A stretch of 64,000 nt of DNA from Anaerobacillus isosaccharinicus (lineage in GTDB: Bacteria > Bacillota > Bacilli > Bacillales > Anaerobacillaceae): contig NZ_CP063356.1 of assembly GCF_001866075.3 (NCBI RefSeq), positions 3,276,164-3,340,163 of the forward strand. The letters run 5' to 3'. Both the position numbers and the translations under genes were made by a program. Under the pieces are notes generated by a model that saw only the letters and a list, made by a program, of their open reading frames with translations, made no database searches and was not told where the DNA came from. Of the stretch, positions 1-64,000 are shown one piece after another (position 1 is the first letter of the stretch; each line of letters begins with the position of its first letter).

Positions 1-51
1 GGAGAAGCAATTCAAACTGGTGATTTATTAGTAGAATTAAAAGCTGAGTAA
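1..51 (+). CDS. pycA: Pyruvate carboxylase, C-terminal end (partial)
   Basis: The window opens inside a reading frame that ends at a TAA at 49-51 and encodes 16 residues ending DLLVELKAE. This resembles the last strand of a biotinyl/lipoyl carrier domain. In Bacillus, pycA lies directly beside ctaA, so this is most likely the carboxyl-carrier end of pyruvate carboxylase, the anaplerotic enzyme that makes oxaloacetate. The assignment rests mainly on position, because the biotin-site lysine is outside the window. Confidence 0.7.
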   Translation, partial: GEAIQTGDLLVELKAE

Positions 52-60
52 TTTATGAAA

Positions 61-86
61 GAGAGAGGGTTTTCCCTCTCTCTTTT
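61..86 (+). terminator. Terminator after pycA
   Basis: A perfect 9-bp stem (GAGAGAGGG / CCCTCTCTC) with a TTTT loop is followed by a T run. It lies 9 bases after the pycA stop codon. Confidence 0.85.
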
Positions 87-187
87 AATTATATAGGATG
101 TAATAATCGATTATAAGTAAAATAGACTATAGTAAGTGCTTTCCTTTTGTTGAAAATAGTACCAAAAAGGTTATCAATAAATAACAA

Positions 188-222
188 AGAGGCAAGCTGA
201 ATGAAAACTTCAGCTTGCCTCT
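188..222 (-). terminator. Terminator of ctaA
   Basis: A 14-bp stem (AGAGGCAAGCTGAA with its complement) and a 7-base loop sit just past the ctaA stop codon. Read on the minus strand it is followed by the T-rich stretch TTTGTTATTT. Confidence 0.85.
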
Positions 223-228
223 TGTCAA

Positions 229-1131
229 CTATTTTGCTCTAGTAGCTAACATAACTAAGTAGCTTATTGTACCGAACAAACAAGTAATAATAAAAGCATG
301 AAACATGGAAGAAAATAAACTCATCTTAGTAAAAACTACGTAAGCACCACTTAAGATTTGAATAGTTACAAGGATAAGTGAAATGAGAACGGTAATTCGA
401 AGAGCCCATTCATTTCTATAATGACGATAAACATGGATTGCTAAAGCTAAAATAACGAAAAACATTAATGCTGCAGCAACTCTGTGACCAAATTGAACAG
501 CAATACTTCCAACTAAAGGAGGGATAATTTGTCCGTTACATAAAGGCCATCCGTCGCAGGCAAGACTTGAATCAGTATGACGAACTAGAGCACCGGTATA
601 GACCACAATATAAAGATAAGTAAATACAAAATAGATAAATCCTTTTAGTTTTCTAGTAATTTGTGGCGATCTAATACCAGGACCTCGAGCTTCCTCAAAA
701 ATTAGTATTGTAAGTAAGAGGACACTGGCAAATGAAACTAATGAGAAACCAAAATGTAATGCTAAAACTGCCGAAGATTGGCCCCACATTACCGCTGCAG
801 CGCCTAATAACCCCTGGAAAACAATAAATAAAATTGCAATAATAGCCAAAAACTTTGTTTCACGCACATGGGGTAACTTTTTCCACATCCAAATTGAAAG
901 AATAATAACCATAATTCCAAGAATACCAGAAACAAAGCGATGACTGTATTCAATTATTGTTTCCATAGTAGTAATTGATTCTGGTATCACTTGACCATGA
1001 CAAAGTGGCCAAGAATCACCACACCCTTGTCCTGACTCTGTCTTGGTAACTAAGGCACCTTGGAGTAAAACGATAATCATTCCAATCGTGGTTAGTATTG
1101 AAAATATTTTAAGTTTATTCAAATTGTTCAC
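229..1131 (-). CDS. ctaA: Heme A synthase CtaA
   Basis: Membrane enzyme that oxidises the C8 methyl group of heme O to a formyl group, giving heme A for the caa3 oxidase. The 300 residues form about eight hydrophobic segments in two similar halves. Each half carries a cysteine pair in a WPLC context (C37/C44 and a second pair near residue 193), as in Bacillus-type heme A synthases. The E61-x-x-H64 motif after the first pair matches the conserved catalytic and heme-binding residues. The start is GTG at 1131 with a weak AAGG upstream. It is transcribed divergently from ctaB, which makes its substrate heme O, as in B. subtilis. Confidence 0.95.
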   Translation of the reverse strand: MNNLNKLKIFSILTTIGMIIVLLQGALVTKTESGQGCGDSWPLCHGQVIPESITTMETIIEYSHRFVSGILGIMVIILSIWMWKKLPHVRETKFLAIIAILFIVFQGLLGAAAVMWGQSSAVLALHFGFSLVSFASVLLLTILIFEEARGPGIRSPQITRKLKGFIYFVFTYLYIVVYTGALVRHTDSSLACDGWPLCNGQIIPPLVGSIAVQFGHRVAAALMFFVILALAIHVYRHYRNEWALRITVLISLILVTIQILSGAYVVFTKMSLFSSMFHAFIITCLFGTISYLVMLATRAK

Positions 1132-1177
1132 CTAACCTTATCTAAATACGGTTTTTACCGCGATTTTAGTCCTTCTA

Positions 1178-1206
1178 ATTGTAAGAACAAAACAGTATAT
1201 TGTCAA
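1178..1206 (-). promoter_or_regulatory. Sigma-A promoter of ctaA
   Basis: On the minus strand a perfect -35 TTGACA (1206-1201) is followed after exactly 17 bases by TACAAT (1183-1178), one base from the consensus -10. It lies 47 bases upstream of the ctaA start codon. The rest of the 316-base ctaA-ctaB gap is AT-rich, and I see only the ctaB promoter in it. Confidence 0.8.
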
Positions 1207-1364
1207 TTAGTATGCGTGAGCATATTATTACCATTATTAAATTAAAAATGTTATTATCTAGGTGTAATTAGAAATTGGAAAATATAAGTGATGAAAATCA
1301 CTGCATTATCATTTATAATGTGAGTAATAAGTCGTTTTCCACTAAGGCAATGTTATTTAACTGG

Positions 1365-1393
1365 TTTATAGTTTAATTAATCAATGCTATAAT
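1365..1393 (+). promoter_or_regulatory. Probable promoter of the ctaBCDEF operon
   Basis: A perfect -10 TATAAT at 1388-1393 is preceded by TGC, making an extended -10 (TGnTATAAT). The -35 at 17-base spacing (TTTATA, 1365-1370) is poor, so the extended -10 or an activator probably compensates. In Bacillus, cta genes respond to the ResDE system and catabolite control; I could not identify such sites by eye. Confidence 0.55.
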
Positions 1394-1447
1394 AGCACCT
1401 TAAGTGTTGTGACTTAGTAGTTTTATAGTTTATGGAGGTGAGGATCA

Positions 1448-2374
1448 TTGAATAAAACCGTTTTAGAAGGTGCTAAGGTATTAGAAACCTCAATTGCTAA
1501 TCCTTCAAATGCTAGTTGGAGAGACTTCCTTGCTTTAACAAAAATGGGCATTGTTATGTCGAATATGATTACAGCATTTGCAGGCATGTTTTTAGCAGCT
1601 TACTATATGGATATTCAGTTAATCTCAGTGTTACATCTTGTTATTTTTGGTCTTCTTGGTTCTGCCCTAGTTATGGCAGGTGGATGTAGTTTAAATAACT
1701 ATATTGATCGGGATATTGACCACTTAATGGAGCGCACTAATGAAAGACCAACAGTAAATGGGAAAATTCCCGAAAAGCAAGTATTAATATTTGGGCTAGT
1801 TTTATCTGCACTAGGAATTTTATTCCTATTAGCAGCATCACTAAATGCCGCACTATTAGGTTTTGCAGGTCTTATTTTTTACGTTGTTATCTACACGATG
1901 TGGACAAAAAGAACGACATCATTAAATACAATTGTTGGTAGTGTATCAGGAGCAGTTCCACCGCTTATCGGTTGGGCAGCTATTGATGCAGGGCTAAGCC
2001 CGGTTGCATGGGTATTATTTTTAATTATGTTTATCTGGCAACCACCTCACTTTTTAGCTTTAGCAATGAGGCGTTGTGAGGAATATCGAAAAGCAGGCAT
2101 TCCGATGCTTCCAGTCGTATCAGGTTTTGCAGTTACTAAACGTCAAATGGTTTTATATGTTGCAGCACTCATTCCGATTTCACTGCTCTTATCACCGACA
2201 TTTGGTACTGTATATACAGTAATTGCATCAATTTTAGGAGTAGGTTGGCTTGCTCTTGGAATTGCTGGATTTGCTATGAAAGATGATATGAAATGGGCTA
2301 GGTTAATGTTTGTTTATTCGTTAAACTACTTGACAATTATCTTTATCCTTATGGTTGTTCTCCATATTGTTTAG
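1448..2374 (+). CDS. ctaB: Protoheme IX farnesyltransferase CtaB (heme O synthase)
   Basis: UbiA-family prenyltransferase that adds a farnesyl group to heme B, giving heme O, the substrate of CtaA. The 308-residue protein is mostly membrane helices. The metal/diphosphate-binding motif NxxxDRDID is at residues 83-91 after the first pair of helices, and the YxxxxKR motif follows near 148-154. The start is TTG at 1448, set by GGAGGTG at 1434-1440 with ideal spacing. It is the first gene of the oxidase operon, 41 bases ahead of ctaC. Confidence 0.95.
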
Positions 2375-2415
2375 ACATAAATTAATTAAAAATACAAAAG
2401 AGGGGGTTTACAATT

Positions 2416-3429
2416 TTGATGAAACAACTTGGCAGACTACTCCCGTTAACGGCAATTATTTTATTGTTGGCGGGTTGTGGCGAAGTGAACTTAACTGCCC
2501 TTGATCCTCAGGGCCCGATTGCAGAAATGCAATTATCACTTATAAAGCTTAGTCTTTACATCATGATTATCGTCATTGTGATAGTCTTTGCTATCTTTGC
2601 GTTTGTTCTCTGGCGTTTTAGAGATAAACCAGGTGATAAGCACATTCCGAAACAAGTTGAAGGTAATCACACTTTAGAAATTATCTGGACAACAGTCCCA
2701 ATTATCTTACTTTTAATAATTGCGATCCCTAATGTAATGGATACATTTACATTAGCCAATGTTGATGCTGAAGAAAATTCAATTACTGTAAAAGTAACTG
2801 GGCATCAATTCTGGTGGGAATTTGAATATCCAGATCATGATGTAGTAGCTGGACAGGATATGTATATACCAACTAATACAAAAGTTATTGTTCATCTAGA
2901 AGCGTCAGATGTCATGCACTCATTCTGGGTTCCAGCTTTAGCAGGTAAACAAGATAATGTACCTGGTATTACTAATGAAATGTGGATTAAAGCAGTTAAT
3001 CCTGGTGTTTATAAAGGAAAGTGTACTGAGCTTTGCGGTGAAGGTCACTGGTTAATGGATTTCAAAGTAGTTGCAGTTGAACCAGATGTTTTTGAGGCTT
3101 GGGCTCAAAATATGGCACAACCGGCGAAGGATCCAGTAACTGCACAAGCAGAGGCTGGCCGTGATGTATTCCAAGCAAGCTGTATTGGATGTCACGCTGT
3201 TGGTGGTGTCGGTGGAAATCCAGCTGTTGGAGGACCAGACTTAACGAACTTTGGTGAAAGAACAGTAATCGCTGGATTTTTAGAATTCAACGAGGAAAAC
3301 TTAGAAAAGTGGCTTCGTTATCCAGAAACAACAAAACCGGGTAACAAAATGCCAGGCTTTAATCATTTAAATGATGAAGATATGAAAGCATTAATCGAAT
3401 ATATGAAGGGCTTAAAAGTCCTAGACTAG
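2416..3429 (+). CDS. ctaC: Cytochrome c oxidase subunit II with fused cytochrome c (CtaC)
   Basis: Subunit II of the caa3-type terminal oxidase, which takes electrons from cytochrome c. It starts with a lipoprotein signal peptide with lipobox LLAGC (C21), followed by two membrane helices (about 42-66 and 88-107). The CuA site is visible as H168, C203, C207, H211 and M214. The C-terminal extension is a covalently bound cytochrome c domain: CIGCH at 256-260 binds heme c and the MPGF methionine near 312 is the likely sixth ligand. This fused domain defines a caa3 rather than an aa3 enzyme. TTG at 2416 is immediately followed by ATG at 2419; either could start translation. Confidence 0.96.
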   Translation: MMKQLGRLLPLTAIILLLAGCGEVNLTALDPQGPIAEMQLSLIKLSLYIMIIVIVIVFAIFAFVLWRFRDKPGDKHIPKQVEGNHTLEIIWTTVPIILLLIIAIPNVMDTFTLANVDAEENSITVKVTGHQFWWEFEYPDHDVVAGQDMYIPTNTKVIVHLEASDVMHSFWVPALAGKQDNVPGITNEMWIKAVNPGVYKGKCTELCGEGHWLMDFKVVAVEPDVFEAWAQNMAQPAKDPVTAQAEAGRDVFQASCIGCHAVGGVGGNPAVGGPDLTNFGERTVIAGFLEFNEENLEKWLRYPETTKPGNKMPGFNHLNDEDMKALIEYMKGLKVLD

Positions 3430-3450
3430 CCGAAAAAGGAGGTAACTTAA

Positions 3451-5283
3451 TTGTCAAACTCGCAGGCTTACAGTAAAAGTGTGCTTTGGGATTGGCTAAC
3501 AACCGTAGACCATAAAAAGATTGGGATCATGTATTTGGTTGCTGGTGCGTTCTTCTTCGTGTTAGGTGGACTTGAAGCCATGTTAATACGAATTCAGCTA
3601 ATGTTCCCTGAGTCAAACTTTGTTAGCGCACAAGCTTTTAACGAGCTTATTACAATGCATGGTACAACAATGATCTTTTTAGCAGCCATGCCGTTATTAT
3701 TCGGATTTATGAACTTTATTGTACCTCTCCAAATAGGTGCAAGAGATGTTGCATTTCCATTCTTAAATTCTTTAGGATTTTGGTTATTTTTATCGGGTGG
3801 AATTCTGCTTAACCTTAGTTGGTTCTTTGGAGGAGCCCCTGATGCAGGTTGGACAGCGTACGTTCCGTTATCAAGTGCGGCATATGCAAGTACTGGTTTA
3901 GATTATTATGTTTTAGGTTTACAAATTAGTGGTGCAGGTACTTTAATTGGGGGAATTAATTTCCTAGTTACAATTATTACTATGAGAGCACCAGGGATGA
4001 CGATGATGAAAATGCCGTTATTTACTTGGAGCACATTCGTAGCATCTGCATTAATTTTATTTGCTTTCCCAGCATTAACAGTTGGGCTATTCCTACTAAT
4101 GTTTGAGCGTTTATTTGGCGCAAATTATTTTATCGTCGAAGCTGGCGGTAACGTTGTTATTTGGCAACATTTATTCTGGATATTTGGGCATCCAGAAGTA
4201 TATATTTTAGTTTTACCAGCGTTTGGTATTTTCTCTGAAGTACTATCTACTTTCTCGAAAAAGCGTTTGTTTGGTTATAGTGCAATGGTATTTGCCACGC
4301 TAATTATTGGTTTCTTAGGTTTCATGGTTTGGGCGCATCATATGTTTACAGTTGGAATGGGGCCGGTTGCAAATGCTATCTTTGCAGTTGCTACAATGGC
4401 GATTGCAGTTCCAACGGGGATTAAAATATTTAACTGGTTACTTACACTTTGGGGTGGAAGAATTAGTTTTACTACAGCAAACATGTTCGCATTAGGATTT
4501 ATTCCTTCTTTCGTACTCGGTGGTGTAACAGGAGTTATGCTTGCAACTTCAGCAGCTAACTATCAATTCCATGATACGTACTTTGTTGTCGCGCATTTTC
4601 ACTATGTAATTATCGGTGGAGTTGTATTTGGATTATTCTCTGGGACATTCTACTGGTGGCCAAAAATATTTGGAACAATGTTAAACGAAACGTTAGGGAA
4701 ATGGTTCTTCTGGCTATTCTTTATCGGTTTCCACTTAACTTTCTTTGTACAGCATTTCCTAGGTTTAATGGGTATGCCTAGACGTGTTGCTTCATATTTA
4801 GATGGTCAAGGCTTAAATGACTTGAACTTTATTAGTACAATTGGGGCATTCTTTATGGCAGTTGCCTTTATCATTCTTCTGGCTAACATTTTTGTTTCTA
4901 GAAATAATAAAGCTGTTAGCGACCCTTGGGACGGTCGTACACTGGAGTGGGCTACTTCCACACCAGTAAAAGAATACAACTTTGCACAAACACCAGTTGT
5001 ACGTGAGATAGATGCTTTATGGTATGAGAAGATGAAAGGTAATAAGAAGTTACCTGTCGCTGAACCACTTGGAGAAATTCATATGCCAAATGGATCAATC
5101 TTACCTTTAATTATGTCTATCGGCCTATTCATTGCAAGTTTTGGTTTTATTTATCACACGTATGTGGTTTCAATTATCGGACTTGGTATTACTTTAGGGT
5201 GTATGATTATCAGATCTGTAAAAGAAGATCATGGTTATCATATTCCAGTTGATCAGATTGAGCCAGATAAGGAGGTTGTATAA
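3451..5283 (+). CDS. ctaD: Cytochrome c oxidase subunit I (CtaD)
   Basis: Catalytic subunit carrying low-spin heme a and the heme a3-CuB centre where oxygen is reduced and protons are pumped. Visible ligands are H70 (heme a), the HPEVY motif at 247-251 with the cross-linked His-Tyr pair, the CuB histidines H296-H297, and HFHY at 382-385 holding the heme a3 and heme a ligands. The length of 610 residues and roughly 14 hydrophobic segments suit the Bacillus caa3 subunit. The start is TTG at 3451 preceded by AAAAAGGAGG. The ctaE start follows its stop codon by one base. Confidence 0.97.
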   Translation: MSNSQAYSKSVLWDWLTTVDHKKIGIMYLVAGAFFFVLGGLEAMLIRIQLMFPESNFVSAQAFNELITMHGTTMIFLAAMPLLFGFMNFIVPLQIGARDVAFPFLNSLGFWLFLSGGILLNLSWFFGGAPDAGWTAYVPLSSAAYASTGLDYYVLGLQISGAGTLIGGINFLVTIITMRAPGMTMMKMPLFTWSTFVASALILFAFPALTVGLFLLMFERLFGANYFIVEAGGNVVIWQHLFWIFGHPEVYILVLPAFGIFSEVLSTFSKKRLFGYSAMVFATLIIGFLGFMVWAHHMFTVGMGPVANAIFAVATMAIAVPTGIKIFNWLLTLWGGRISFTTANMFALGFIPSFVLGGVTGVMLATSAANYQFHDTYFVVAHFHYVIIGGVVFGLFSGTFYWWPKIFGTMLNETLGKWFFWLFFIGFHLTFFVQHFLGLMGMPRRVASYLDGQGLNDLNFISTIGAFFMAVAFIILLANIFVSRNNKAVSDPWDGRTLEWATSTPVKEYNFAQTPVVREIDALWYEKMKGNKKLPVAEPLGEIHMPNGSILPLIMSIGLFIASFGFIYHTYVVSIIGLGITLGCMIIRSVKEDHGYHIPVDQIEPDKEVV

Positions 5284-5284
5284 T

Positions 5285-5902
5285 ATGGGTCACGCACACC
5301 ATAACACAGGTGCACTTCCTCCAAATCCTGAAAAAGCTACACTTGAAGGTAGAAATAAATTTTTAGCTTTTTGGTTTTTCTTAGGTGGAGAAACAGTACT
5401 CTTTGCTAGTCTTTTCGGTACGTATTTAGGACTTAGAAATGGAACTGCTGGAGGACCTACTGCTCAGGATATCTTCCATTTACCGTTAGCATTTATTATG
5501 ACAATGATTTTATTGACTAGTAGTTTAACAAGCGTATTTGCAATGCTAGCGATGAAAAAGGGTAACTTTAAGCAAATGCTTTTATGGATGTGGATTACTG
5601 TAGCTTTTGGTTTAGCCTTTTTGGGGCTAGAAATCTATGAATTCTTTGATTATGTTGGCCAAGGGTTGACATTTACTAGTAGTGCATTCGGTTCGGCCTT
5701 CTACACGTTAGTAGGGTTCCACGGTGCTCACGTAGCCTTTGGTATTGGTTGGATCTTAACATTATTAATCCGCTACCGTAAAGGTGGGCTAACGTTAACA
5801 AATGCCCCTAAATTTTATTTAGCTAGTCTTTACTGGCATTTTATTGACGTAGTTTGGGTATTTATCTTTACTGTAGTCTATTTAATGGGAATAGGAGGAT
5901 AG
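5285..5902 (+). CDS. ctaE: Cytochrome c oxidase subunit III (CtaE)
   Basis: Five-helix structural subunit III that stabilises subunit I and lipid packing in the oxidase. It has 205 residues starting MGHAHHNTG, with the conserved ETVLFASLFGTY and GFHGAHV segments. I start it at ATG 5285 because AAGGAGG at the end of ctaD lies just upstream. A longer frame reaches back to 5231 but would add residues derived from ctaD coding sequence. It lies between ctaD and ctaF with almost no spacing, so translation is probably coupled. Confidence 0.95.
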   Translation: MGHAHHNTGALPPNPEKATLEGRNKFLAFWFFLGGETVLFASLFGTYLGLRNGTAGGPTAQDIFHLPLAFIMTMILLTSSLTSVFAMLAMKKGNFKQMLLWMWITVAFGLAFLGLEIYEFFDYVGQGLTFTSSAFGSAFYTLVGFHGAHVAFGIGWILTLLIRYRKGGLTLTNAPKFYLASLYWHFIDVVWVFIFTVVYLMGIGG

Positions 5903-5906
5903 ATGC

Positions 5907-6251
5907 ATGGAACCAAATCTTAATACAAATGAACCTCAGATCAAGCTCTCAACAAAAGAAAAGTTGAAGCTTGAACGTGAAATGAAACATCAAATTATCA
6001 CATTTGCTTTAATGATTTTCTTTACAGCATTAGCTTTTCTAGCTGTTGGAAGTGATTTAATTCCATCATCGTTCGCGATACCATTTATTTTAATTCTTGC
6101 AGTTGTTCAGGTAATTTTACAACTTTACTATTTTATGCATTTAAATCAAAAAGGACATGAATGGCCAAATGCATTCATGTTATCGGGTATAGTCATTGTA
6201 ATTCCAATGATCGCCGCATTGATGCTTCTTTTAGGAGTAGTGAAATATTAA
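5907..6251 (+). CDS. ctaF: Cytochrome c oxidase subunit IV (CtaF)
   Basis: Small 114-residue bacterial subunit IV with three hydrophobic segments after a charged, lysine-rich N-terminus, including the LYYFMHLN segment typical of this family. It stabilises the oxidase complex. ATG 5907 sits 4 bases after the ctaE stop with GGAGG at 5893-5897. It is the last gene before a strong terminator. In B. subtilis ctaG follows; here it is missing. Confidence 0.93.
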   Translation: MEPNLNTNEPQIKLSTKEKLKLEREMKHQIITFALMIFFTALAFLAVGSDLIPSSFAIPFILILAVVQVILQLYYFMHLNQKGHEWPNAFMLSGIVIVIPMIAALMLLLGVVKY

Positions 6252-6256
6252 TTTTA

Positions 6257-6303
6257 AGAAGATGAGCTGGCTGCATTTAATCTTGCAGCCAGCTTCTTCT
6301 TTA
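6257..6303 (+). terminator. Terminator of the ctaBCDEF operon
   Basis: An 11-bp perfect stem (AGCTGGCTGCA at 6265-6275 with its complement at 6284-6294), extended by AAGA/TCTT pairs, is followed by a T-rich tail directly after ctaF. Confidence 0.88.
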
Positions 6304-6307
6304 TAAA

Positions 6308-6412
6308 TGTGAAATTATGAATTTTAAATTATGCATTATGAATTAATGTGAGCAATGCTGCGAAGCTTATACTTGCAACAATTTATAATTCTTAATTTAA
6401 AATTGACAATTA
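6308..6412. repeat. AT-rich imperfect inverted repeat
   Basis: Between ctaF and ctaM the left part runs through ATTATGAATTTTAAATTATG and the right part through ATAATTCTTAATTTAAAATTG, which are approximately complementary. The middle contains GCAATGCTGCGAAGC. It lies outside any gene and resembles the other intergenic hairpin elements in this window (38513, 58316, 58847). Confidence 0.5.
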
Positions 6413-6510
6413 ACAATGTAAATATGTTCGAAATATGTCAAACTCTAATAGTGATGTGATGAATGTCACATGTTAAAATAGTATTGTAATGAGTGAAAGG
6501 AGGATATAAT

Positions 6511-6963
6511 TTGTTATTACCATTAATTAGTACAATATTTATCGGAATTAGTGCAATTTTTGTAGCTCTTGGGTGGATTGCTGTAGCAAGGCGACAAATA
6601 GATCTCCACAAAAAGATGATGTTTTTAGGAGCGGTATTTGCTAGTATTTTCTTTATCACGTATGTAGCAAAAACAGTCTTTGTTGGAAGTACTGCTTTTG
6701 GTGGGCCAGAGGAAGTTAAATTATATTATACAATCTTCTTAATTTTTCATATTACTTTGGCAACAACTGCTGCTGGTCTGGGAATCACGGCTCTTGTGTC
6801 AGGTTATAAAAATAACTTGAGGCTTCACCGTAAACTAGGCCCAATCACATCTGTGATTTGGTTTTTAAGTTCTTCTTCTGGAATTTTAGTATTTTTATTA
6901 CTGTATGTAATTTATCCACCTGGTGAAGTAACAAATGTATTTCGAGCGATTTGGGGTTTTTAA
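6511..6963 (+). CDS. ctaM: DUF420 membrane protein, oxidase maturation factor CtaM (YozB)
   Basis: A 150-residue membrane protein with about four helices and conserved histidines (DLHKK, FHITLA, LHRKLG), matching the DUF420/YozB family. Members named CtaM are needed for maturation of heme A-containing oxidases in Staphylococcus and Bacillus. The position right behind ctaF supports the same role here. The frame is open from GTG 6493, but AAAGGAGG at 6496-6503 would then lie inside the gene; TTG 6511, seven bases past that site, is the likely start. It stands between two terminators, so it probably has its own promoter. Confidence 0.85.
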   Translation: MLLPLISTIFIGISAIFVALGWIAVARRQIDLHKKMMFLGAVFASIFFITYVAKTVFVGSTAFGGPEEVKLYYTIFLIFHITLATTAAGLGITALVSGYKNNLRLHRKLGPITSVIWFLSSSSGILVFLLLYVIYPPGEVTNVFRAIWGF

Positions 6964-6980
6964 TAAAAAAACTGCTATAT

Positions 6981-7010
6981 AAAAAGGTCTGGCTATTGCC
7001 AGACCTTTTT
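6981..7010. terminator. Bidirectional terminator
   Basis: A 13-bp stem (AAAAAGGTCTGGC / GCCAGACCTTTTT) with a TATT loop, with A and T runs at both sides. It can end ctaM on the plus strand and the convergent membrane protein gene on the minus strand, whose stop codon it overlaps. Confidence 0.9.
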
Positions 7011-8067
7011 ATATTTTGAAATTGAACTTGATAATTCCTGCTTCTTTAGCGGAAGTAAACAATATGACAATTAATGGGCCAACAATAAAGCCAATTACTC
7101 CTAGTATTTTTAACCCGATGTACATAGCGATTAACGTTGCTAGAGGTGATAATCCAATTTGGTGTCCCATTACTTTTGGTTCTACAGTTCTTCTAATGAT
7201 TAAAAGAATCGTTGCAAGAATGAGCAATTTAGTCGCTAACGTCATATCACCTGCTATAAGATGATAAATTGCCCATGGTGCTAGGATAGCAATTGAGCCA
7301 ATTAGAGGTATGAAATCAATTATCCAAATGATAAATGACATTAACAATGCAACTTCAGGAACAATTAATAGCAGTCCAATAAATGAAACAATAAAAATAA
7401 TGATACTTACAAGAAATTGTGCTTTAATAAAGCCAAAAATAACATAGGAAAGTCTAGAACTCATAAATTGAACTTTGTCCCTAGTTTTATCAGTTAAATG
7501 AGAGAATATTTGTTCCTTTAATTTAGGTAATTCCAATAAGAATAAATATAGCGCAATTAAATAAACAAGGAATGAGACTAAATAGGCAGGTATTTTTGTA
7601 ACCAACGAAGTGACATCACTCACCAAGTTACGACTACTTACAGTGCTTCTAAGCGTATTTAATGATTGTTGTACATAGATACCGATTTCCTCCAATAAGT
7701 CTTGGGGTAAATCTTCAAATTTATCATTTATCGTTTGTTGAAAGTTAAACCACGCATAGTTAATTTCGGTTATATATGCGGGTAAATTTTTAACAAAGTG
7801 ATCAGCTTGGGTAATGGCTTTTGTAGTAAGAAAGTAACCAGTCAAGCCTATGAAGCATAGAAATATCATAAAAACAATAAAGACAGCTAAATTTCTTTTT
7901 ACTTTGTTTTTCATTTCGAAAACTTTAACTAAAGGAGCTAGAAGCATCGCTGTAACTAAAGCTGCAATAATTGGTATCGATACTGGTAAGATAAAATACC
8001 CAGCTATTGCTATTATTACTAAGGTAATAAAAATAATAATGTTTTTCTTACAAAATAAAGCGGACAT
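7009..8067 (-). CDS. AI-2E family transporter (YtvI/PerM-like membrane protein)
   Basis: A 352-residue membrane protein with N-terminal helix pairs, a soluble middle part (about 85-155) and further helices containing the conserved LSPLATLIAMYIGLKILG and IGFIVGPLIVIL segments of the AI-2E transporter superfamily. Members export small molecules or act as Na+/H+ antiporters; the substrate here cannot be told. The start is ATG 8067 because AGAGGAG lies just upstream. An upstream in-frame ATG at 8094 would place that site inside the gene. It is transcribed alone against its neighbours. Confidence 0.8.
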   Translation of the reverse strand: MSALFCKKNIIIFITLVIIAIAGYFILPVSIPIIAALVTAMLLAPLVKVFEMKNKVKRNLAVFIVFMIFLCFIGLTGYFLTTKAITQADHFVKNLPAYITEINYAWFNFQQTINDKFEDLPQDLLEEIGIYVQQSLNTLRSTVSSRNLVSDVTSLVTKIPAYLVSFLVYLIALYLFLLELPKLKEQIFSHLTDKTRDKVQFMSSRLSYVIFGFIKAQFLVSIIIFIVSFIGLLLIVPEVALLMSFIIWIIDFIPLIGSIAILAPWAIYHLIAGDMTLATKLLILATILLIIRRTVEPKVMGHQIGLSPLATLIAMYIGLKILGVIGFIVGPLIVILFTSAKEAGIIKFNFKI

Positions 8068-8187
8068 TTCAAACTCCTCTCTTAGGAACATCATAATTAT
8101 TATTATAGTATTTATTTAAGTAAATTTACAGCGAAATGTATAACAAAAAAACGGCTATAATGAATATTTTGTTAAAGGGGTGTTATT

Positions 8188-8532
8188 ATGCTACGAAAAA
8201 AATTAGAAAAAGGAGAGTTATCAATTTTTGATGACGTAATAAAGATCATTACTGGAATGGCAATAACCGAACAAGATGGAGTTGCAGTTAGCACAACTTC
8301 CATCAAAGGAAAATTACTTGAGAAAGTAAAACCAGTGAGTAACAGTATTAAGATTAATACTATGAATGAAAAAATAGTAATTGATGTAAAGGTTGCGATT
8401 ACTTACGGTAAAGATATCCCAAAAGCGATGCAAGAGCTTCAAAACCTCATAAAAAATCATGTTGAACTATTTACAGGATTTACTGTTCAGAAAGTAAATG
8501 TTATTGTTAATCAAATAATAATTGAGGATTAA
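8188..8532 (+). CDS. Asp23/Gls24 family protein
   Basis: A 114-residue soluble protein whose second half (VAITYGKDIPKAMQELQ, then LFTGFTVQKVNVIV) fits the Asp23/Gls24 alkaline-shock/envelope-stress family. The N-terminal half contains the GVAVSTTSIKG segment. Members of this family sit at the membrane or affect envelope stress tolerance; the target here is unknown. AAGGGGTG lies 7 bases before ATG 8188. A strong terminator follows, so it is a single-gene unit. Confidence 0.75.
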   Translation: MLRKKLEKGELSIFDDVIKIITGMAITEQDGVAVSTTSIKGKLLEKVKPVSNSIKINTMNEKIVIDVKVAITYGKDIPKAMQELQNLIKNHVELFTGFTVQKVNVIVNQIIIED

Positions 8533-8570
8533 AAAGCGTATGAACTCATATGAGCTCATACGCTTTTTTT
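8531..8570. terminator. Bidirectional terminator
   Basis: A 12-bp outer stem (AAAAGCGTATGA / TCATACGCTTTT) encloses a second palindrome CTCATATGAG. A T run follows. It separates the Asp23-like gene from the convergent YugN-like gene. Confidence 0.88.
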
Positions 8571-8579
8571 GATTTGGAA

Positions 8580-8930
8580 TTACTTTAATAAAGCTGAAAC
8601 TTGTTCTAATTTTTTAGTGCTTTTTTCTAGAATATGCTTCGGGAATGTTTCATCAGCATATTCAACACCGTGAGGATAGTAATGCTTCCCTAAAATAGGG
8701 TCTAAAAACTTAATGACAGAGTGTGGAGAAGGAATTTCACCTTTAACAGCATAAGCTTGAACTCTTAAGTAATAAACATCATCATTTACTAAGTCATCAA
8801 ATTTATAGTCAAATGTTACGCGTTCGTAATCCCATTGTCCTGCATGAACAAAGCCTGCTTCTCCTAGTACATGCTCAGCTACAGAAAAATCAATTTCTTT
8901 GCCCGTTATTTCTGTTCCTTCAAATTTCAT
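8580..8930 (-). CDS. YugN-like family protein
   Basis: A 116-residue soluble protein starting MKFEGTEITGKEIDF, with the conserved middle AGQWDYERVTFDYKF and a C-terminal part around GKHYYPHGVEY. This matches the YugN-like family of Bacillaceae, whose function is not known. Its place before the CBS gene corresponds to B. subtilis ylbA, but it reads in the opposite direction to its neighbours. ATG 8930 is chosen because AGGAGGG lies 6 bases upstream; the frame stays open to 8963. Confidence 0.75.
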   Translation of the reverse strand: MKFEGTEITGKEIDFSVAEHVLGEAGFVHAGQWDYERVTFDYKFDDLVNDDVYYLRVQAYAVKGEIPSPHSVIKFLDPILGKHYYPHGVEYADETFPKHILEKSTKKLEQVSALLK

Positions 8931-9055
8931 AGTTAACCCTCCTATTATGTAAGCTAGCTTCATTTAAATATGATAGTATGAAAAGAAAGAAGATGCAATT
9001 AAAATAACTGTAAATACGAAATTTGATACAATATGGACAAAAAAGGATGAAGAAA

Positions 9056-10222
9056 ATGACAAAAAAAATATTTGAGAATGACCCCTATATGAAAGAGTGC
9101 TCTGCAATAGTTCAAAATAAAAAAATAATTAACGGTGCAACATGGATTACATTAGACCAAACAATTTTTTATCCGGAAGGTGGGGGACAGCCGTCTGATT
9201 TTGGCTTTATAGATGGAGTTCCTGTAGTAGACGTTCAATTGATTGATAATGAGCTCTTACATAAAGTTGATGGAGTTGTGGAACGGAACCGTGTGAAGTT
9301 GCACATTGACTATGAACGTCGATTTGATCATATGCAACAGCATACTGGTCAACACCTCTTATCAGCTGTATGGTTAGAATTATTTGGCATCAATACACTT
9401 TCTTTTCATCTAGGAAAGGATATGTGCACAATTGATTTAAATGCAAATGAGCTAAACGATGAACAAATTCGTCAAGTTGAATTAAAGGTAACTCAGTATA
9501 TAGTTGAAAACAGACCTATTGAAAATTATATTTTGCCATATGAAGAAGTAGAATATGATAAATTAGCGAAATTAAAAGAAAGACCTGCTTTCGTCAGACT
9601 TATCGAAATTGATGGAATTGACACGTCAGCTTGTTGTGGAACACATGTAACAATGTTAGGTGAATTGGGGTTACTCAAAATCGTTGGGTGGGAGAAATAC
9701 AAACAAAATGTTCGTTTATCCTTCATTTGTGGATTGAGGGCATACTCTTACTTTCAAGAAGTATTTACGGCTGTTAATGAAGTGAGTAAGAAATTAAACA
9801 TTTCTCCAGCGTTAGTAACCGAAAGATTTCCAAATTTCTTTCAAGGTTATCAAACCTTAAAAAAGAATTATCAAAAGTTATACGAGAAAGAAGTGCATCA
9901 AGAAGCAATAAACTTGATTAATGAAGCAACAAATAATGTAGTTGAATGTAGTTGGGAAGAGAAAACGTTGCAAGAAATGAAGGATCTTGCAAAAATTATT
10001 ATTGAAGTTGGAGATAAGGTTGTTATTTTTCATAATACTACACAAAAAACTTGGATTTTTGCGTCTTCTACTTCACAACTTTTTAATGTTTCAACGTGTA
10101 TTAAAGTCTTAAAAGAAAGTTTTGGTGGAAAAGGTGGGGGCAACCCTGTGTTCGGGCAATGGATTGGTGAAGTAGACGATCGTCATTGGAATGAGCTAAA
10201 AAAACAACTGTTAAATGAGTGA
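9056..10222 (+). CDS. Alanyl-tRNA editing protein (AlaX-type, with DHHA1 domain)
   Basis: Free-standing editing domain related to alanyl-tRNA synthetase, which hydrolyses mischarged Ser- or Gly-tRNA(Ala). Order: a beta-barrel N-domain (FYPEGGGQPSDFG, about 40-52), an editing core with zinc-binding HMQQHTGQH and CCGTHV motifs, then a coiled-coil and a C-terminal DHHA1 domain with GGKGGGNPVFGQ. The 388-residue length fits the long AlaX class. I prefer ATG 9056 (AAAAGG 9-10 bases upstream) over 9047 or the frame start at 9023. It has no equivalent at this place in B. subtilis. Confidence 0.88.
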   Translation: MTKKIFENDPYMKECSAIVQNKKIINGATWITLDQTIFYPEGGGQPSDFGFIDGVPVVDVQLIDNELLHKVDGVVERNRVKLHIDYERRFDHMQQHTGQHLLSAVWLELFGINTLSFHLGKDMCTIDLNANELNDEQIRQVELKVTQYIVENRPIENYILPYEEVEYDKLAKLKERPAFVRLIEIDGIDTSACCGTHVTMLGELGLLKIVGWEKYKQNVRLSFICGLRAYSYFQEVFTAVNEVSKKLNISPALVTERFPNFFQGYQTLKKNYQKLYEKEVHQEAINLINEATNNVVECSWEEKTLQEMKDLAKIIIEVGDKVVIFHNTTQKTWIFASSTSQLFNVSTCIKVLKESFGGKGGGNPVFGQWIGEVDDRHWNELKKQLLNE

Positions 10223-10305
10223 ATTCAAATTACCAAAAACGCGCGATATATTAAACTACAGATAGTCATAAATGACGATAATATAGAATTAAATACACAA
10301 GTTTG

Positions 10306-10338
10306 GAAGTTCATCTTTTTAGGGGTGAACTTCTTTTT
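10306..10338 (+). terminator. Terminator after the AlaX-type gene
   Basis: An 8-bp stem (GAAGTTCA / TGAACTTC) with a 12-base loop is followed by TTTTTAT. It lies 84 bases past the stop codon. Confidence 0.75.
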
Positions 10339-10401
10339 ATAAAAATCAAATGAGGGGACATATTAATAGTGTATGTAACTTACTAAATGGGAGGTTTTTT
10401 T

Positions 10402-10830
10402 ATGGATCATGTTCGTGATGTCATGACTTCAAGTGTTGAGTATTGTACACCATTAGATAATGTTTATGAAGTAGCAGTAAAGATGAAAGAATTAGACGTA
10501 GGTGCAATTCCTATCTGTGAAAATGACCATTTATTAGGCATGATTACAGATAGAGATATCGTGATTAGAGGGGTAGCAGAAAAGCGCCCTAACTCTACAA
10601 GGGTTACTGACATTATGAGTGAGCATTTAATTACTGCAGATCCTGGAATGAATATTGAGGATGCTGCAAAGTTAATGGCAAAACATCAAATTAGACGGTT
10701 ACCTATTGTAGAAAACAATCGTTTAGTTGGTATATGTTCATTAGGGGATTTGGCGGTGCATGAAGGCTCAGACGATGAGGCTGGATATGCTTTATCTGAG
10801 ATCTCAGAAAGTCCACAAGTTCACCACTAA
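10402..10830 (+). CDS. ylbB: CBS domain protein YlbB
   Basis: A 142-residue protein made almost entirely of two CBS repeats. The first contains VAVKMKELDVGAIPIC and MITDRDIVIRG, the second AAKLMAKHQIRRLPIV and GICSLGDLA. Tandem CBS modules bind adenine nucleotides and act as sensors; the partner is unknown. B. subtilis YlbB has the same make-up and position. ATG 10402 follows GGGAGG by 8 bases; the upstream ATG at 10387 precedes that site and is not used. Confidence 0.85.
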   Translation: MDHVRDVMTSSVEYCTPLDNVYEVAVKMKELDVGAIPICENDHLLGMITDRDIVIRGVAEKRPNSTRVTDIMSEHLITADPGMNIEDAAKLMAKHQIRRLPIVENNRLVGICSLGDLAVHEGSDDEAGYALSEISESPQVHH

Positions 10831-10844
10831 AATTAATAATCACG

Positions 10845-10871
10845 AAAAACCGCTCCTAGGGGTGGTTTTTT
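10845..10871 (+). terminator. Terminator after ylbB
   Basis: A self-complementary stretch centred on CCTAGG with flanking AAAAACC and GGTTTTTT arms, beginning 14 bases after the ylbB stop codon. Confidence 0.75.
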
Positions 10872-11201
10872 ATATTCCATTAATAACTAGCATGGAGTTC
10901 TTGCGTTGGAACATAAGCTATGGCGAAAATAAAAGTTTTTCTAAAGATTTTCCCGAAAAAGCAAATTTTTTAGCATAATTCTTTTGCAGGAAAATACATA
11001 TAAAGAGAAGAACATTGTTTCTATAGAGAAAAAAATAAATTGAACCGGTAAATGCTTTCACAGAGAAATGAATTTAAACTAATACTATGGATTAGCCTAT
11101 CTAAAGTTATATTAATAGCTGAGAAAAATTTAACTCAGTTAGAATTATTATCTTGTGGGCGTATAGTAGTATTATGAAATTCATTAAGAGAGGAGAACAA
11201 C
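10872..11201. other. 330-base gap without a recognisable gene
   Basis: AT-rich stretch between ylbB and ylbC. An open frame runs through its first third but lacks a credible ribosome-binding site and overlaps ylbB, so I do not call it. A short stem (CTGAG / CTCAG near 11119-11138) has no T run. I found no convincing promoter by eye, although one is needed for ylbC. Confidence 0.5.
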
Positions 11202-12269
11202 ATGAAGAAATTTGGGTGTGGAATTTTTTTCGTCTTTATGGGAATGGCAATATTCTATACTTTTTTTATGGACAACCTACTTGAGAATGACATTGAATAT
11301 ACGTCATCAAAAGGACATATTAATGAAGTAAATGAATCTGTTTTTTATGAACCAAAAACTGGAAAACAACAACAATCCACATTACTGGAAGAAGATGGCC
11401 TTCACAAATTAATTGGTGAGCCAGTAGAAGCTGTCTTACAAATGTATGGTGAACCTAGTCGTGTTGATTTATCTGCATATGACTATAATTGGTGGATCTA
11501 TCCTACAGAAAATAGTTACGTGCAAATTGGAATCGAAGACGATCATGTTGTGACTGTTTATTTCATCGGTGAAGATGTATTGACGCCTCTATTTTATATT
11601 GGTCAACCATACGAAGAAATCAATGCCACCTTTGCTTTTCAAGAACAAGTATCGTTTAATGTAAAAAGCAATTCTTATCAATTTAATTTATCCGAAGAGG
11701 AACTTACAACTAGACCACTTTTAAAAATTGATCATGTATTTATTCAGCTCTATTTCGATACATTTACAAATAAACTATCTGGAATACGTTACCTTGATGG
11801 GAATACGCTAGTGAAACACCGCCCATATTCAGTTGTTTATCGAGGAGAATTAATAGAAGCTAGTCCTCTTTCCGGTACAGAGTGGCGCCAAGTTGAAAAG
11901 GGGATTTCATTACAAATATTAGATATTACTAATGAGATAAGAAAAAGGCATCAACTTAATAAACTCGAGTGGGATGATGATACGTCGATTGTCGCTTTTC
12001 ATCATAGTGAGGATATGAGGATTAATGAGTATTTCTCACATACATCCCCATCCCACGGGGAGCTAAAAGACCGTCTAAAGAAACAGGGGGTTTTCTATCA
12101 ATTGGCAGGCGAAAATATTGCTGCTAAATATGTGGATGCGATCGCTGTTGTTGAAGGATGGTTAAATAGCGAGGGGCATCGTGTGAATTTGCTTCACGAA
12201 GATTTTACTCATATAGGTGTAGGTGTATATGAACGGTACTATACTCAAAACTTTATTACCCCATGGTAG
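11202..12269 (+). CDS. ylbC: CAP-domain protein YlbC
   Basis: A 355-residue exported protein. One N-terminal hydrophobic segment (residues 7-24) serves as signal or anchor. Next comes a CAP-associated region (about 60-215) with repeated GEP and IGQPYEE segments. A C-terminal CAP/SCP domain (about 235-355) carries the conserved HSEDM, FSHTSP, GENIA and GHRVNLL motifs. The CAP-domain histidines and glutamate are present. The role of this family in Bacillus is not established; synteny and make-up match YlbC. AGAGAGGAG lies 9 bases before ATG 11202. Confidence 0.88.
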   Translation: MKKFGCGIFFVFMGMAIFYTFFMDNLLENDIEYTSSKGHINEVNESVFYEPKTGKQQQSTLLEEDGLHKLIGEPVEAVLQMYGEPSRVDLSAYDYNWWIYPTENSYVQIGIEDDHVVTVYFIGEDVLTPLFYIGQPYEEINATFAFQEQVSFNVKSNSYQFNLSEEELTTRPLLKIDHVFIQLYFDTFTNKLSGIRYLDGNTLVKHRPYSVVYRGELIEASPLSGTEWRQVEKGISLQILDITNEIRKRHQLNKLEWDDDTSIVAFHHSEDMRINEYFSHTSPSHGELKDRLKKQGVFYQLAGENIAAKYVDAIAVVEGWLNSEGHRVNLLHEDFTHIGVGVYERYYTQNFITPW

Positions 12270-12273
12270 TAAG

Positions 12274-12300
12274 TTGTGGCACCTCGAATGGGTGCCACTG
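12274..12300. terminator. Hairpin between convergent genes
   Basis: A perfect 8-bp stem (GTGGCACC / GGTGCCAC) with a 7-base loop lies between the stops of ylbC and the thioesterase gene. There is no long T run on either side, so termination may be weak. Confidence 0.5.
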
Positions 12301-12304
12301 CTTA

Positions 12305-12808
12305 TTAATACACTTTTCTTTGCTTAATAATAAAGAAACTTCCTGTACCAATTGCAATAAGACTATCCTCATTGTTATAAACCTTGGCCTCACAGACGTA
12401 TATAGAACGCCCTCTATGAACTATAGTTGCGATACAAATTAACTCTTTCCCAATTCCAGCTTTTAAGTAATTCACTTTTAGCTCTGTAGTGACAGTAGCC
12501 ATATGTTCTGGAAGAGACTGGTATACTAAAGATCCCATTGCTGTATCTATTAAGGACGCTGTAATCCCGCCGTGAACCATTTTTAAGGGATTATGAACTA
12601 CTGGTTGGATGGGGATTCGCATTTCGTAATCACCGTTTTCAAGGAACCGACTTTCTACTTGCATAATTGCTGATAAGTAGGAGCGGAATTTTCCGACTTG
12701 CTTTTCTTTTGCAGATTTTAATAATGATGTAACCACATCAACATCTTCTAGGGTGGCTTCGTTAATAAAATTGTTGAACTCCTCAATTAATTTTTGTTTA
12801 GTATCCAT
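12305..12808 (-). CDS. PaaI/hotdog-fold thioesterase
   Basis: A 167-residue protein with the hotdog-fold signature VVHNPLKMVHGGITASLIDTAMG followed by VTTELKVNYL, as in PaaI-type acyl-CoA thioesterases. The HGG motif and following aspartate are the usual catalytic features. The N-terminal 45 residues are an extra helical region. The substrate is unknown. ATG 12808 is chosen for the AAGGAAGG site upstream; the frame stays open to 12871. It reads against ylbC and away from ylbD and is not part of this locus in B. subtilis. Confidence 0.8.
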   Translation of the reverse strand: MDTKQKLIEEFNNFINEATLEDVDVVTSLLKSAKEKQVGKFRSYLSAIMQVESRFLENGDYEMRIPIQPVVHNPLKMVHGGITASLIDTAMGSLVYQSLPEHMATVTTELKVNYLKAGIGKELICIATIVHRGRSIYVCEAKVYNNEDSLIAIGTGSFFIIKQRKVY

Positions 12809-12849
12809 TTTAACAACCTTCCTTATATAAGTACAAATTTTTTTCATAT

Positions 12850-12884
12850 CGCCTAAAAAATAGGCGCACACATAGCTAGGCGCA
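12850..12884. repeat. TAGGCGCA direct repeat with inverted CGCCTA
   Basis: CGCCTA at 12850-12855 pairs with TAGGCG at 12861-12866 across an AAAAA loop. TAGGCGCA occurs at 12861-12868 and again at 12877-12884, 16 bases apart. The cluster sits between the thioesterase gene and ylbD and could be an operator; I do not recognise the motif. Confidence 0.4.
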
Positions 12885-12949
12885 TTTGTATGATGTAATA
12901 GAACTATCTAGATATAAAGCTAGTTGTATTATTAAGAGGAGGTGTTTTC

Positions 12950-13453
12950 ATGAGTAAAAAAACTACATTACACCCATCTGTACACCAGTTTAAACAATTT
13001 GTTAAAAAACATCCATTATTAATTAAAGAGGTTAGGATAGGGGAAAAAACATGGCAAGACTTTTTTGAGGAATGGACAATTTTGGGTGAGAAAGATGAAA
13101 TTTGGGAGAAATACCGTAAAGTAAGCAAAGATCTAGATGAAGAGGAAGATATAGAAGATGATGAAGATGAGGAAGAAGCTAACGAAAAAAAAGGTTCTCA
13201 AATTGGTGACCTATTATCAATGTTAAAAGGAATTAACTTAAATGATATACAAGGTCATGTGCAAAACCTAAGTGGGATGATGACAACAGTACAAGGTTTA
13301 TTGCAATCTTTTCAGTCCAATTCCTCGAATGACAGTGGTCAAGGTCAGCAACCGGGACAACAAGCGCGACAAGGACAACAGGGACAACAGGGACAACAGG
13401 GACAACAGGGACAACAAGGGCAACAAACTCCCTTTAACTTTCGCCAGTTTTAA
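12950..13453 (+). CDS. ylbD: Putative spore coat protein YlbD
   Basis: A 167-residue hydrophilic protein with an N-terminal conserved part (VHQFKQFVKKHPLLIKEVR), an acidic stretch (EEDIEDDEDEEEA near 62-75), a helical part around DLLSMLKGINLNDIQ, and a glutamine/glycine-rich C-terminus of GQQ repeats ending TPFNFRQF. This matches the YlbD family, annotated as a coat protein in Bacillus. The N-terminal segment resembles the start of YlbE, encoded just downstream. AGGAGGTG lies 6 bases before ATG 12950. The repeat-rich tail is likely to vary in length between strains. Confidence 0.82.
   Translation: MSKKTTLHPSVHQFKQFVKKHPLLIKEVRIGEKTWQDFFEEWTILGEKDEIWEKYRKVSKDLDEEEDIEDDEDEEEANEKKGSQIGDLLSMLKGINLNDIQGHVQNLSGMMTTVQGLLQSFQSNSSNDSGQGQQPGQQARQGQQGQQGQQGQQGQQGQQTPFNFRQF
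13373..13426 (+). repeat. 9-bp tandem repeat in ylbD
   Basis: Six consecutive 9-base units, four of them exactly GGACAACAG followed by the variants GGACAACAA and GGGCAACAA, encode Gly-Gln-Gln repeats. Units are in frame, so slippage would change repeat number without breaking the gene. Confidence 0.9.
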
Positions 13454-13491
13454 TTGTTAATCCAATAGTTTCTTTGAAAAGGGGCTAAGTT

Positions 13492-13731
13492 ATGAGACAA
13501 GAAATGCAAGTTTATCTTAATCAGCACCCAGAAGTAAAACAATTTATTCGGCATAATCCAGTGTGGTATCGATATTTATCGAGAAATCCCCAATCCTTAT
13601 CACAATTAGAAAATGAAGTAAAAGTCTTTCATGGTAAGACATTACCACAAAAATTAGATCGCTTCCAATCAAATTTAAGTATGGCGATGATGCTTCTAGA
13701 TATGGTCAAAGGATTAGGAGCATCTAAATAG
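13492..13731 (+). CDS. ylbE: YlbE-like protein
   Basis: A 79-residue protein matching the YlbE family: MRQEMQVYLNQHPEVKQFIR, then NPVWYRYLSRNP and a C-terminal helix MAMMLLDMVKGLG. Its function is unknown. It starts at ATG 13492 with AAAAGGGG upstream, 38 bases after ylbD, and is probably co-transcribed with it. A strong terminator follows. Confidence 0.85.
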   Translation: MRQEMQVYLNQHPEVKQFIRHNPVWYRYLSRNPQSLSQLENEVKVFHGKTLPQKLDRFQSNLSMAMMLLDMVKGLGASK

Positions 13732-13767
13732 GCAGGTGAATGATAAATTCATCTGCTAATTTTTTTT
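13732..13767 (+). terminator. Terminator after ylbE
   Basis: A 10-bp stem (GCAGGTGAAT / ATTCATCTGC, one G-U pair) with a 5-base loop is followed by TAA and eight T. It closes the ylbDE unit ahead of the accessory block. Confidence 0.88.
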
Positions 13768-13849
13768 GCATAAAAACTTCATAAGCCATAGATGGGATAA
13801 ATAAGGGTAAATTAGGAAAAACTTTAGCTATGAATTTACAAAGGATGGG

Positions 13850-14281
13850 ATGTTTATGATTAAGTTATTTTTTTCCATTTTAGTTATGGCAATGAGTTTT
13901 TCAAGTGGAGGCAATGGTGATGGAGAATCAACCTATGCTGCGACAAAGTCTATTCCATTTAATGACGATTATAGTCGTGTTGTTACCAGTGTAGAAGAAG
14001 ATGAACGCATGATCGTTAAATATGATGTGAAGGAAAAAGATATTTATGTGGAGTGCTTTGTCAAAGATTTTTCATTTAGTAAAGAGCATGCTGGCCTATT
14101 AAAGCAGGAAGGTGAAGGTCATGTTCAACTTTTTATAAATGGCAATAAAGTTGATTCCATCTTTACATCATCGTTTATCATAAAAGCACTTCCAGTAGGT
14201 ACATACACAATTAAAATTGAGCTTGTGCATAATGATTATACTCCGTATGGCCTATCAAAAGAATTTGAAGTTAAATTATAA
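13850..14281 (+). CDS. Small secreted protein of unknown function
   Basis: I do not recognise the family. The 143 residues begin with a signal peptide (hydrophobic core about 4-16, likely cut after an AA pair near 30). A mature domain of about 110 residues follows, with alternating beta-strand pattern ending in HVQLFINGNKVDSI and LPVGTYTIKIELVHNDYTPYG, suggesting an immunoglobulin-like or cupredoxin-like sandwich. It has no cysteine in the signal peptide, so it is not a lipoprotein. ATG 13850 or ATG 13856 could start it; AAAGGATGGG is upstream. It ends 22 bases before the XPB helicase gene and may be co-transcribed with it. Confidence 0.65.
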   Translation: MFMIKLFFSILVMAMSFSSGGNGDGESTYAATKSIPFNDDYSRVVTSVEEDERMIVKYDVKEKDIYVECFVKDFSFSKEHAGLLKQEGEGHVQLFINGNKVDSIFTSSFIIKALPVGTYTIKIELVHNDYTPYGLSKEFEVKL

Positions 14282-14303
14282 AAAAAGAAAAGAGGGTCTT
14301 CTA

Positions 14304-15953
14304 ATGCTTTTTAACTTTGAAAATCCATTAGTGGTTCAAAAAGATGGCACAATTATTGTTGAAGCAAATCATAAGCAATTCCCAATTATTCAGCCAATGC
14401 TATCACAAATGGCCATCTTAGAGAAGGCAACTCTCTCAACTCATACATACAAACTTTCACCTTATTCGATTTGGTCGGCACAATCGCAAGGAATTCAAGT
14501 AACTGAAATTATCAATTTCTTAGATGAATATTGTAAGTATCCACTAGCACAAAGTGTCGTGCAATATGTTGAAGAACATTATCAGCGTGCAAATTCAATT
14601 ATTATGGAAAAAATCAACGGTGAATGCCTTCTCATTTTTAAGGATGAAGGAGCAAAACAGACGTTATTAAAGGATAAAAAGATCAACAAACTCTTAGAAA
14701 AAGGCAAAGATCAGTGGTGTTTTCAAGAAGTAAGCCGTGGGGAGTTAAAGAGACTTTGTTTAACATATGGTTACTTCATCAATGATCGTATTGGCTATGA
14801 AAAAGGTCAACAATTAAAAATCCAGATGTTAGCTAATGTAAACTTAAGACCTTATCAAAAAGAAGCTATAAAAGAGTTTCATAAAAACGGGAAAACAATG
14901 GGGGGGAATGGCATTGTCGTTATGCCATGTGGTTCAGGGAAAACGATTGTCGGCTTAGGTATTATGGAGAAAGTCAAAGAGGAAGTATTAATCATTACCT
15001 CAAGTGAGACTTCGATGAAACAATGGCAAAGGGAAATTGCAGAAAAAACAACTGTGCCACTCGAGAACGTTGGTTTATACAGTAGTTCCCTAAAAGAGGT
15101 TAAGCCAATAACAATTGCATCTTACCAAATGATGATTTATAGAGATCATAATACGAAACAGTTTATCCATCTGCCATTATTCAACGAACGTAACTGGGGC
15201 CTCATTATTTACGATGAGGTTCACCTCCTTCCTGCGCCGATATTTAAAACAACGGCGGGTATTCAAGGAAAAAAGAGATTAGGATTAACGGCAACCCTTG
15301 TTAGGGAAGATGGAAAACAAGAAGAGGTTTATAGCCTAATAGGACCTAAGCAGTATGAGGTTTCTTGGAAAGGTCTAGAAAACAATGGTTGGATTGCTAA
15401 AACATTTTGCAAAGAAATTCGTATCAATTTTTCGGAAAGAGAGCTAAAGCAATATGTTGAAAGTAATCAGCAACAGCAATTTAAAATTGCTTCAGTAAAT
15501 CCTACAAAAATAGAAGTGATTAAAAAGTTACTACAGAAACATGAACAACAACCGACGCTTATTATTGGTCAATATATTGATCAACTAGCTGAAGTAGCCG
15601 AAAAACTACAATTGCCAATGATTACTGGGAAGACACCTCAAAAAGAACGTGAACTGCTCTATGAAAAATTTCGTCAAGGAGAAATAGGTGTTCTTGTTGT
15701 TAGTAAAGTAGCAAATTTCGCGGTAGATTTACCTGATGCAGAAGTTGCCATTCAAATTTCAGGTGCGTTTGGTTCTAGACAAGAGGAAGCTCAGAGAGTT
15801 GGTCGAGTATTGCGACCAAAACAAGATAAAAATGAAGCGTTTTTCTATTCGATTGTAACAAGGAATACAAAAGAGGAGCATTGTTCAAGTCACAGACAGC
15901 TTTTTATGTTAGAGCAAGGCTACTCATATGAGGTGGAAGAGTGGTTATCATAA
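14304..15953 (+). CDS. XPB/Rad25-type DNA repair helicase
   Basis: A 549-residue superfamily 2 helicase of the bacterial XPB group, 3'-to-5' DNA translocases related to the TFIIH helicase. The N-terminal 170 residues match the bacterial XPB damage-recognition-like region (PLVVQKDGTIIVE; HTYKLSPYSIW). Then come the Q/I region LRPYQKEAI (181), Walker A GSGKT (210-214), DEVH (304-307), the XPB-specific RED motif (334-336) in LTATLVRED, and motif VI QRVGRVLR (497-504). All key residues are present. ATG 14304 is supported by AGAGGG upstream. The next gene starts inside its last codons. It has no counterpart at this place in B. subtilis. Confidence 0.93.
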   Translation: MLFNFENPLVVQKDGTIIVEANHKQFPIIQPMLSQMAILEKATLSTHTYKLSPYSIWSAQSQGIQVTEIINFLDEYCKYPLAQSVVQYVEEHYQRANSIIMEKINGECLLIFKDEGAKQTLLKDKKINKLLEKGKDQWCFQEVSRGELKRLCLTYGYFINDRIGYEKGQQLKIQMLANVNLRPYQKEAIKEFHKNGKTMGGNGIVVMPCGSGKTIVGLGIMEKVKEEVLIITSSETSMKQWQREIAEKTTVPLENVGLYSSSLKEVKPITIASYQMMIYRDHNTKQFIHLPLFNERNWGLIIYDEVHLLPAPIFKTTAGIQGKKRLGLTATLVREDGKQEEVYSLIGPKQYEVSWKGLENNGWIAKTFCKEIRINFSERELKQYVESNQQQQFKIASVNPTKIEVIKKLLQKHEQQPTLIIGQYIDQLAEVAEKLQLPMITGKTPQKERELLYEKFRQGEIGVLVVSKVANFAVDLPDAEVAIQISGAFGSRQEEAQRVGRVLRPKQDKNEAFFYSIVTRNTKEEHCSSHRQLFMLEQGYSYEVEEWLS

Positions 15954-17623
15954 AATTAGATCAATGTTTACAGGAACTAAAAGGGGAAGTCAAACAGAAA
16001 ATAATTCAAAGGCAAAACGAATTCCTTAAAGATGATAAACGAACAGATCTATATGAGCGGCTGAGTGAAAGTGATTATCGAAAAAACTTACTAACAAGCT
16101 TAAGCGTGATTGAGAAAAAATATTATAATTCCTTTTTAAGGAAATATAGTTATTATTCAAATGAAAATCTAAAAGAAGAGCAGACCGATTCCATTGAAGA
16201 GAAGCTTGCTCTTCTTTTGCTACGCCAAAAGGGAATTGTTTATAAATTGGATGAAAAAATACATCTACAACGATTTATTATTCCAATAGAGTTTGTGGAA
16301 AGTTATTTTGACCTCACCTTTAAATATGAAAAGATAGATCATTATCAAAGGGAAATGTCACTAAAATATTATCTTTATTATCTACTTGAAATCATTTTTC
16401 TTGTTAAAGAGAAAAAAATTAAAAGTATGTTAGATTTAAAGCTTTTAGGCGATCGGTATTCTAATTTTATTGATTGGGAACTGTTAATTAAGTTTTTAGT
16501 CAAAGAAGGTCTACTTGATCATACAAAAAAAGAACTTTCTGTTATCGAAAAAAATTGCCAACTATTTTTTCGGAAATCGAGCCATGAAATCAAAAAGGTA
16601 CTGACAACATTTATTTTAAGTGAGATTTGCGAAAATAATTTTACGGCTAATTTTATATTCTGGATATTATTCACCTTTGAAGGAGGAATTACTCGAAATG
16701 AACTTAACCATTATTTAAAAACAAATCATCAATATTCCGAACATACTTTAATTAAAGCTATTGAGCAATTAAAACTTTTGAATATTATTTCGATTAATGA
16801 AGAAATAATCAGTGCCACGGTGGAAACAGAAGCTTTAGAGCATGTTCAAGGGATGGAGGCCGGTATACTAGAATTTTTATTACCGGTTTCAATCAACAAT
16901 GAAGCTCTTTGGACATTTAGATGTTGGGGCATGATATTAAAATGGGATGTAATGATTCACATTTTATTGACACAAGATACGGTTAGTAGGGCTTTAATGG
17001 AGCAACGGGATGAAAAAGAAATCAACAAGTGTTTACGATGGTTTTTTTCTGATTCTGTTAGTAGCAGTTGGCAAAGAACTTTAAACCAATGGTTATTAAT
17101 CGGAAAACCAATTGCTAAGAAAGGTCAGCTTGTCTTTTACTCAATATCAGAGGGCCTCCACCTGAAGTACATTGAGGAACATTGGTCAGAATGGTTAGAG
17201 AAAACCGAAAATGGTGTAGTAATAGAGGCATATTTAACGAATGATTTTGAAAGGTTACTCGGTAAACTTTCTTTAAATGTAATTACAGAAAAGAATGAAG
17301 TTGAAAAAAAAGTGCAGTCATTTCACCTTGTTATTAAGAATGAATACCCAGAGGCAAGTGCTGTGTTACCTGAAGTAGAAAAGCTACCTAAACAATGGTT
17401 TATTTTAACGGCTTATGAAGAAAGAACAATCCAGCGAATAGTCAAGCAAGCCATTGTTCTCCAACTGCGTATTGAGATTGAAACTAATGATAAAGAGATA
17501 CTTAAGATAATTCCGTTAAAAGTAACAAATAATAATGGAAGTTATGACATCTTTACTAACGATAAAAAGTCAATTAGCTTGGCGGCAATATCGAAAATAG
17601 CTGTTATTCATCCTCTGCAATAA
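15941..17623 (+). CDS. XPB-associated protein with winged-helix and WYL-like domains
   Basis: A 560-residue protein overlapping the helicase gene by 13 bases, so translation is coupled (GTG 15941 with AGGTGG upstream). The first 200 residues are helical. A segment at about 215-295, containing EGGITRNELNHYL and LIKAIEQLKLLNIIS, reads as a winged-helix domain. The last 90 residues (AYEERTIQRIVKQAIVLQLRIEI ... IIPLKV ... AISKIAVIHP) have the layout of a WYL-like beta domain. Bacterial XPB genes, as in mycobacteria, often sit beside a helicase-associated (Helicase_C_3 type) protein. I infer this is that partner, possibly a DNA-binding adaptor or regulator. The function is not proven. Confidence 0.7.
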   Translation: MVIIKLDQCLQELKGEVKQKIIQRQNEFLKDDKRTDLYERLSESDYRKNLLTSLSVIEKKYYNSFLRKYSYYSNENLKEEQTDSIEEKLALLLLRQKGIVYKLDEKIHLQRFIIPIEFVESYFDLTFKYEKIDHYQREMSLKYYLYYLLEIIFLVKEKKIKSMLDLKLLGDRYSNFIDWELLIKFLVKEGLLDHTKKELSVIEKNCQLFFRKSSHEIKKVLTTFILSEICENNFTANFIFWILFTFEGGITRNELNHYLKTNHQYSEHTLIKAIEQLKLLNIISINEEIISATVETEALEHVQGMEAGILEFLLPVSINNEALWTFRCWGMILKWDVMIHILLTQDTVSRALMEQRDEKEINKCLRWFFSDSVSSSWQRTLNQWLLIGKPIAKKGQLVFYSISEGLHLKYIEEHWSEWLEKTENGVVIEAYLTNDFERLLGKLSLNVITEKNEVEKKVQSFHLVIKNEYPEASAVLPEVEKLPKQWFILTAYEERTIQRIVKQAIVLQLRIEIETNDKEILKIIPLKVTNNNGSYDIFTNDKKSISLAAISKIAVIHPLQ

Positions 17624-17644
17624 TAAATAAGAAAGAGGTTAATT

Positions 17645-18616
17645 ATGATTGTTCGATTTGGCTACGTTGCAATGAGTGTTCATCTAAAAAACGCATCACC
17701 ATCACAGACGATGACAGTCAAACAATTTGAGCAAATTAAAGATAAAGAAGCTGCGATTCGGAAGTTAGAAAGGATTGCTGTTTCAAATCTAGAGAACTGT
17801 TATCGTTTGTTAAAACATAATTTAGCTCATGATATTACTTTTTTTCGACTATCATCAAAGCTTGTTCCGCTAGTCAATCACCCACATACAGAAGGTTGGA
17901 AATACGAAGAAGCTATTGCACCAATATTAAATGAAATTGGGGAATTTATTACAAAGCATCAAATGCGTATAGGGTTTCATCCCGATCACTTTGTTGTGAT
18001 AAATAACTTAGATGAAGATCTTTTAAAACGATCAATACATACATTGATTTATCATTATAAGCTATTAAAGGGAATGAATATTGATCCTATGCATCGTTGT
18101 GTTCTACATGTTGGCGGAGCAAAAAATGGTGTTGTAGAAGGGTTAGAAGAATTTATAGAAAACTTCGAGAAAATTCCCAAAGCTATTCAACAAATGCTTA
18201 TTCTAGAAAATGATGATACCGTTTATCATATTGAGGATGTTTTATATTTAGGTGAGAAGTTACAAATTCCTGTCGTCCTTGATATTCATCATCACGATAT
18301 ACATCAACCGAAAACTTTCTCTTTTCTAGAAGTGTGGGATCGTGTTCTGGAAACGTGGAAACATAGTTCACTCCCGGTAAAAATTCATGTGTCTTCACCA
18401 AAAGAAGATGCCACAGATAAACGCCATCATGATTATATTGATGTAGAACGGCTTATGAGATTTTTAACTAGTATTAAAGGAACTGTGGAACAGTTAGATG
18501 TTATGATTGAAGCAAAAATGAAAGACGAAGCTCTTATAAAATTGATGAAGCAATTACAGACTCGTCACGATTGTTCTGTCATATCAGGGGCTAGTATTAA
18601 ATTAGAAGGCAACTGA
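17645..18616 (+). CDS. uvsE: UV damage endonuclease UvsE (UVDE)
   Basis: TIM-barrel endonuclease that nicks DNA 5' of UV photoproducts and abasic sites, starting an excision repair path independent of UvrABC. The 323-residue length matches B. subtilis YwjD/UvsE. Metal-site residues are recognisable: H112 in GFHPDHF, H155 in LHVGGAKNG, E188 in ILEND, D213 and the histidines of DIHHHDIH, and KIHVSSPK near 255. GAAAGAGG lies 6 bases before ATG 17645, 21 bases after the helicase partner gene. The order suggests a repair operon with the XPB helicase. Confidence 0.93.
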   Translation: MIVRFGYVAMSVHLKNASPSQTMTVKQFEQIKDKEAAIRKLERIAVSNLENCYRLLKHNLAHDITFFRLSSKLVPLVNHPHTEGWKYEEAIAPILNEIGEFITKHQMRIGFHPDHFVVINNLDEDLLKRSIHTLIYHYKLLKGMNIDPMHRCVLHVGGAKNGVVEGLEEFIENFEKIPKAIQQMLILENDDTVYHIEDVLYLGEKLQIPVVLDIHHHDIHQPKTFSFLEVWDRVLETWKHSSLPVKIHVSSPKEDATDKRHHDYIDVERLMRFLTSIKGTVEQLDVMIEAKMKDEALIKLMKQLQTRHDCSVISGASIKLEGN

Positions 18617-18642
18617 TAAAACTCGCTTTCCCACTGTGACCG

Positions 18643-18651
18643 TGATATAAT
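18643..18651 (+). promoter_or_regulatory. Probable extended -10 promoter of ylbF
   Basis: TGATATAAT at 18643-18651 is a consensus extended -10. The -35 at 17-base spacing is poor (TCGCTT). It lies 22 bases before the ylbF start codon and gives ylbF a promoter separate from the repair block. Confidence 0.55.
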
Positions 18652-18673
18652 TTAATACTTGAGGAGGGTTACA

Positions 18674-19114
18674 ATGTTAAAAACTGTTACGCACACAGAC
18701 ATTATTTCGCAGTCACTTTCTTTAGCAGAAATGATTCTACAATCAGAGCAGTATAAACAATACGAAGCTGCTAAAAGCGCTCTCCGAAGAAATGTGGATG
18801 CCCAAGAAATGATTTGGGAGTTTAACAAACGAAAAGATGACTTTGAAGAGGTTCAAAGGTTTGGTAAATATCACCCAGATTATAGCCGTGTTTCAAAGGA
18901 AATGCGAGAATTTAAACGGAAATTAGATTTGTACGAGCCAATAGCCCTTTTTAAAAAATCAGAAAAAGAACTAGAAGAGTTATTGAACGAAGTTAGTATG
19001 ATTGTTGCTCATGCAGTTTCAAAATCAATAAAAGTACCTACTGGTAATCCATATTTTGATTCAATGTCCTGCAGTGGAGGCTGTTCGACAGGTGGCGGCT
19101 GTGGTTGTAAATAG
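18674..19114 (+). CDS. ylbF: YlbF, subunit of the Ric/Y-complex
   Basis: A 146-residue helical protein that in B. subtilis forms a complex with YmcA (RicA) and YaaT (RicT), promoting RNase Y-dependent mRNA maturation, sporulation, competence and biofilm formation. The long helical hairpin region (SLAEMILQSEQYKQYEAAK ... LDLYEPIALFKKSEKELEELL) is followed by a cysteine-rich tail, CSGGCSTGGGCGCK, consistent with the iron-sulfur cluster binding known for this complex. ATG 18674 follows GGAGGG by 6 bases. Confidence 0.92.
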   Translation: MLKTVTHTDIISQSLSLAEMILQSEQYKQYEAAKSALRRNVDAQEMIWEFNKRKDDFEEVQRFGKYHPDYSRVSKEMREFKRKLDLYEPIALFKKSEKELEELLNEVSMIVAHAVSKSIKVPTGNPYFDSMSCSGGCSTGGGCGCK

Positions 19115-19284
19115 AAAATAGTGAAAACTGTCTAGCTTCTTAACCAATTTCATGTAAAGAAAGTTGTCTAAAATAACGATTAATAATCCCTTTGAACTTA
19201 GCCATGTACAAGATGATATTGAAGTATTGGGAGCCTCGTGTTAGACTTAAATTGGTAAATGTGAGCAAAAAGGGGAAAATGTAA

Positions 19285-19560
19285 ATGATAGGGAACCGAA
19301 TCGGTCTAGCAGTTTGGTTACACTCTTTAAAATATGTAAGACAAATGAGAAAATACGGTAATGTTCATTATGCTTCAAAACGAATGAAATATGTAGTTCT
19401 ATATTGTGATGAGACAACGATTGATGATACAATCCAACGACTTGAATCGTTACATTATGTCAAGCTAGTAAGTAAGTCAATGAGACCGTATTTAAAAACG
19501 GAATTCCAAAATGCTCGTCCTGACAAAGCAAAAGAATATGATTATAAAATGGGTATTTAA
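19285..19560 (+). CDS. ylbG: YlbG family protein (DUF2129)
   Basis: A 91-residue basic protein with the DUF2129 pattern: GLAVWLHSLKYVRQMRKYGNVHY, then VVLYCD, a helix IQRLESLHYV and SMRPYLKTEFQN. The function is unknown; it follows ylbF in Bacillus generally. Its AAAAAGGGG site is 10-14 bases upstream of ATG 19285. The 170-base gap after ylbF shows no other gene. Confidence 0.88.
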   Translation: MIGNRIGLAVWLHSLKYVRQMRKYGNVHYASKRMKYVVLYCDETTIDDTIQRLESLHYVKLVSKSMRPYLKTEFQNARPDKAKEYDYKMGI

Positions 19561-19567
19561 TATAAAA

Positions 19568-19605
19568 GAGAGGCTGATCACGATGTAACAAGTGGTCAGC
19601 CTCTA
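19568..19605 (+). terminator. Hairpin after ylbG, likely terminator
   Basis: A 13-bp stem (AGAGGCTGATCAC / GTGGTCAGCCTCT, one G-U pair) starts 9 bases after the ylbG stop codon. The tail AATCGTTTCATTT is only moderately T-rich. Confidence 0.65.
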
Positions 19606-19627
19606 ATCGTTTCATTTATCATTTTAT

Positions 19628-19794
19628 AAAAAAATCCTCGTAGGTTTACCTACGAGGTGCCTAATGGCAAAAACAAAAACAGATTCACTTTTGTTTTTGC
19701 ACGAGGCTATGGGAGAGGAGAAACCGGAGGAAGAACTTATGGGGAAACGTAAGCCTTCTCCGCGGTTGTCAGCAACACGAGATATTCATGTTGC
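19628..19794 (-). ncRNA. csfG: csfG-like sporulation small RNA
   Basis: On the minus strand a transcript of about 165 bases is predicted between a sigma-F/G-type promoter (19829-19801) and an intrinsic terminator. The terminator is a 9-bp stem CCTCGTAGG / CCTACGAGG with TAAA loop and seven T. Inside are a 5' hairpin (GCAACA ... TGTTGC, 19792-19770), pyrimidine-rich tracts (TTCTTCCTCC, TTTCTCCTCTCCC) and a 12-bp stem (GCAAAAACAAAA / TTTTGTTTTTGC, 19701-19668). B. subtilis has the forespore RNA csfG, which has pyrimidine-rich motifs, in the same ylbG-ylbH gap, and Rfam describes a ylbH leader motif here. The exact ends and whether both names describe one element are inference. Confidence 0.72.
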
Positions 19795-19800
19795 TATTTT

Positions 19801-19829
19801 TATTATGACCATTGGCAAATGTTCTATAC
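19801..19829 (-). promoter_or_regulatory. Sigma-F/G-type promoter of the csfG-like RNA
   Basis: Read on the minus strand, -35 GTATA (19829-19825) is followed after 14 bases by GGTCATAATA (19810-19801). This fits the forespore consensus GyATA and GGnnAnAnTn. The spacing is identical to the sigma-F-type promoter of sigG in this window. Confidence 0.65.
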
Positions 19830-19959
19830 GTAATCATCTTTATTTAGAATTTTCTATTTATTTTGGTTAATAAAGGGTAAATTGTTAAGCTTTTTCATCT
19901 TTTGTGGTAGGATGGGAAAAGATATTGGCAAATGTAATTTAAGGTGAGTGAATATTAGC

Positions 19960-20526
19960 ATGAGAGTAATTTCAGGAACATGTAAGGGAAGACCTTTGAA
20001 AGCGGTGCCGGGGCACACAACACGTCCTACAACAGATAAAGTAAAAGAGTCTATTTTTAACATTATTGGACCATTTTTTGATGGTGGACAAGGCTTGGAC
20101 TTATATGCTGGAAGTGGCGGACTTGGTATTGAAGCATTAAGCCGGGGGATGGAAAAATTCGTTTTTGTTGACCAAAACCCAAAAGCAATTGAAATTGTTC
20201 AACTTAATTTAAATGCTTGTCGTTTTGAGGAAAAAGCTGAGTTGTATCGAAATGATGCAAAGAGAGCATTGAAAGCTGTTGCAAAAAGAGGAATTAAATT
20301 TGATGTCATCTTTTTAGATCCGCCCTATGCTAAACAACGACTAGAAGATGAGATTGCCTTCATTGCTCAAAATCAGCTTTTAACTGAAGAGGGCATTATT
20401 GTTACCGAACACGATGCATCTCTTATTATGCAAGAAACGATAGAACAAATAACATGTATAAGACAAGAGCAATATGGTGACACGAAGATTACGATTTTTA
20501 AAAATAATGAAGATATTAGAATATAG
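19960..20526 (+). CDS. rsmD: 16S rRNA (guanine-966-N2)-methyltransferase RsmD (YlbH)
   Basis: A 188-residue SAM-dependent methyltransferase that modifies G966 of 16S rRNA during 30S assembly. The start MRVISGTCKGRPLKAV is typical of the family, then RPTTDKVKESIFNII, the SAM motif LDLYAGSGGLGIEALSRG, and the catalytic DPPY in IFLDPPYAK. ATG 19960 is preferred over GTG 19948, which would lie within the AAGGTGAG ribosome-binding site. It precedes coaD as in most bacilli. Confidence 0.94.
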   Translation: MRVISGTCKGRPLKAVPGHTTRPTTDKVKESIFNIIGPFFDGGQGLDLYAGSGGLGIEALSRGMEKFVFVDQNPKAIEIVQLNLNACRFEEKAELYRNDAKRALKAVAKRGIKFDVIFLDPPYAKQRLEDEIAFIAQNQLLTEEGIIVTEHDASLIMQETIEQITCIRQEQYGDTKITIFKNNEDIRI

Positions 20527-20549
20527 AACCTAAAATGTTCGAAGCGTAA

Positions 20550-20594
20550 CTTCACAAATTCTACATTCTACATTTTACATTGTTACATTACATA
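20550..20594. repeat. Intergenic CTACATTCTACATT repeat, copy 1
   Basis: The 25 bases at 20550-20574 match, in reverse complement, the bases 45128-45152 after spoVE with a single difference. The run continues with TTTACATTGTTACATTACAT. It lies between rsmD and coaD. Confidence 0.7.
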
Positions 20595-20599
20595 AATAA

Positions 20600-21100
<501 letters not shown>

Positions 21101-21102
21101 GC

Positions 21103-21142
21103 AAAAAAGAGGTGGACAAATTATTTGTCTACCTCTTTTTAT
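21103..21142. terminator. Bidirectional terminator between coaD and ylbJ
   Basis: A stem of about 16 bp (AAAAGAGGTGGACAAA and its near-complement) around a TTAT loop, with A and T runs on both sides. Confidence 0.9.
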
Positions 21143-21145
21143 TTG

Positions 21146-22363
21146 TTAATATGTTAATTTTTTTAATGTAAGAATTACATAAGCCATTAAGCTAATTAGA
21201 GTTACTAGTGGACCATATGTAAGCAATAGGTTCCAAGAGTGCTCGAATATCAAGTAAGTTTCAGCTTGGAAAAAGACAGGGATAGCATTACTTCCTTTTT
21301 CGAGAATTTGTTGATTTACATATAATGGTTTCCAGAGGAGCACAGTGAAAATTGCGGCAAATACGCCGTGAAAGAGTCGGGCGATAAAAAATGGTTTAAA
21401 GCTAATATCAGTTTCAGCTAGAATGCTAGCAACTTGAGCTTGAACAGAAAAACCACTAAAAGCTAAGATGAAACTAGTGACGATTACTTGCTGAAAAAGA
21501 GTTGCAGCACCTGTTTGACTTGCCATTTGACTTCCTAATGTGATTTCAAAAATACCTGATAATAAAGGTAAGCTTAATTCGTTAGGAATTTGGAAAAATG
21601 CCAAAATAATTGTTACAAATAAAGATAAGAAAGTCGTAATATCTAGTAAGCTTAGCAATCTGTTTAGGACTGAGAATAGAATGATAAATCCACCGATCAT
21701 TAATAATGTAGAGACAGATGATTGAACTGCGTCTCCTAATATTTTTCCGATTGGTCGACCATCTTTTAAGCGTTCTTGATGGAGCATATGAAGGGCAGCT
21801 CGCAATGAGAGTTTATTTTGTTTATCTTTTTGTACAGTTTCTTCTCTTTTTCTACCATGAAATCTCATTAGTAATCCAACACAAATGTTTCCTAAATAGT
21901 GAGACAGTGCTAAAACAATTCCAAGGGCAGGATTGTGAAAAAAACCGACTGCAATTGCCCCGAAAATAAATAAAGGGTTAGATGAATTCGTAAATGATAC
22001 AAGTCTTTCAGCTTCTATAACTGTTAACTTGTTTTCTTGCCTTAGTCTTGCGGTTAGCTTAGCCCCAGCTGGATATCCAGATGCTAGCCCCATTGCCCAA
22101 ACAAAACCTCCAACTCCCGGTACACGGAAAAGAGGCCTCATGAGTGGCTCTAGTAAACTTCCAAGAAAACTAACTACTCCAAAACCAATTAAAAACTCTG
22201 AAACGATAAAAAAAGGCAATAAAGATGGGAAAACAACTTCCCACCACATTGTAAGTCCGCGCATTGAAGCTTCAAATGATTCCTTAGGGAACACCATTAA
22301 TGAAGCTGCCATTATAGTTGCGCTCATAGCAAGAATAATTGTTTTTAATTTTGAGGCGTTCAA
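21146..22363 (-). CDS. ylbJ: Sporulation membrane protein YlbJ (SpoVV), dipicolinate transport
   Basis: A 405-residue polytopic membrane protein with the nucleoside-recognition (Gate) type repeats seen in SpmA/SpmB: SGYPAGAKLTARLRQEN near 95 and the related C-terminal segment around SGFSVQAQVASILA. In B. subtilis YlbJ, renamed SpoVV, is made in the mother cell under sigma-E and moves dipicolinic acid across the outer forespore membrane. TTG 22363 is the start, with GGGAGGC 7 bases upstream. A sigma-E-like -10 (CATACTTT at 22430-22423 on this strand) lies upstream, but its -35 is poor. It reads against coaD and away from ylbK. Confidence 0.88.
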   Translation of the reverse strand: MNASKLKTIILAMSATIMAASLMVFPKESFEASMRGLTMWWEVVFPSLLPFFIVSEFLIGFGVVSFLGSLLEPLMRPLFRVPGVGGFVWAMGLASGYPAGAKLTARLRQENKLTVIEAERLVSFTNSSNPLFIFGAIAVGFFHNPALGIVLALSHYLGNICVGLLMRFHGRKREETVQKDKQNKLSLRAALHMLHQERLKDGRPIGKILGDAVQSSVSTLLMIGGFIILFSVLNRLLSLLDITTFLSLFVTIILAFFQIPNELSLPLLSGIFEITLGSQMASQTGAATLFQQVIVTSFILAFSGFSVQAQVASILAETDISFKPFFIARLFHGVFAAIFTVLLWKPLYVNQQILEKGSNAIPVFFQAETYLIFEHSWNLLLTYGPLVTLISLMAYVILTLKKLTY

Positions 22364-22586
22364 TGGCCTTGCCTCCCTTGAAAATTTATATATTGATGTA
22401 TTTTATAATTTTTACACCAATTAAAGTATGGAGTCTAAAATTATAAAAAACATTCAGAAACATGTCCTATTAATCAATATACGTATACAAGTTTAAATTA
22501 GACCATATGATTTTAAGGAGAGTCCTTGATAATGTTTGTTACTAAATAGACTGTAATAGAAGAATGAACGATTAGGGGGGGAAGCT

Positions 22587-23369
22587 GTGGGCGGGCCAAA
22601 AATAGGTTTAGCTTTAGGTTCGGGTGGTGCTAGAGGTTTTGCTCATATTGGCGTAATTAAAGTTCTTAAGGAGGCTAATATTCCAATCCATTGTATTGCT
22701 GGAAGTAGTATGGGGGCTCTTGTAGGAGCATTTTACGGTGCGGGTTACACACCTGAGCAAATGGCGAAAATGGCACTTCATTTTCAAAGAAAATATTATT
22801 TAGACTTTACAGTTCCAAAAATGGGGTTTATTACAGGAGATAAAATAAAACAACTAATCAGTATACTAACAAAAGGAAAGAATATTGAGGATCTTAATCT
22901 GAGTCTTAGAATTGTCGCTACTGATCTATTAAAGGGAGAAAAGGTTGTATTTAGTCATGGCGATATCTCAACAGCAGTAAGGGCCAGTATTTCCATTCCA
23001 GGGATATTTGTTCCAGAAGAAGTTGATGGGAGACTATTAGTCGATGGTGCCGTTGTAGATCGTGTTCCGGTTTCAGAAGTGATAAAAATGAACGCTGACA
23101 TTGTAATAGCTGTTGATGTTTCGCACTTTGAAATTGAACCGCAAATTAATTCTATTTTTGATGTTATCATGCAAAGTATGTACATTATGGAGAGAGAAAT
23201 GATTCGCTTTCGCGAAATAGAAAGTGATATTATGATAAAACCAATGATAAATCATTATAGCTCCACAGCTTTTAAAAATATAGATAAAATTATTCAGCAT
23301 GGTGAAGACGCAGCGCGAGAAATACTACCAGAACTTCAATTGTTGTTAGAGAATTGGAAGGAGAAGTGA
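22587..23369 (+). CDS. ylbK: Patatin-like phospholipase YlbK
   Basis: A 260-residue protein of the patatin/RssA type. It has the oxyanion-hole motif GSGGARG (11-17), the lipase elbow GSSMG (39-43, Ser41) and the dyad aspartate in DGAVVDRVPV near 152. All catalytic elements of a Ser-Asp acyl hydrolase are present. The natural substrate is unknown. GTG 22587 is the start, preceded by AGGGGGG. Its stop is one base before the ylbL start, so the pair is probably translated together. Confidence 0.92.
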   Translation: MGGPKIGLALGSGGARGFAHIGVIKVLKEANIPIHCIAGSSMGALVGAFYGAGYTPEQMAKMALHFQRKYYLDFTVPKMGFITGDKIKQLISILTKGKNIEDLNLSLRIVATDLLKGEKVVFSHGDISTAVRASISIPGIFVPEEVDGRLLVDGAVVDRVPVSEVIKMNADIVIAVDVSHFEIEPQINSIFDVIMQSMYIMEREMIRFREIESDIMIKPMINHYSSTAFKNIDKIIQHGEDAAREILPELQLLLENWKEK

Positions 23370-23370
23370 A

Positions 23371-24417
23371 ATGGCGAACACGCAAAGATTTCCGTCGCTA
23401 AAAAAACGATGGATTTTTCTCATTATTTTCGTACTTATCATTAACTTTTATCAATTACCGTACTATTTTACTAAGCCTGGCGATGCGAAAGTTCTACATA
23501 CAGTGATAGAAGTGGAAGGTGGGTTTGAAGATAAGGGGACATTTATGCTTACTACTGTAAGGATGGGTCCAGCAAATATCATTAACTATGTATGGGCAAA
23601 GATGAGTGATGCAAGGGAACTCATTCACAAAGATTTTGTTAGGCGTAGTGGCGAAACTGATGAAGAATATCATCACCGTCAGTTGATGATGATGAGTACC
23701 TCACAAGATTTGGCAACAATTGTGGCTTATAATAAAGCAGGTAAGGAAGCGTACTATACTAACTTAGGTGTGATTGTTACGGGAACTATCGAACAAATGC
23801 CTGCTTTTGATTTGTTAGAGCTCGGTGATTTAATTGTTGCAGTTGATCAAAGAGAAATTACAACCGTCGATGAACTTTTAGCGCAAATTGGAGACAAGCA
23901 AAAAGATGCCGAAGTTTCAATAACGATCGTTCGTGAAGGTGTAAAGAAAGATGTTGAGCTTCATGTTACCTCTTTTCCCGAAGATTTGGATCCTTCTGGA
24001 GAAAGAGTTGGAATTGGAATCACTAGTCCAGTAACGAAGCGAGAACTATCAGTGAATCCTGATATCTTTATTGATACAAATAAAATTGGTGGTCCTTCTG
24101 CTGGACTCATGTTTAGCCTTGAAATTTACAATCAGCTTATTCAAGAAGATATAACTAAGGGTTACCAAATAGCTGGAACTGGAACAATTAATGAAGATGG
24201 AGAAGTAGGTCGTATCGGTGGAATAAAACAGAAAGTGATAGCAGCCGAGCGAGCTGGTGCTGATTATTTCTTTGCACCAAATGAGTTTGACTCACCTACG
24301 TCTAATTATATTGATGCTGTAGAAGCAGCCGAATCCATTAATGCTAGGATGAAGATTATCCCAATTGATACATTTGATCAGGCAATTGAATTTTTAGGTA
24401 GCCTCGATCCGAAATAA
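23371..24417 (+). CDS. ylbL: PDZ-Lon-type membrane serine protease YlbL
   Basis: A 348-residue membrane-anchored protease (SepM family). One N-terminal helix (residues 14-31), then a PDZ domain (about 125-205) and a Lon-type proteolytic domain with Ser243 in GGPSAGL and Lys288 in GIKQKVIAAERAGAD, the expected Ser-Lys dyad about 45 residues apart. In B. subtilis YlbL cleaves the cell division inhibitor YneA after DNA damage. That links it loosely to the repair block in this window, although it is a standard resident here. Confidence 0.93.
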   Translation: MANTQRFPSLKKRWIFLIIFVLIINFYQLPYYFTKPGDAKVLHTVIEVEGGFEDKGTFMLTTVRMGPANIINYVWAKMSDARELIHKDFVRRSGETDEEYHHRQLMMMSTSQDLATIVAYNKAGKEAYYTNLGVIVTGTIEQMPAFDLLELGDLIVAVDQREITTVDELLAQIGDKQKDAEVSITIVREGVKKDVELHVTSFPEDLDPSGERVGIGITSPVTKRELSVNPDIFIDTNKIGGPSAGLMFSLEIYNQLIQEDITKGYQIAGTGTINEDGEVGRIGGIKQKVIAAERAGADYFFAPNEFDSPTSNYIDAVEAAESINARMKIIPIDTFDQAIEFLGSLDPK

Positions 24418-24427
24418 GTAAGTAAAA

Positions 24428-24512
24428 AGTGGAGTATAGAGTTCAAAGTGATGTAGGTGAAAGCTCAAAAGCAAAGCTTATCACAGCTTTGGACTCTACA
24501 CTTTATACATTA
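24428..24512. repeat. Imperfect inverted repeat between ylbL and tmcAL
   Basis: The left side (AGTGGAGTATAGAGTTCAAAG) and the right side (CTTTGGACTCTACACTTTAT) are roughly complementary, with the sequence AAGCTCAAAAGCAAAGCTTA between. It lies between convergent genes, may serve as a terminator, and resembles the CTACATT-type intergenic elements. Confidence 0.55.
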
Positions 24513-25721
24513 AACTAAAATCGGTGGATGAGCATATTCTTCTTTCATTAATTTATTTTGAATAATAGGGTCATAACCTAACGCATAGCAGGTTGTGGCC
24601 CTTTTTTCTATTTCAATAAATGGATGCTTTAATTTAGAAATGGTTGAAATAAGGGGCACGTCTATTTTCTTCTTGTAGTGATTGACGTACTCTCTCCCCG
24701 TATTGTTCATGCCAAGTATTCGTATATAGGGACATGTTAGGTTCAAATTTTTCATATCGTTTTTTGTTGTATTCGTAAGTGTATGCAAACAAAATCGCTG
24801 TAATCTGGTCCACGTGTACCTTTTTGTTTTTAATTTTTCCATCAGTTCCTGAAATGAACTTGCCTCTTTAATAACATCTAACAGCCGATTTTCCATTCCT
24901 TCCTCTGCTTCATAAATGTTTCCTAAATGCTCGATCGTAGCTGTTAAAACTTTATACTTTAAAAAGGGAAATAACCGTTCCCAATGTTGAAAGCTAGTAT
25001 AATTTTTTTTATAGCTTTGTAGCTCATTAAAAGTGTAGGCTGGGACAACATGTTCGACCGCTTCTAAAGTGTTACCTTGTTTAATTAAGGTTTCTCTTAT
25101 ACTTGTTGCACTGGCAATGCCAAGGGATGAAATCGTTTTATCGTGGTATTGAGCCTGTGTTCGTTGAATCGTATATGGTTTCATTTGTGACTCTTGCTTA
25201 AAAATTGCCTTGACATAATGGTAGCCTAGGATATTATTAGGCTCGGATAAGTCTAAAATTTGTTCACTGTTCTCAATTCTCTTAAAAGCCATAGCTAATG
25301 CCTTTGGATAGCTATATCCTTCTTTTAATGCTTCTTGAAGAAAAGAATTATAGGTTGTTTCATTTTCATTGATAAATGAAGTTAATCTTAAAAATTGCTG
25401 GATGTCTCCGGCTTCACTTCCGAAACAAAGAGAGTTAGCACCGAAAGCACTTAGGATAGAGACAGCTCCTTCGGCAAAAATTTCAGCGTGTTGGGTTGCA
25501 AATACATACGGTAATTCTAAGACGATATCAACGCCTGATGCCAAGGCCATTTGCGTCCGGGACCATTTTGAAACTAGCGCAGGCTCTCCACGTTGTAGGA
25601 AATTACCACTCATGACGGCTACAACGAGATCAGCATTAGTCGCTTTTTTTGATTCACTTGCATGAAGTGCATGTCCATTATGAAAGGGATTATATTCTAC
25701 AACTATTCCGGTAATATTCAT
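24510..25721 (-). CDS. tmcAL: tRNA(Met) cytidine acetate ligase TmcAL (YlbM)
   Basis: A 403-residue nucleotidyltransferase-like enzyme that uses ATP and acetate to make N4-acetylcytidine at the wobble position of elongator tRNA(Met). The N-terminus GIVVEYNPFHNGHALH carries the HxGH ATP-binding motif. VAVMSGNFLQRGEPAL and the later SATSIRE (residues about 200-206) complete the nucleotide site. The family was long annotated as YlbM. ATG 25721 starts it on the minus strand. Confidence 0.93.
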   Translation of the reverse strand: MNITGIVVEYNPFHNGHALHASESKKATNADLVVAVMSGNFLQRGEPALVSKWSRTQMALASGVDIVLELPYVFATQHAEIFAEGAVSILSAFGANSLCFGSEAGDIQQFLRLTSFINENETTYNSFLQEALKEGYSYPKALAMAFKRIENSEQILDLSEPNNILGYHYVKAIFKQESQMKPYTIQRTQAQYHDKTISSLGIASATSIRETLIKQGNTLEAVEHVVPAYTFNELQSYKKNYTSFQHWERLFPFLKYKVLTATIEHLGNIYEAEEGMENRLLDVIKEASSFQELMEKLKTKRYTWTRLQRFCLHTLTNTTKNDMKNLNLTCPYIRILGMNNTGREYVNHYKKKIDVPLISTISKLKHPFIEIEKRATTCYALGYDPIIQNKLMKEEYAHPPILV

Positions 25722-25750
25722 TTGTTACTCCTTCCAACATTTACTATGAG

Positions 25751-25778
25751 AGGATGTTCAGACTTTTTGAACAAGCAT
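25751..25778. repeat. TTGTTCAAAAAGTC remnant
   Basis: On the minus strand 25774-25761 reads TTGTTCAAAAAGTC, identical over 14 bases to the left edge of the insertion before spoIIGA (from 53271). With GTTCA just before it, it also forms a small palindrome. Confidence 0.5.
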
Positions 25779-25976
25779 TATGAGGAAAATTATACAAAAT
25801 ATATTAGTTGAATGCTAATAAATCTGTTTTAATTTAAGTTCATAATGTGGTAGAATTCACTTTATCTAGTTTCATTGTTGTTTATTACTCGGGTAGCTAA
25901 TGTTTATTTTGTAATACTTGAATAAGAAATAGAAAATAATATCATAAATAAAGAGAAGTAGTGTAAAGAAGAAAGG

Positions 25977-26005
25977 TTGACAAAATATTATTCGAAGGCT
26001 ATAAT
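25977..26005 (+). promoter_or_regulatory. Perfect-consensus sigma-A promoter of ylbN-rpmF
   Basis: TTGACA at 25977-25982, a spacer of exactly 17 bases, and TATAAT at 26000-26005. It lies 28 bases before the ylbN start codon. It lies inside an open reading frame extension, which argues that translation starts at 26034 and not at 25977. The rest of the 312-base gap before ylbN holds only the repeat remnant at 25751. Confidence 0.92.
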
Positions 26006-26033
26006 TACCTTTGTTGTCTTGAGGTGTGAAAAA

Positions 26034-26543
26034 ATGAAATGGTCAGTTCAACAGTTAAATACGTTAAAAAATAAGGGAATAAAATTTGATGAAATGGTTG
26101 ACGTAAGTGATATCAAAAAGGTCGACCAAGAAATTAGAAATATTTCACTAGTGCACGTGAAAGGTGAAGGAACTTTTTCAAATCATTCCGTTACTTTTAC
26201 TCTTGAAATAAAGGGAGAAATGATCTTACCTTGTTCAAGAACTCTTGCAGATGTATCTTTTCCTTTCGAAATCGAAACAGCTGAAATGTTTAAGCTGCAT
26301 GATTGGATAGGGTTTGATGATCGTGATGATGAAATACATGATCTGATAAACGATACAGTGGACTTACTTCCTTATATTAAACAAGCTATCCTTTTAGAAA
26401 TTCCGATACAAATTTTTTGTGAAGATAAAAAAGGAGAAGCACCCCCAAAGGGTAATGATTGGGAACTAATTACAGAAGAGAACAAAAAAGAACGAATAGA
26501 TCCGCGCTTAGCAGATTTAGCAAAGTTCTTTGATGACAAGTAA
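26034..26543 (+). CDS. ylbN: YlbN, DUF177/YceD family protein
   Basis: A 169-residue acidic protein of the YceD/DUF177 family, always found just ahead of rpmF and thought to be tied to ribosome assembly or 23S rRNA processing. Recognisable parts are the middle beta region (VKGEGTFSNHSVTFTLEIKGEM, then LPCSRTLADVSFPF) and the C-terminal WELITEENKKERIDPRLADLAKFF. ATG 26034 follows GAGGTG by 7 bases and the promoter by 28. Confidence 0.9.
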   Translation: MKWSVQQLNTLKNKGIKFDEMVDVSDIKKVDQEIRNISLVHVKGEGTFSNHSVTFTLEIKGEMILPCSRTLADVSFPFEIETAEMFKLHDWIGFDDRDDEIHDLINDTVDLLPYIKQAILLEIPIQIFCEDKKGEAPPKGNDWELITEENKKERIDPRLADLAKFFDDK

Positions 26544-26622
26544 TGTGTTTAAAAATGTAAGTATCCGGCATTCCGGCCTTCATTTTAACATATTTTAATC
26601 ACAGTTGAAGGAGGTGGGAATC

Positions 26623-26796
26623 ATGGCAGTACCTTTTCGTAGAACGTCAAAGACTCGTAAAAATAAGCGTCGTACACACTATAAGTTAATGGTACCAGGA
26701 ATGGTAAAATGCCCAGAGTGCGGCGAATTAAAACTTGCTCACCGCGTATGTAAAGAGTGTGGGTCTTATAAAGGAAATGAAGTAGTAAGCAAGTAA
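26623..26796 (+). CDS. rpmF: 50S ribosomal protein L32
   Basis: A 57-residue ribosomal protein: [22 protein letters not shown], then a zinc ribbon with two pairs CPEC and CKEC. It is therefore the zinc-containing form of L32. ATG 26623 is set by AAGGAGG upstream. It is co-transcribed with ylbN from the strong promoter at 25977 and ends at a strong terminator. Confidence 0.98.
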
Positions 26797-26802
26797 TTCT
26801 TG

Positions 26803-26836
26803 CAAAAAACAGGAAGGGATCCCCTTCCTGTTTTTT
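26803..26836 (+). terminator. Terminator of ylbN-rpmF
   Basis: A stem AAAACAGGAAGG / CCTTCCTGTTTT around GGATCC-like loop bases, followed by six T. Confidence 0.92.
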
Positions 26837-26891
26837 ATTTGTCTCTTATTATTGTATAATTAAGAAAAGTCTGAATAGAGGTGGGGAGAAG

Positions 26892-27638
26892 ATGGGGAAA
26901 GTAGAACTCCGTATCGAAAATGATCAAGCGTGGATTACGCTTAATCGACCAGAAAAAAGAAATGCGATTGATTATGAAGTCATTGATTTACTTAATGAGA
27001 AGTTAGACGTTATTCAAACCAGAAGTGACGCTAAAATTGTCATTATCACAGGTGCTGGTAATGACGCATTTTGTTCTGGAGGAGATTTATCAGTTTTTCA
27101 CCAAATACATACAAAGACAGATGCCCGTGAAATGCTTTTAAAAATGGCAAACGTACTTTATAAATTATTTTTCTTCCCGAAACCAACTGTTGCCTATTTA
27201 AATGGGACTGCTGTAGGTGGTGGCTGTGAAATTGCAACTGCCTGCGACTTGCGAATAGCCGAAAAAAATATAAAGTTGGGATTTATCCAAGGAAAGCTTG
27301 GGATTACAACAGGTTGGGGTGGTTCGACATATTTAATGGAACGGTTGAATAACCAAGAAGCTATTCAGTTATTAATGTCAGCTAATCCCTTTGACGCAAA
27401 TGAAGGGATTAAAAAAGGCTTTATCCAAAATATTTATGATAGAGAAAACTTTGAGCAATGGATTACTACGTTTACTAGACAACCGGTAGGAGTGTTAATG
27501 GCTTATAAACAAAGACTTTTATCCCAACATGATCGACCAAAGCTTTATAAACATGTACTAGAGGAAATAGAAGATTGCTCAACACTCTGGGAAACTCCTG
27601 AACATCATGAAGCGGTGCAGCGCTTCATAAATAAGTAA
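26892..27638 (+). CDS. Enoyl-CoA hydratase/isomerase (crotonase) family protein
   Basis: A 248-residue crotonase-fold protein with the CoA-site motifs LNRPEKRNAID, CSGGDLSVF (oxyanion hole) and GTAVGGGCEIATACDLRIA. The first catalytic glutamate of canonical hydratases is present (GGGCE). The second, normally in QPE, is replaced by glutamine in GFIQGKLGI, so classical enoyl-CoA hydration is doubtful. Another crotonase activity (isomerase, hydrolase or lyase) is possible. GAGGTGGGG precedes ATG 26892. It stands alone between rpmF and gerR, a place where B. subtilis has no such gene. Confidence 0.85.
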   Translation: MGKVELRIENDQAWITLNRPEKRNAIDYEVIDLLNEKLDVIQTRSDAKIVIITGAGNDAFCSGGDLSVFHQIHTKTDAREMLLKMANVLYKLFFFPKPTVAYLNGTAVGGGCEIATACDLRIAEKNIKLGFIQGKLGITTGWGGSTYLMERLNNQEAIQLLMSANPFDANEGIKKGFIQNIYDRENFEQWITTFTRQPVGVLMAYKQRLLSQHDRPKLYKHVLEEIEDCSTLWETPEHHEAVQRFINK

Positions 27639-27771
27639 CCGTTTTCAAGTCCAACATTGCTCTGAATAAATAGCTTTAAATAGGTAATAATTCCTTAATA
27701 GATCAAAAGAGTCTATCTTTTCTAGTAATTGCATAAAGATAGTAAAAAAGGATTTTCATTGGAGGGATTAG

Positions 27772-28353
27772 ATGTCTATCGTTCGTCAAGATGCTTGGAC
27801 TAATGATGAGGATTTAGTATTAGCGGAAGTTGTTTTAAGGCATATACGTGAAGGTAGTACTCAATTAGCTGCGTTTGATGAAGTTGGGGAACGCTTGTCA
27901 CGAACTTCGGCGGCTTGTGGTTTTAGATGGAATTCGAGTATTCGGAAAAAGTATGAAGCTGCGATTGCGATTGCAAAAAAACAGCGAAAAAGTTTAAAGA
28001 AAACGAAGTTGGACGATATAGACAAAGGTGCTCCTGTTGAAATAGCTAGTGAACTTACGGGAGAAATTAAACCGAAGCTTGAAATTGTCAAAGCAAGTAA
28101 CTCACATGCTCTAACAATAGATCATGTCATTGAATTTTTAACTTCTCAAAAAGAAATGTTGTCTTCTAATAACAACATTCTTAGTAAAAATAACGAATTG
28201 ACAGAAACGGTTGAACAACTTACTAAAGAAAACAACCGATTAGTAAAAGAACTTTCAACACTTCAAAATAATTATGATGTGATGAAGCAAGATTATCGAA
28301 TGCTAATTGATATTATGGATCGTGCAAAGCAAATGTCGGTAGCGAAGAATTAA
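27772..28353 (+). CDS. gerR: RsfA-family transcription factor GerR (YlbO)
   Basis: A 193-residue regulator. The N-terminal 65 residues form a Myb/SANT-like helix-turn-helix ([21 protein letters not shown] ... [17 protein letters not shown]). The C-terminal third (about 120-185) is a coiled coil rich in N, E and L. RsfA-family regulators tune compartment-specific sporulation genes, and B. subtilis YlbO/GerR is made under sigma-E in the mother cell. GGAGGG lies 6 bases before ATG 27772. It lies between rpmF and ylbP as in B. subtilis, apart from the crotonase gene. Confidence 0.88.
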
Positions 28354-28363
28354 CTAGATAACG

Positions 28364-28400
28364 AAAAAGGATCGGCCCTTGAATGGGCTGATCCTTTCCT
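28364..28400 (+). terminator. Terminator after gerR
   Basis: A 13-bp stem (AAAGGATCGGCCC / GGGCTGATCCTTT, one G-U pair) with a short loop, followed by CCTTT. It also lies ahead of the convergent ylbP gene. Confidence 0.85.
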
Positions 28401-28434
28401 TTAGTAAGTAATTAAAAGTCTAAATATACACTAG

Positions 28435-28908
28435 TTATTCTTTTTCTGTTACCCCTTCAGGAAACCAAACATAAGGATTTTCACCGCGGTCTCTTTCTTG
28501 GTGGTAAGTCAATGCATTGAAGCCCATTTTTGTCCAAAACTCATCAGAACGTTGACGGGCATTCGTCTTAACTGGTAAATTAAAACTTTTTGCATGATTA
28601 ACAAGAACTTCTCCATAACCTTTACCACGGTAAGGTTCAAGAACTTCTAATTTCCATAGTTCATAATAATCTTGGGCAGGTTCAAAGTAGACATCGTATT
28701 TTTTATCAATTCGATATAAGCTCATCCTAGCAACAAGTTTATTGCCATAATAAATTCCGTAAAAAGGAGACTCGCTATCATCCTCAATAATATTTGCGCG
28801 TAAATCTTCTTTCATCGATAATTCTTGTGCACCATACTCTCTAAAGCTTTCGAAATCCTCTAGTGTCTTATAATTAACTAGTAAACGTTTAACTTCAATA
28901 TTTTCCAT
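28435..28908 (-). CDS. ylbP: GNAT-family N-acetyltransferase YlbP
   Basis: A 157-residue acetyltransferase with the family start EVKRLLVNYKTLEDF and the acetyl-CoA-binding loop EPYRGKGYGEVLV (R/QxxGxG/A type) near 107-119. YlbP of B. subtilis has the same length and layout; its substrate is unknown. ATG 28908 is set by GGAGG upstream; the frame stays open to 28923. It reads opposite to gerR and panE, as in B. subtilis. Confidence 0.88.
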   Translation of the reverse strand: MENIEVKRLLVNYKTLEDFESFREYGAQELSMKEDLRANIIEDDSESPFYGIYYGNKLVARMSLYRIDKKYDVYFEPAQDYYELWKLEVLEPYRGKGYGEVLVNHAKSFNLPVKTNARQRSDEFWTKMGFNALTYHQERDRGENPYVWFPEGVTEKE

Positions 28909-29145
28909 AATCAAAACCTCCATACCATGATAAATTGTCTTGTTAAAGAATTTCTTGTCCTTCTTTATTTTACTATAAAATTTACAGGAGAGTTATCTAT
29001 AAATTTAAATTTATTAAAAAATATATTTGAATTTATCCTAAAACATGTTTATTTATTTAGTTTCTTTACGTTTCATATGCTAATATTTAATAAAAGAGGT
29101 TGTTCATCTCTTTTTGACAGGTTCAAAATAGGTAGGTGAGTTTTT

Positions 29146-30063
29146 GTGAAAAAAATAGGAATTATTGGTGGTGGCTCCATAGGGCTTCTTTTAGCTGGAT
29201 ATTTATGTAAAGCGGGTTTTGGTGTTACTGTTTACACAAATACGAAAGAGCAGGCTAATCAATTGAATCGTGATGGGTTAACTTTGCGAAGTGATGTTGA
29301 AGAAATAGTTGTCCCCGTTAGTAGTACTCCATTTTCTGAAATGAGCCAACTAAACGAAGATTGTCTTTTTATTGCTGTTAAACAATATCATTTAAAACAA
29401 TTAATGGCTCGTCTTCCAAGCTTACTTGGAAAGGTAAATTCACTTATTTTTATACAAAATGGTATGGGCCATTTAAAATACTTAGAAGAGCTTACTTCCG
29501 ATGTTGAGAATATCTTTGTAGCGATTGTTGAGCATGGTGCTTTGAAAGATCACCAAACTGTTGTAACTCATACTGGTATTGGAGAAATGAAAATTGGCGC
29601 CTTCCGTAAAGGTAAGCAAAGTCAAATGGAAGTCTGGAAGGGTTTAACAGCAGTTGGTTTTTATACAGCCATCTATAAAGATTGGCTTGACATAATGGAA
29701 AAAAAATTGGTGGTTAATGGGGTAATAAATCCATTAACGGCTATATATAAAGTTGAAAATGGAAACTTGCTTACGAATACGTATTATTTCCAAGTGATGC
29801 GTCGGCTATTTGAAGAAATTTCCCTCATTTATAAATGTACTGAACAAGATTGGCAACTAATTGTTGATATCTGTAAGAAAACTAGTCGAAATCGTTCATC
29901 TATGCTAAGAGACATCGAAGAAGGAAGAGAGACTGAAATAGAAGCAATTACAGGCGTAATCTTAGAAAAAGGTGCCTTACATAATAAAAAATTACCGTTA
30001 AATCAATTTATTTATCATAGTGTGAAAGGATTGGAAATCCAAAGGAAGGAGGAGAAAATGTGA
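29146..30063 (+). CDS. panE: 2-dehydropantoate 2-reductase (YlbQ/PanE)
   Basis: Ketopantoate reductase of 305 residues that uses NADPH to make pantoate for coenzyme A. The N-terminus has the dinucleotide motif GIIGGGSIGLLLAGYL. VKQYH (about 79) holds the conserved lysine region, and KLVVNGVINPLTAIYKVENG near 183 is the family's catalytic and substrate segment. The start is GTG 29146 with GGTAGGTGAG upstream. It overlaps the next gene by 4 bases (GTGA), so the two are translationally coupled. Confidence 0.92.
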   Translation: MKKIGIIGGGSIGLLLAGYLCKAGFGVTVYTNTKEQANQLNRDGLTLRSDVEEIVVPVSSTPFSEMSQLNEDCLFIAVKQYHLKQLMARLPSLLGKVNSLIFIQNGMGHLKYLEELTSDVENIFVAIVEHGALKDHQTVVTHTGIGEMKIGAFRKGKQSQMEVWKGLTAVGFYTAIYKDWLDIMEKKLVVNGVINPLTAIYKVENGNLLTNTYYFQVMRRLFEEISLIYKCTEQDWQLIVDICKKTSRNRSSMLRDIEEGRETEIEAITGVILEKGALHNKKLPLNQFIYHSVKGLEIQRKEEKM

Positions 30064-30446
30064 GTGATGCTTTAGCTTGGATGGTAGCTACTTTTGTGAC
30101 GTTACCGATTTTTGCTTTTTATCTAGTCTATATTGTTACTGTGAAAGCGACGAAAAATAAAAAAAAATCGATAAAACTAGCCGTTGATATTTCTGCGTCC
30201 TTTTTTATTATCGCTGTTTACTTTATTGCTTATGAAATCTGGTCCCAATCTTTATTTTGGGTCATGATTATCAGTTTGATCGTAGTGGCAATGATTTTTA
30301 CAGTTGTCCATTGGAAAATTTCCGAAGATATTCATTTAGGTAAATTATTAAAAGGGATTTGGCGTTTTAATTTTCTTCTTTATGTTTTTGCTTATATTTT
30401 GCTTAGCGTATATGGATTGTTTATTAGTATATATTCAGTTACATAG
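30060..30446 (+). CDS. DUF3397 membrane protein
   Basis: A 128-residue protein with four hydrophobic segments (about 5-25, 40-59, 63-82, 102-125) and a basic cytoplasmic loop KATKNKKKS. It fits the DUF3397 family of bacilli, which usually lies just before bshC. The function is unknown. The GTG start at 30060 overlaps the panE stop; AAAGGAGG precedes it. Confidence 0.78.
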   Translation: MSDALAWMVATFVTLPIFAFYLVYIVTVKATKNKKKSIKLAVDISASFFIIAVYFIAYEIWSQSLFWVMIISLIVVAMIFTVVHWKISEDIHLGKLLKGIWRFNFLLYVFAYILLSVYGLFISIYSVT

Positions 30447-30534
30447 TTAATGTTAATTATTAGCGAAAATGTTCTTAGTCTGCTATACTCTAAATTATTT
30501 CAGTCTGAGGATTTTATTGGGAGGTGTATGCAGA

Positions 30535-32160
30535 TTGCTGATAAAAGAATGTCATTTAAACCAATCAAAATTAATGAAAGATTATATAGAAGGCAAACAA
30601 CCTCTACAATCATTATTTGATTATTGCTATAAAGAAGAAATTGACTATAACAAGCGTCTCCAAGAATTAAGCCAAAGAGAATTTCCGAGAGAAGCTCTCA
30701 CTGAACATTTGTTGGAATTCAATAAAAAGTATCAATGTTCTTCCAAAACTGTTACAAATATTGAAAAGTTGCTTGATGGAAAATCTGTTGTTGTTGTTGG
30801 TGGGCAGCAAGCAGGGGTTTTGACTGGTCCCCTTTATACCATACATAAAATAATTTCGATCTTAAAGCTAGCCGAAATGCAGGAAGCAAAATTGCAAGTA
30901 CCTGTTGTCCCTGTCTTTTGGGTAGCGGGAGAAGATCATGATTTTGATGAGATCAACCATCTATTTAGTGTAGGTTCAGATAAGCTTCATAAACGCAAAA
31001 TTCACCAGGAGAACAGTAGTAAAAAATCTGTATCTGACCTAAAGTTAGATAAAGAAGCTTTAAAGAAGCTTGTTGTTGAAGTGTTCCTTGATAGTAATGA
31101 AACAAGTAACACTAGTGCTCTGTTAAATGAGATTAATAAATCTATCGTTGAGAGCGATAATTATGTTGATTTTTTCAGTTCGTTAATTCACAAGCTATTT
31201 AAGGATAGTGGGATCGTTCTAATCGATTCTCATAACCAACGACTTAGAAAGTTAGAAGTTCCTTTTTTAAAAAGGCTTGTTGAAGGAAATGAAGCCTTAA
31301 ACAAAGGTTTTTTACATAACGCAAATGAACTTTTTAACAGCGGCTACGGTGAACCTATTGAACGCAGTAAAAATAATGCACATCTGTTTTACCATTTAGA
31401 CGGAACGAGATTACTGTTAGAGCGAAAGAATAAAAACTTATTCAGTGATAAACAACAAATTTGTTCGTTTACTAAAGAAGAGTTATTGTCTTTAGTTGAG
31501 ACAGAACCAGAGAACTTCAGTAACAACGTCGTAACAAGACCTTTAATGCAAGAATTTCTCCTTCCAGTATTAACTTTTGTTGGTGGCCCTGGCGAAATTG
31601 CCTACTGGGCGTCGTTAAAAGAGGTATTCCATTTGTTTGGATTTAAAGTACCGCCAGTAGCCCCTAGACTTTCTCTGACAATTGTTGAACCGCAGATTGT
31701 AAAATGGCTAGATAATGATGAGTCAGCTATTATTAGTGTAATTAAAGACGGGATAATAACTGGGCGCAATCATATTGCTTATTGGGATGAGAAAAGGCAG
31801 ATTGAAGAAGCGCTGCACCACGCAATAGGTGAAGTGGAGAAAATTACTGCCCCACTAAAGGAGTTAATTTCTCATTTTGATAAAGGGTTAGAAAAGCTTG
31901 CTCAAAAAAATGAACTAATTATTAAAAAAGAAATTTCATTTTTAGCTCAAAAAATTGAAAAAAGTGTTCGACAAAAATATGAGCATGAATGGTTAAAATT
32001 CGACCTAATTGAAGCAAACTTACTGCCAAATAAGGGACTTCAAGAACGGAGTTTGAATATAATTAGATACATAAATGAGTATGGTTTAGATTTTGTCACT
32101 AAGTTAGTTGAACTACCTTATGAGTTCAATGACACTCATAAGATTATTTTTTTGAAGTGA
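30535..32160 (+). CDS. bshC: Bacillithiol biosynthesis cysteine-adding enzyme BshC
   Basis: A 541-residue enzyme that adds cysteine to GlcN-malate in bacillithiol synthesis. Family features are VVVGGQQAGVLTGPLYTIHKIISIL (about 85-110), VPVFWVAGEDHDFDEINH (about 125-142), and FVGGPGEIAYWASLK near 345. A coiled-coil insertion lies between about 420 and 490. The frame is open from 30469, but GGAGGTG at 30521-30527 points to TTG 30535 as start, and the resulting length matches other BshC proteins. Confidence 0.92.
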   Translation: MLIKECHLNQSKLMKDYIEGKQPLQSLFDYCYKEEIDYNKRLQELSQREFPREALTEHLLEFNKKYQCSSKTVTNIEKLLDGKSVVVVGGQQAGVLTGPLYTIHKIISILKLAEMQEAKLQVPVVPVFWVAGEDHDFDEINHLFSVGSDKLHKRKIHQENSSKKSVSDLKLDKEALKKLVVEVFLDSNETSNTSALLNEINKSIVESDNYVDFFSSLIHKLFKDSGIVLIDSHNQRLRKLEVPFLKRLVEGNEALNKGFLHNANELFNSGYGEPIERSKNNAHLFYHLDGTRLLLERKNKNLFSDKQQICSFTKEELLSLVETEPENFSNNVVTRPLMQEFLLPVLTFVGGPGEIAYWASLKEVFHLFGFKVPPVAPRLSLTIVEPQIVKWLDNDESAIISVIKDGIITGRNHIAYWDEKRQIEEALHHAIGEVEKITAPLKELISHFDKGLEKLAQKNELIIKKEISFLAQKIEKSVRQKYEHEWLKFDLIEANLLPNKGLQERSLNIIRYINEYGLDFVTKLVELPYEFNDTHKIIFLK

Positions 32161-32204
32161 CAAATATCGTGAGTAAAGTCCTATAGTAAAGAAAAATGAC
32201 GAAC

Positions 32205-32236
32205 AAAAATCCTGTTTTGATAGCAGGATTTTTTTT
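32205..32236 (+). terminator. Terminator after bshC
   Basis: A stem AAAATCCTG / CAGGATTTT with a 9-base loop, followed by eight T. It separates bshC from the division and cell-wall cluster. Confidence 0.88.
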
Positions 32237-32257
32237 GTTTAAAAAGAATTTAAAAAT

Positions 32258-32305
32258 AAAGTGGTAGAAAGTGGGGGGATGTGGTATTTTAGAGGTATAA
32301 AGTGG
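32258..32305 (+). promoter_or_regulatory. MraZ-box operator array
   Basis: AAAGTGG at 32258-32264, AAAGTGG at 32268-32274, GATGTGG at 32278-32284, a weak TTTAGAG at 32288-32294, and AAAGTGG at 32299-32305. The period is 10, 10, 10 and 11 bases, so all lie on one helix face. MraZ is known to bind repeated GTGG-type boxes upstream of its own gene, so this is the autoregulatory site of the cluster. Confidence 0.85.
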
Positions 32306-32323
32306 GGAGAGGGGGACCTTCAC

Positions 32324-32755
32324 ATGTTTATGGGGGAATATCATCATACGATCGATGAAAAAGGAAGAATGATTATTCCTGCCAAGTTTCGTGAAGAGCT
32401 AGGCTCCAACTTTGTGGTTACAAGAGGATTAGATCATTGTTTATTCGTTTATCCTGAAAGTGAATGGAAGCAATTAGAAGAAAAACTTAAAGTTTTACCT
32501 TTTACAAAAAAGGATGCTAGAGCGTTCACCCGCTTTTTCTTTTCAGGAGCAACGGAATGTGAATTAGATAAGCAAGGAAGAATTCTTATCTCTTCACCAT
32601 TACGTCAATATGCAGAGCTTGAAAAAGAATGCGTTGTTATTGGCGTCTCAAACCGTGTTGAAGTTTGGAGTAAATCAACATGGGAGGAGTACTTTGCACA
32701 GTCAGAAGACTCCTTTAGTGAAATAGCAGAAGGAATTGTTGACTTTGACTTATAG
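32324..32755 (+). CDS. mraZ: Transcriptional regulator MraZ
   Basis: A 143-residue regulator with two AbrB-like halves, each carrying the DxxGR signature ([17 protein letters not shown] at 10-26, and [17 protein letters not shown] near 84-100). It forms a ring-shaped oligomer that binds the repeated boxes just upstream. ATG 32324 is chosen because the family starts [11 protein letters not shown]; a longer frame from 32261 would run through the operator boxes. It is the first gene of the division and cell-wall cluster. Confidence 0.95.
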
Positions 32756-32877
32756 TTTTAAGGTAAATTTGAATGAGCGCTTTTTTTAATAATTTAATTA
32801 AACCTGTTATCTTAGGATAAACGGCTCTCATTTGTTGCACCATAGAAAAAGTACATATATTTTAAGAAGGTGTTATT

Positions 32878-33831
32878 ATGTTCGATCACATCACAGTATT
32901 AAAAGAAGAAGCCGTAGTTGGATTAAATATTAAACAAAATGGCATTTATGTAGACTGTACTCTTGGGGGGGCAGGACATTCACAATTAATTTTGTCGCAA
33001 CTTTCTAAAGAAGGGCATTTGTATGCCTTTGATCAAGATGATATTGCCATTGCTCATGCAAAAGAAAAATTAAAAGAATACGAAGGTCAATTTACAATTA
33101 TTAAAAGTAACTTTCGATATTTAGTAGACGAGTTAGCCAATAGAGGTATTCATAAAGTTGATGGGATCCTTTTTGATCTAGGGGTATCGTCACCACAACT
33201 TGATGAAGCTGAACGTGGTTTTAGTTATCATAACGATGCACCGTTAGATATGCGGATGGATCAATCCTCGTCACTAACAGCAGAAGAAATCGTCAATGAA
33301 TGGTCTTTTCATGACCTTATGAGGATTATTTCAAGGTATGGAGAAGAGAAATTTTCTAAGCAAATTGCTAGGAAAATTGAGGCGTATCGAGCTAATAAGC
33401 GAATTGAAACAACTGGGGAGTTAGTAGAGATCATTAAAGATGCGATTCCGGCACCAGCGAGGAGAACGGGGGGCCACCCTGCAAAGCGGACGTTTCAGGC
33501 GATTCGTATTGCTGTAAATGATGAATTAAAGGCATTTGAAGATGCTATTAATGGTGCTATAGAAATTGCAAGAGTAGGTGGGCGTATTGCAGTTATCACG
33601 TTCCATTCACTAGAAGATCGTATCTGTAAATCTGTCTTTAAAGATGCAAGTACAGGACCTGAGTTACCAAGAAATATGCCTGTTATTCCACAGGGGTATG
33701 AACCAGTTCTAAAGTTAATTACAAGAAAACCTATTGTTCCATCTGACGATGAAGTTGATGCAAATAAGCGTTCACGCTCTGCTAAGTTACGTATTGCTGA
33801 AAAACAAAAGGAGGTTTCATTGAATGAGTAA
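32878..33831 (+). CDS. rsmH: 16S rRNA (cytosine-1402-N4)-methyltransferase RsmH
   Basis: A 317-residue methyltransferase (formerly MraW) that modifies C1402 in the ribosomal decoding centre. Features are [13 protein letters not shown] at the start, the SAM motif [12 protein letters not shown] (24-35), [15 protein letters not shown] near 97, and [18 protein letters not shown] near 199. GAAGGTG precedes ATG 32878. It overlaps ftsL by 8 bases. Confidence 0.97.
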
Positions 33832-34186
33832 TCTTGCCAGACAGCTTGAAACAAGACAGATTCAAGATATAGCCACTAGAACACGAACAAAACCTGTCAT
33901 AAAAACAAAAAATCGCATATCAAGTGGTGAAAAGTTTTTATATTTTACGACTGTTATAGGGGTAGTTTTTGCTACATACTTAGTTATTTCAGCGTATGCG
34001 GCTATCTATATTACAAATAACGAAATTCATACACTCGAAAGATCGATTAACAACCAAGTGACGAACAATGAAGCCCTGCAGTTACAAGTGACAGAACTTT
34101 CTGCTCCAGATCGTATTTTACAAATAGCTACCGAAAAGCTTGGGATGACATTGAACGACAAAAATGTAAAGGTTGTGAGTAACTAG
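33824..34186 (+). CDS. ftsL: Cell division protein FtsL
   Basis: A 120-residue bitopic protein: a basic cytoplasmic N-terminus (1-40), one membrane helix (about 44-66), and an extracytoplasmic leucine-zipper-like coiled coil ([27 protein letters not shown]). FtsL joins DivIB and DivIC and activates the septal synthase. It starts inside the last codons of rsmH. Family identity rests on this layout and on position, as FtsL sequences diverge strongly. Confidence 0.9.
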
Positions 34187-34229
34187 TTCAATTTTGAACT
34201 AGTTTTTCACATATTAAGAGGTGATCATC

Positions 34230-36431
34230 TTGGCGGCATTTAGGCTTAATAAAATGAATGTTAGAGCAGTTGTATTATTGGTAGCTTTTCTACTACTATT
34301 TTCCCTTTTATTTACGAGGGTTGGTTATATTCAAGTAAACAAAACTGTGAACGGCCAGGAACTCCAAGCGATGGCTGAAGAGCGTTGGACAAGAAAACAA
34401 GCGGTGGAAGGGAAACGCGGTACGATTTATGATCGCTTTGGAGATGCGCTAGCCGAAGAAATCCCATCCTATACATTAGTTGCAATACTAGATAAAAACT
34501 CTAGAAATCGTGTAGAAGATCCAAAGTTAGCCGCTCAAAAATTAGCCCCTATCGTTGAAAGAGATCCAGCAGATTTAGAAAAACTCCTTTCTGCAGAAGG
34601 GCGTTTTCAAGTAGAGCTAGGGATAGGTACTAAGAATTTAAGTTTAGAAAAAAAACAGGAAATAGAAGAATTAAAACTGAAAGGAATTACCTTTCGAAAA
34701 GAACCAAGGCGTTACTATCCGAAACAGAATTTTGCTTCCCACGTCATTGGCTATACAGAACGAGATATGTCAAGAGCTCGTATGGGATTAGAAAGTAGTT
34801 TAAATGACTATTTAGAGAAGGAAGATGGCTTTATTCAATATTTAAGTGACCGTAAAGGAATTAAACTTCCGAATATTGAAGAAATTTTAGAAACACCTAA
34901 AAATGGGTACGACGTTTACTTAACAATTGATGCAAACATTCAGATGGCACTTGAACAAATTATGTCACAAGTTGAAGAACGGTATGAGCCAGAACGGATG
35001 ATGGCGATCGTAGCTGATCCAAAAACAGGTGAAATTCTTGCCATGAGTAACCGACCAAGTTTTAATCCTAACTTTTATGAAGAAATTACCAACTATACAA
35101 ACTTTACTGTATCCTCTCGCTTTGAGCCTGGCTCAACGATGAAGATGTATACACTAGCCGCAGCTATTGAGGAAGGTGTTTATAATGGTGATGAGCTTTA
35201 TCAATCAGGGAGCTATCAGATTGGCGGCAGAAGAGTTCGTGACCACAATCAAGGATTAGGTTGGGGAAAGATCCCATTTGATGAAGGTTTCCAGCGATCT
35301 TCAAATGTAGCTTATTCTATTCTTGCCTTGGAAAAGCTAGGTTCTGATCGTTTATATGATTATTTAGATCGATTTGGATTTCGCAATCCAACAGGAATTG
35401 ATCTTCCCAATGAAGCGAATAGTTTGATCGCTGATTCGCATCGAATTGATACTGCAACAACGGCTTTTGGTCAAGGGTCGGCCATTACCCCTATCCAACA
35501 AATTCAAGCAACGACAGCTATAGCAAATGGTGGGAAAATGATGAAACCTTATATTATTAAAAGTGTTGTAGACCCGAATACGGGTAAAGAAGTAACTAAA
35601 GGCGAACCAACAGTTGTAGGTGAGCCGATCTCTAGTAGAACGGCAAATCATGTTCTCGAATTGATGCATTCCGTTGTTACCTCACCTGCGGGTACGGGTA
35701 AACCTTATTACATCGAAGGTTTTGAGGTTGCAGGGAAAACTGGTACAGCGGAAATATCTAATCCAGATGGACCGGGATATTTAGCTGGTCATGGACAGTA
35801 TATTTATTCCTTTATGGGTGTTGCACCTAAATCAGATCCACAATTAATTGTTTATGTAGCAGTGGATCGCCCGAAAATTGAAATTTATGAATCGGGATCT
35901 GCACCAGTTTCGCAAATTTTTACATCAGTAATGAAGCATAGTCTTCAATATTTAAATATATCGCCTAATGCTAGATCGGGTAACCGAAATTTTTTAGATG
36001 AGGGTTCTCTTATTGGAGATTACATTGGTAAAGATGTTGCTAATGCTAGAGCATCACTACTTAGCACAGGCTTAGACGTTCATATCGTTGGTACTGGTAA
36101 AAAGATCGTGTCCCAAATTCCAGCTAGTAATACAATGCTCTTACCTAACGAGAAAGTGATCTTAAAAACAGATGGAACTACTTTTGTTATGCCTGAGATC
36201 GTAGGCTGGTCTTTACGTGATGTTATGAAGTTAGCAAGTCTTTTAGATTTAAATGCTAATTTAATAGGAGCTGGTTTTGTTACCGAACAAAGTATTCCAG
36301 CTAACAGTGAGATAAATAAAGGCGATTATATTGTGATTGAATTAGAGTTACCAAATATGTCTGAAGAAGAATTTAGTCCGCTTTATGAAGATGGTGAAGA
36401 GGATAAGAAAGAAATCGTAACAATGGATTAA
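34230..36431 (+). CDS. pbpB: Septal transpeptidase PBP 2B (FtsI-type) with PASTA domains
   Basis: A class B penicillin-binding protein that cross-links peptidoglycan at the division septum. It is 733 residues with one N-terminal membrane helix, a dimerisation domain, and a transpeptidase domain with the active-site STMK (in PGSTMKMYTL), SSN and KTGTAE motifs. Two PASTA-like repeats follow (GDYIGKDVANARASLLSTGL and FVMPEIVGWSLRDVMKLASLL). TTG 34230 is chosen because AAGAGGTG upstream includes the GTG at 34221. It is followed by its paralogue spoVD. Confidence 0.93.
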   Translation: MAAFRLNKMNVRAVVLLVAFLLLFSLLFTRVGYIQVNKTVNGQELQAMAEERWTRKQAVEGKRGTIYDRFGDALAEEIPSYTLVAILDKNSRNRVEDPKLAAQKLAPIVERDPADLEKLLSAEGRFQVELGIGTKNLSLEKKQEIEELKLKGITFRKEPRRYYPKQNFASHVIGYTERDMSRARMGLESSLNDYLEKEDGFIQYLSDRKGIKLPNIEEILETPKNGYDVYLTIDANIQMALEQIMSQVEERYEPERMMAIVADPKTGEILAMSNRPSFNPNFYEEITNYTNFTVSSRFEPGSTMKMYTLAAAIEEGVYNGDELYQSGSYQIGGRRVRDHNQGLGWGKIPFDEGFQRSSNVAYSILALEKLGSDRLYDYLDRFGFRNPTGIDLPNEANSLIADSHRIDTATTAFGQGSAITPIQQIQATTAIANGGKMMKPYIIKSVVDPNTGKEVTKGEPTVVGEPISSRTANHVLELMHSVVTSPAGTGKPYYIEGFEVAGKTGTAEISNPDGPGYLAGHGQYIYSFMGVAPKSDPQLIVYVAVDRPKIEIYESGSAPVSQIFTSVMKHSLQYLNISPNARSGNRNFLDEGSLIGDYIGKDVANARASLLSTGLDVHIVGTGKKIVSQIPASNTMLLPNEKVILKTDGTTFVMPEIVGWSLRDVMKLASLLDLNANLIGAGFVTEQSIPANSEINKGDYIVIELELPNMSEEEFSPLYEDGEEDKKEIVTMD

Positions 36432-36443
36432 TCTGGACAAGTG

Positions 36444-36472
36444 GTATTTTTTTAATCGTACAAGCATAAATT
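36444..36472 (+). promoter_or_regulatory. Possible sigma-E promoter of spoVD
   Basis: CATAAATT at 36465-36472 differs in one base from the sigma-E -10 consensus CATACAnT. GTATTTTT at 36444-36451, 13 bases upstream, partly fits the -35. spoVD is a sigma-E gene in B. subtilis. Confidence 0.42.
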
Positions 36473-36517
36473 TGAAACAAGCCTACAAATGTTACCTAAG
36501 ATAAGGGGGATAAGTGT

Positions 36518-38452
36518 GTGCGTGTTTCAAATGTTACTGTACGAAGACGTTTAGTTTTCGTTTTGACTTTCGGGCTATTATTCTTTTTCGTTATTGTATT
36601 AAGGCTTGGGTATGTCCAATTTGCACTCGGGAATGATTTGACAGATCGAGCTGAAGATTTATGGAGTAGGAATATTCCATTTGAAGCGAAAAGAGGAGAA
36701 ATTCTAGATCGAAATGGTATCCCTCTAGCGACGAATGTAAGTGCTCCATCTGTTTTAATTGTGCCTAGGCAAATAAAAAATCCTGCCGAGGATGCAGAAA
36801 AGTTAGCTAATGTACTGAAAATGGACCGAACAAAAGTATATGGCTTACTTACGAAAAAGGAATCTATTGTTCGAATTAATCCAGAAGGTAGAAAGATAAG
36901 TAATCAACTTGCTAGTGAGGTTCGTGCTCTAGGAATTCCAGGGGTTTATATTGCTGAGGATAATAAGAGGCATTACCCATTTGGCAATTACTTGTCCCAT
37001 GTTCTCGGGTTTGCGGGTATCGATAATCAAGGACTAACAGGAATCGAACTTTATTATGATGAAAAATTAAGTGGGCAAAAAGGACATGTGTCATTTTTTT
37101 CTGATGCAAAAGGGCGCCGCATGCCTAATTTAGCTGATGAATATACGCAGCCGGTCGATGGTTTAGATCTTCGTTTAACTATTGATACGAAGGTGCAGAC
37201 AATTATTGAACGTGAGCTTGATATAGCAGAAGCTATCTATAAACCGGACGGAGCAATAGCGATTGCTATGAACCCAAATACTGGGGAAATATTAGGGATG
37301 TCTAGTAGGCCTGATTACGATCCAGAAAACTTTCGAAATGTTCCGCCTGAAATTTATAATCAAAATAAACCTGTATGGATGCAGTATGAACCTGGATCGA
37401 CGTTTAAGATTATTACTCTTGCTGCAGCACTTGAAGAAGGGGAAGTAGACCTTGAAAAAGATACGTTCAATGACCCAGGTTTTATAGAAGTATCAGGGCA
37501 TCGACTTCGTTGCTGGAAAAAAGGCGGTCATGGCCATCAAACGTTTTTAGAAGTTGTTCAAAACTCTTGTAACCCAGGTTTTGTTGTTTTAGGTGAGCGT
37601 CTAGGTAAAGATCGTCTGTTTGATTATATTGAGAATTTTGGTTTTGGGCAAAAAACAGGGATCGATTTACAAGGGGAAGGAAAAGGAATATTATTTAGCC
37701 GTGACCGAGTTGGACCCCTAGAGCAGGCAACAACAGCTTTTGGTCAAGGGGTTGCAGTTACACCACTTCAGCAAGTTGCAGCAGTATCAGCGGCTGTTAA
37801 TGGGGGTTATTTATATACACCTTATATTGCCAAAGAGTGGATTGACCCCATGACAGGAGAAGCACTAAATACTACTCAACCGATTTCAAAGCGCAGAGTC
37901 ATTTCAGATGAAACAAGTGCTAAAGTTCGTTATGCCCTTGAAACAGTAGTTGCAAAAGGGACAGGGAAGGGAGCATTTGTTGAAGGATATCGTGTCGGTG
38001 GAAAAACAGGTACAGCCCAAAAGGCGCAAGGTGGTAGGTATTTAGAAAATAACCATATCGTCTCGTTTATCGGTTTTGCTCCTGCAGATGATCCTCAAAT
38101 CGTAGTTTATGTCGCTATTGATAACCCAAAAGAAACGGTTCAATTTGGTGGAGTAGTTGCAGCTCCAATTGTTGGTAGAATTATCGGTGATAGTTTACGA
38201 GCAATGGGTATAGAAAAAAGAACAGATCAAATTGAAAAAGAGCGACTTTGGACGGATCAACCTTTAGTAGTAGTTCCAGACTTAGTAGGTAGAACAAGAA
38301 GAGAAATTAATGATTCGTACTATGAATTAAAATTAGATGTAAGTGGTGAAGGGAATACAGTCCTTGCCCAGTCGCCAGAACCAGGGATAAAAGTAAACCA
38401 ATACTCAACAATACGAATATTATTAGGTGACAAAACGGAAAGTGAAGATTAA
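36518..38452 (+). CDS. spoVD: Sporulation transpeptidase SpoVD
   Basis: A 644-residue class B penicillin-binding protein needed for spore cortex synthesis together with SpoVE. It has one N-terminal helix (about 12-30), a transpeptidase domain with STFK (PGSTFKIITL), SCN and GKTGTAQ motifs, and one C-terminal PASTA repeat (VVPDLVGRTRREINDSYYEL). The single PASTA repeat and the place right after pbpB match SpoVD. GTG 36518 is the start, with AAGGGGG upstream. Confidence 0.93.
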   Translation: MRVSNVTVRRRLVFVLTFGLLFFFVIVLRLGYVQFALGNDLTDRAEDLWSRNIPFEAKRGEILDRNGIPLATNVSAPSVLIVPRQIKNPAEDAEKLANVLKMDRTKVYGLLTKKESIVRINPEGRKISNQLASEVRALGIPGVYIAEDNKRHYPFGNYLSHVLGFAGIDNQGLTGIELYYDEKLSGQKGHVSFFSDAKGRRMPNLADEYTQPVDGLDLRLTIDTKVQTIIERELDIAEAIYKPDGAIAIAMNPNTGEILGMSSRPDYDPENFRNVPPEIYNQNKPVWMQYEPGSTFKIITLAAALEEGEVDLEKDTFNDPGFIEVSGHRLRCWKKGGHGHQTFLEVVQNSCNPGFVVLGERLGKDRLFDYIENFGFGQKTGIDLQGEGKGILFSRDRVGPLEQATTAFGQGVAVTPLQQVAAVSAAVNGGYLYTPYIAKEWIDPMTGEALNTTQPISKRRVISDETSAKVRYALETVVAKGTGKGAFVEGYRVGGKTGTAQKAQGGRYLENNHIVSFIGFAPADDPQIVVYVAIDNPKETVQFGGVVAAPIVGRIIGDSLRAMGIEKRTDQIEKERLWTDQPLVVVPDLVGRTRREINDSYYELKLDVSGEGNTVLAQSPEPGIKVNQYSTIRILLGDKTESED

Positions 38453-38462
38453 AATGAATTTT

Positions 38463-38500
38463 GGGATAGCTGAACTGCTTAAGTGGCTGTCCCTTTTCTT
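38463..38500 (+). terminator. Terminator after spoVD
   Basis: A stem GGGATAGC / GGCTGTCCC (one G-U pair) with a 14-base loop, followed by TTTTCTT. Confidence 0.75.
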
Positions 38501-38512
38501 CATTAAATTAAA

Positions 38513-38564
38513 TGTTGAATTTTTAATTTTGATAAGGATGAATTCCAAAATTAAAAATTCAACA
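38513..38564. repeat. Perfect 19-bp inverted repeat
   Basis: TGTTGAATTTTTAATTTTG at 38513-38531 is exactly complementary to 38546-38564, with a 14-base loop GATAAGGATGAATT-like centre. It lies between spoVD and murE and no T run follows, so it looks like an intergenic repeat rather than a terminator. Confidence 0.8.
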
Positions 38565-38644
38565 GTTAAAAGCTTTTGAGGTGTTTAAAAACTACTTTTA
38601 TAAGCTACGATAGAAAGTAAGTAAACGATTGTGAGGTAACCAAT

Positions 38645-40126
38645 ATGAAAAAATTAAATGAGCTAATTAGCAGTTTATATGAATATAAGAAAACTGACTC
38701 TTCGAATCCCCTTATTAAATCAATTGAAATGGACTCCCGATTGGTTAAAGACGGTAGTCTATTTATTTGTATAGAGGGATATACGGTAGATGGACATGAT
38801 TATGCGAAGCAAGCTGTTGAAAAAGGGGCAGTTGCGATTATTTCCGAGAAACCGTTAAATGTAGAAGTGCCAGTTGTTATCGTTAAAGATACAAAAAGGG
38901 TGATGGCTATCGTTGCAAATTCGTTTTACGATCATCCAACGAAGAAGCTTTCCCTTATTGGCGTAACAGGGACTAATGGTAAAACGACAACAACTCATTT
39001 AATTGAGAAAATTCTAAATGATGCTAACAAAAAAACTGGACTTATTGGTACGATGTACATGAAAATTGCTAATGAAACATTTGAAACGAAAAATACAACG
39101 CCTGAATCTCTTTCTTTACAACAGATTTTTGCTGAGATGGTTGCAAGTAAGGTAGATTCAGCCATTATGGAAGTGTCAAGCCATGCTCTTCATCTTGGTC
39201 GAGTGAGAGGCTGTGATTTTGACATAGCCGTTTTTACAAACCTTACTCAAGATCACCTAGATTATCATGAAACAATGGAAGCATATCGAAATGCAAAAGG
39301 TTTATTGTTTGCGCAATTAGGTAATACATATTCAAACGAAAATCGAAAAATTGCCGTTTTAAATGGCGATGATAAAGCTTCAAAAGAATATGAAAAAATG
39401 ACTGCTGCTCAAATTGTCACATATGGAATTGACCAAGAATGTGATGTTAGAGCAACAAACATCCAAATAGCTGCTCAAGGAACGACTTTTGATGTTGATG
39501 CTCTAGGTCAAAAGGCATCTGTTCAATTAAAGATGATAGGTAAGTTTAGTGTTTATAATGCTTTAGCAGCAATGACTGCATGTCTAGTAGATGGTATTTC
39601 TCTTGAGTCTATTATTCACTCCCTAGAGGCAGTAGAAGGTGTATCAGGTCGGTTTGAACCCGTAGACTGCGGGCAATCTTTTACTGTAATTGTTGATTAT
39701 GCTCATACCCCTGACAGCTTAGAAAATGTTTTGAACACAGTTAATGAGTTTGCGAAAGGAAAAAGTTATGTCGTTGTAGGTTGTGGTGGAGATCGTGATA
39801 AAACAAAACGACCACTTATGGCGAAGATTGCAAGTCAACTAGGTGACTATGTGATTTTAACATCAGATAACCCACGAAGCGAGAAGCCAGAGCAAATTAT
39901 TAAGGATATGGAAGTGGGCTTAACTGAAGAAAGTAATCACATCTCTCTTATCGATCGTAAAGAGGCAATTACTTTTGCAATACAACAAGCAAAGGAAAAC
40001 GATGTCGTTGTGATTGCAGGTAAAGGTCATGAAACATATCAAATTATTGGCAAAGAAACAAGCTTTTTTGATGATCGAATTGTAGCTGCAGATGCGATAA
40101 AGGAGATGTTGAAGAGTGAGCGTTAA
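38645..40126 (+). CDS. murE: UDP-MurNAc-tripeptide synthetase MurE (meso-DAP type)
   Basis: A 493-residue Mur ligase that adds the third residue of the peptidoglycan stem peptide. The ATP site GVTGTNGKTTTTHLIE is at about 106-121. The DNPRSEKP motif near 410 is the signature of meso-diaminopimelate rather than lysine specificity, so the cell wall is of the DAP type. The C-terminal GKGHETYQ is also present. GAGGTAACC precedes ATG 38645. It overlaps murF by 11 bases. Confidence 0.96.
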   Translation: MKKLNELISSLYEYKKTDSSNPLIKSIEMDSRLVKDGSLFICIEGYTVDGHDYAKQAVEKGAVAIISEKPLNVEVPVVIVKDTKRVMAIVANSFYDHPTKKLSLIGVTGTNGKTTTTHLIEKILNDANKKTGLIGTMYMKIANETFETKNTTPESLSLQQIFAEMVASKVDSAIMEVSSHALHLGRVRGCDFDIAVFTNLTQDHLDYHETMEAYRNAKGLLFAQLGNTYSNENRKIAVLNGDDKASKEYEKMTAAQIVTYGIDQECDVRATNIQIAAQGTTFDVDALGQKASVQLKMIGKFSVYNALAAMTACLVDGISLESIIHSLEAVEGVSGRFEPVDCGQSFTVIVDYAHTPDSLENVLNTVNEFAKGKSYVVVGCGGDRDKTKRPLMAKIASQLGDYVILTSDNPRSEKPEQIIKDMEVGLTEESNHISLIDRKEAITFAIQQAKENDVVVIAGKGHETYQIIGKETSFFDDRIVAADAIKEMLKSER

Positions 40127-41477
40127 TATCGAGTTAGTAAAAGAAATTTCATTAAATTATCGTGGAATGGTTAACGAAACGATTGTCATTGATCATGTCT
40201 TTATTGATAGTCGTAACGAGGTTGTAAATGGTTTATTTATTCCTATTGTTGGTGAACGTTTTGATGGTCACTCGTTCATCAAGGACGCTCTTAAAAAGGG
40301 AGCAGTTGCATCACTGTGGGAAGAGGGTAAATCACTACCTGAAGACCTCGATAAAAATTTCCCGATTTTTTATGTAAAAGATACATTAAAGGCGTTAGAA
40401 GATTTAGCAAAGAAGTATTTGCAGCTAGTTGCGCCTAAAGTGATCGGTGTGACTGGGAGTAACGGAAAAACTTCTACTAAAGATTTGATCGACGCTGTTT
40501 TGTCTACTACTTTTAAAACTCATAAAACAGCAGGAAATTATAATAACCACATCGGCTTACCTTTAACAATATTAGCAATGCCAAATGATTGTGAAGTGGC
40601 TATTCTTGAAATGGGAATGAATCACTTCGGAGAAATTTCGTTTTTAAGTAAAATAGCTGAACCTAATCTTGCAATTATTACGAATATAGGTGAATCTCAT
40701 ATCGAACAATTAGGCAGTCGAGAAGGGATTTCCAAAGCTAAGTTAGAAATTGTCGATGGATTACGAAAAGATGGGATTTTAATTATTGATGGCGATGAGC
40801 CATTACTAAATTTTACACAAAATTTTAAAATTCTAAAATGTGGCTATGATGATCATAACGACTTTCAAATTACAAATGTCGGTCAAACCGCTGATGAAAC
40901 CAATTTTATGATTAACGATAAACACACCTTTAAGTTAAGGCTATTAGGTAAGCATAATATTAAAAATTCTACATATGCAATAGCTGTAGGAAAATATTTA
41001 GGCTTAAACGAGCATACGATTCAAATAGGGTTAGCTAGTTGTGTGTTAACTGGGATGAGAATGGAGAAAAAACAGGGGGTTAATGGCTCGACAATCATTA
41101 ATGATGCTTACAATTCTAGCCCCACTTCGATGAAGGCAGCTATTGAAACAATAAAACAGCTTGAAAATTTCAACAAAAGAATTCTTGTACTAGGGGACAT
41201 GTATGAATTAGGAAAAGATGAAGAGATGCTTCATCGCTCTGTTGCTGATGCTATTTCAACTCCGATTACTCATGTTTTTACAATAGGTGAATTAGGAAAA
41301 TGGATTGCTGAAGCATTATTAGAGCAAAACAACGATAAAATAGAAATAAGCTCATATAAACATAAGGATGAACTAAAAGAAAATTTATTACCTTTATTGG
41401 ATCATGGAAGTATCGTTCTTATTAAAGCTTCACGTGGAATGAAGTTAGAAACGATCGCCAAGGACCTATATAGCTAG
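40116..41477 (+). CDS. murF: UDP-MurNAc-tripeptide--D-Ala-D-Ala ligase MurF
   Basis: A 453-residue Mur ligase that attaches D-Ala-D-Ala, completing the pentapeptide. The ATP site [14 protein letters not shown] is at about 110-123, followed by the family motifs [13 protein letters not shown] and [10 protein letters not shown], and [16 protein letters not shown] near 330. The start is GTG 40116 inside the end of murE, with AAGGAG upstream. In B. subtilis murF is at another locus; here it holds the position usual in most other bacteria. Confidence 0.96.
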
Positions 41478-41494
41478 GAAAGGGGGATTGGGTT

Positions 41495-42469
41495 ATGCCT
41501 GAAAAATTAATGATTATTACACTTGCTGTTTCATTTTTAATATCTGTAGTACTGTCTCCAATAATTATTCCTTTTTTACGTCGATTGAAATTTGGTCAAA
41601 GTATTAGGGAAGAAGGACCTAAATCCCATCAAAAAAAGAGTGGTACACCAACGATGGGCGGAGTGATGATTTTATTCTCAATCGCCATTACAACGATTAT
41701 TATGGTTGGGAATTTTCATGAACTATCAACGGAAATCTATTTATTATTGCTTGTGACATTAGGTTTTGGTCTTTTAGGATTTTTAGATGATTTTATAAAA
41801 GTAGTGTTAAAAAGAAATTTAGGTTTAACATCGAAACAAAAATTAGTAGGTCAATTAGTCATTGCAGCAATTTTCTATGTCGTTATTAAGCAACTGAATT
41901 TTTCAACAGAGATTGCAATACCAGGAACAAATTTTGGGGTTGATTTCGGAATCCTTTATTTAATCTTAATTATTGTGATGCTTGTCGGAGCTTCGAATGC
42001 TGTAAACCTTACAGATGGTTTAGATGGTTTACTAGCAGGAACTGCTGCTATTGCATTTGGTGCCTACGCAGTAATCTCCTTCAGTGCCGAGCAGCTTGAC
42101 ATAGCTATGTTTTGTGCGGCAGTCGTTGGTGCTGTATTAGGATTTTTAGTTTTTAACGCCCACCCTGCGAAAGTATTTATGGGAGATACTGGTTCCCTGG
42201 CTTTAGGTGGTGCTTTAGCTGCAGTTGCTATATTAACAAAAATGGAAATTTTATTGGCGATTATCGGTGGAGTATTTGTAATCGAAACACTTTCTGTTAT
42301 CATTCAAGTAATTTCCTTTAAGACTACTGGAAAGAGAGTCTTTAAAATGAGTCCCCTTCACCACCATTATGAATTATCAGGTTGGTCTGAATGGAGAGTT
42401 GTCGTTACTTTTTGGCTAGTTGGTCTAGTTTTTGCAATATTAGGAATTTACTTAGAGGTGTGGATATAG
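41495..42469 (+). CDS. mraY: Phospho-MurNAc-pentapeptide transferase MraY
   Basis: A 324-residue enzyme with ten membrane helices that transfers phospho-MurNAc-pentapeptide to undecaprenyl phosphate, giving lipid I. The conserved [16 protein letters not shown] loop (about 39-54), the catalytic DDF(I)K around 92, [12 protein letters not shown] near 168, and the histidine loop [13 protein letters not shown] near 284 are all present. AAAGGGGG precedes ATG 41495. Confidence 0.97.
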
Positions 42470-42470
42470 A

Positions 42471-43823
42471 ATGAAAAACGTAGACTATTTTAAAGGAAAA
42501 AAAATTGTAGTACTTGGTTTAGCTAAAAGCGGTTTAGCTGCCGGCACCCTTTTGCACAAGTTAGGCGCACAAGTGGTAGTAAATGACCTAAAGCCATTAG
42601 CAGAAAACATACAAGCGCTTGAACTTCAACAGTTAGGTGTTGAAGTTATTTGCGGTGGGCACCCTTTAGAAATTTTAGATGGAAAGATTGATTTGGTTGT
42701 AAAAAACCCTGGAATCCCTTATTCAAACCCTTTAATTCAAAAAGCGATTGAAAAGGATATTCCTGTTGTGACAGAGCTTGAGATAGCATCAATCATCTCT
42801 GAAGCCGAAATGATTGGAATTACGGGTTCTAATGGAAAAACAACAACAACAACACTTATTTATGAAATGTTAAAGGAAAGTAAAAGAGTTCCTTTAATTG
42901 CGGGAAATATTGGTACTGTTGCATGTGAAGTAGCCGAAAAAGCAACAGAAGAAAACATTCTCGTCACTGAAGTTTCTAGTTTTCAGCTAATGGGAACTGA
43001 GCATTTTCATCCGAAAATCGCAGTTTTCTTAAATCTATTTGATGCCCACTTAGATTACCACGGTACAAGGAAAGAGTATGGGTTAGCAAAAGCGAAAATA
43101 TTCCGAAATTTAACAACTGATGACTATTGTGTCATTAACGAAGATGACGCAGAAGTGATGATGCTAGCAAAGGAAGTTATCGGACAAAAAGTTACATTCT
43201 CTGTTAAAAAACAAGTAGAAAACGGAGCTTACGTTAAAGATGGCTATGTGTATTATCTAGACGAAAAAATTATTTCCATTGAAAATATTGTTCTTCCTGG
43301 CGCACATAATCTAGAAAATATTGTTGCAGCTATTTGTGCAGCAAAGTTAGCAGGAGCAACAACGAAACGAATCGTAGAAGTGTTATCGACTTTTGCTGGT
43401 GTAAAGCATCGTACACAATTTGTAACTGCGATTAATGATCGAAAATTTTATAATGACTCAAAAGCTACGAATATGTTAGCCACAAAAGTAGCGGTTTCTG
43501 CTTTTGATCAACCAGTTATCTTACTTGCGGGTGGACTTGACCGTGGCAATGAATTTGATGAATTAATTCCTACATTAGAAAAAGTTAAAGGTGTTGTCCT
43601 ATACGGAGAAACTGCACCTAAACTAGAAAAAGCAGCACAAAAAGCAGGGTTGACTTTTATAGAAATCGTCAACAATGTTACAGAAGCTGTCAATAAGGCG
43701 TATGAACACTCAGATCGAGGAGATGTCATTTTGTTATCTCCTGCATGTGCTAGCTGGGATCAGTTTAAGACGTTTGAAGAACGAGGAGAGAATTTTATCG
43801 AAGCTATATCCAAATTGGAATAA
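42471..43823 (+). CDS. murD: UDP-MurNAc-L-Ala--D-Glu ligase MurD
   Basis: A 450-residue Mur ligase adding D-glutamate to UDP-MurNAc-L-Ala. The N-terminal Rossmann-like domain begins [13 protein letters not shown], the ATP site [15 protein letters not shown] is at about 119-133, and [14 protein letters not shown] and [12 protein letters not shown] lie in the second half. ATG 42471 starts one base after the mraY stop, so the genes are coupled. It is the last gene before the spoVE promoter region. Confidence 0.96.
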
Positions 43824-43950
43824 AATGAGTGCAAGTACACCTGCTTCGTCAAACGAAAACAAAATTCAGTACCAAGTAGTGTTTTTTATCATTGAGAAAG
43901 AAACTATAAAAATAGAGTGAGGAGAAATCTTCTTTTTCTATAAATATAGG

Positions 43951-43979
43951 ACATGTTTTCTTAAGACAAGGCATACATA
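43951..43979 (+). promoter_or_regulatory. Sigma-E-type promoter of spoVE
   Basis: CATACATA at 43972-43979 matches seven of eight bases of the sigma-E -10 (CATACAnT). ACATGTTT at 43951-43958, 13 bases upstream, resembles the -35. It sits 50 bases before the spoVE start in the 205-base murD-spoVE gap. spoVE is sigma-E-dependent in B. subtilis. An upstream frame through this gap (43675-43920) is not credible as a gene. Confidence 0.6.
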
Positions 43980-44028
43980 TAGGTAATAGGGGCTTGCCCA
44001 AATTCAAAAATGAATGAGGTGTTCCACA

Positions 44029-45129
44029 TTGCCTAAAACGAAATCAACACCAGACTTTGTTTTAATTATTACAACTCTAGCTTTGCTAACTATTGGAATG
44101 ATCATGGTTTATAGTGCTAGTGCTGTTTGGGCAACATATAAGTTTGATGATGCATTCTTTTTTGCGAAGAGACAATTATTTTTTGCTGGATTAGGAATTG
44201 TCGCTATGTTTACAATTATGAATGTTGATTACTGGGTATGGCGCAAACACTCAAAATTAATTATTATTATTTGTTTTATATTACTAATTGTCGTTTTAAT
44301 CCCTGGAGTCGGTTTAGTAAGAGGCGGAGCTAGAAGTTGGTTAGGTGTTGGGGCCTTTTCAATCCAACCGTCAGAATTTATGAAATTTGCAATGATTGCT
44401 TTTCTAGCTAAATATTTATCTGAAAATCAAAGAAACATCACGAAATTTAAACAAGGTCTACTGCCATCACTTTCGTTAGTATTAGTCGCTTTTGGATTAA
44501 TTATGCTCCAACCAGATCTTGGTACAGGAGCTGTTATGGTAGGAACTTGTGTTGTGATGATTTACGTTTCAGGTGCAAAGTTAAGCCATTTCATGGGATT
44601 GGCCCTACTTGGCTTAGGTGGCCTTGTCGCGCTAATCATTTCGGCCCCCTATCGAATAAAGCGGATTACATCGTTCTTAGACCCTTGGTCTGACCCTTTA
44701 GGAAGTGGATTTCAGATTATTCAGTCGTTATATGCAATTGGGCCTGGTGGTCTAATGGGCTTGGGCTTAGGAGAAAGCCGGCAAAAATTTTTCTATCTTC
44801 CAGAACCCCAGACTGACTTTATTTTCGCAATCCTATCTGAAGAATTAGGATTTATAGGTGGCACATTCGTTATTTTACTATTTAGTATTTTACTATGGCG
44901 AGGAATTCGCGTTGCTTTAGGAGCTCAAGACTTATTTGGAAGTTTACTTGCGATTGGAATAATTGGTATGATTGCCATTCAGGTTATGATTAATATTGGT
45001 GTCGTCATTGGCTTAATGCCAGTAACAGGTATTACCCTTCCATTTTTAAGTTACGGCGGTTCTTCACTAACGCTAATGCTCGTTGCAGTGGGTGTGTTGT
45101 TGAATATAAGTAGGTATTCACGTTATTAA
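44029..45129 (+). CDS. spoVE: SEDS-family protein SpoVE
   Basis: A 366-residue SEDS (RodA/FtsW) glycan polymerase with ten membrane helices, acting with SpoVD in spore cortex synthesis. Family motifs include SIQPSEFMKFAMIAF near 115, LQPDLGTG, GFQIIQSLYAIGPGG near 235 and the C-terminal GVVIGLMPVTGITLPFLSYGGSS. The start is TTG 44029 with GAGGTG upstream; it gives exactly the length of B. subtilis SpoVE. Whether it also serves as the vegetative FtsW cannot be told, because the rest of the genome is not seen. Confidence 0.9.
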   Translation: MPKTKSTPDFVLIITTLALLTIGMIMVYSASAVWATYKFDDAFFFAKRQLFFAGLGIVAMFTIMNVDYWVWRKHSKLIIIICFILLIVVLIPGVGLVRGGARSWLGVGAFSIQPSEFMKFAMIAFLAKYLSENQRNITKFKQGLLPSLSLVLVAFGLIMLQPDLGTGAVMVGTCVVMIYVSGAKLSHFMGLALLGLGGLVALIISAPYRIKRITSFLDPWSDPLGSGFQIIQSLYAIGPGGLMGLGLGESRQKFFYLPEPQTDFIFAILSEELGFIGGTFVILLFSILLWRGIRVALGAQDLFGSLLAIGIIGMIAIQVMINIGVVIGLMPVTGITLPFLSYGGSSLTLMLVAVGVLLNISRYSRY

Positions 45130-45152
45130 TGTAGAATGTAGAACTTGTGAAG
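45128..45152. repeat. Intergenic CTACATTCTACATT repeat, copy 2
   Basis: Reverse complement of copy 1 (20550-20574) with one difference in 25 bases. It begins at the spoVE stop codon. A related run, CCTTCACTATAAACTATAAAC, lies at about 45246-45266 and may be the other end of the same element. Confidence 0.65.
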
Positions 45153-45180
45153 GTATTTTCAAAGATGCTTTAAAAAGGTG

Positions 45181-45214
45181 GATTCCAGACTGGATTTCGG
45201 TCTGGGATTTTTCT
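45181..45214 (+). terminator. Terminator after spoVE
   Basis: A stem ATTCCAGAC / GTCTGGGAT (one G-U pair) with a 9-base loop, followed by TTTTTCTTGTTTT. murG therefore probably has its own promoter in the following 140 bases; I could not identify it with confidence. Confidence 0.78.
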
Positions 45215-45358
45215 TGTTTTGCATCTGTAAGTGTGCCTAGAAAAACCTTCACTATAAACTATAAACTTTTACACTATAAAAGGTGATATTTAGTAGCAAT
45301 TTAAGATATAATGGAGAGATGAAAAGATTTTCCTTTTCAAACGGAGGTGCTTGTATTA

Positions 45359-46450
45359 ATGAAAGTTATCGTTAGTGGGGGCGGTACAGGTGGACATATT
45401 TATCCAGCTTTAGCGCTTATAAAAGAAATTAAAAAAAGAGAACCGAATGCTGAGTTCTTATATATAGGAACAGAAAAAGGATTAGAAAGTACGCTAGTGA
45501 AGCGTGAAGACATCCCATTTAAAACCATTGATATCACTGGATTTAAACGGAAATTTTCCTTAGAAAACGTCAAAACGATCATCCGATTCTTCAAAGGTGT
45601 CTCACGCTCGAAAAAGCTAATTAGAGAATTTGAACCTGATATTGTCATTGGCACAGGTGGCTATGTTTGTGGGCCTGTTGTGTATGCAGCTTCAAAGTTA
45701 AATGTCGCGACAATTGTACATGAACAAAATAGTGTTCCTGGATTAACCAATAAATTTTTGAGTAAATATGTAAATAAGGTTGCGATTTCTTTCAAAGAAG
45801 CTGAATCTTTTTTTCCGAAAGAAAAAGTTGTCCATACTGGTAATCCTAGGGCAACTGAAGCTTCATTAGTAGAAGGTAGAGATCGTTTAACTGATCTTGG
45901 TTTAAATAAAGATAAGAAAACCGTCTTAATTGTTGGTGGAAGTAGAGGAGCTAGACCAATTAATGATGCTTTTTTAGAAGTGTTAGAAGTTGCGGGAAAA
46001 AGAGATTATCAATTTTTATATGTAACTGGCGAAGTTCACTATGATACTGTAATGGCTAAAGTTCAGGAACATGGAAACCCACCAAATATTAAAATAGCTC
46101 CTTTTATTCATAACATGCCAGAAGTGCTTAAAAATGTCCACTTAATAGTGGCCCGTGCGGGAGCAACTACTTTAGCAGAAGTAACAGCTATTGGCCTACC
46201 TAGTATTTTAATACCTAGTCCGTATGTTACAAATAACCATCAGGAAAAAAATGCGAGAGCTTTAAGTGACAATGGTGCAGCTGTTATTAAATTAGAAAAA
46301 GAATTGTCAGGTCCGATTCTTTTGAAAGAAATAGATGCTATTTTACTTAACGAAAAAAAGTGGGAACAGATGCATAAAGATACGTTAAAACTAGGCATGC
46401 CTGAATCAGGAAAATTGTTATATGAGCTTATAAAGCAACTTATTAAATAA
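45359..46450 (+). CDS. murG: UDP-GlcNAc transferase MurG
   Basis: A 363-residue GT-B glycosyltransferase on the inner face of the membrane that converts lipid I to lipid II. The N-terminus [20 protein letters not shown] has the glycine loop, [13 protein letters not shown] lies near 125, and the UDP-GlcNAc-binding region [28 protein letters not shown] near 260. ATG 45359 is set by ACGGAGGTG; the GTG at 45347 lies inside that site. Confidence 0.97.
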
Positions 46451-46469
46451 AATTTTTTGGAGGGTTTTT

Positions 46470-47378
46470 ATGGATCGACTTGTCAAAAGACTACAAGAAG
46501 CAAATGTAGGCCAATTGAAGGAAAATGAACCTTTGGCTAATCACACAACATGGAAAATTGGCGGTCCGGCACGGCTATTAGTCATTCCAAAAGATATTGA
46601 ATGTTTAATTACTACCCTTGTCATTACAAATGAAAGTAATGTTCCTGCATTTATCATCGGGCGTGGATCTAACCTTTTGATTTCAGATGAAGGGATAGAA
46701 GGGGTAGTAGTTAAAATTACTGATTGCTTAGATCATCTCGAAGTAAATGGTAAAGAAGTTCTTGTCGGTGCAGGTTATTCCTTAATTAAACTAGCAACAA
46801 TTTTAAGTAAGCAAGGATTATCTGGTTTAGAGTTTGCAGGAGGAATACCAGGTTCAGTAGGTGGGGCAGTCTTCATGAATGCAGGTGCGCATAAATCGGA
46901 TATTTCAAAGATCCTGAAAAAGGCTAGAGTTCTTTATCCCGATGGTACGGAGAAATGGTATAATAACGAAGAGATGGAGTTTTCTTATAGAACTTCAAGG
47001 TTGCAAAAAGATCAGGGGATATGCCTAGAGGCAGTCTTTGGTCTAGAAAAAGGAAACAGAGAAGAGATTGTTGCTGAAATTCAAAAAAATAAACAATATC
47101 GTAAGACAACTCAACCTTGGGACTATCCATGTTGTGGAAGTGTTTTTCGTAACCCACCTGGACACCATGCAGGAAAGTTAATCGAAGATGCCGGATTAAA
47201 GGGCTACACAATTGGTGGTGCTCAAGTGTCTACCATGCATGCCAATTTTATTGTGAATGTTGGTGGTGCAAAAGCTAGTGATGTACTGAATTTGATTGAC
47301 TATATTAAAGCTGAAGTATATCGAAAGTATAACGTTGAAATGGAAACAGAAGTTGAGATGGTTGGAAACAAACAATAA
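46470..47378 (+). CDS. murB: UDP-N-acetylenolpyruvoylglucosamine reductase MurB
   Basis: A 302-residue flavoenzyme (type IIa) that reduces the enolpyruvyl group to form UDP-MurNAc. The FAD-binding region has [13 protein letters not shown] (about 66-78) and [25 protein letters not shown] near 117-141. The catalytic serine is in CCGSVFRNP and the C-terminal glutamate region is [14 protein letters not shown]. It starts at ATG 46470 with GGAGGG upstream, 19 bases after murG. Confidence 0.97.
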
Positions 47379-47429
47379 ATGTAAAAATCTTCTTTTTTAT
47401 GGTACAGTAATAGATACAATGCTTTTTAG

Positions 47430-47460
47430 AAACGGCATATTCAACGTATGCCGTTTTCCG
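47430..47460 (+). terminator. Terminator after murB
   Basis: A perfect 10-bp stem (AAACGGCATA / TATGCCGTTT) with a 7-base loop and a short T-rich tail. The remaining 200 bases up to divIB are AT-rich. A sigma-A-like TTGATT lies near 47617, without a convincing -10. Confidence 0.8.
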
Positions 47461-47680
47461 AGTTTTTAATAGTACTTGTATAAAAAATAGACAGAAGCTA
47501 AGATAAGAATATATTGTTGTTATGTTATGTATAGTGGCAAACCAAATTTTTTTTTCTGGTTGTCATAGTTTAATTAAGTCTTGGACTTTAGCTAGGATGA
47601 GAAAGGTTCAATTTTTTGATTAAGGGACTTCAGTCTCATTTATTATACTTAAACATAGCATACAATGGAGGAAGATTGTT

Positions 47681-48463
47681 ATGGATCAAAAAAAGGTGAT
47701 ACCCCTTGAAGATCGCATTCCTAAGCTTAGAATTCAAAGAAAACAGCGATCAAATAGACGTCTAATTTTCTATTTGTCATTCTTTTTTCTTTTATTATTA
47801 ACGGTTGTTTATTTTCAATCACCTTTGAGCGATGTTAAGGAAATTCAAATTGAAGGTAATCGTTACGTATCTGATGAGAGAATAATAACTGTTAGTGGGC
47901 TTAATGAAAGGACAAGCTTTTTTGGGGTTAATAAACAGTTAATCGAAGTTGAATTAACTTCTCTATTTGAAATCAATAAAGTTAATATAGAGCGGATTTT
48001 TCCGAATACGGTCAAAATAACAATTAAAGAATTTTCAAGAGTAGCCTATTTAGTCGTTGATGGAAAGAATTATCCTATTTTAGAAACAGGGCAAATTTTA
48101 GATGAAGAAGGGTCTATCAAACGCTTTCCAACAGACGCACCGTTGTTGATTGGTTGGAGTACAGATGAAGAACTGGCTGAAATGGCAGCAGAGTTAAGTA
48201 ATCTTCCTGAGAGTATCATTCATCGGATCTCAGAAATTTACTTTACACCTGTTGACGAAGATCCTTTAAGAATAACCCTTTTTATGAATGATGGTTTTGA
48301 GGTGAGTTCGACAATTCGTCATTTTTCGCAAAAAATAGCTCCATATCCAGCAATCGTTGACGAATTAGATCCGAATATAAAAGGGATTATCCATATGAAA
48401 ATGAATCCTTATTTCGAACAATTTGATAATGAGGAGGAAGAAGAAATTGAAAGTGAAGGGTAA
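47681..48463 (+). CDS. divIB: Cell division protein DivIB (FtsQ)
   Basis: A 260-residue bitopic division protein. Cytoplasmic residues 1-27 are basic, one membrane helix spans about 28-45, then comes a POTRA domain (VKEIQIEGNRYVSDERIITVSGL ... NTVKITIKEF), a beta domain, and an acidic C-terminal tail (QFDNEEEEEIE). It forms a complex with FtsL and DivIC that regulates the septal synthase. The next gene starts within its last codons. Confidence 0.92.
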   Translation: MDQKKVIPLEDRIPKLRIQRKQRSNRRLIFYLSFFFLLLLTVVYFQSPLSDVKEIQIEGNRYVSDERIITVSGLNERTSFFGVNKQLIEVELTSLFEINKVNIERIFPNTVKITIKEFSRVAYLVVDGKNYPILETGQILDEEGSIKRFPTDAPLLIGWSTDEELAEMAAELSNLPESIIHRISEIYFTPVDEDPLRITLFMNDGFEVSSTIRHFSQKIAPYPAIVDELDPNIKGIIHMKMNPYFEQFDNEEEEEIESEG

Positions 48464-49148
48464 CCATGTTATTCTCTCAGTTATTTTGATTATTACTGGT
48501 TTTATTGTTGCATTATCTTATCAATTTGCTAATGAAACTCCTAACAGTCAATTGATTACAGAGAGACAATGGAAGAAAGAAGATGAATTAAGGAACCAGG
48601 TTTTGTTTGAACAGTCAGTAAATCGAAACTTAGCAGAAGAATTACGGGCGATTCAAGCAGAAATTACGGCAATAGAGGAAGAAATAGCCTTTCAAGAACG
48701 AACTTATTTTAACTTAGTCGAAGACCTTGATAGACTCCGGATGGTAACAGGGGCTGTAGGTGTAAAAGGACCAGGTATTGAAGTTACTTTGACAGATGCA
48801 CATTATGTTCCAGATGGGGAAAATCCTAATTTTTATATTGTTCATGAATTTCATATTCAGACAGTAATTCATGAATTGTTAGTCACACAAGCTGAAGCAA
48901 TTGCTATTAACGGACAAAGAATTTCACACCGTTCTTATATACAGTGCGTTGGTCCTGTTATTCGTATTGATGGGAATACGTCTTTTGCCCCTTTTGTTAT
49001 TACTGCCATTGGTGATGCGGCTAAGCTTCATGATTCACTGCATTTGCCAGGTGGTGTGAGGGATCAACTACTCTCTGACCAAATAGAAGTGAAAATTGAG
49101 AAGAAGGATTTAATTATCATGGATCCTTACCTATCAGAGAGAGGGTGA
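48447..49148 (+). CDS. ylxW: DUF881 family protein YlxW
   Basis: A 233-residue membrane-anchored protein: a helix at about 7-25, a long coiled coil (about 45-95), and a C-terminal DUF881 domain with GVKGPGIEVTLTDA and the paired strands AIAINGQRISHRSYIQCVGPVIRIDG. The function is unknown. TTG 48447 is the start, with GAGGAGG upstream inside divIB, so the genes overlap by 17 bases. Its neighbour ylxX is a paralogue. Confidence 0.88.
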   Translation: MKVKGNHVILSVILIITGFIVALSYQFANETPNSQLITERQWKKEDELRNQVLFEQSVNRNLAEELRAIQAEITAIEEEIAFQERTYFNLVEDLDRLRMVTGAVGVKGPGIEVTLTDAHYVPDGENPNFYIVHEFHIQTVIHELLVTQAEAIAINGQRISHRSYIQCVGPVIRIDGNTSFAPFVITAIGDAAKLHDSLHLPGGVRDQLLSDQIEVKIEKKDLIIMDPYLSERG

Positions 49149-49153
49149 GACTA

Positions 49154-49846
49154 GTGAAGGATCGAATGATTATTTTTGCAATTGTTACGACGATTATAGG
49201 TTTTATGATTGCAATTCAGTTTAAAACGACGAAAGAGCCAGTTGTAAGAGATACACGTGACATTTTGCAATTAAGGCAAGATTTACGTGTAGAAAAAGAA
49301 AGGCAACAAGAATTAAATCAAGAAATTGAAAAACAATTTTTATTGTTAAGTCAACTTCAAGAACAAGAAAATATTGAAGATGTAATGATTGATGCATTGA
49401 ATGATTTAAAAGAAAGATCAGGATTAACTCCGGTAAGTGGAGAAGGGATTATCCTTGAAATTAAACCGATGTACACTGACTATGGGTTTATTCCTCAAAC
49501 GGTTCCGCCCCATTTATTAAGGATTTTAATAAATGAGCTTAACATTTATAATGCGCGAGATATTGCGATTGGAAACCAACGAATTATTTCTACATCAGCC
49601 ATTCGGGACGTTAACGGGGTCACCCATGTAAACGCCAGAAGAATACCAAATTTACCATTAAGAGTAAAGGTACTTGCAAATGATGCGGAAAAACTTCATC
49701 ATGAAATGATCGTTTCACAGTCTGTAGAATACTTTGCGATTGAAAATTTAAGCTTAACATCAACACCAATTAATTTCACAACATTACCTGGGTATGATCA
49801 ATCTCTACGGGTTCGATATTTACAGCCGATAAAGGAGGAATCTTAA
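49154..49846 (+). CDS. ylxX: DUF881 family protein YlxX
   Basis: A 230-residue paralogue of the preceding protein: one membrane helix near the N-terminus, a coiled coil (residues about 35-70), and a DUF881 domain with GLTPVSGEGIILEIKP and ARDIAIGNQRIISTSAIRDVNGVTHVNAR. Function unknown. Two GTG starts are possible, 49145 and 49154; the GAGAGGG site directly touching 49145 favours 49154. It runs to one base before sbp. Confidence 0.87.
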   Translation: MKDRMIIFAIVTTIIGFMIAIQFKTTKEPVVRDTRDILQLRQDLRVEKERQQELNQEIEKQFLLLSQLQEQENIEDVMIDALNDLKERSGLTPVSGEGIILEIKPMYTDYGFIPQTVPPHLLRILINELNIYNARDIAIGNQRIISTSAIRDVNGVTHVNARRIPNLPLRVKVLANDAEKLHHEMIVSQSVEYFAIENLSLTSTPINFTTLPGYDQSLRVRYLQPIKEES

Positions 49847-50209
49847 ATGTGGTTGCCATTTATTGGGCTACTTATAGGTCTTCTCCTAGGATTTTGGACT
49901 GAGTTTAGAATACCAGATGCTTACACAAGCTATTTATCGATTGCTGTTTTAGCTGCACTTGATACATTATTTGGGGGAATTAGAGCACACTTACAAAATA
50001 CATTTGAAGAGAATGTATTTGTTACTGGTTTTTTCTCAAATATTCTTTTAGCTGCAAGTTTAGCTTTTCTAGGTGTCCATCTTGGTGTAGACTTATATTT
50101 AGCTGCAATTTTTGCCTTTGGAGTTCGTTTGTTTAATAACATTGCTGTAATTAGACGAATTCTGCTATCAAAATGGGCAGCAAGACAAGAAAAAGAAAAT
50201 GAAGTATAA
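49847..50209 (+). CDS. sbp: Small basic protein Sbp (DUF1290)
   Basis: A 120-residue membrane protein with about three hydrophobic segments and the conserved LGFWTEFRIPDAYTSYLSIAVLAALDTLFGGIRAHL. It lies before ftsA in many bacilli; its function is unknown. AAAGGAGG is 8 bases before ATG 49847. It ends the divIB-ylxW-ylxX-sbp run. Confidence 0.92.
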   Translation: MWLPFIGLLIGLLLGFWTEFRIPDAYTSYLSIAVLAALDTLFGGIRAHLQNTFEENVFVTGFFSNILLAASLAFLGVHLGVDLYLAAIFAFGVRLFNNIAVIRRILLSKWAARQEKENEV

Positions 50210-50265
50210 ATACTTTGAGAAATGTAACATTATTTTCAAAAAGTAAAGAATTTTTATGTTTAAAA

Positions 50266-50294
50266 AAAGGAAATGAAGAGTATTTGTTGAATAT
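50266..50294 (+). promoter_or_regulatory. Sigma-H promoter of ftsAZ
   Basis: AAAGGAAAT at 50266-50274 and GTTGAATAT at 50286-50294, separated by 11 bases, both match the sigma-H consensus (RnAGGAwww and RnnGAATww) at every defined position. B. subtilis ftsAZ has a sigma-H promoter that raises FtsZ at the start of sporulation; this is the counterpart. Confidence 0.85.
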
Positions 50295-50447
50295 TAACTT
50301 ATTAGTGAGAAAAAGCAGTCTCTTTAGCAAATAGATGATTTTCTGCTGCAAGAGGTCATTATGACTTTTCTTTATATTGTAACAAAATACTTTTCTTTTT
50401 CTAATATTTACTAAAGATTAGCTTCGGATATTAAGGTAATATTGAAT

Positions 50448-50453
50448 TATAAT
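50448..50453 (+). promoter_or_regulatory. Possible vegetative -10 of ftsAZ
   Basis: A perfect TATAAT 35 bases before the ftsA start codon. The sequence 17 bases upstream (CGGATA) is not a good -35, so the assignment is tentative. Confidence 0.42.
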
Positions 50454-50487
50454 AGACAAGCTTATTTATTGAAGGAGGTGCCAAAGA

Positions 50488-51768
50488 ATGAACAACAAGG
50501 AGACTTACGTTAGTTTAGACATCGGTACATCCAATGTTCGAGTAATCATTGGAGATATTGCTAATGGATCTTTAAATATCATTGGTGTGGGGAATTCCAA
50601 AGCTGAAGGAATCAAGAAAGGTTCTATTGTTGATATTGATGAAACAGTTCGTTCAATTAGACGAGCAGTTGAACAAGCTGAGAGAATGATTGGCATGTCA
50701 ATAAAAAATGTGATTGTTGGTGTATCAGGCAACCATATTCAGCTCCAACCATGCCACGGTGTTGTGGCAGTATCAAGCCCTGATCGTGAAATTGGGGAAG
50801 AAGATATTAGAAGAGTGATTGATGCTGCGCAAGTATTTTCGCTTCCACCTGAACGTGAAATCATTGATGTTATTCCTAAGCAATTTATTGTAGATGGTCT
50901 AGACGAGATAACCGACCCAAGAGGGATGATAGGTGTCCGACTAGAAATGGAAGGAACAATTATTACGGGTTCCAAAACAATTTTACATAACTTACTACGC
51001 TGTGTAGAAAGAGCAGGGTTAAATATAGCAGATATTTGTTTACAACCTTTAGCGGCGGGTTCTGTTGCCATATCAAAAGATGAAAAAAGTTTAGGAGTTG
51101 CCCTTGTAGATATAGGGGGTGGCTCAATGACTATTTCAATTTTTGAGCAAGGCACTTTACAAACTACATCAGTAATTCCAGTTGGTGGCGACCATATAAC
51201 AAATGATATTGCCATTGGACTTAGAATTTCTACAGAAGAAGCTGAAAGAGTAAAAACCAAATATGGACATGCTCATATTGAACTGGCTTCAAAAGATGAA
51301 ACTTTTAAAGTGGGTAAAATTGGAAGTGAGTTAAAGGAAGAGTTTTCTCAATATGAACTCTCTTATATTATTGAACCTAGATTAGCCGAAATGTTACAGT
51401 TAGTAGAAAATGAGATTTATAGACTTGGGTATCAAGATTTACCAGGTGGGTATGTGTTGACTGGCGGTACGGTCAAAATACCTGGGTTACTCGAGTTAGC
51501 AAGGGAAATTCTTCAAAATAATGTTAGGGTTGCTATTCCTGATTATATTGGAGTACGTGAGCCACAATACACCACTGGAGTTGGCTTAATACAATTTGCC
51601 CACCGCAATGGTAAAATTCAAGGCAAAGAAGTTGCTGCAACTCTAGGGACAATTCAACATGAAGAAAATCATGATCGAAGAGAAATTCCTTCAAAAAAGA
51701 AGGAAGGCTCACAAGGAAAAGCAGTTAAGAAGAAAGTATCAAATTGGTTTAAAGTGTTTTTTGAGTAG
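50488..51768 (+). CDS. ftsA: Cell division protein FtsA
   Basis: A 426-residue actin-like ATPase that anchors FtsZ filaments to the membrane. It begins YVSLDIGTSNVRVIIGDI (phosphate 1 loop), continues with the 1C domain around VIDAAQVFSLPPEREIIDVIP, phosphate 2 in GVALVDIGGGSMTISIF near 205, and the adenosine loop GYVLTGGTVKIPGL near 325. A lysine-rich linker leads to the amphipathic C-terminal helix KVSNWFKVFFE. AAGGAGGTG precedes ATG 50488. Confidence 0.97.
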   Translation: MNNKETYVSLDIGTSNVRVIIGDIANGSLNIIGVGNSKAEGIKKGSIVDIDETVRSIRRAVEQAERMIGMSIKNVIVGVSGNHIQLQPCHGVVAVSSPDREIGEEDIRRVIDAAQVFSLPPEREIIDVIPKQFIVDGLDEITDPRGMIGVRLEMEGTIITGSKTILHNLLRCVERAGLNIADICLQPLAAGSVAISKDEKSLGVALVDIGGGSMTISIFEQGTLQTTSVIPVGGDHITNDIAIGLRISTEEAERVKTKYGHAHIELASKDETFKVGKIGSELKEEFSQYELSYIIEPRLAEMLQLVENEIYRLGYQDLPGGYVLTGGTVKIPGLLELAREILQNNVRVAIPDYIGVREPQYTTGVGLIQFAHRNGKIQGKEVAATLGTIQHEENHDRREIPSKKKEGSQGKAVKKKVSNWFKVFFE

Positions 51769-51784
51769 CAATAGTGAATGAGTT

Positions 51785-51842
51785 TGTTCAAAATGGGATA
51801 GACGAAGAAATTCGTAGTTTCAACTACTAAATCTTTTGAACA
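51785..51842. repeat. Inverted repeat between ftsA and ftsZ
   Basis: TGTTCAAAA at 51785-51793 pairs with TTTTGAACA at 51834-51842. A smaller palindrome (ACGAA GAAA TTCGT) lies between. The arm shares TTGTTCAAAA with the insertion before spoIIGA. It could tune ftsZ expression relative to ftsA. Confidence 0.55.
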
Positions 51843-51891
51843 GCATCTTACCGGAATTTATGTCGAGACACGATCGATTGGGGGACCTTAT

Positions 51892-53031
51892 ATGTTAGAG
51901 TTTGAAATGGATATGGACCAGTTAGCAAAAATTAAAGTTATTGGTGTTGGTGGCGGTGGAAGTAACGCTGTTAACAGAATGATTGAAAATGGTCTTCAAG
52001 GTGTAGAATTTATTGCAGTAAATACAGATGCTCAAGCCCTACATTTATCAAAGGCTGAGCACAAGCTACAATTAGGTGGAAAACTGACACGTGGATTAGG
52101 TGCAGGAGCTAATCCTGAAGTTGGTAAAAAGGCTGCTGAAGAGAGCCGTGAGCATTTAGAAGGTATTTTAGCTGGAGCTGACATGGTGTTCATCACTGCT
52201 GGAATGGGTGGTGGAACTGGTACAGGTGCTGCACCGGTAATTGCAGAAATTGCAAAAGATATTGGTGCCTTAACAGTAGGAGTAGTTACACGTCCTTTTA
52301 CGTTTGAGGGAAGAAAGCGTTCTAGTCAAGCGGCTGGAGGAATCGGAGCGCTAAAAGAGAAAGTAGATACATTAATTGTTATTCCAAATGATCGTTTACT
52401 TGAAATTGTTGATAAAAATACTCCGATGTTAGAAGCATTCCGTGAAGCGGATAATGTTCTAAGACAAGGTGTACAAGGGATTTCCGACTTAATTGCAGTT
52501 CCTGGATTAATCAACCTTGATTTTGCAGATGTAAAGACGATTATGAGTGATAAAGGATCTGCGCTCATGGGAATTGGTGTTGCTACAGGTGAAAACCGTG
52601 CAACAGAAGCTGCTAAAAAGGCAATTTCTAGTCCGTTATTAGAAACTTCAATTGATGGAGCCCAAGGGGTACTTATGAACATTACAGGTGGAACAAACTT
52701 GAGCCTGTATGAAGTCCATGAAGCAGCTGAGATTGTATCTTCAGCATCTGATCAAGAAGTAAATATGATTTTTGGTTCTGTTATTAACGAAAACTTAAAA
52801 GATGAAATAGTTGTTACAGTTATTGCAACGGGTTTTAATGATCAAGAAAACATGAAAGTTTCAAGACCACAAAATCCAGTTAAAGCAGGTGTTGGAAAAA
52901 AACCGGTCATTCAACAACAACACCATGAGGAAAATTCATACACTGAGAGACCGTCACAAGGGCAAGGTCAGCCAGAATCAGTCGATACGCTGGATATCCC
53001 AACCTTTTTAAGAAATCGCCGTAATCGTTAA
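51892..53031 (+). CDS. ftsZ: Cell division protein FtsZ
   Basis: A 379-residue tubulin-like GTPase that forms the division ring. The N-terminal [18 protein letters not shown] binds GTP, the tubulin signature GGGTGTG is at 106-112, and the synergy loop [11 protein letters not shown] near 208. After a variable Q/H-rich linker (about 318-365) comes the conserved C-terminal peptide [13 protein letters not shown] that contacts FtsA and SepF. GGGGG precedes ATG 51892. A terminator follows. Confidence 0.98.
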
Positions 53032-53033
53032 AA

Positions 53034-53095
53034 TAAAAAGACTAACTTATAAGTTGCTCCTTTTTAAAAGGAAACTTAAAGTTGGTCTTTTTTTT
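53034..53095 (+). terminator. Terminator after ftsZ
   Basis: A long hairpin: outer arms AAAAGACTAACTT / AAGTTGGTCTTTT and an inner CCTTTTTAAAAGG, followed by eight T. Confidence 0.88.
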
Positions 53096-53215
53096 GTAGA
53101 AAAATATTAGAGCTTAATCCTTGACATTTATGTATATTATAAAATTTAAGAAATATGAAGAGACGACAATTTAAGTGCAAAAAACTGAAAATTTCTTCGT
53201 TTCTATCGGCATAAA

Positions 53216-53249
53216 CTGACAGACTTATAAATACGATGTGATATATACT
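53216..53249 (+). promoter_or_regulatory. spoIIG-type Spo0A-dependent promoter (22-bp spacer)
   Basis: CTGACA at 53216-53221 and TATACT at 53244-53249 are separated by exactly 22 bases. The B. subtilis spoIIG promoter has the same unusual 22-base spacing and is used by sigma-A only with Spo0A bound over the -35. Possible degenerate 0A boxes lie at GACGACAA (about 53162) and TTCGTTT (about 53197); these are uncertain. Confidence 0.72.
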
Positions 53250-53260
53250 AGTTTCAAATT

Positions 53261-53527
53261 CTTAAAGAGGTTGTTCAAAAAGTCCGGTAATCATAGCTCT
53301 CGAATCTCTTCGTTGGCTCGCTTCTGCAGAGGCCTGCTCCTGCGTCTACCAGTTATTGCTTCGAAGCGTTTTTCCTCGTCGCAAGGCTGCTAAGATGTTT
53401 TTGGAACCAGTAACCTTGCTCATGTATTAATAGCATACATTCCGCTGCTCGAAGCCTCACCGCCTCGACCGCCTCGGCTCTGATTATCCTCCTTTTTAAA
53501 CACGCACTTAAAGAGGTTGTTCAAAAA
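53261..53527. repeat. 246-bp insertion flanked by a 21-bp direct repeat
   Basis: The sequence CTTAAAGAGGTTGTTCAAAA plus one A occurs at 53261-53281 and again at 53507-53527. The stretch between is GC-richer than its surroundings (GAGGCCTGCTCCTGCG, CACCGCCTCGACCGCCTCGG) and has no credible reading frame. It lies just after the predicted spoIIG promoter and before the spoIIGA start, so it would be part of the mRNA leader. It looks like a repeat element, not a gene. It fills most of the 538-base gap between ftsZ and spoIIGA. Confidence 0.75.
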
Positions 53528-53569
53528 AGGACTATGAATTAATCTTTAAAGATTAAGAAAGGAGCCGAT

Positions 53570-54496
53570 ATGGCTATATATTTGGATGTCATATGGTTTC
53601 TAAATTTTTGTATCGATTTATTATTACTTTTATTAACAGCACTAGTATTAAAGAGGGATTTAGTCAAATGGCGTCTTTTGTTAGGCGCACTAGTAGCATC
53701 AAGCTCGATCTTCTTAGTTATTACTTCACTAAGCTCACTATATTATCATCCAATGTTCAAATTAGCTTTTTCCGCTTGTATCGTTGTTACTACTTTTGGT
53801 TTTAAAAAGTTCTCGTACTTTATTCAAAATTTACTTTCATTCTATTTCGTTAGCTTCATATGTGGGGGTGGACTAATCGCATTACATTATTTTTTTAATA
53901 ACGAAATGGTTATTTTGAATGGAGTAGTAACAACGAAATCTACAGGATTAGGGATGCCAATTAGTTGGCTCTTAGTACTTATCGGATTTCCAGCAGTTTG
54001 GTTTTTTTCTAAAAAGAGATTTGAGCAAATTGAAGTCAGGAAAGTTAAGTACGAAGAAATTGTTCGTGTAGATTTGTTTGTTTTGGATCGGCAAATACAG
54101 TTAAAGGGGTTAATTGATAGTGGCAATCAGCTACAAGATCCCTTAACCAAAAAGCCAGTTATGATAATAGATATGAACAATCTACAAAATAAATTCCCTA
54201 AATCTATCGTCCAGCAAGCAAAATACCCCGAAATGATTGGAGATCCTACTCTCCAAATCGAAAGAGAATGGGAAGAAAAACTTTGTATTATCCCGTACCG
54301 GGGAATCGGTCAAGTTAACCAATTCATAATTGGTATAAGACCTAATAAAGTAATTGTTACATTGGATCAGTGCGAGGAGCTAGAATGCAGTAATGTTATT
54401 GTAGGTTTGAATTTTACGAATTTATCATCTGAAGGAGATTTCAACTGTATTCTTCATCCGCAGATGCTTATTCAAGGAAAAAAACAATTAGCTTAG
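53570..54496 (+). CDS. spoIIGA: Pro-sigma-E processing protease SpoIIGA
   Basis: A 308-residue membrane aspartic protease that activates pro-sigma-E in the mother cell after a signal from SpoIIR. Five N-terminal membrane helices (about 5-145) precede a soluble protease domain. The catalytic aspartate is D183 in [11 protein letters not shown], the same residue number as in B. subtilis. AAAGGAGC precedes ATG 53570. It forms the spoIIG operon with sigE, 35 bases downstream. Confidence 0.96.
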
Positions 54497-54531
54497 AAAA
54501 AATTGTAACTGTAACTTTAGGAGGTACATAC

Positions 54532-55251
54532 ATGATAAAACTTAAACTAAAATTAACATTGATGTGGTACAAACTACTAATGAAGTTAGGCTTGAAGGCT
54601 GATGAAATTTATTATATTGGTGGAAGTGAAGCATTGCCACCACCACTCTCTAAAGACGAAGAAGAGCACTTACTTAGTAAACTTCCGACAGGAGATAAAG
54701 CGGTACGATCGATGTTGATAGAACGGAATTTACGTTTAGTTGTTTACATTGCTAGAAAGTTTGAAAATACTGGTATAAATATTGAGGATTTAATCAGCAT
54801 AGGAACAATAGGTTTAATCAAAGCAGTTAATACATTTAACCCAGAAAAGAAAATCAAATTAGCAACATATGCATCAAGATGTATAGAAAATGAAATTTTG
54901 ATGTACTTACGAAGAAATAATAAAATTCGTTCGGAAGTGTCCTTTGATGAACCATTAAATATTGATTGGGATGGAAATGAACTTCTCCTTTCAGATGTAT
55001 TAGGAACCGAAGAAGATATTATTACGAAAGGAATTGAAGAAAAAGTAGATCGGAAATTATTAGTGAATGCTTTGCATACTCTTAATTCAAGGGAGAAACA
55101 GATTATGGAACTCCGCTTTGGACTAGCAGGAGGAGAAGAAAAAACTCAAAAAGATGTCGCTGACTTATTAGGAATTTCTCAATCATATATTTCTAGATTA
55201 GAAAAGCGGATCATTAAAAGGTTGAGGAAAGAATTTAATAAAATGGTTTAA
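54532..55251 (+). CDS. sigE: Sporulation sigma factor sigma-E (pro-form)
   Basis: A 239-residue sigma-70 family factor directing early mother-cell transcription. The N-terminal stretch of about 27 residues ([20 protein letters not shown]) is the amphipathic pro-sequence removed by SpoIIGA. Region 2 is [34 protein letters not shown], region 4 is [12 protein letters not shown] and [24 protein letters not shown] precedes ATG 54532. The 246-base gap before sigG has no terminator, so read-through is possible. Confidence 0.97.
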
Positions 55252-55432
55252 AAAGTGGAGTTCTTTAATTCTTATGATTTTAGCTCTTGTAGTTATTTTA
55301 ATAATAAAATTAAAAATTCATTAAATATTAAAAAAAAATAGAAAATAATTTTTCGAAAAAAATATTTGCTGCTTTAACCCTTATGTATCAATGAATTAAC
55401 AAAAATGTTAATTTCCACGTTTCTGAAGTAGT

Positions 55433-55460
55433 GCATATTTTTCCCACCTGAGGAGATACT
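55433..55460 (+). promoter_or_regulatory. Sigma-F-type promoter of sigG
   Basis: GCATA at 55433-55437, a 14-base spacer, and GGAGATACT at 55452-55460 fit the sigma-F/sigma-G consensus (GyATA, GGnnAnAnT). The start codon of sigG lies 37 bases downstream. It gives the forespore-specific expression expected of sigG. Confidence 0.85.
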
Positions 55461-55476
55461 GAATTTTGTACATCAA

Positions 55477-55489
55477 CTCCTGTAAGGAG
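55477..55489 (+). promoter_or_regulatory. SD-sequestering hairpin of sigG
   Basis: CTCCT (55477-55481) can pair with AGGAG (55485-55489) across a GTA loop. AGGAG is the ribosome-binding site of sigG. With the TTG start codon this should keep translation low, as reported for the sigG leader in B. subtilis. Confidence 0.65.
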
Positions 55490-55497
55490 GGAAAGAA

Positions 55498-56283
55498 TTG
55501 ACACGAAATAAAGTTGAAATATGTGGTGTTGATACAGCAAAATTGCCAGTACTAACAAACAAAGAGATGCGCCAGTTATTTGAGGAACTACAAAGTGGTG
55601 ATATCTCAGCAAGAGAAAAGCTCATTAACGGCAACTTAAGATTAGTTTTAAGTGTAATTCAACGCTTTAACAACAGGGGAGAGTATGTTGATGATTTATT
55701 TCAAGTTGGATGTATTGGTTTAATGAAATCAATTGACAACTTTGATTTAAGTCAAAATGTAAAATTTTCTACCTATGCAGTACCAATGATCATTGGGGAA
55801 ATTAGGCGCTATTTACGGGATAATAACCCAATTAGAGTGTCTAGATCACTAAGGGATATTGCTTACAAAGCATTGCAAGTAAGAGACTCATTAATGAGTG
55901 AGAAAAGCCGTGATCGAGAACCAACTATTCAAGAAATTGCAAAAGTACTTAACGTACCAAAAGAGGATATTGTGTTTGCTCTTGATGCTATTCAAGATCC
56001 TGTTTCACTATTTGAACCAATTTATAATGATGGGGGCGATCCGATCTATGTAATGGATCAAATTAGTGATGATAAACATAAGGATATCCAGTGGGTAGAG
56101 GAAATTGCTTTAAAAGAAGCAATGGTCCGTTTAAGTGAACGGGAGAAAATGATTTTAAATATGCGCTTCTTCCAAGGGAAAACACAGATGGAAGTAGCTG
56201 ATGAAATTGGCATTTCTCAAGCTCAAGTATCGCGCCTTGAGAAAGCAGCCATTCAACAAATGAATAAGCATGCAAAAGCTTGA
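55498..56283 (+). CDS. sigG: Late forespore sigma factor sigma-G
   Basis: A 261-residue sigma-70 family factor directing late forespore genes. The start TRNKVEICGVDTAKLPVLTN is typical of sigma-G. Region 2 contains NLRLVLSVIQRFNNRGEYVDDLFQVGCIGLMKSI, region 3 DREPTIQEIAKVLNVPKEDI, and region 4 REKMILNMRFFQGKTQMEVADEIGISQAQVSRLEK. The start is TTG 55498, a weak start that fits the tight control of this gene. It ends in a strong terminator. Confidence 0.97.
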   Translation: MTRNKVEICGVDTAKLPVLTNKEMRQLFEELQSGDISAREKLINGNLRLVLSVIQRFNNRGEYVDDLFQVGCIGLMKSIDNFDLSQNVKFSTYAVPMIIGEIRRYLRDNNPIRVSRSLRDIAYKALQVRDSLMSEKSRDREPTIQEIAKVLNVPKEDIVFALDAIQDPVSLFEPIYNDGGDPIYVMDQISDDKHKDIQWVEEIALKEAMVRLSEREKMILNMRFFQGKTQMEVADEIGISQAQVSRLEKAAIQQMNKHAKA

Positions 56284-56311
56284 GGTAGCCCATTGGGTTA
56301 CCTCTTTTTTT
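56282..56311 (+). terminator. Terminator after sigG
   Basis: A 10-bp stem (GAGGTAGCCC / GGGTTACCTC, one G-U pair) with a 3-base loop and seven T, overlapping the stop codon. Confidence 0.93.
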
Positions 56312-56388
56312 ATTGATATAACAAATATAATTGCCTATTAGGACATATACATGGTTTAAAGATAATTATGGGATGGGGGCAAAATAGT

Positions 56389-56628
56389 ATGTTAAAGATT
56401 TCTGACATTCAATCAAAGGATATTGTTAATATTTCGAATGGGAAAGTATTAGGTCATATTGGAGACTTGGACATTAATCTCGAAGAAGGAACAGTTAAAT
56501 CAATTATCATCGGCGGTACCGGAAGGATGCTCACCTTTTTAGGTGGGAAAGAAACTGAAATCGTGATCCCATGGGAGAATATCGTTAAGATTGGTTCAGA
56601 TGTCATTTTAGTTCGTTTGGATGACTAA
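56389..56628 (+). CDS. ylmC: PRC-barrel sporulation protein YlmC/YmxH
   Basis: A 79-residue PRC-barrel protein: MLKISDIQSKDIVNISNGKVLGHIGDLDI, then IIIGG and EIVIPWENIVKIGSDVILV. The YlmC/YmxH family is found in spore formers; the exact role is unknown. ATG 56389 is chosen because GGGGGC lies 9 bases upstream; the frame opens at 56368. In B. subtilis ylmA lies between sigG and ylmC; it is absent here. Confidence 0.88.
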   Translation: MLKISDIQSKDIVNISNGKVLGHIGDLDINLEEGTVKSIIIGGTGRMLTFLGGKETEIVIPWENIVKIGSDVILVRLDD

Positions 56629-56655
56629 AAAAAGTAAAAAAATAATAACAAGTTA

Positions 56656-56689
56656 AGGCTTCCCAATTGAACATGTGGAAGCCTGTTTT
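56656..56689 (+). terminator. Terminator after ylmC
   Basis: A perfect 8-bp stem (AGGCTTCC / GGAAGCCT) with a 13-base loop, followed by GTTTTATT. Confidence 0.75.
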
Positions 56690-56771
56690 ATTCTCCAATT
56701 TGTTCTTTGGTTTAATCGTAAAATCGCACAATTTCAAAAACGACTAAACTCTATTTGCAAATAGAAAAATA

Positions 56772-56780
56772 TGTTAGAAT
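56772..56780 (+). promoter_or_regulatory. Probable extended -10 promoter of ylmD
   Basis: TGTTAGAAT at 56772-56780 matches the extended -10 form TGnTAnAAT. The -35 is poor. It lies 32 bases before the ylmD start and probably drives the ylmD-ylmE-sepF-ylmG-ylmH run. Confidence 0.45.
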
Positions 56781-56812
56781 AAATAAAAGCATCTAGAATA
56801 GGAGTGTCTAAG

Positions 56813-57631
56813 TTGATAAATGAGACTTTTGTTTTACGGAATAATGTGTATATGTCCGTTGAACCGTTTAAACAAATGAATGATAGACTTCTTGTAGGAT
56901 TTACAACAAGAAAAGATGGATATAGTATGGAACCATATAGCTCTCTAAATCTTGGGTTGCATGTACATGACAACGATGAAGAGGTTATTGCTAACCGAGA
57001 AAAGCTAGCAAATGAATTACAAATAGCACTAGCTAACTGGGTGTTTTCAGAACAAGTCCACGGATCTAATATAAAAAAAGTTTCAAAAAAGGATTGTGGA
57101 GCTGGCACCCACGAATTAACTAATGCGATCTTGGATACTGATGGTTTATATACGAACGATAAAAATGTATTATTGGCAAGCCTTTATGCCGATTGTGTTC
57201 CGCTTTATTTCTATTCACCGACTTATAATATTGTTGGGTTAGCTCATGCAGGATGGAAAGGCACAGTTGGAGGAATAGGTCCTAAAATGGTCCAACGCTG
57301 GACAGAGGATGAACAAATCCCTCTAGAAGCAATTTACGTTGCAATTGGACCCTCCATATCCAAAGAAAAATATGAAGTCGATGACTTTGTCATTAGTAAA
57401 GTAAAGGATGTTGTTACTAATCATCATCACCTACTATACGAAGAAGTTAAACCAAATAAATATCTACTAGATTTGAAAGAGTTGAATAAACAACTCCTAA
57501 TCCGTGTAGGAATTAAAGAGGAACATATTTTCGTTTCTAATTATTGCACATACAAAGAAAGCGATTTGTTTTTCTCTTATCGTCGTGAACAACAAACTGG
57601 AAGAATGATGAGTTTTATTGGTAGAACATAA
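56813..57631 (+). CDS. ylmD: YfiH/laccase-domain protein YlmD (PgeF family)
   Basis: A 272-residue protein of the multicopper-oxidase-like YfiH family, described variously as polyphenol oxidase, purine nucleoside phosphorylase or peptidoglycan-editing factor. Conserved metal-site residues are seen in EQVHGSN (His), ADCVPLYFY (Cys) and HAGWKGTVGGI (His), with the C-terminal RREQQTGRMMSFI. TTG 56813 is the start, since AGGAGTG overlaps the GTG at 56804. It precedes ylmE by 13 bases. Confidence 0.88.
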   Translation: MINETFVLRNNVYMSVEPFKQMNDRLLVGFTTRKDGYSMEPYSSLNLGLHVHDNDEEVIANREKLANELQIALANWVFSEQVHGSNIKKVSKKDCGAGTHELTNAILDTDGLYTNDKNVLLASLYADCVPLYFYSPTYNIVGLAHAGWKGTVGGIGPKMVQRWTEDEQIPLEAIYVAIGPSISKEKYEVDDFVISKVKDVVTNHHHLLYEEVKPNKYLLDLKELNKQLLIRVGIKEEHIFVSNYCTYKESDLFFSYRREQQTGRMMSFIGRT

Positions 57632-57644
57632 GGAGGCAATAACG

Positions 57645-58322
57645 TTGACAGTAAAACAAAACTTAGCCCGAATACAACAGGAGATTGATGCTGCCTGTCA
57701 GCGGGTAGGGAGAGAAAAAAATAGTGTAAAAATTATCGCTGTAACGAAATACGTCAGTGATGAGAGAGCAAAAGAGGCACTAGAAGCAGGTATTTCTCAT
57801 ATTGGGGAAAATCGTGCTGAAGAAGGAGCCCGAAAATGGCATGTTCTAAATGGAAATGGTACTTGGCATTTTATCGGAACGTTACAATCTCGTAAAGTAA
57901 AAGAGATGATCGAGATCTTTGATTATATTCATTCGCTAGACCGGCTTAGTTTAGCAAAGGAAATTCAAAAAAGGGCATCGAAAATAGTTAAATGCTTTAT
58001 TCAAGTTAATGTTTCTGGTGAAGACTCTAAGCATGGGTTACAACCATCACAATTGATTGAGTTTGTTACTGCGTTAAGTCAATTCTCATTTATTGAGGTT
58101 GTTGGTTTAATGACAATGGCCCCAAACGAAGAAGATCCAGAAGCAACAAGACCGAATTTCCGAAAACTAAAAGATCTTCAAAAAGAGGTACAAGCTCTTA
58201 AACTTCCATATGCACCTTGTGAAGAGCTTTCAATGGGCATGTCAAATGATTTTCACATTGCCATTGAAGAAGGCGCAACATTTGTTAGAATTGGTACATC
58301 GTTAGTAGGAAAGGAAATGTAA
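57645..58322 (+). CDS. ylmE: PLP homeostasis protein YlmE (YggS family)
   Basis: A 225-residue TIM-barrel pyridoxal-phosphate-binding protein without known enzyme activity, involved in vitamin B6 and amino-acid balance. The PLP lysine is in KIIAVTKYV (about residue 35), with IGENRAEEG, WHFIGTLQSRK and the phosphate-binding LSMGMSNDFHIAIEEGATFVRIG. AAGGAGG precedes TTG 57645. The stop codon lies in the left arm of the hairpin repeat at 58316. Confidence 0.93.
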   Translation: MTVKQNLARIQQEIDAACQRVGREKNSVKIIAVTKYVSDERAKEALEAGISHIGENRAEEGARKWHVLNGNGTWHFIGTLQSRKVKEMIEIFDYIHSLDRLSLAKEIQKRASKIVKCFIQVNVSGEDSKHGLQPSQLIEFVTALSQFSFIEVVGLMTMAPNEEDPEATRPNFRKLKDLQKEVQALKLPYAPCEELSMGMSNDFHIAIEEGATFVRIGTSLVGKEM

Positions 58323-58405
58323 AATGTAAGATGTAGAATAAGAATTAAGAATTAAAAATATTCTACATCCTACATTTTACATTCTACATTCTACATTCTA
58401 CATTT
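58316..58405. repeat. Hairpin repeat with CTACATT units between ylmE and sepF
   Basis: Left arm 58316-58340 and right arm 58359-58383 are complementary in 24 of 25 positions, with an 18-base loop rich in GAATTAA. After the right arm come further CTACATT units (to about 58405). The left arm overlaps the end of ylmE. It is the most complete member of the CTACATT family in this window. Confidence 0.85.
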
Positions 58406-58424
58406 AAAAAAGGGAGAGAGAGTA

Positions 58425-58850
58425 ATGAGCTTGAAAACGAAATTTAAGCGTTTTTTTGAGTTAGAAGATGACAATAATGATTCACAATTAGCTCAAAATC
58501 AATATGAAGAGATAGATGAAGAATATATAACACGTAGTCCTGAGAAGAAGTCGGATAAAAAAAATGTGGTTAGTATTCAAAGTGTCCAAAAATCAGCAAA
58601 AGTCATGTTAATTGAACCAAGAACATATGATGAGGTACAAGATATTGCTGATCATTTAAAAAATCGTAAAGCAGTTGTTATAAATTTACAAAGAATAAGT
58701 CATGACCAAGCTAAACGAATTGTCGATTTTTTAAGTGGAACAGTGTATGCTATAGGAGGAGACATTCAAAAACTGGGGGCTAACATTTTCCTTTGCACTC
58801 CTGATAATGTTGATGTAACTGGGGCAATTTCAGATTTCTTAACTGAGTGA
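58425..58850 (+). CDS. sepF: Cell division protein SepF
   Basis: A 141-residue Z-ring anchor. It has an N-terminal amphipathic membrane helix ([15 protein letters not shown]), an acidic linker (about 15-55), and the SepF globular domain ([30 protein letters not shown] ... [21 protein letters not shown]) that polymerises and binds the FtsZ C-terminal peptide. AAAGGGAGAG precedes ATG 58425. Confidence 0.96.
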
Positions 58851-58948
58851 ATTTCATAATTATTAAAACGAGCCATATCAACTATATGTTACGCAACTAC
58901 ATATAGTATCTTAATGGCGATAATATATAATTATGAATTTCACTAGAA
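58847..58948. repeat. Inverted repeat between sepF and ylmG
   Basis: GTGAATTTCATAATTAT at the sepF stop codon pairs, with one mismatch, with ATAATTATGAATTTCAC near 58929-58945. Inside lies a perfect 9-bp pair ACTATATGT / ACATATAGT (58881-58889 and 58899-58907). No T run follows, so it looks like an intergenic repeat. Confidence 0.7.
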
Positions 58949-58975
58949 TAAATATTAAAAGTAGGTGAATAGATA

Positions 58976-59236
58976 ATGGCTCAAATTGCAAGTATTATTA
59001 ATCAATTATTATTTCTGTACTCGTATGTAGTTATTGCGTATATCTTAATGTCGTGGTTTCCAAATGCTAGAGAATCTTCAATTGGACAATTTATTGCCTC
59101 CATTGTTGAACCATACTTAGCTCCGTTCCGTAAAATAATTCCTCCTCTAGGGATGATTGATATTTCTCCAATCGTTGCGATCATTGCGCTACGACTAGCA
59201 ACAAATGGGGTTAATGCGATTTTCTCAATGTTTTAA
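58976..59236 (+). CDS. ylmG: YggT-family membrane protein YlmG
   Basis: An 86-residue protein with two hydrophobic segments (about 5-25 and 60-84) and the YggT-family segment EPYLAPFRKIIPPLGMIDISP between them. It belongs to the sepF neighbourhood in Gram-positives and cyanobacteria and may help septum or membrane protein organisation. The start is ATG 58976 with GTAGGTG upstream. Confidence 0.92.
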   Translation: MAQIASIINQLLFLYSYVVIAYILMSWFPNARESSIGQFIASIVEPYLAPFRKIIPPLGMIDISPIVAIIALRLATNGVNAIFSMF

Positions 59237-59252
59237 GATAGGTTCTTAAACA

Positions 59253-60026
59253 ATGAGTATGTATGATCATTTCCGGAAAGAAGAACGTCCTTTTGTTGAT
59301 CAAGTCTTAGAATGGAAAGAGCTTGTTAAAGGTCGATTTGTACATAAGTTAACGGATTTTTTAGACCCCCGGGAGCAACAAATAATAACAACGATCATCG
59401 GGCAAGATCAGGAAGTTCGTTTTTCGTTTTTTGGAGGAACGGAAGAAACAGAACGAAAACGGGCTTTCTTGTTCCCACCTTTTTTAGAACCAACTGTTTT
59501 GGACTATCAGCTTTCGGCTTATAAAGTTCATTATCCGCAGAAATTTATTCAACTTACACACCCCGATTTGTTGGGGGCGATGATGGCTTTAGGGTTGAAG
59601 AGGGACAAGTTTGGCGACATCTATATACAAGAGGAAGTAATTCATATTGTTATTGCCTCTGAAATAAGCAGTTACGTTGAAGCTAACCTTCAAAATGTTG
59701 GACGAGCACAAATTCGATTAGAAGCGATTTCACTTGAAAAATTGATGACTGAAAAAGAAGAATGGTTTGAAAAATTTATCACAGCAAGTTCCCTTCGCCT
59801 AGATGTCATTCTTTCTGAAATTTATCAACTTTCCAGATCAAAAATCGTCCCGTTAATTGAAGCAAAAAAAGTGAAAGTAAATTGGAAAATTATTGAGCAG
59901 CCATCTTTTCAGGTTCAAACTGGTGATTATTTATCAGTTCGTGGACTGGGGAGAAGTAAACTTATTGATGTCTTGGGTAAAACAAAAAAGGATAAGTGGA
60001 GAATAGAAATTGGGTTGCGAAAATAG
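59253..60026 (+). CDS. ylmH: S4-domain RNA-binding protein YlmH (RqcP family)
   Basis: A 257-residue protein with an N-terminal YlmH-type domain (FLDPREQQIITTII, FLFPPFLEPTVLDYQLSAYKVHYP) and a C-terminal S4 domain (SSLRLDVILSEIYQLSRSKIVPLIEAKKVKVNW, about 175-250). Related S4 proteins act in ribosome-associated quality control, and YlmH can replace RqcP in B. subtilis. ATG 59253 and ATG 59259 are both possible; the ribosome-binding site is weak. Confidence 0.92.
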   Translation: MSMYDHFRKEERPFVDQVLEWKELVKGRFVHKLTDFLDPREQQIITTIIGQDQEVRFSFFGGTEETERKRAFLFPPFLEPTVLDYQLSAYKVHYPQKFIQLTHPDLLGAMMALGLKRDKFGDIYIQEEVIHIVIASEISSYVEANLQNVGRAQIRLEAISLEKLMTEKEEWFEKFITASSLRLDVILSEIYQLSRSKIVPLIEAKKVKVNWKIIEQPSFQVQTGDYLSVRGLGRSKLIDVLGKTKKDKWRIEIGLRK

Positions 60027-60113
60027 CCGCTGAATTTTGCAGGAATTTTTGTATTGATGTCGAAATAATTAATAATCTAATTTGATTTGTGAATAAATTT
60101 GGAGGTGGCAAAA

Positions 60114-60611
60114 ATGCCCTTAACACCATTGGATATCCATAACAAGGAATTTAACAGAGGTTTTCGTGGTTATGATGAAGATGAAGTAAATGAATTTTTG
60201 GATCAGGTAATTAAAGATTACGAAATCGTTCTTAGAGAGAAGAAAGAGCTTGCTGATAAAGTTGCAGACCTTGATGAGAGATTAGCTCATTTTGCAAATA
60301 TAGAATCGACACTCAATAAGTCTATTTTAATTGCTCAAGAAACAGCTGAAGAAGTGAAAAGAAATGCTCAAAAAGAAGCACAGCTAATTATTAAAGAGGC
60401 TGAGAAAAATGCAGATCGAATTATTAATGATTCTTTATCAAAATCAAGAAAAATTGCATTAGAAATCGAAGAACTGAAAAAACAAGCGTCAGTTTATAAA
60501 ATAAGATTTAAAATGCTAATTGAGGCGCAGCTTGAAATGCTTGGCAGCGATGATTGGGAAGATTTTAATAAAGCTAACGATGAAAGAAATGAACTAGTAA
60601 GAGAAGGGTAA
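60114..60611 (+). CDS. divIVA: Septum-site protein DivIVA
   Basis: A 165-residue coiled-coil protein that binds curved membranes at poles and septa. The N-terminal lipid-binding domain starts MPLTPLDIHNKEFNRGFRGYDEDEVNEFLD; two coiled-coil segments follow (about 30-70 and 85-140). In bacilli it recruits the Min system and the sporulation chromosome anchor. GGAGGTGG precedes ATG 60114; the frame opens at 60099. Confidence 0.96.
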   Translation: MPLTPLDIHNKEFNRGFRGYDEDEVNEFLDQVIKDYEIVLREKKELADKVADLDERLAHFANIESTLNKSILIAQETAEEVKRNAQKEAQLIIKEAEKNADRIINDSLSKSRKIALEIEELKKQASVYKIRFKMLIEAQLEMLGSDDWEDFNKANDERNELVREG

Positions 60612-60617
60612 CCTTTT

Positions 60618-60646
60618 CTTGACGTTGATATCAATTTTTCATATAA
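60618..60646 (+). promoter_or_regulatory. Sigma-A promoter of the ileS T-box leader
   Basis: TTGACG at 60618-60623, a 17-base spacer and TATAAT at 60641-60646. It begins right after the divIVA stop codon, so ileS is transcribed on its own. Confidence 0.88.
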
Positions 60647-60652
60647 TACGTT

Positions 60653-60908
60653 TAATAATCAAATGGAACAAAACGGCATCGATTGGGAGAGTACTTTTTA
60701 CGAACATATCGTAGCGAATCAGGGATGGTGTAAGCCTGGTATATACAGTAAAAAGGAAAATCGCCCAGGAGCTTCACACCGAAACAATAGTAGGCTGTGA
60801 CGATTCATTCACGTTACGAATTTCAAGTGAACAGCATTTGTCTGTTTATAAGGGTGGTACCGCGGGTAAACTTTCTCGTCCCTACATAGGGATGAGAAGG
60901 TTTTTTTT
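60653..60908 (+). promoter_or_regulatory. T-box riboswitch (isoleucine)
   Basis: A leader of about 250 bases that reads the charging state of tRNA(Ile). The distal stem I motif GGGATGGTGTAAGCCTGG (from 60722) is conserved. The specifier is ATC at 60760-60762, in the usual GAA..ATC..CCCAGGAGC context, and codes isoleucine. The T-box AGGGTGGTACCGCGG is at 60851-60865. The terminator stem (CTCGTCCCT / AGGGATGAG) with eight T ends at 60908. The roughly 150 bases after it hold no further element. Confidence 0.96.
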
Positions 60909-61059
60909 GTAGTTTTTTTACTACTTAAAGTGATTTGTAGTATTAGAAAAACTGCTTTCGACTATCCTGAGCTGTAAGCCAATTTATTCTAGACTAATGC
61001 CCCAGCAAGTAAAACTAGGAATGTATGTTTTAAAATTAAATAAATGGAGGAAGAAAAGA

Positions 61060-63819
61060 ATGGATTACAAAAACACATTATTAATGCCGCAAACAGAATT
61101 TCCAATGCGTGGTAATTTGCCAGCGCGTGAGCCACAAATTCAAGATAAGTGGAATGAAATGAACATATATGAAAAGGTTCAAGAAAAAACAAAGGGTCTT
61201 CCTTTGTATATTTTGCATGATGGACCGCCATATGCGAATGGCGATATTCATATCGGGCACGCCTTAAATAAGATCTTAAAAGATTTTATCGTACGATATA
61301 AATCAATGGCTGGGTATCAAGCACCTTATGTTCCTGGTTGGGATACACACGGTTTACCAATTGAAACCGCTCTAACTAAAAACGGAAAAGTTAAACGCAA
61401 AGAGTTAACAGTAGCCGAATTTCGTAAGCTTTGTGCAGACTATGCACTAGAACAGGTCGATCGTCAGCGTGAGCAATTTAAGCGATTAGGTGTCCGTGGT
61501 GATTGGGAAAATCCATACATTACCCTTCATAAAGAATACGAAGCCCAACAAATTAAAGTATTTGGAGATATGGCGAAGAAGGGTTACATTTACAAAGGGA
61601 AAAAACCAGTCTATTGGTCTCCTTCATCAGAATCTGCTCTTGCTGAAGCCGAAATCGAGTATCAAGACAAGCGCTCACCATCTATTTATGTTGCTTTTCA
61701 AGTGAAAGATGGTAAGAACGTATTAGCAGGTGACGAAAAAATTATTATCTGGACAACAACACCTTGGACAATTCCTGCTAATTTAGCTATTTGTTTACAT
61801 CCAGAATTAGAATATTCAGTTGTGAAAGTAAACGAAGAGAAATACGTAGTTGCTTCGGGACTTCTTGAAAACCTTGTGAAAGTCTTTGAATGGGAAAGCT
61901 ACGAAGTAGTTAAGAAAATAAAAGGTGCCCAGCTAGAAAACGTTAAAGCGGCCCATCCTATTTATGACCGTGAATCTTTAGTGATTCTTGGAGACCACGT
62001 TACGTTAGATGCTGGAACAGGGTGTGTTCATACTGCACCTGGGCACGGGGAAGATGATTTTATTGTTGGACAAAAATATAATCTCGATGTTTTATGTCCA
62101 GTAGATGATAAAGGTTGTTTTACAAATGAAGCACCTGGATTTGAAGGTTTATTCTACGATGAGGCTAATAAACCTATTACTGAAAAGTTAACAGAAGCAG
62201 GGGCGTTATTAAAGCTTTCCTTCATGACTCATTCTTACCCTCATGACTGGAGAACAAAAAAGCCGGTTATTTTTAGAGCAACGGCACAATGGTTTGCATC
62301 AATTAAAGATTTCCGCGAGCAATTATTAACTTCGATCAAAGAAGTCGAGTGGGTACCAGCTTGGGGCGAGACACGATTATTTAACATGGTACGGGACCGT
62401 GGTGATTGGTGTATTTCTAGACAGCGTGCTTGGGGTGTTCCGATTCCTGTATTTTATGGTGAAGATAATGAACCAATTATTACAGATGAAACAATTGAGC
62501 ATGTTTCAAATTTGTTTAGACAGCATGGATCAAATATTTGGTTTGAGTGGGATACGAATGAATTACTTCCACCAGGATTTACCTCGCCACAAAGTCCAAA
62601 TGGAAAGTTCACGAAAGAAACAGACATTATGGACGTATGGTTTGATTCAGGTTCATCACATCAGTCTGTATTAGTTGAAAGAGATGATTTACAACGTCCT
62701 GCGGATCTTTACTTGGAAGGATCTGACCAATACCGTGGTTGGTTTAACTCTTCTTTATCAACATCGGTAGCTGTTTCGGGCAAAGCTCCATATAAAGGCG
62801 TCTTGAGTCATGGATTTGTTTTAGATGGTGAAGGTAGAAAGATGAGTAAGTCAATTGGGAACGTTATTGTTCCAAATAACGTAATGAAACAACTGGGAGC
62901 TGATATTCTTCGTCTATGGGTTGCTTCTGTTGATTATCAGGCTGATGTTCGTGTTTCAGATGATATCTTAAAGCAAGTTGCAGAAGTATATCGTAAAATT
63001 CGTAATACGTTCCGTTTCTTATTAGGAAATCTTCATGACTTCAATCCAGAAACTGATCGTGTAGCGTTAAACGAGTTACCACAACTAGATCGGTACATTC
63101 TGATCAAATTAAACAAGCTTGTGAAAGATGTTAAAGATAATTACGATCATTATCAATTTGCAGGTGTCTATAATAAAATTCATAACTTCTGCTCAATTGA
63201 ACTAAGTTCCTTCTATATGGATATTGCAAAAGACACCCTTTATATTCAACATAAGAATGATCCAAGCCGCAGATCTATTCAAACGGTTATGTATGATGTC
63301 TTAGTTGCTCTTACAAAGCTTGTATCACCAATTTTATCTCATACCGCAGATGAAGTATGGCCGTTCATTCCAGGTGTGAACAGTGACAGTGTTCAGTTAA
63401 CTGACATGCCTACAGAAGATACGACAATTTATGAAGAAGCAATTGAAGCAAAATGGGACCAAGTATTAGAATTACGTGATGATGTTTTAAAGGCGTTGGA
63501 AAATGCGAGAAATGCAAAGAAAATCGGTAAATCATTAACAGCAGCAATTAACCTTTACCCTAATGATGAAGTAAAACAATTACTTACATCTATTGGTGAT
63601 CTTGAGAAGTTATTTATCGTTTCAAAAGCAGTCATAGCTGGTGAGAAAGAAAGTGCTCCAGAAGAAGCTGAGCATTTCGAAACGATCGCTATAACTGTTG
63701 AAAAAGCGCCAGGTGAAACATGTGAACGTTGTTGGGTTGTTTCTGAAACAGTTGGAAAAGACGAAACTCATCCAACACTTTGCTCAAGCTGCGCTGAAAT
63801 TGTTAAAAATCATTACTAA
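61060..63819 (+). CDS. ileS: Isoleucyl-tRNA synthetase IleS
   Basis: A 919-residue class I synthetase that charges tRNA(Ile). The HIGH motif is in IHIGHALNK (about residue 67), the editing CP1 domain follows with [11 protein letters not shown] and the [10 protein letters not shown] signature, and KMSKS is in [10 protein letters not shown] near 595. The C-terminus has a zinc site with CERCW and CSSC. ATG 61060 is set by GGAGGAAG upstream; the frame opens at 60997. The length and zinc domain indicate the standard bacterial type. Controlled by the T-box above. Confidence 0.97.
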
Positions 63820-63840
63820 AAGATACAATTATAGCATCAT

Positions 63841-63878
63841 AAAAAGCAAAGCGTGGTTTTAACCATGCTTTGCTTTTT
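63841..63878 (+). terminator. Terminator after ileS
   Basis: A stem AAAAAGCAAAGC(G)TGGT / ACCA(T)GCTTTGCTTTTT with a TTTA loop, followed by a T-rich tail. Confidence 0.92.
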
Positions 63879-63985
63879 ATTTTACTTCATTGAGAACTCC
63901 CACAAAATTCTACATTCTAAATTAGTAAATCTTGTTTCGGCTAATGTTTCAATGTACGGACAAACTATGCTTGAAACCATCTTAT

Positions 63986-64000
63986 CCAAAAGGAGGCTAA
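63986..64000 (+). promoter_or_regulatory. Ribosome-binding site of the next gene
   Basis: AAAAGGAGG lies at the window's right edge, so a start codon should follow just outside. B. subtilis has ylyA and lspA after ileS. The preceding 110 bases include another CTACATTCTA fragment near 63909. Confidence 0.5.

Follow-up and report, generated by a model that had tools for sequence, protein, structure and literature searches.

Our analysis of a 64,000-nucleotide stretch of the Anaerobacillus isosaccharinicus genome (hereafter the window) shows that an XPB-type helicase and the protein encoded directly downstream of it are encoded as a stable, conserved unit. Profile comparisons of the downstream partner's family suggest that the two proteins probably act as a two-subunit DNA translocase like the XPB-p52 pair of eukaryotic TFIIH. 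In a few lineages, their likeliest use is one coupled to the UV damage endonuclease UvsE.

The earlier note on this DNA had described a four-gene block between ylbE and ylbF, and we confirmed both the block and its coordinates: in the ORF list orfA, XPB, partner and UvsE all lie on the + strand, with ylbE upstream and ylbF downstream (flanking products YlbD, YlbE and a YlbF-family protein; Table 1). We took the ATG at 14304 as the XPB start and treated the listed TTG at 14217 as an over-extension; the partner starts at a GTG behind AGGTGG, inside the 3' end of XPB. The close packing that the note reported also holds, with 22 bases between orfA and XPB, a 13-base overlap of XPB and partner, and 21 bases between partner and UvsE; these genes may be co-transcribed. 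UvsE ends 57 bases before the ylbF ATG. The borders proposed for the block stood in part. A stem-loop with a T-run follows ylbE, although the region holds no excess of terminator-like sites (3 versus 2.9) or of promoter-like sites (21 versus 22.1) over shuffled sequences. An extended -10 that could serve a separate ylbF promoter is visible by eye but is missing from our site scan, which also listed no terminator between UvsE and ylbF.

Table 1. Features of the XPB-UvsE block and its borders (window coordinates).
Feature	Position	Strand	Basis
Stem-loop resembling a terminator, 3' of ylbE; upstream border of block	13731..13757	+	11-pair stem then AATTTTTTTT
orfA, small protein	13850..14281	+	ORF; hydrophobic N-terminus by eye
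XPB-type SF2 helicase, 549 aa	14304..15953	+	ORF, NF045503, motifs
XPB partner, 560 aa	15941..17623	+	Bacterial p52-like family by family profile
Clutch-like region of partner, approximate, residues about 312-450	16874..17290	+	Profile alignment
Partner C-terminal region, residues about 470-558, WYL-like by eye	17348..17614	+	Profile alignment
UvsE, class 1, 323 aa	17645..18616	+	TIGR00629
Extended -10 TGATATAAT, possible ylbF promoter	about 18643..18651	+	By eye
ylbF (YlbF/YmcA family)	18674..19114	+	ATG at 18674

All seven genus genomes examined have the order orfA-XPB-partner-UvsE-ylbF, with UvsE frameshifted in one draft, and this conservation is beyond chance. When named genomes were scanned with one sequence as the query, a single locus came up, in Anaerobacillus alkalilacustris. 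The position of orfA, in which we found no Pfam family over cut-off, is kept in the seven genus genomes and at one further locus (L147, family f200).

As previously proposed, the helicase is of the XPB type: it scores 721.1 bits against NCBIfam NF045503 (cut-off 610), covering profile positions 1-547 of 548, and its GSGKT, DEVH, RED and QRVGR sequences (motifs I, II, RED and VI) are intact by eye. In an alignment of 41 sequences that includes the window's, the motif columns are mostly invariant or nearly so. A PF13625 domain occupies N-terminal residues 9-131. We rejected a defence system, as PADLOC returned helicase-core matches for XPB (best PbeA, 7.7e-34) and no defence gene set; for the partner it gave one weak match (0.0046). 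We also rejected a viral origin: among the 80 of 102 confirmed viral loci that were listed, matches have 20-32% identity, and none spans the full XPB because all start at or after query residue 134. The role of bacterial XPB is called elusive in a 2026 review (PMC13024598).

To place the pair in context, we surveyed 100 XPB loci from 42 GTDB families. Gene order was counted with six-frame HMM searches instead of longest-ORF calling, which misses XPB at two loci (L056 and L130); the resulting counts depend on the marker HMMs, because these were built iteratively from the same loci. The partner lies directly 3' of XPB in 81 loci and in 35 of the 42 families, and is not downstream in 15 loci (f192, f202, f185, f206 and f63). 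A search for plasmid copies of the partner gave none at 1e-5. YlbF follows XPB in 36 loci from 13 families, which makes doubtful the proposal that the block is an accessory unit apart from ylbF. The XPB-partner pair is probably an old Bacillota unit that sits upstream of ylbF in part of the Bacilli.

The last gene of the block encodes a UV damage endonuclease, as had been claimed, scoring 217.5 bits against TIGR00629 (cut-off 124.45). We take the metal ligands of Thermus UVDE to be H101, H143, E175, D200, H203, K229, H231 and E269, and the window UvsE keeps all of them as H112, H155, E188, D213, H216, K246, H248 and E289; this mapping uses a chain offset of 21, chosen since 10 of 11 UVDE residues fit there (H236 does not). 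In place of the UVDE lesion-probe pair, presumably Q104-Y105, the protein has H115-F116, and HPDHF or HPDHY is present in 26 of 26 full-length class-1 UvsE proteins examined.

UvsE lies downstream of XPB in 11 of the 100 loci, in four families and always between partner and ylbF. These loci fall into three separate XPB lineages (f1 with f26, f188, and f200), with an extra gene between partner and UvsE in f188. Among genomes of the window's taxonomic order, 12 have an XPB that scores over cut-off; nine of these 12 carry a block UvsE, which is broken in one of them. In a sample of 299 genomes of the class, 76 have both genes, 57 only XPB, 39 only UvsE and 127 neither, an odds ratio of 4.3 (p 3e-9, uncorrected for relatedness). 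The two genes lie within 10 kb on one contig in 3 of these 76 genomes, and on different contigs in 43. Thus, the link between XPB and UvsE is real but not general. The recurrent linkage predicted by the earlier note is borne out by the three lineages and not by the 89 loci that lack UvsE, and of its three-gene module the XPB-partner pair survives, while UvsE joins it in the minority of loci given above. On the same counts, 89 of 100 loci and 3 of 76 genomes, we rejected a general XPB-UvsE module.

How far the linkage reflects function is less clear-cut. One explanation, which we consider a serious contender though somewhat short of even, is that the XPB-partner pair and UvsE each joined ylbF and share a location with no functional tie. 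UvsE adjoins ylbF without XPB in eight genomes from four families, which puts part of the linkage down to a common site. In addition, UvsE proteins encoded next to ylbF in this order group in a single clade (100/99, 16 rows), some of whose lineages have no XPB, and 25 of the 36 ylbF-linked XPB loci lack UvsE. Location alone sits less well with the tight spacing of the genes (13-base overlap and 21-base gap), and with a block order that the genus shares with two f26 genomes (XPB identity about 44%) and that recurs in f188 and f200.

The model first put forward for this DNA, in which XPB, partner and UvsE carry out dedicated, UvrABC-independent excision of UV photoproducts, strikes us as a little less probable still. 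It would account for the XPB-partner-UvsE order in four GTDB families, for co-occurrence above expectation at the odds ratio reported above, and for the retention of the UvsE metal ligands. It does not fit the absence of UvsE from most XPB loci, the 73 of 76 co-occurring genomes that do not hold the genes within 10 kb of each other on a single contig, or the occurrence of UvsE beside ylbF without XPB and, in 7 of 8 further genomes examined, beside a DEAD-box gene (CshA-like by eye, not XPB). The A. isosaccharinicus genome also carries a second UvsE, of class 2, and a full UvrB. UvrB scores over cut-off in four of the seven genus genomes, including this one, and is missing in three that are less complete or clean. 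Since UvrB is present in the same genome, a UvrABC-independent path is not forced.

A partner-family profile searched against PDB sequences matched XPB (9e-5) and p52, TFIIH subunit 4 (7e-4); the top ten matches were all XPB, p52 or Tfb2, and an unrelated ribosomal protein appeared at 0.011. In a profile-profile comparison with XPB (probability 98.7, E 3e-16), the partner clutch aligned to the XPB N-terminal domain, and at the level of the partner family these alignments identify the two as homologous. The window partner itself is divergent and joins this p52-like family only via the family profile: a profile from which its own family (f1) and f26 were left out found it at 1.2e-30, while it has no Pfam match, Tfb2 included, and the seven genus partners alone gave no detectable clutch against the XPB profile (probability 0.6%). 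An AlphaFold 2 model of the partner from two sequences was poor (pLDDT 37.7). The winged-helix/WYL label originally given to the partner misses the main family feature, the p52/XPB-NTD clutch; Pfam WYL is found, weakly, in 1 of 42 partners and not in the window's.

Within the family, the clutch could instead be a duplicate of the bacterial XPB N-terminal domain with no particular kinship to p52. The slightly better fit of the partner profile to XPB than to p52 favours this, as do the numbers of partners matching PF13625 (33 of 42) and Tfb2 (9 of 42 at E up to 1, seven of them at or below 0.01). We nonetheless consider it unlikely, as several Tfb2 matches reach 60-80 residues upstream of the clutch, the place of the p52 winged helix, and as Tfb2 was not found for 41 XPBs among the 25 listed of 30 families. 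The best Tfb2 match (1e-8, 35.0 bits) spans Tfb2 230-356; the model is matched over 225-356 in L153, 204-356 in L061, and 230-306, mostly ahead of the clutch, in L169. Only L139 passes the gathering score (35.0 bits, cut-off 34.5), and we therefore name the family p52-like and do not file it as p52. All nine Tfb2-matching partners come from loci without ylbF or UvsE, and none is among the ylbF-linked partners. In B. subtilis, YlbF acts together with RNase Y. A role for XPB and partner alongside YlbF in transcription or RNA turnover, in place of repair, is improbable: YlbF follows XPB in over a third of loci and YlbF-linked partners are longer (median 622, n=36, versus 528, n=43, with starts partly over-extended), but YlbF is absent within 6 kb downstream in 64 of 100 loci and ylbF may have its own promoter, judged by eye.

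We consider a two-subunit translocase, a bacterial counterpart of TFIIH XPB-p52, the most probable reading. In TFIIH, according to two papers, the p52 clutch and the XPB N-terminal domain share a fold and dimerise, and p52 stimulates the XPB ATPase (PMC6422496, PMC9557730); p52 also has a winged helix upstream of its clutch, as the former describes (PMC6422496). The bacterial partner would supply an N-terminal part, helical or winged-helix, together with a clutch homologous to the XPB N-terminal domain, and the two clutch-type domains would form a pseudo-symmetric dimer, like the one in TFIIH, that recruits and activates XPB. In the few lineages, this genus included, where a class-1 UvsE separates the pair from ylbF, we consider it likeliest that UvsE would make its nick on the 5' side of a photoproduct and that XPB with its partner would open or displace the damaged stretch. 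The study of Mycobacterium tuberculosis XPB reports that the enzyme alone unwinds only when in large excess (PMC3353954), as expected if an activator were missing. The same source reports that it depends on a 3' tail and fails to open blunt, bubble or 5'-flap DNA (PMC3353954), so a plain UvsE nick would not serve it as an entry point unless the partner alters this requirement. We lean slightly toward a broader view, in which XPB and a p52-type clutch subunit form a minimal TFIIH-like motor older than eukaryotes, a stand-alone DNA-opening machine coupled to UvsE in some Bacilli and occurring too in a pseudo-helicase version whose Walker B and motif VI are altered. If the partner is a p52-type activator, then bacterial XPB was assayed in PMC3353954 without its partner, and two proteins would be enough to test both the enzymology and the origin of the TFIIH XPB-p52 module. 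Lineages with a linked UvsE are a natural place to ask whether the pair acts in UV repair.

Several known systems bear comparison. The window UvsE resembles the UvsE/UVDE enzymes of alternative excision repair in its intact metal ligands, and differs in the H-F pair of its class-1 variant and in having an XPB neighbour, which occurs only in some lineages. Archaeal XPB is likewise paired with a dedicated partner, Bax1, in a helicase-nuclease (PMC7672443, PMC7293015). The bacterial partner family is set apart from Bax1 by Pfam families, being p52-like with no nuclease family: none is found in the window partner, and no XPB-type nuclease was recognised among 25 of 37 families listed for 42 partners. 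Mycobacterial XPB, described in PMC3353954 as a 3' to 5' helicase, is also a bacterial XPB with an N-terminal domain, and unlike the pair described here was studied without a partner. That 2012 paper states that no p52 homologue had been identified in bacteria (PMC3353954), and none of the titles and abstract beginnings listed from open-licence PMC names a bacterial p52. The bacterial pair differs from eukaryotic XPB-p52 (Ssl2-Tfb2) in lacking a detected p8-binding C-terminal domain among the Pfam matches listed for partners (one listing covering 25 of 37 families), in having no other TFIIH subunit in the neighbourhood, and in being an adjacent gene pair, in places with UvsE. The two systems share an XPB with an N-terminal clutch-type domain, a partner family with a homologous clutch and, in some members, a p52-like stretch ahead of it. 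These likenesses hint at a bacterial counterpart to part of TFIIH, which serves human cells in both repair and transcription.

In the window, an ORF (orfA), an XPB-type SF2 helicase (XPB), a p52-like family protein (the partner) and a UV damage endonuclease (UvsE) are encoded on the plus strand, flanked by ylbE and a ylbF-family gene. ORF positions and matches to NF045503 and TIGR00629 bear out the earlier note's gene identities and its placement of this block between ylbE and ylbF. XPB scores over the cut-off in all seven genus genomes, and all seven keep the order orfA-XPB-partner-UvsE-ylbF; ylbE is not visible in L038, whose 6-kb contig starts past its position. Anaerobacillus alkalilacustris carries the same block as the window. 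One draft UvsE (genome G005, L039:4642-5602) is broken by two frameshifts, which may be assembly errors. Against the six other genus members, the window XPB is 75-82% identical and the partner only 41-53%, marking the partner as fast-evolving.

Block features and partners matching Pfam Tfb2
Feature	Position	Strand	Evidence
orfA	13850-14281	+	ORF
XPB	14304-15953	+	NF045503 721.1 bits vs cut-off 610
partner	15941-17623	+	ORF; family profile
UvsE	17645-18616	+	TIGR00629 217.5 bits vs cut-off 124.45
L139 partner	Tfb2 230-356		Tfb2 35.0 bits (cut-off 34.5)
L153 partner			Tfb2 24.7 bits
L061 partner			Tfb2 21.8 bits
L169 partner	Tfb2 230-306		Tfb2 20.8 bits
L160 partner			Tfb2 19.1 bits
L140 partner			Tfb2 18.5 bits
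L172 partner			Tfb2 17.2 bits
L063 partner			Tfb2 13.5 bits
L053 partner			Tfb2 11.0 bits

XPB exceeded the cut-off in 12/397 order, 30/398 phylum and 126/299 class genomes. We inspected 100 loci from 99 genomes: nine from the window, six genus members, G031 and G015; all 31 remaining from the phylum survey; five from the order survey; and 55 from the class survey, hand-picked to cover families (of the 133 genomes in the class sample whose XPB passes 1e-80, 73 stayed outside). Neighbors were counted by six-frame HMM searches. A partner-family gene lies directly downstream of XPB in 81 loci (35/42 families), and YlbF within 6 kb downstream in 36 (13 families). Among the 19 other loci, two are cut by contig edges (L073, L162), two belong to f143, where the partner homolog of L054 instead lies upstream, and 15 stand without a partner (f192, f202, f185, f206, f63). 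Five of the 100 represent a degenerate XPB lineage (L042, L074, L075, L126 and L171). Its divergent XPBs are 27-30% identical to the window XPB and have DDAH, DNAH or DDVH for DEVH and EEYLR.GK for EEAQR.GR, but each keeps a short gene of the partner family (370-400 aa) beside it. In L042 and L126 a membrane-protein-like ORF (~190 aa) is found directly upstream. The regular and the divergent pair coexist in genome G947.

UvsE lies downstream of XPB in 11 of these loci from four families (f1, the window's own, 7; f26, 2; f188, 1; f200, 1). In every case it sits after the partner and before ylbF, and the six-frame search found it at no other position in the 100. In f188 an extra gene separates partner and UvsE (L134:4102-5838, 578 aa, glycoside hydrolase family 3-like by eye). 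Among 299 class genomes, XPB was found in 133, UvsE in 115 and both in 76 at the thresholds used (odds ratio 4.3, uncorrected for relatedness); the two share a contig in 33 of the 76 and lie within 10 kb in only three. An XPB tree built from 63 hand-picked loci of the 100 unites f1 and f26 in a single clade (100/98), and the distribution of UvsE on it takes four changes; L124 (f26) reads XPB-partner-ylbF, with UvsE missing. By the locus counts and trees, the linkage whose recurrence the earlier note proposed to check does recur, in four families, yet is a minority state; the note's UV-repair module is possible in the window's lineage, but not general.

UvsE occurs in 112/150 order genomes. Of the best 30 loci, 17 lack ylbF within 1.5 kb and 13 adjoin it: four from the genus, one from G031 and eight from genomes of f3, f6, f42 and f45, in which no XPB was found at the search threshold used. 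In a UvsE tree (27 rows, broken copies excluded), all ylbF-adjacent UvsE of the order form one clade (100/99), with L134 and L147 (f200) separate. Part of the XPB-UvsE linkage is a shared place beside ylbF. In L106 and L109-L113 (f42, f45, f6, f3), an opposite-strand ORF (~250-350 codons) between orfA and UvsE occupies the window's XPB and partner position; L107 and L108 (f6) lack it. We inspected wider surroundings at seven of the 17 loci and in genome G129, and a helicase ORF, by eye DEAD-box/CshA-like, lies upstream of UvsE in seven of these eight, with one ORF intervening in L119.

The window UvsE keeps eight metal ligands of Thermus UVDE and has H-F in place of the lesion-probing Q-Y pair. 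All 26 full-length class-1 UvsE examined, the window's included, carry HPDHF or HPDHY, with H replacing the Q. Both class-2 UvsE examined keep Q (HPNQF; HPGQY in the window genome's copy). By identity, many order genomes have one UvsE of each class. The window genome (5.2 Mb, single contig) has two UvsE genes; the second, class-2 and 35% identical (L043:6285-7154; C1:4766365-4767147), stands alone between aminotransferase-like and transporter-like genes. Tandem pairs occur in L121 (6126-8081, one per class) and genomes G126, G941, G1015 and G1023. In L114-L120, the class-1 UvsE of seven genomes follows a DEAD-box helicase gene, CshA-like by eye.

In repair, a motor running 3' to 5' along the intact strand might displace the damaged strand downstream of a nick. 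By itself, however, Mycobacterium tuberculosis XPB depends on a 3' tail and fails to unwind blunt or 5'-flap substrates (PMC3353954). A Halobacterium study, whose table lists XPB as present and uvsE as absent, describes dark repair as fully uvrABC-dependent. UvrB exceeds the cut-off in 4/7 genus genomes; the three others are 90%, 80% and 62% complete, so real loss in some species is possible.

The p52-like nature of the partner family across Bacillota is more surprising than the UV module. Neither Pfam nor NCBIfam has a family that matches the window partner, but a profile grown from four other partners recovers it in the second round, and one without f1 and f26 still does so (1.2e-30). PF13625, also the XPB N-terminal domain, matches 33/42 partners and Pfam Tfb2 nine, whose loci contain neither ylbF nor UvsE. 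Against PDB sequences, the first nine matches of the partner profile are XPB or p52 (9e-5 to 1e-3) and the tenth a yeast-type Tfb2 (0.0055), followed by an unrelated ribosomal protein (0.011) and three more Tfb2 chains. Compared directly, the profile of the partner family matches that of XPB across 157 columns (probability 98.7). Counting against this homology, the seven genus partners alone match the XPB profile at a probability of 0.6%, and L139 alone matches p52 only at 0.37, below an unrelated ribosomal protein. Adjacency, gene overlap, this family-level homology and intact motifs support our best reading, that XPB and its partner would act as a clutch-coupled translocase; we infer that they form a complex in which the partner activates XPB. 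In TFIIH, as PMC6422496 describes it, XPB is recruited through a pseudo-symmetric dimer of two domains with a common fold, the clutch of p52 (residues 306-399) and XPB's own N-terminal domain.
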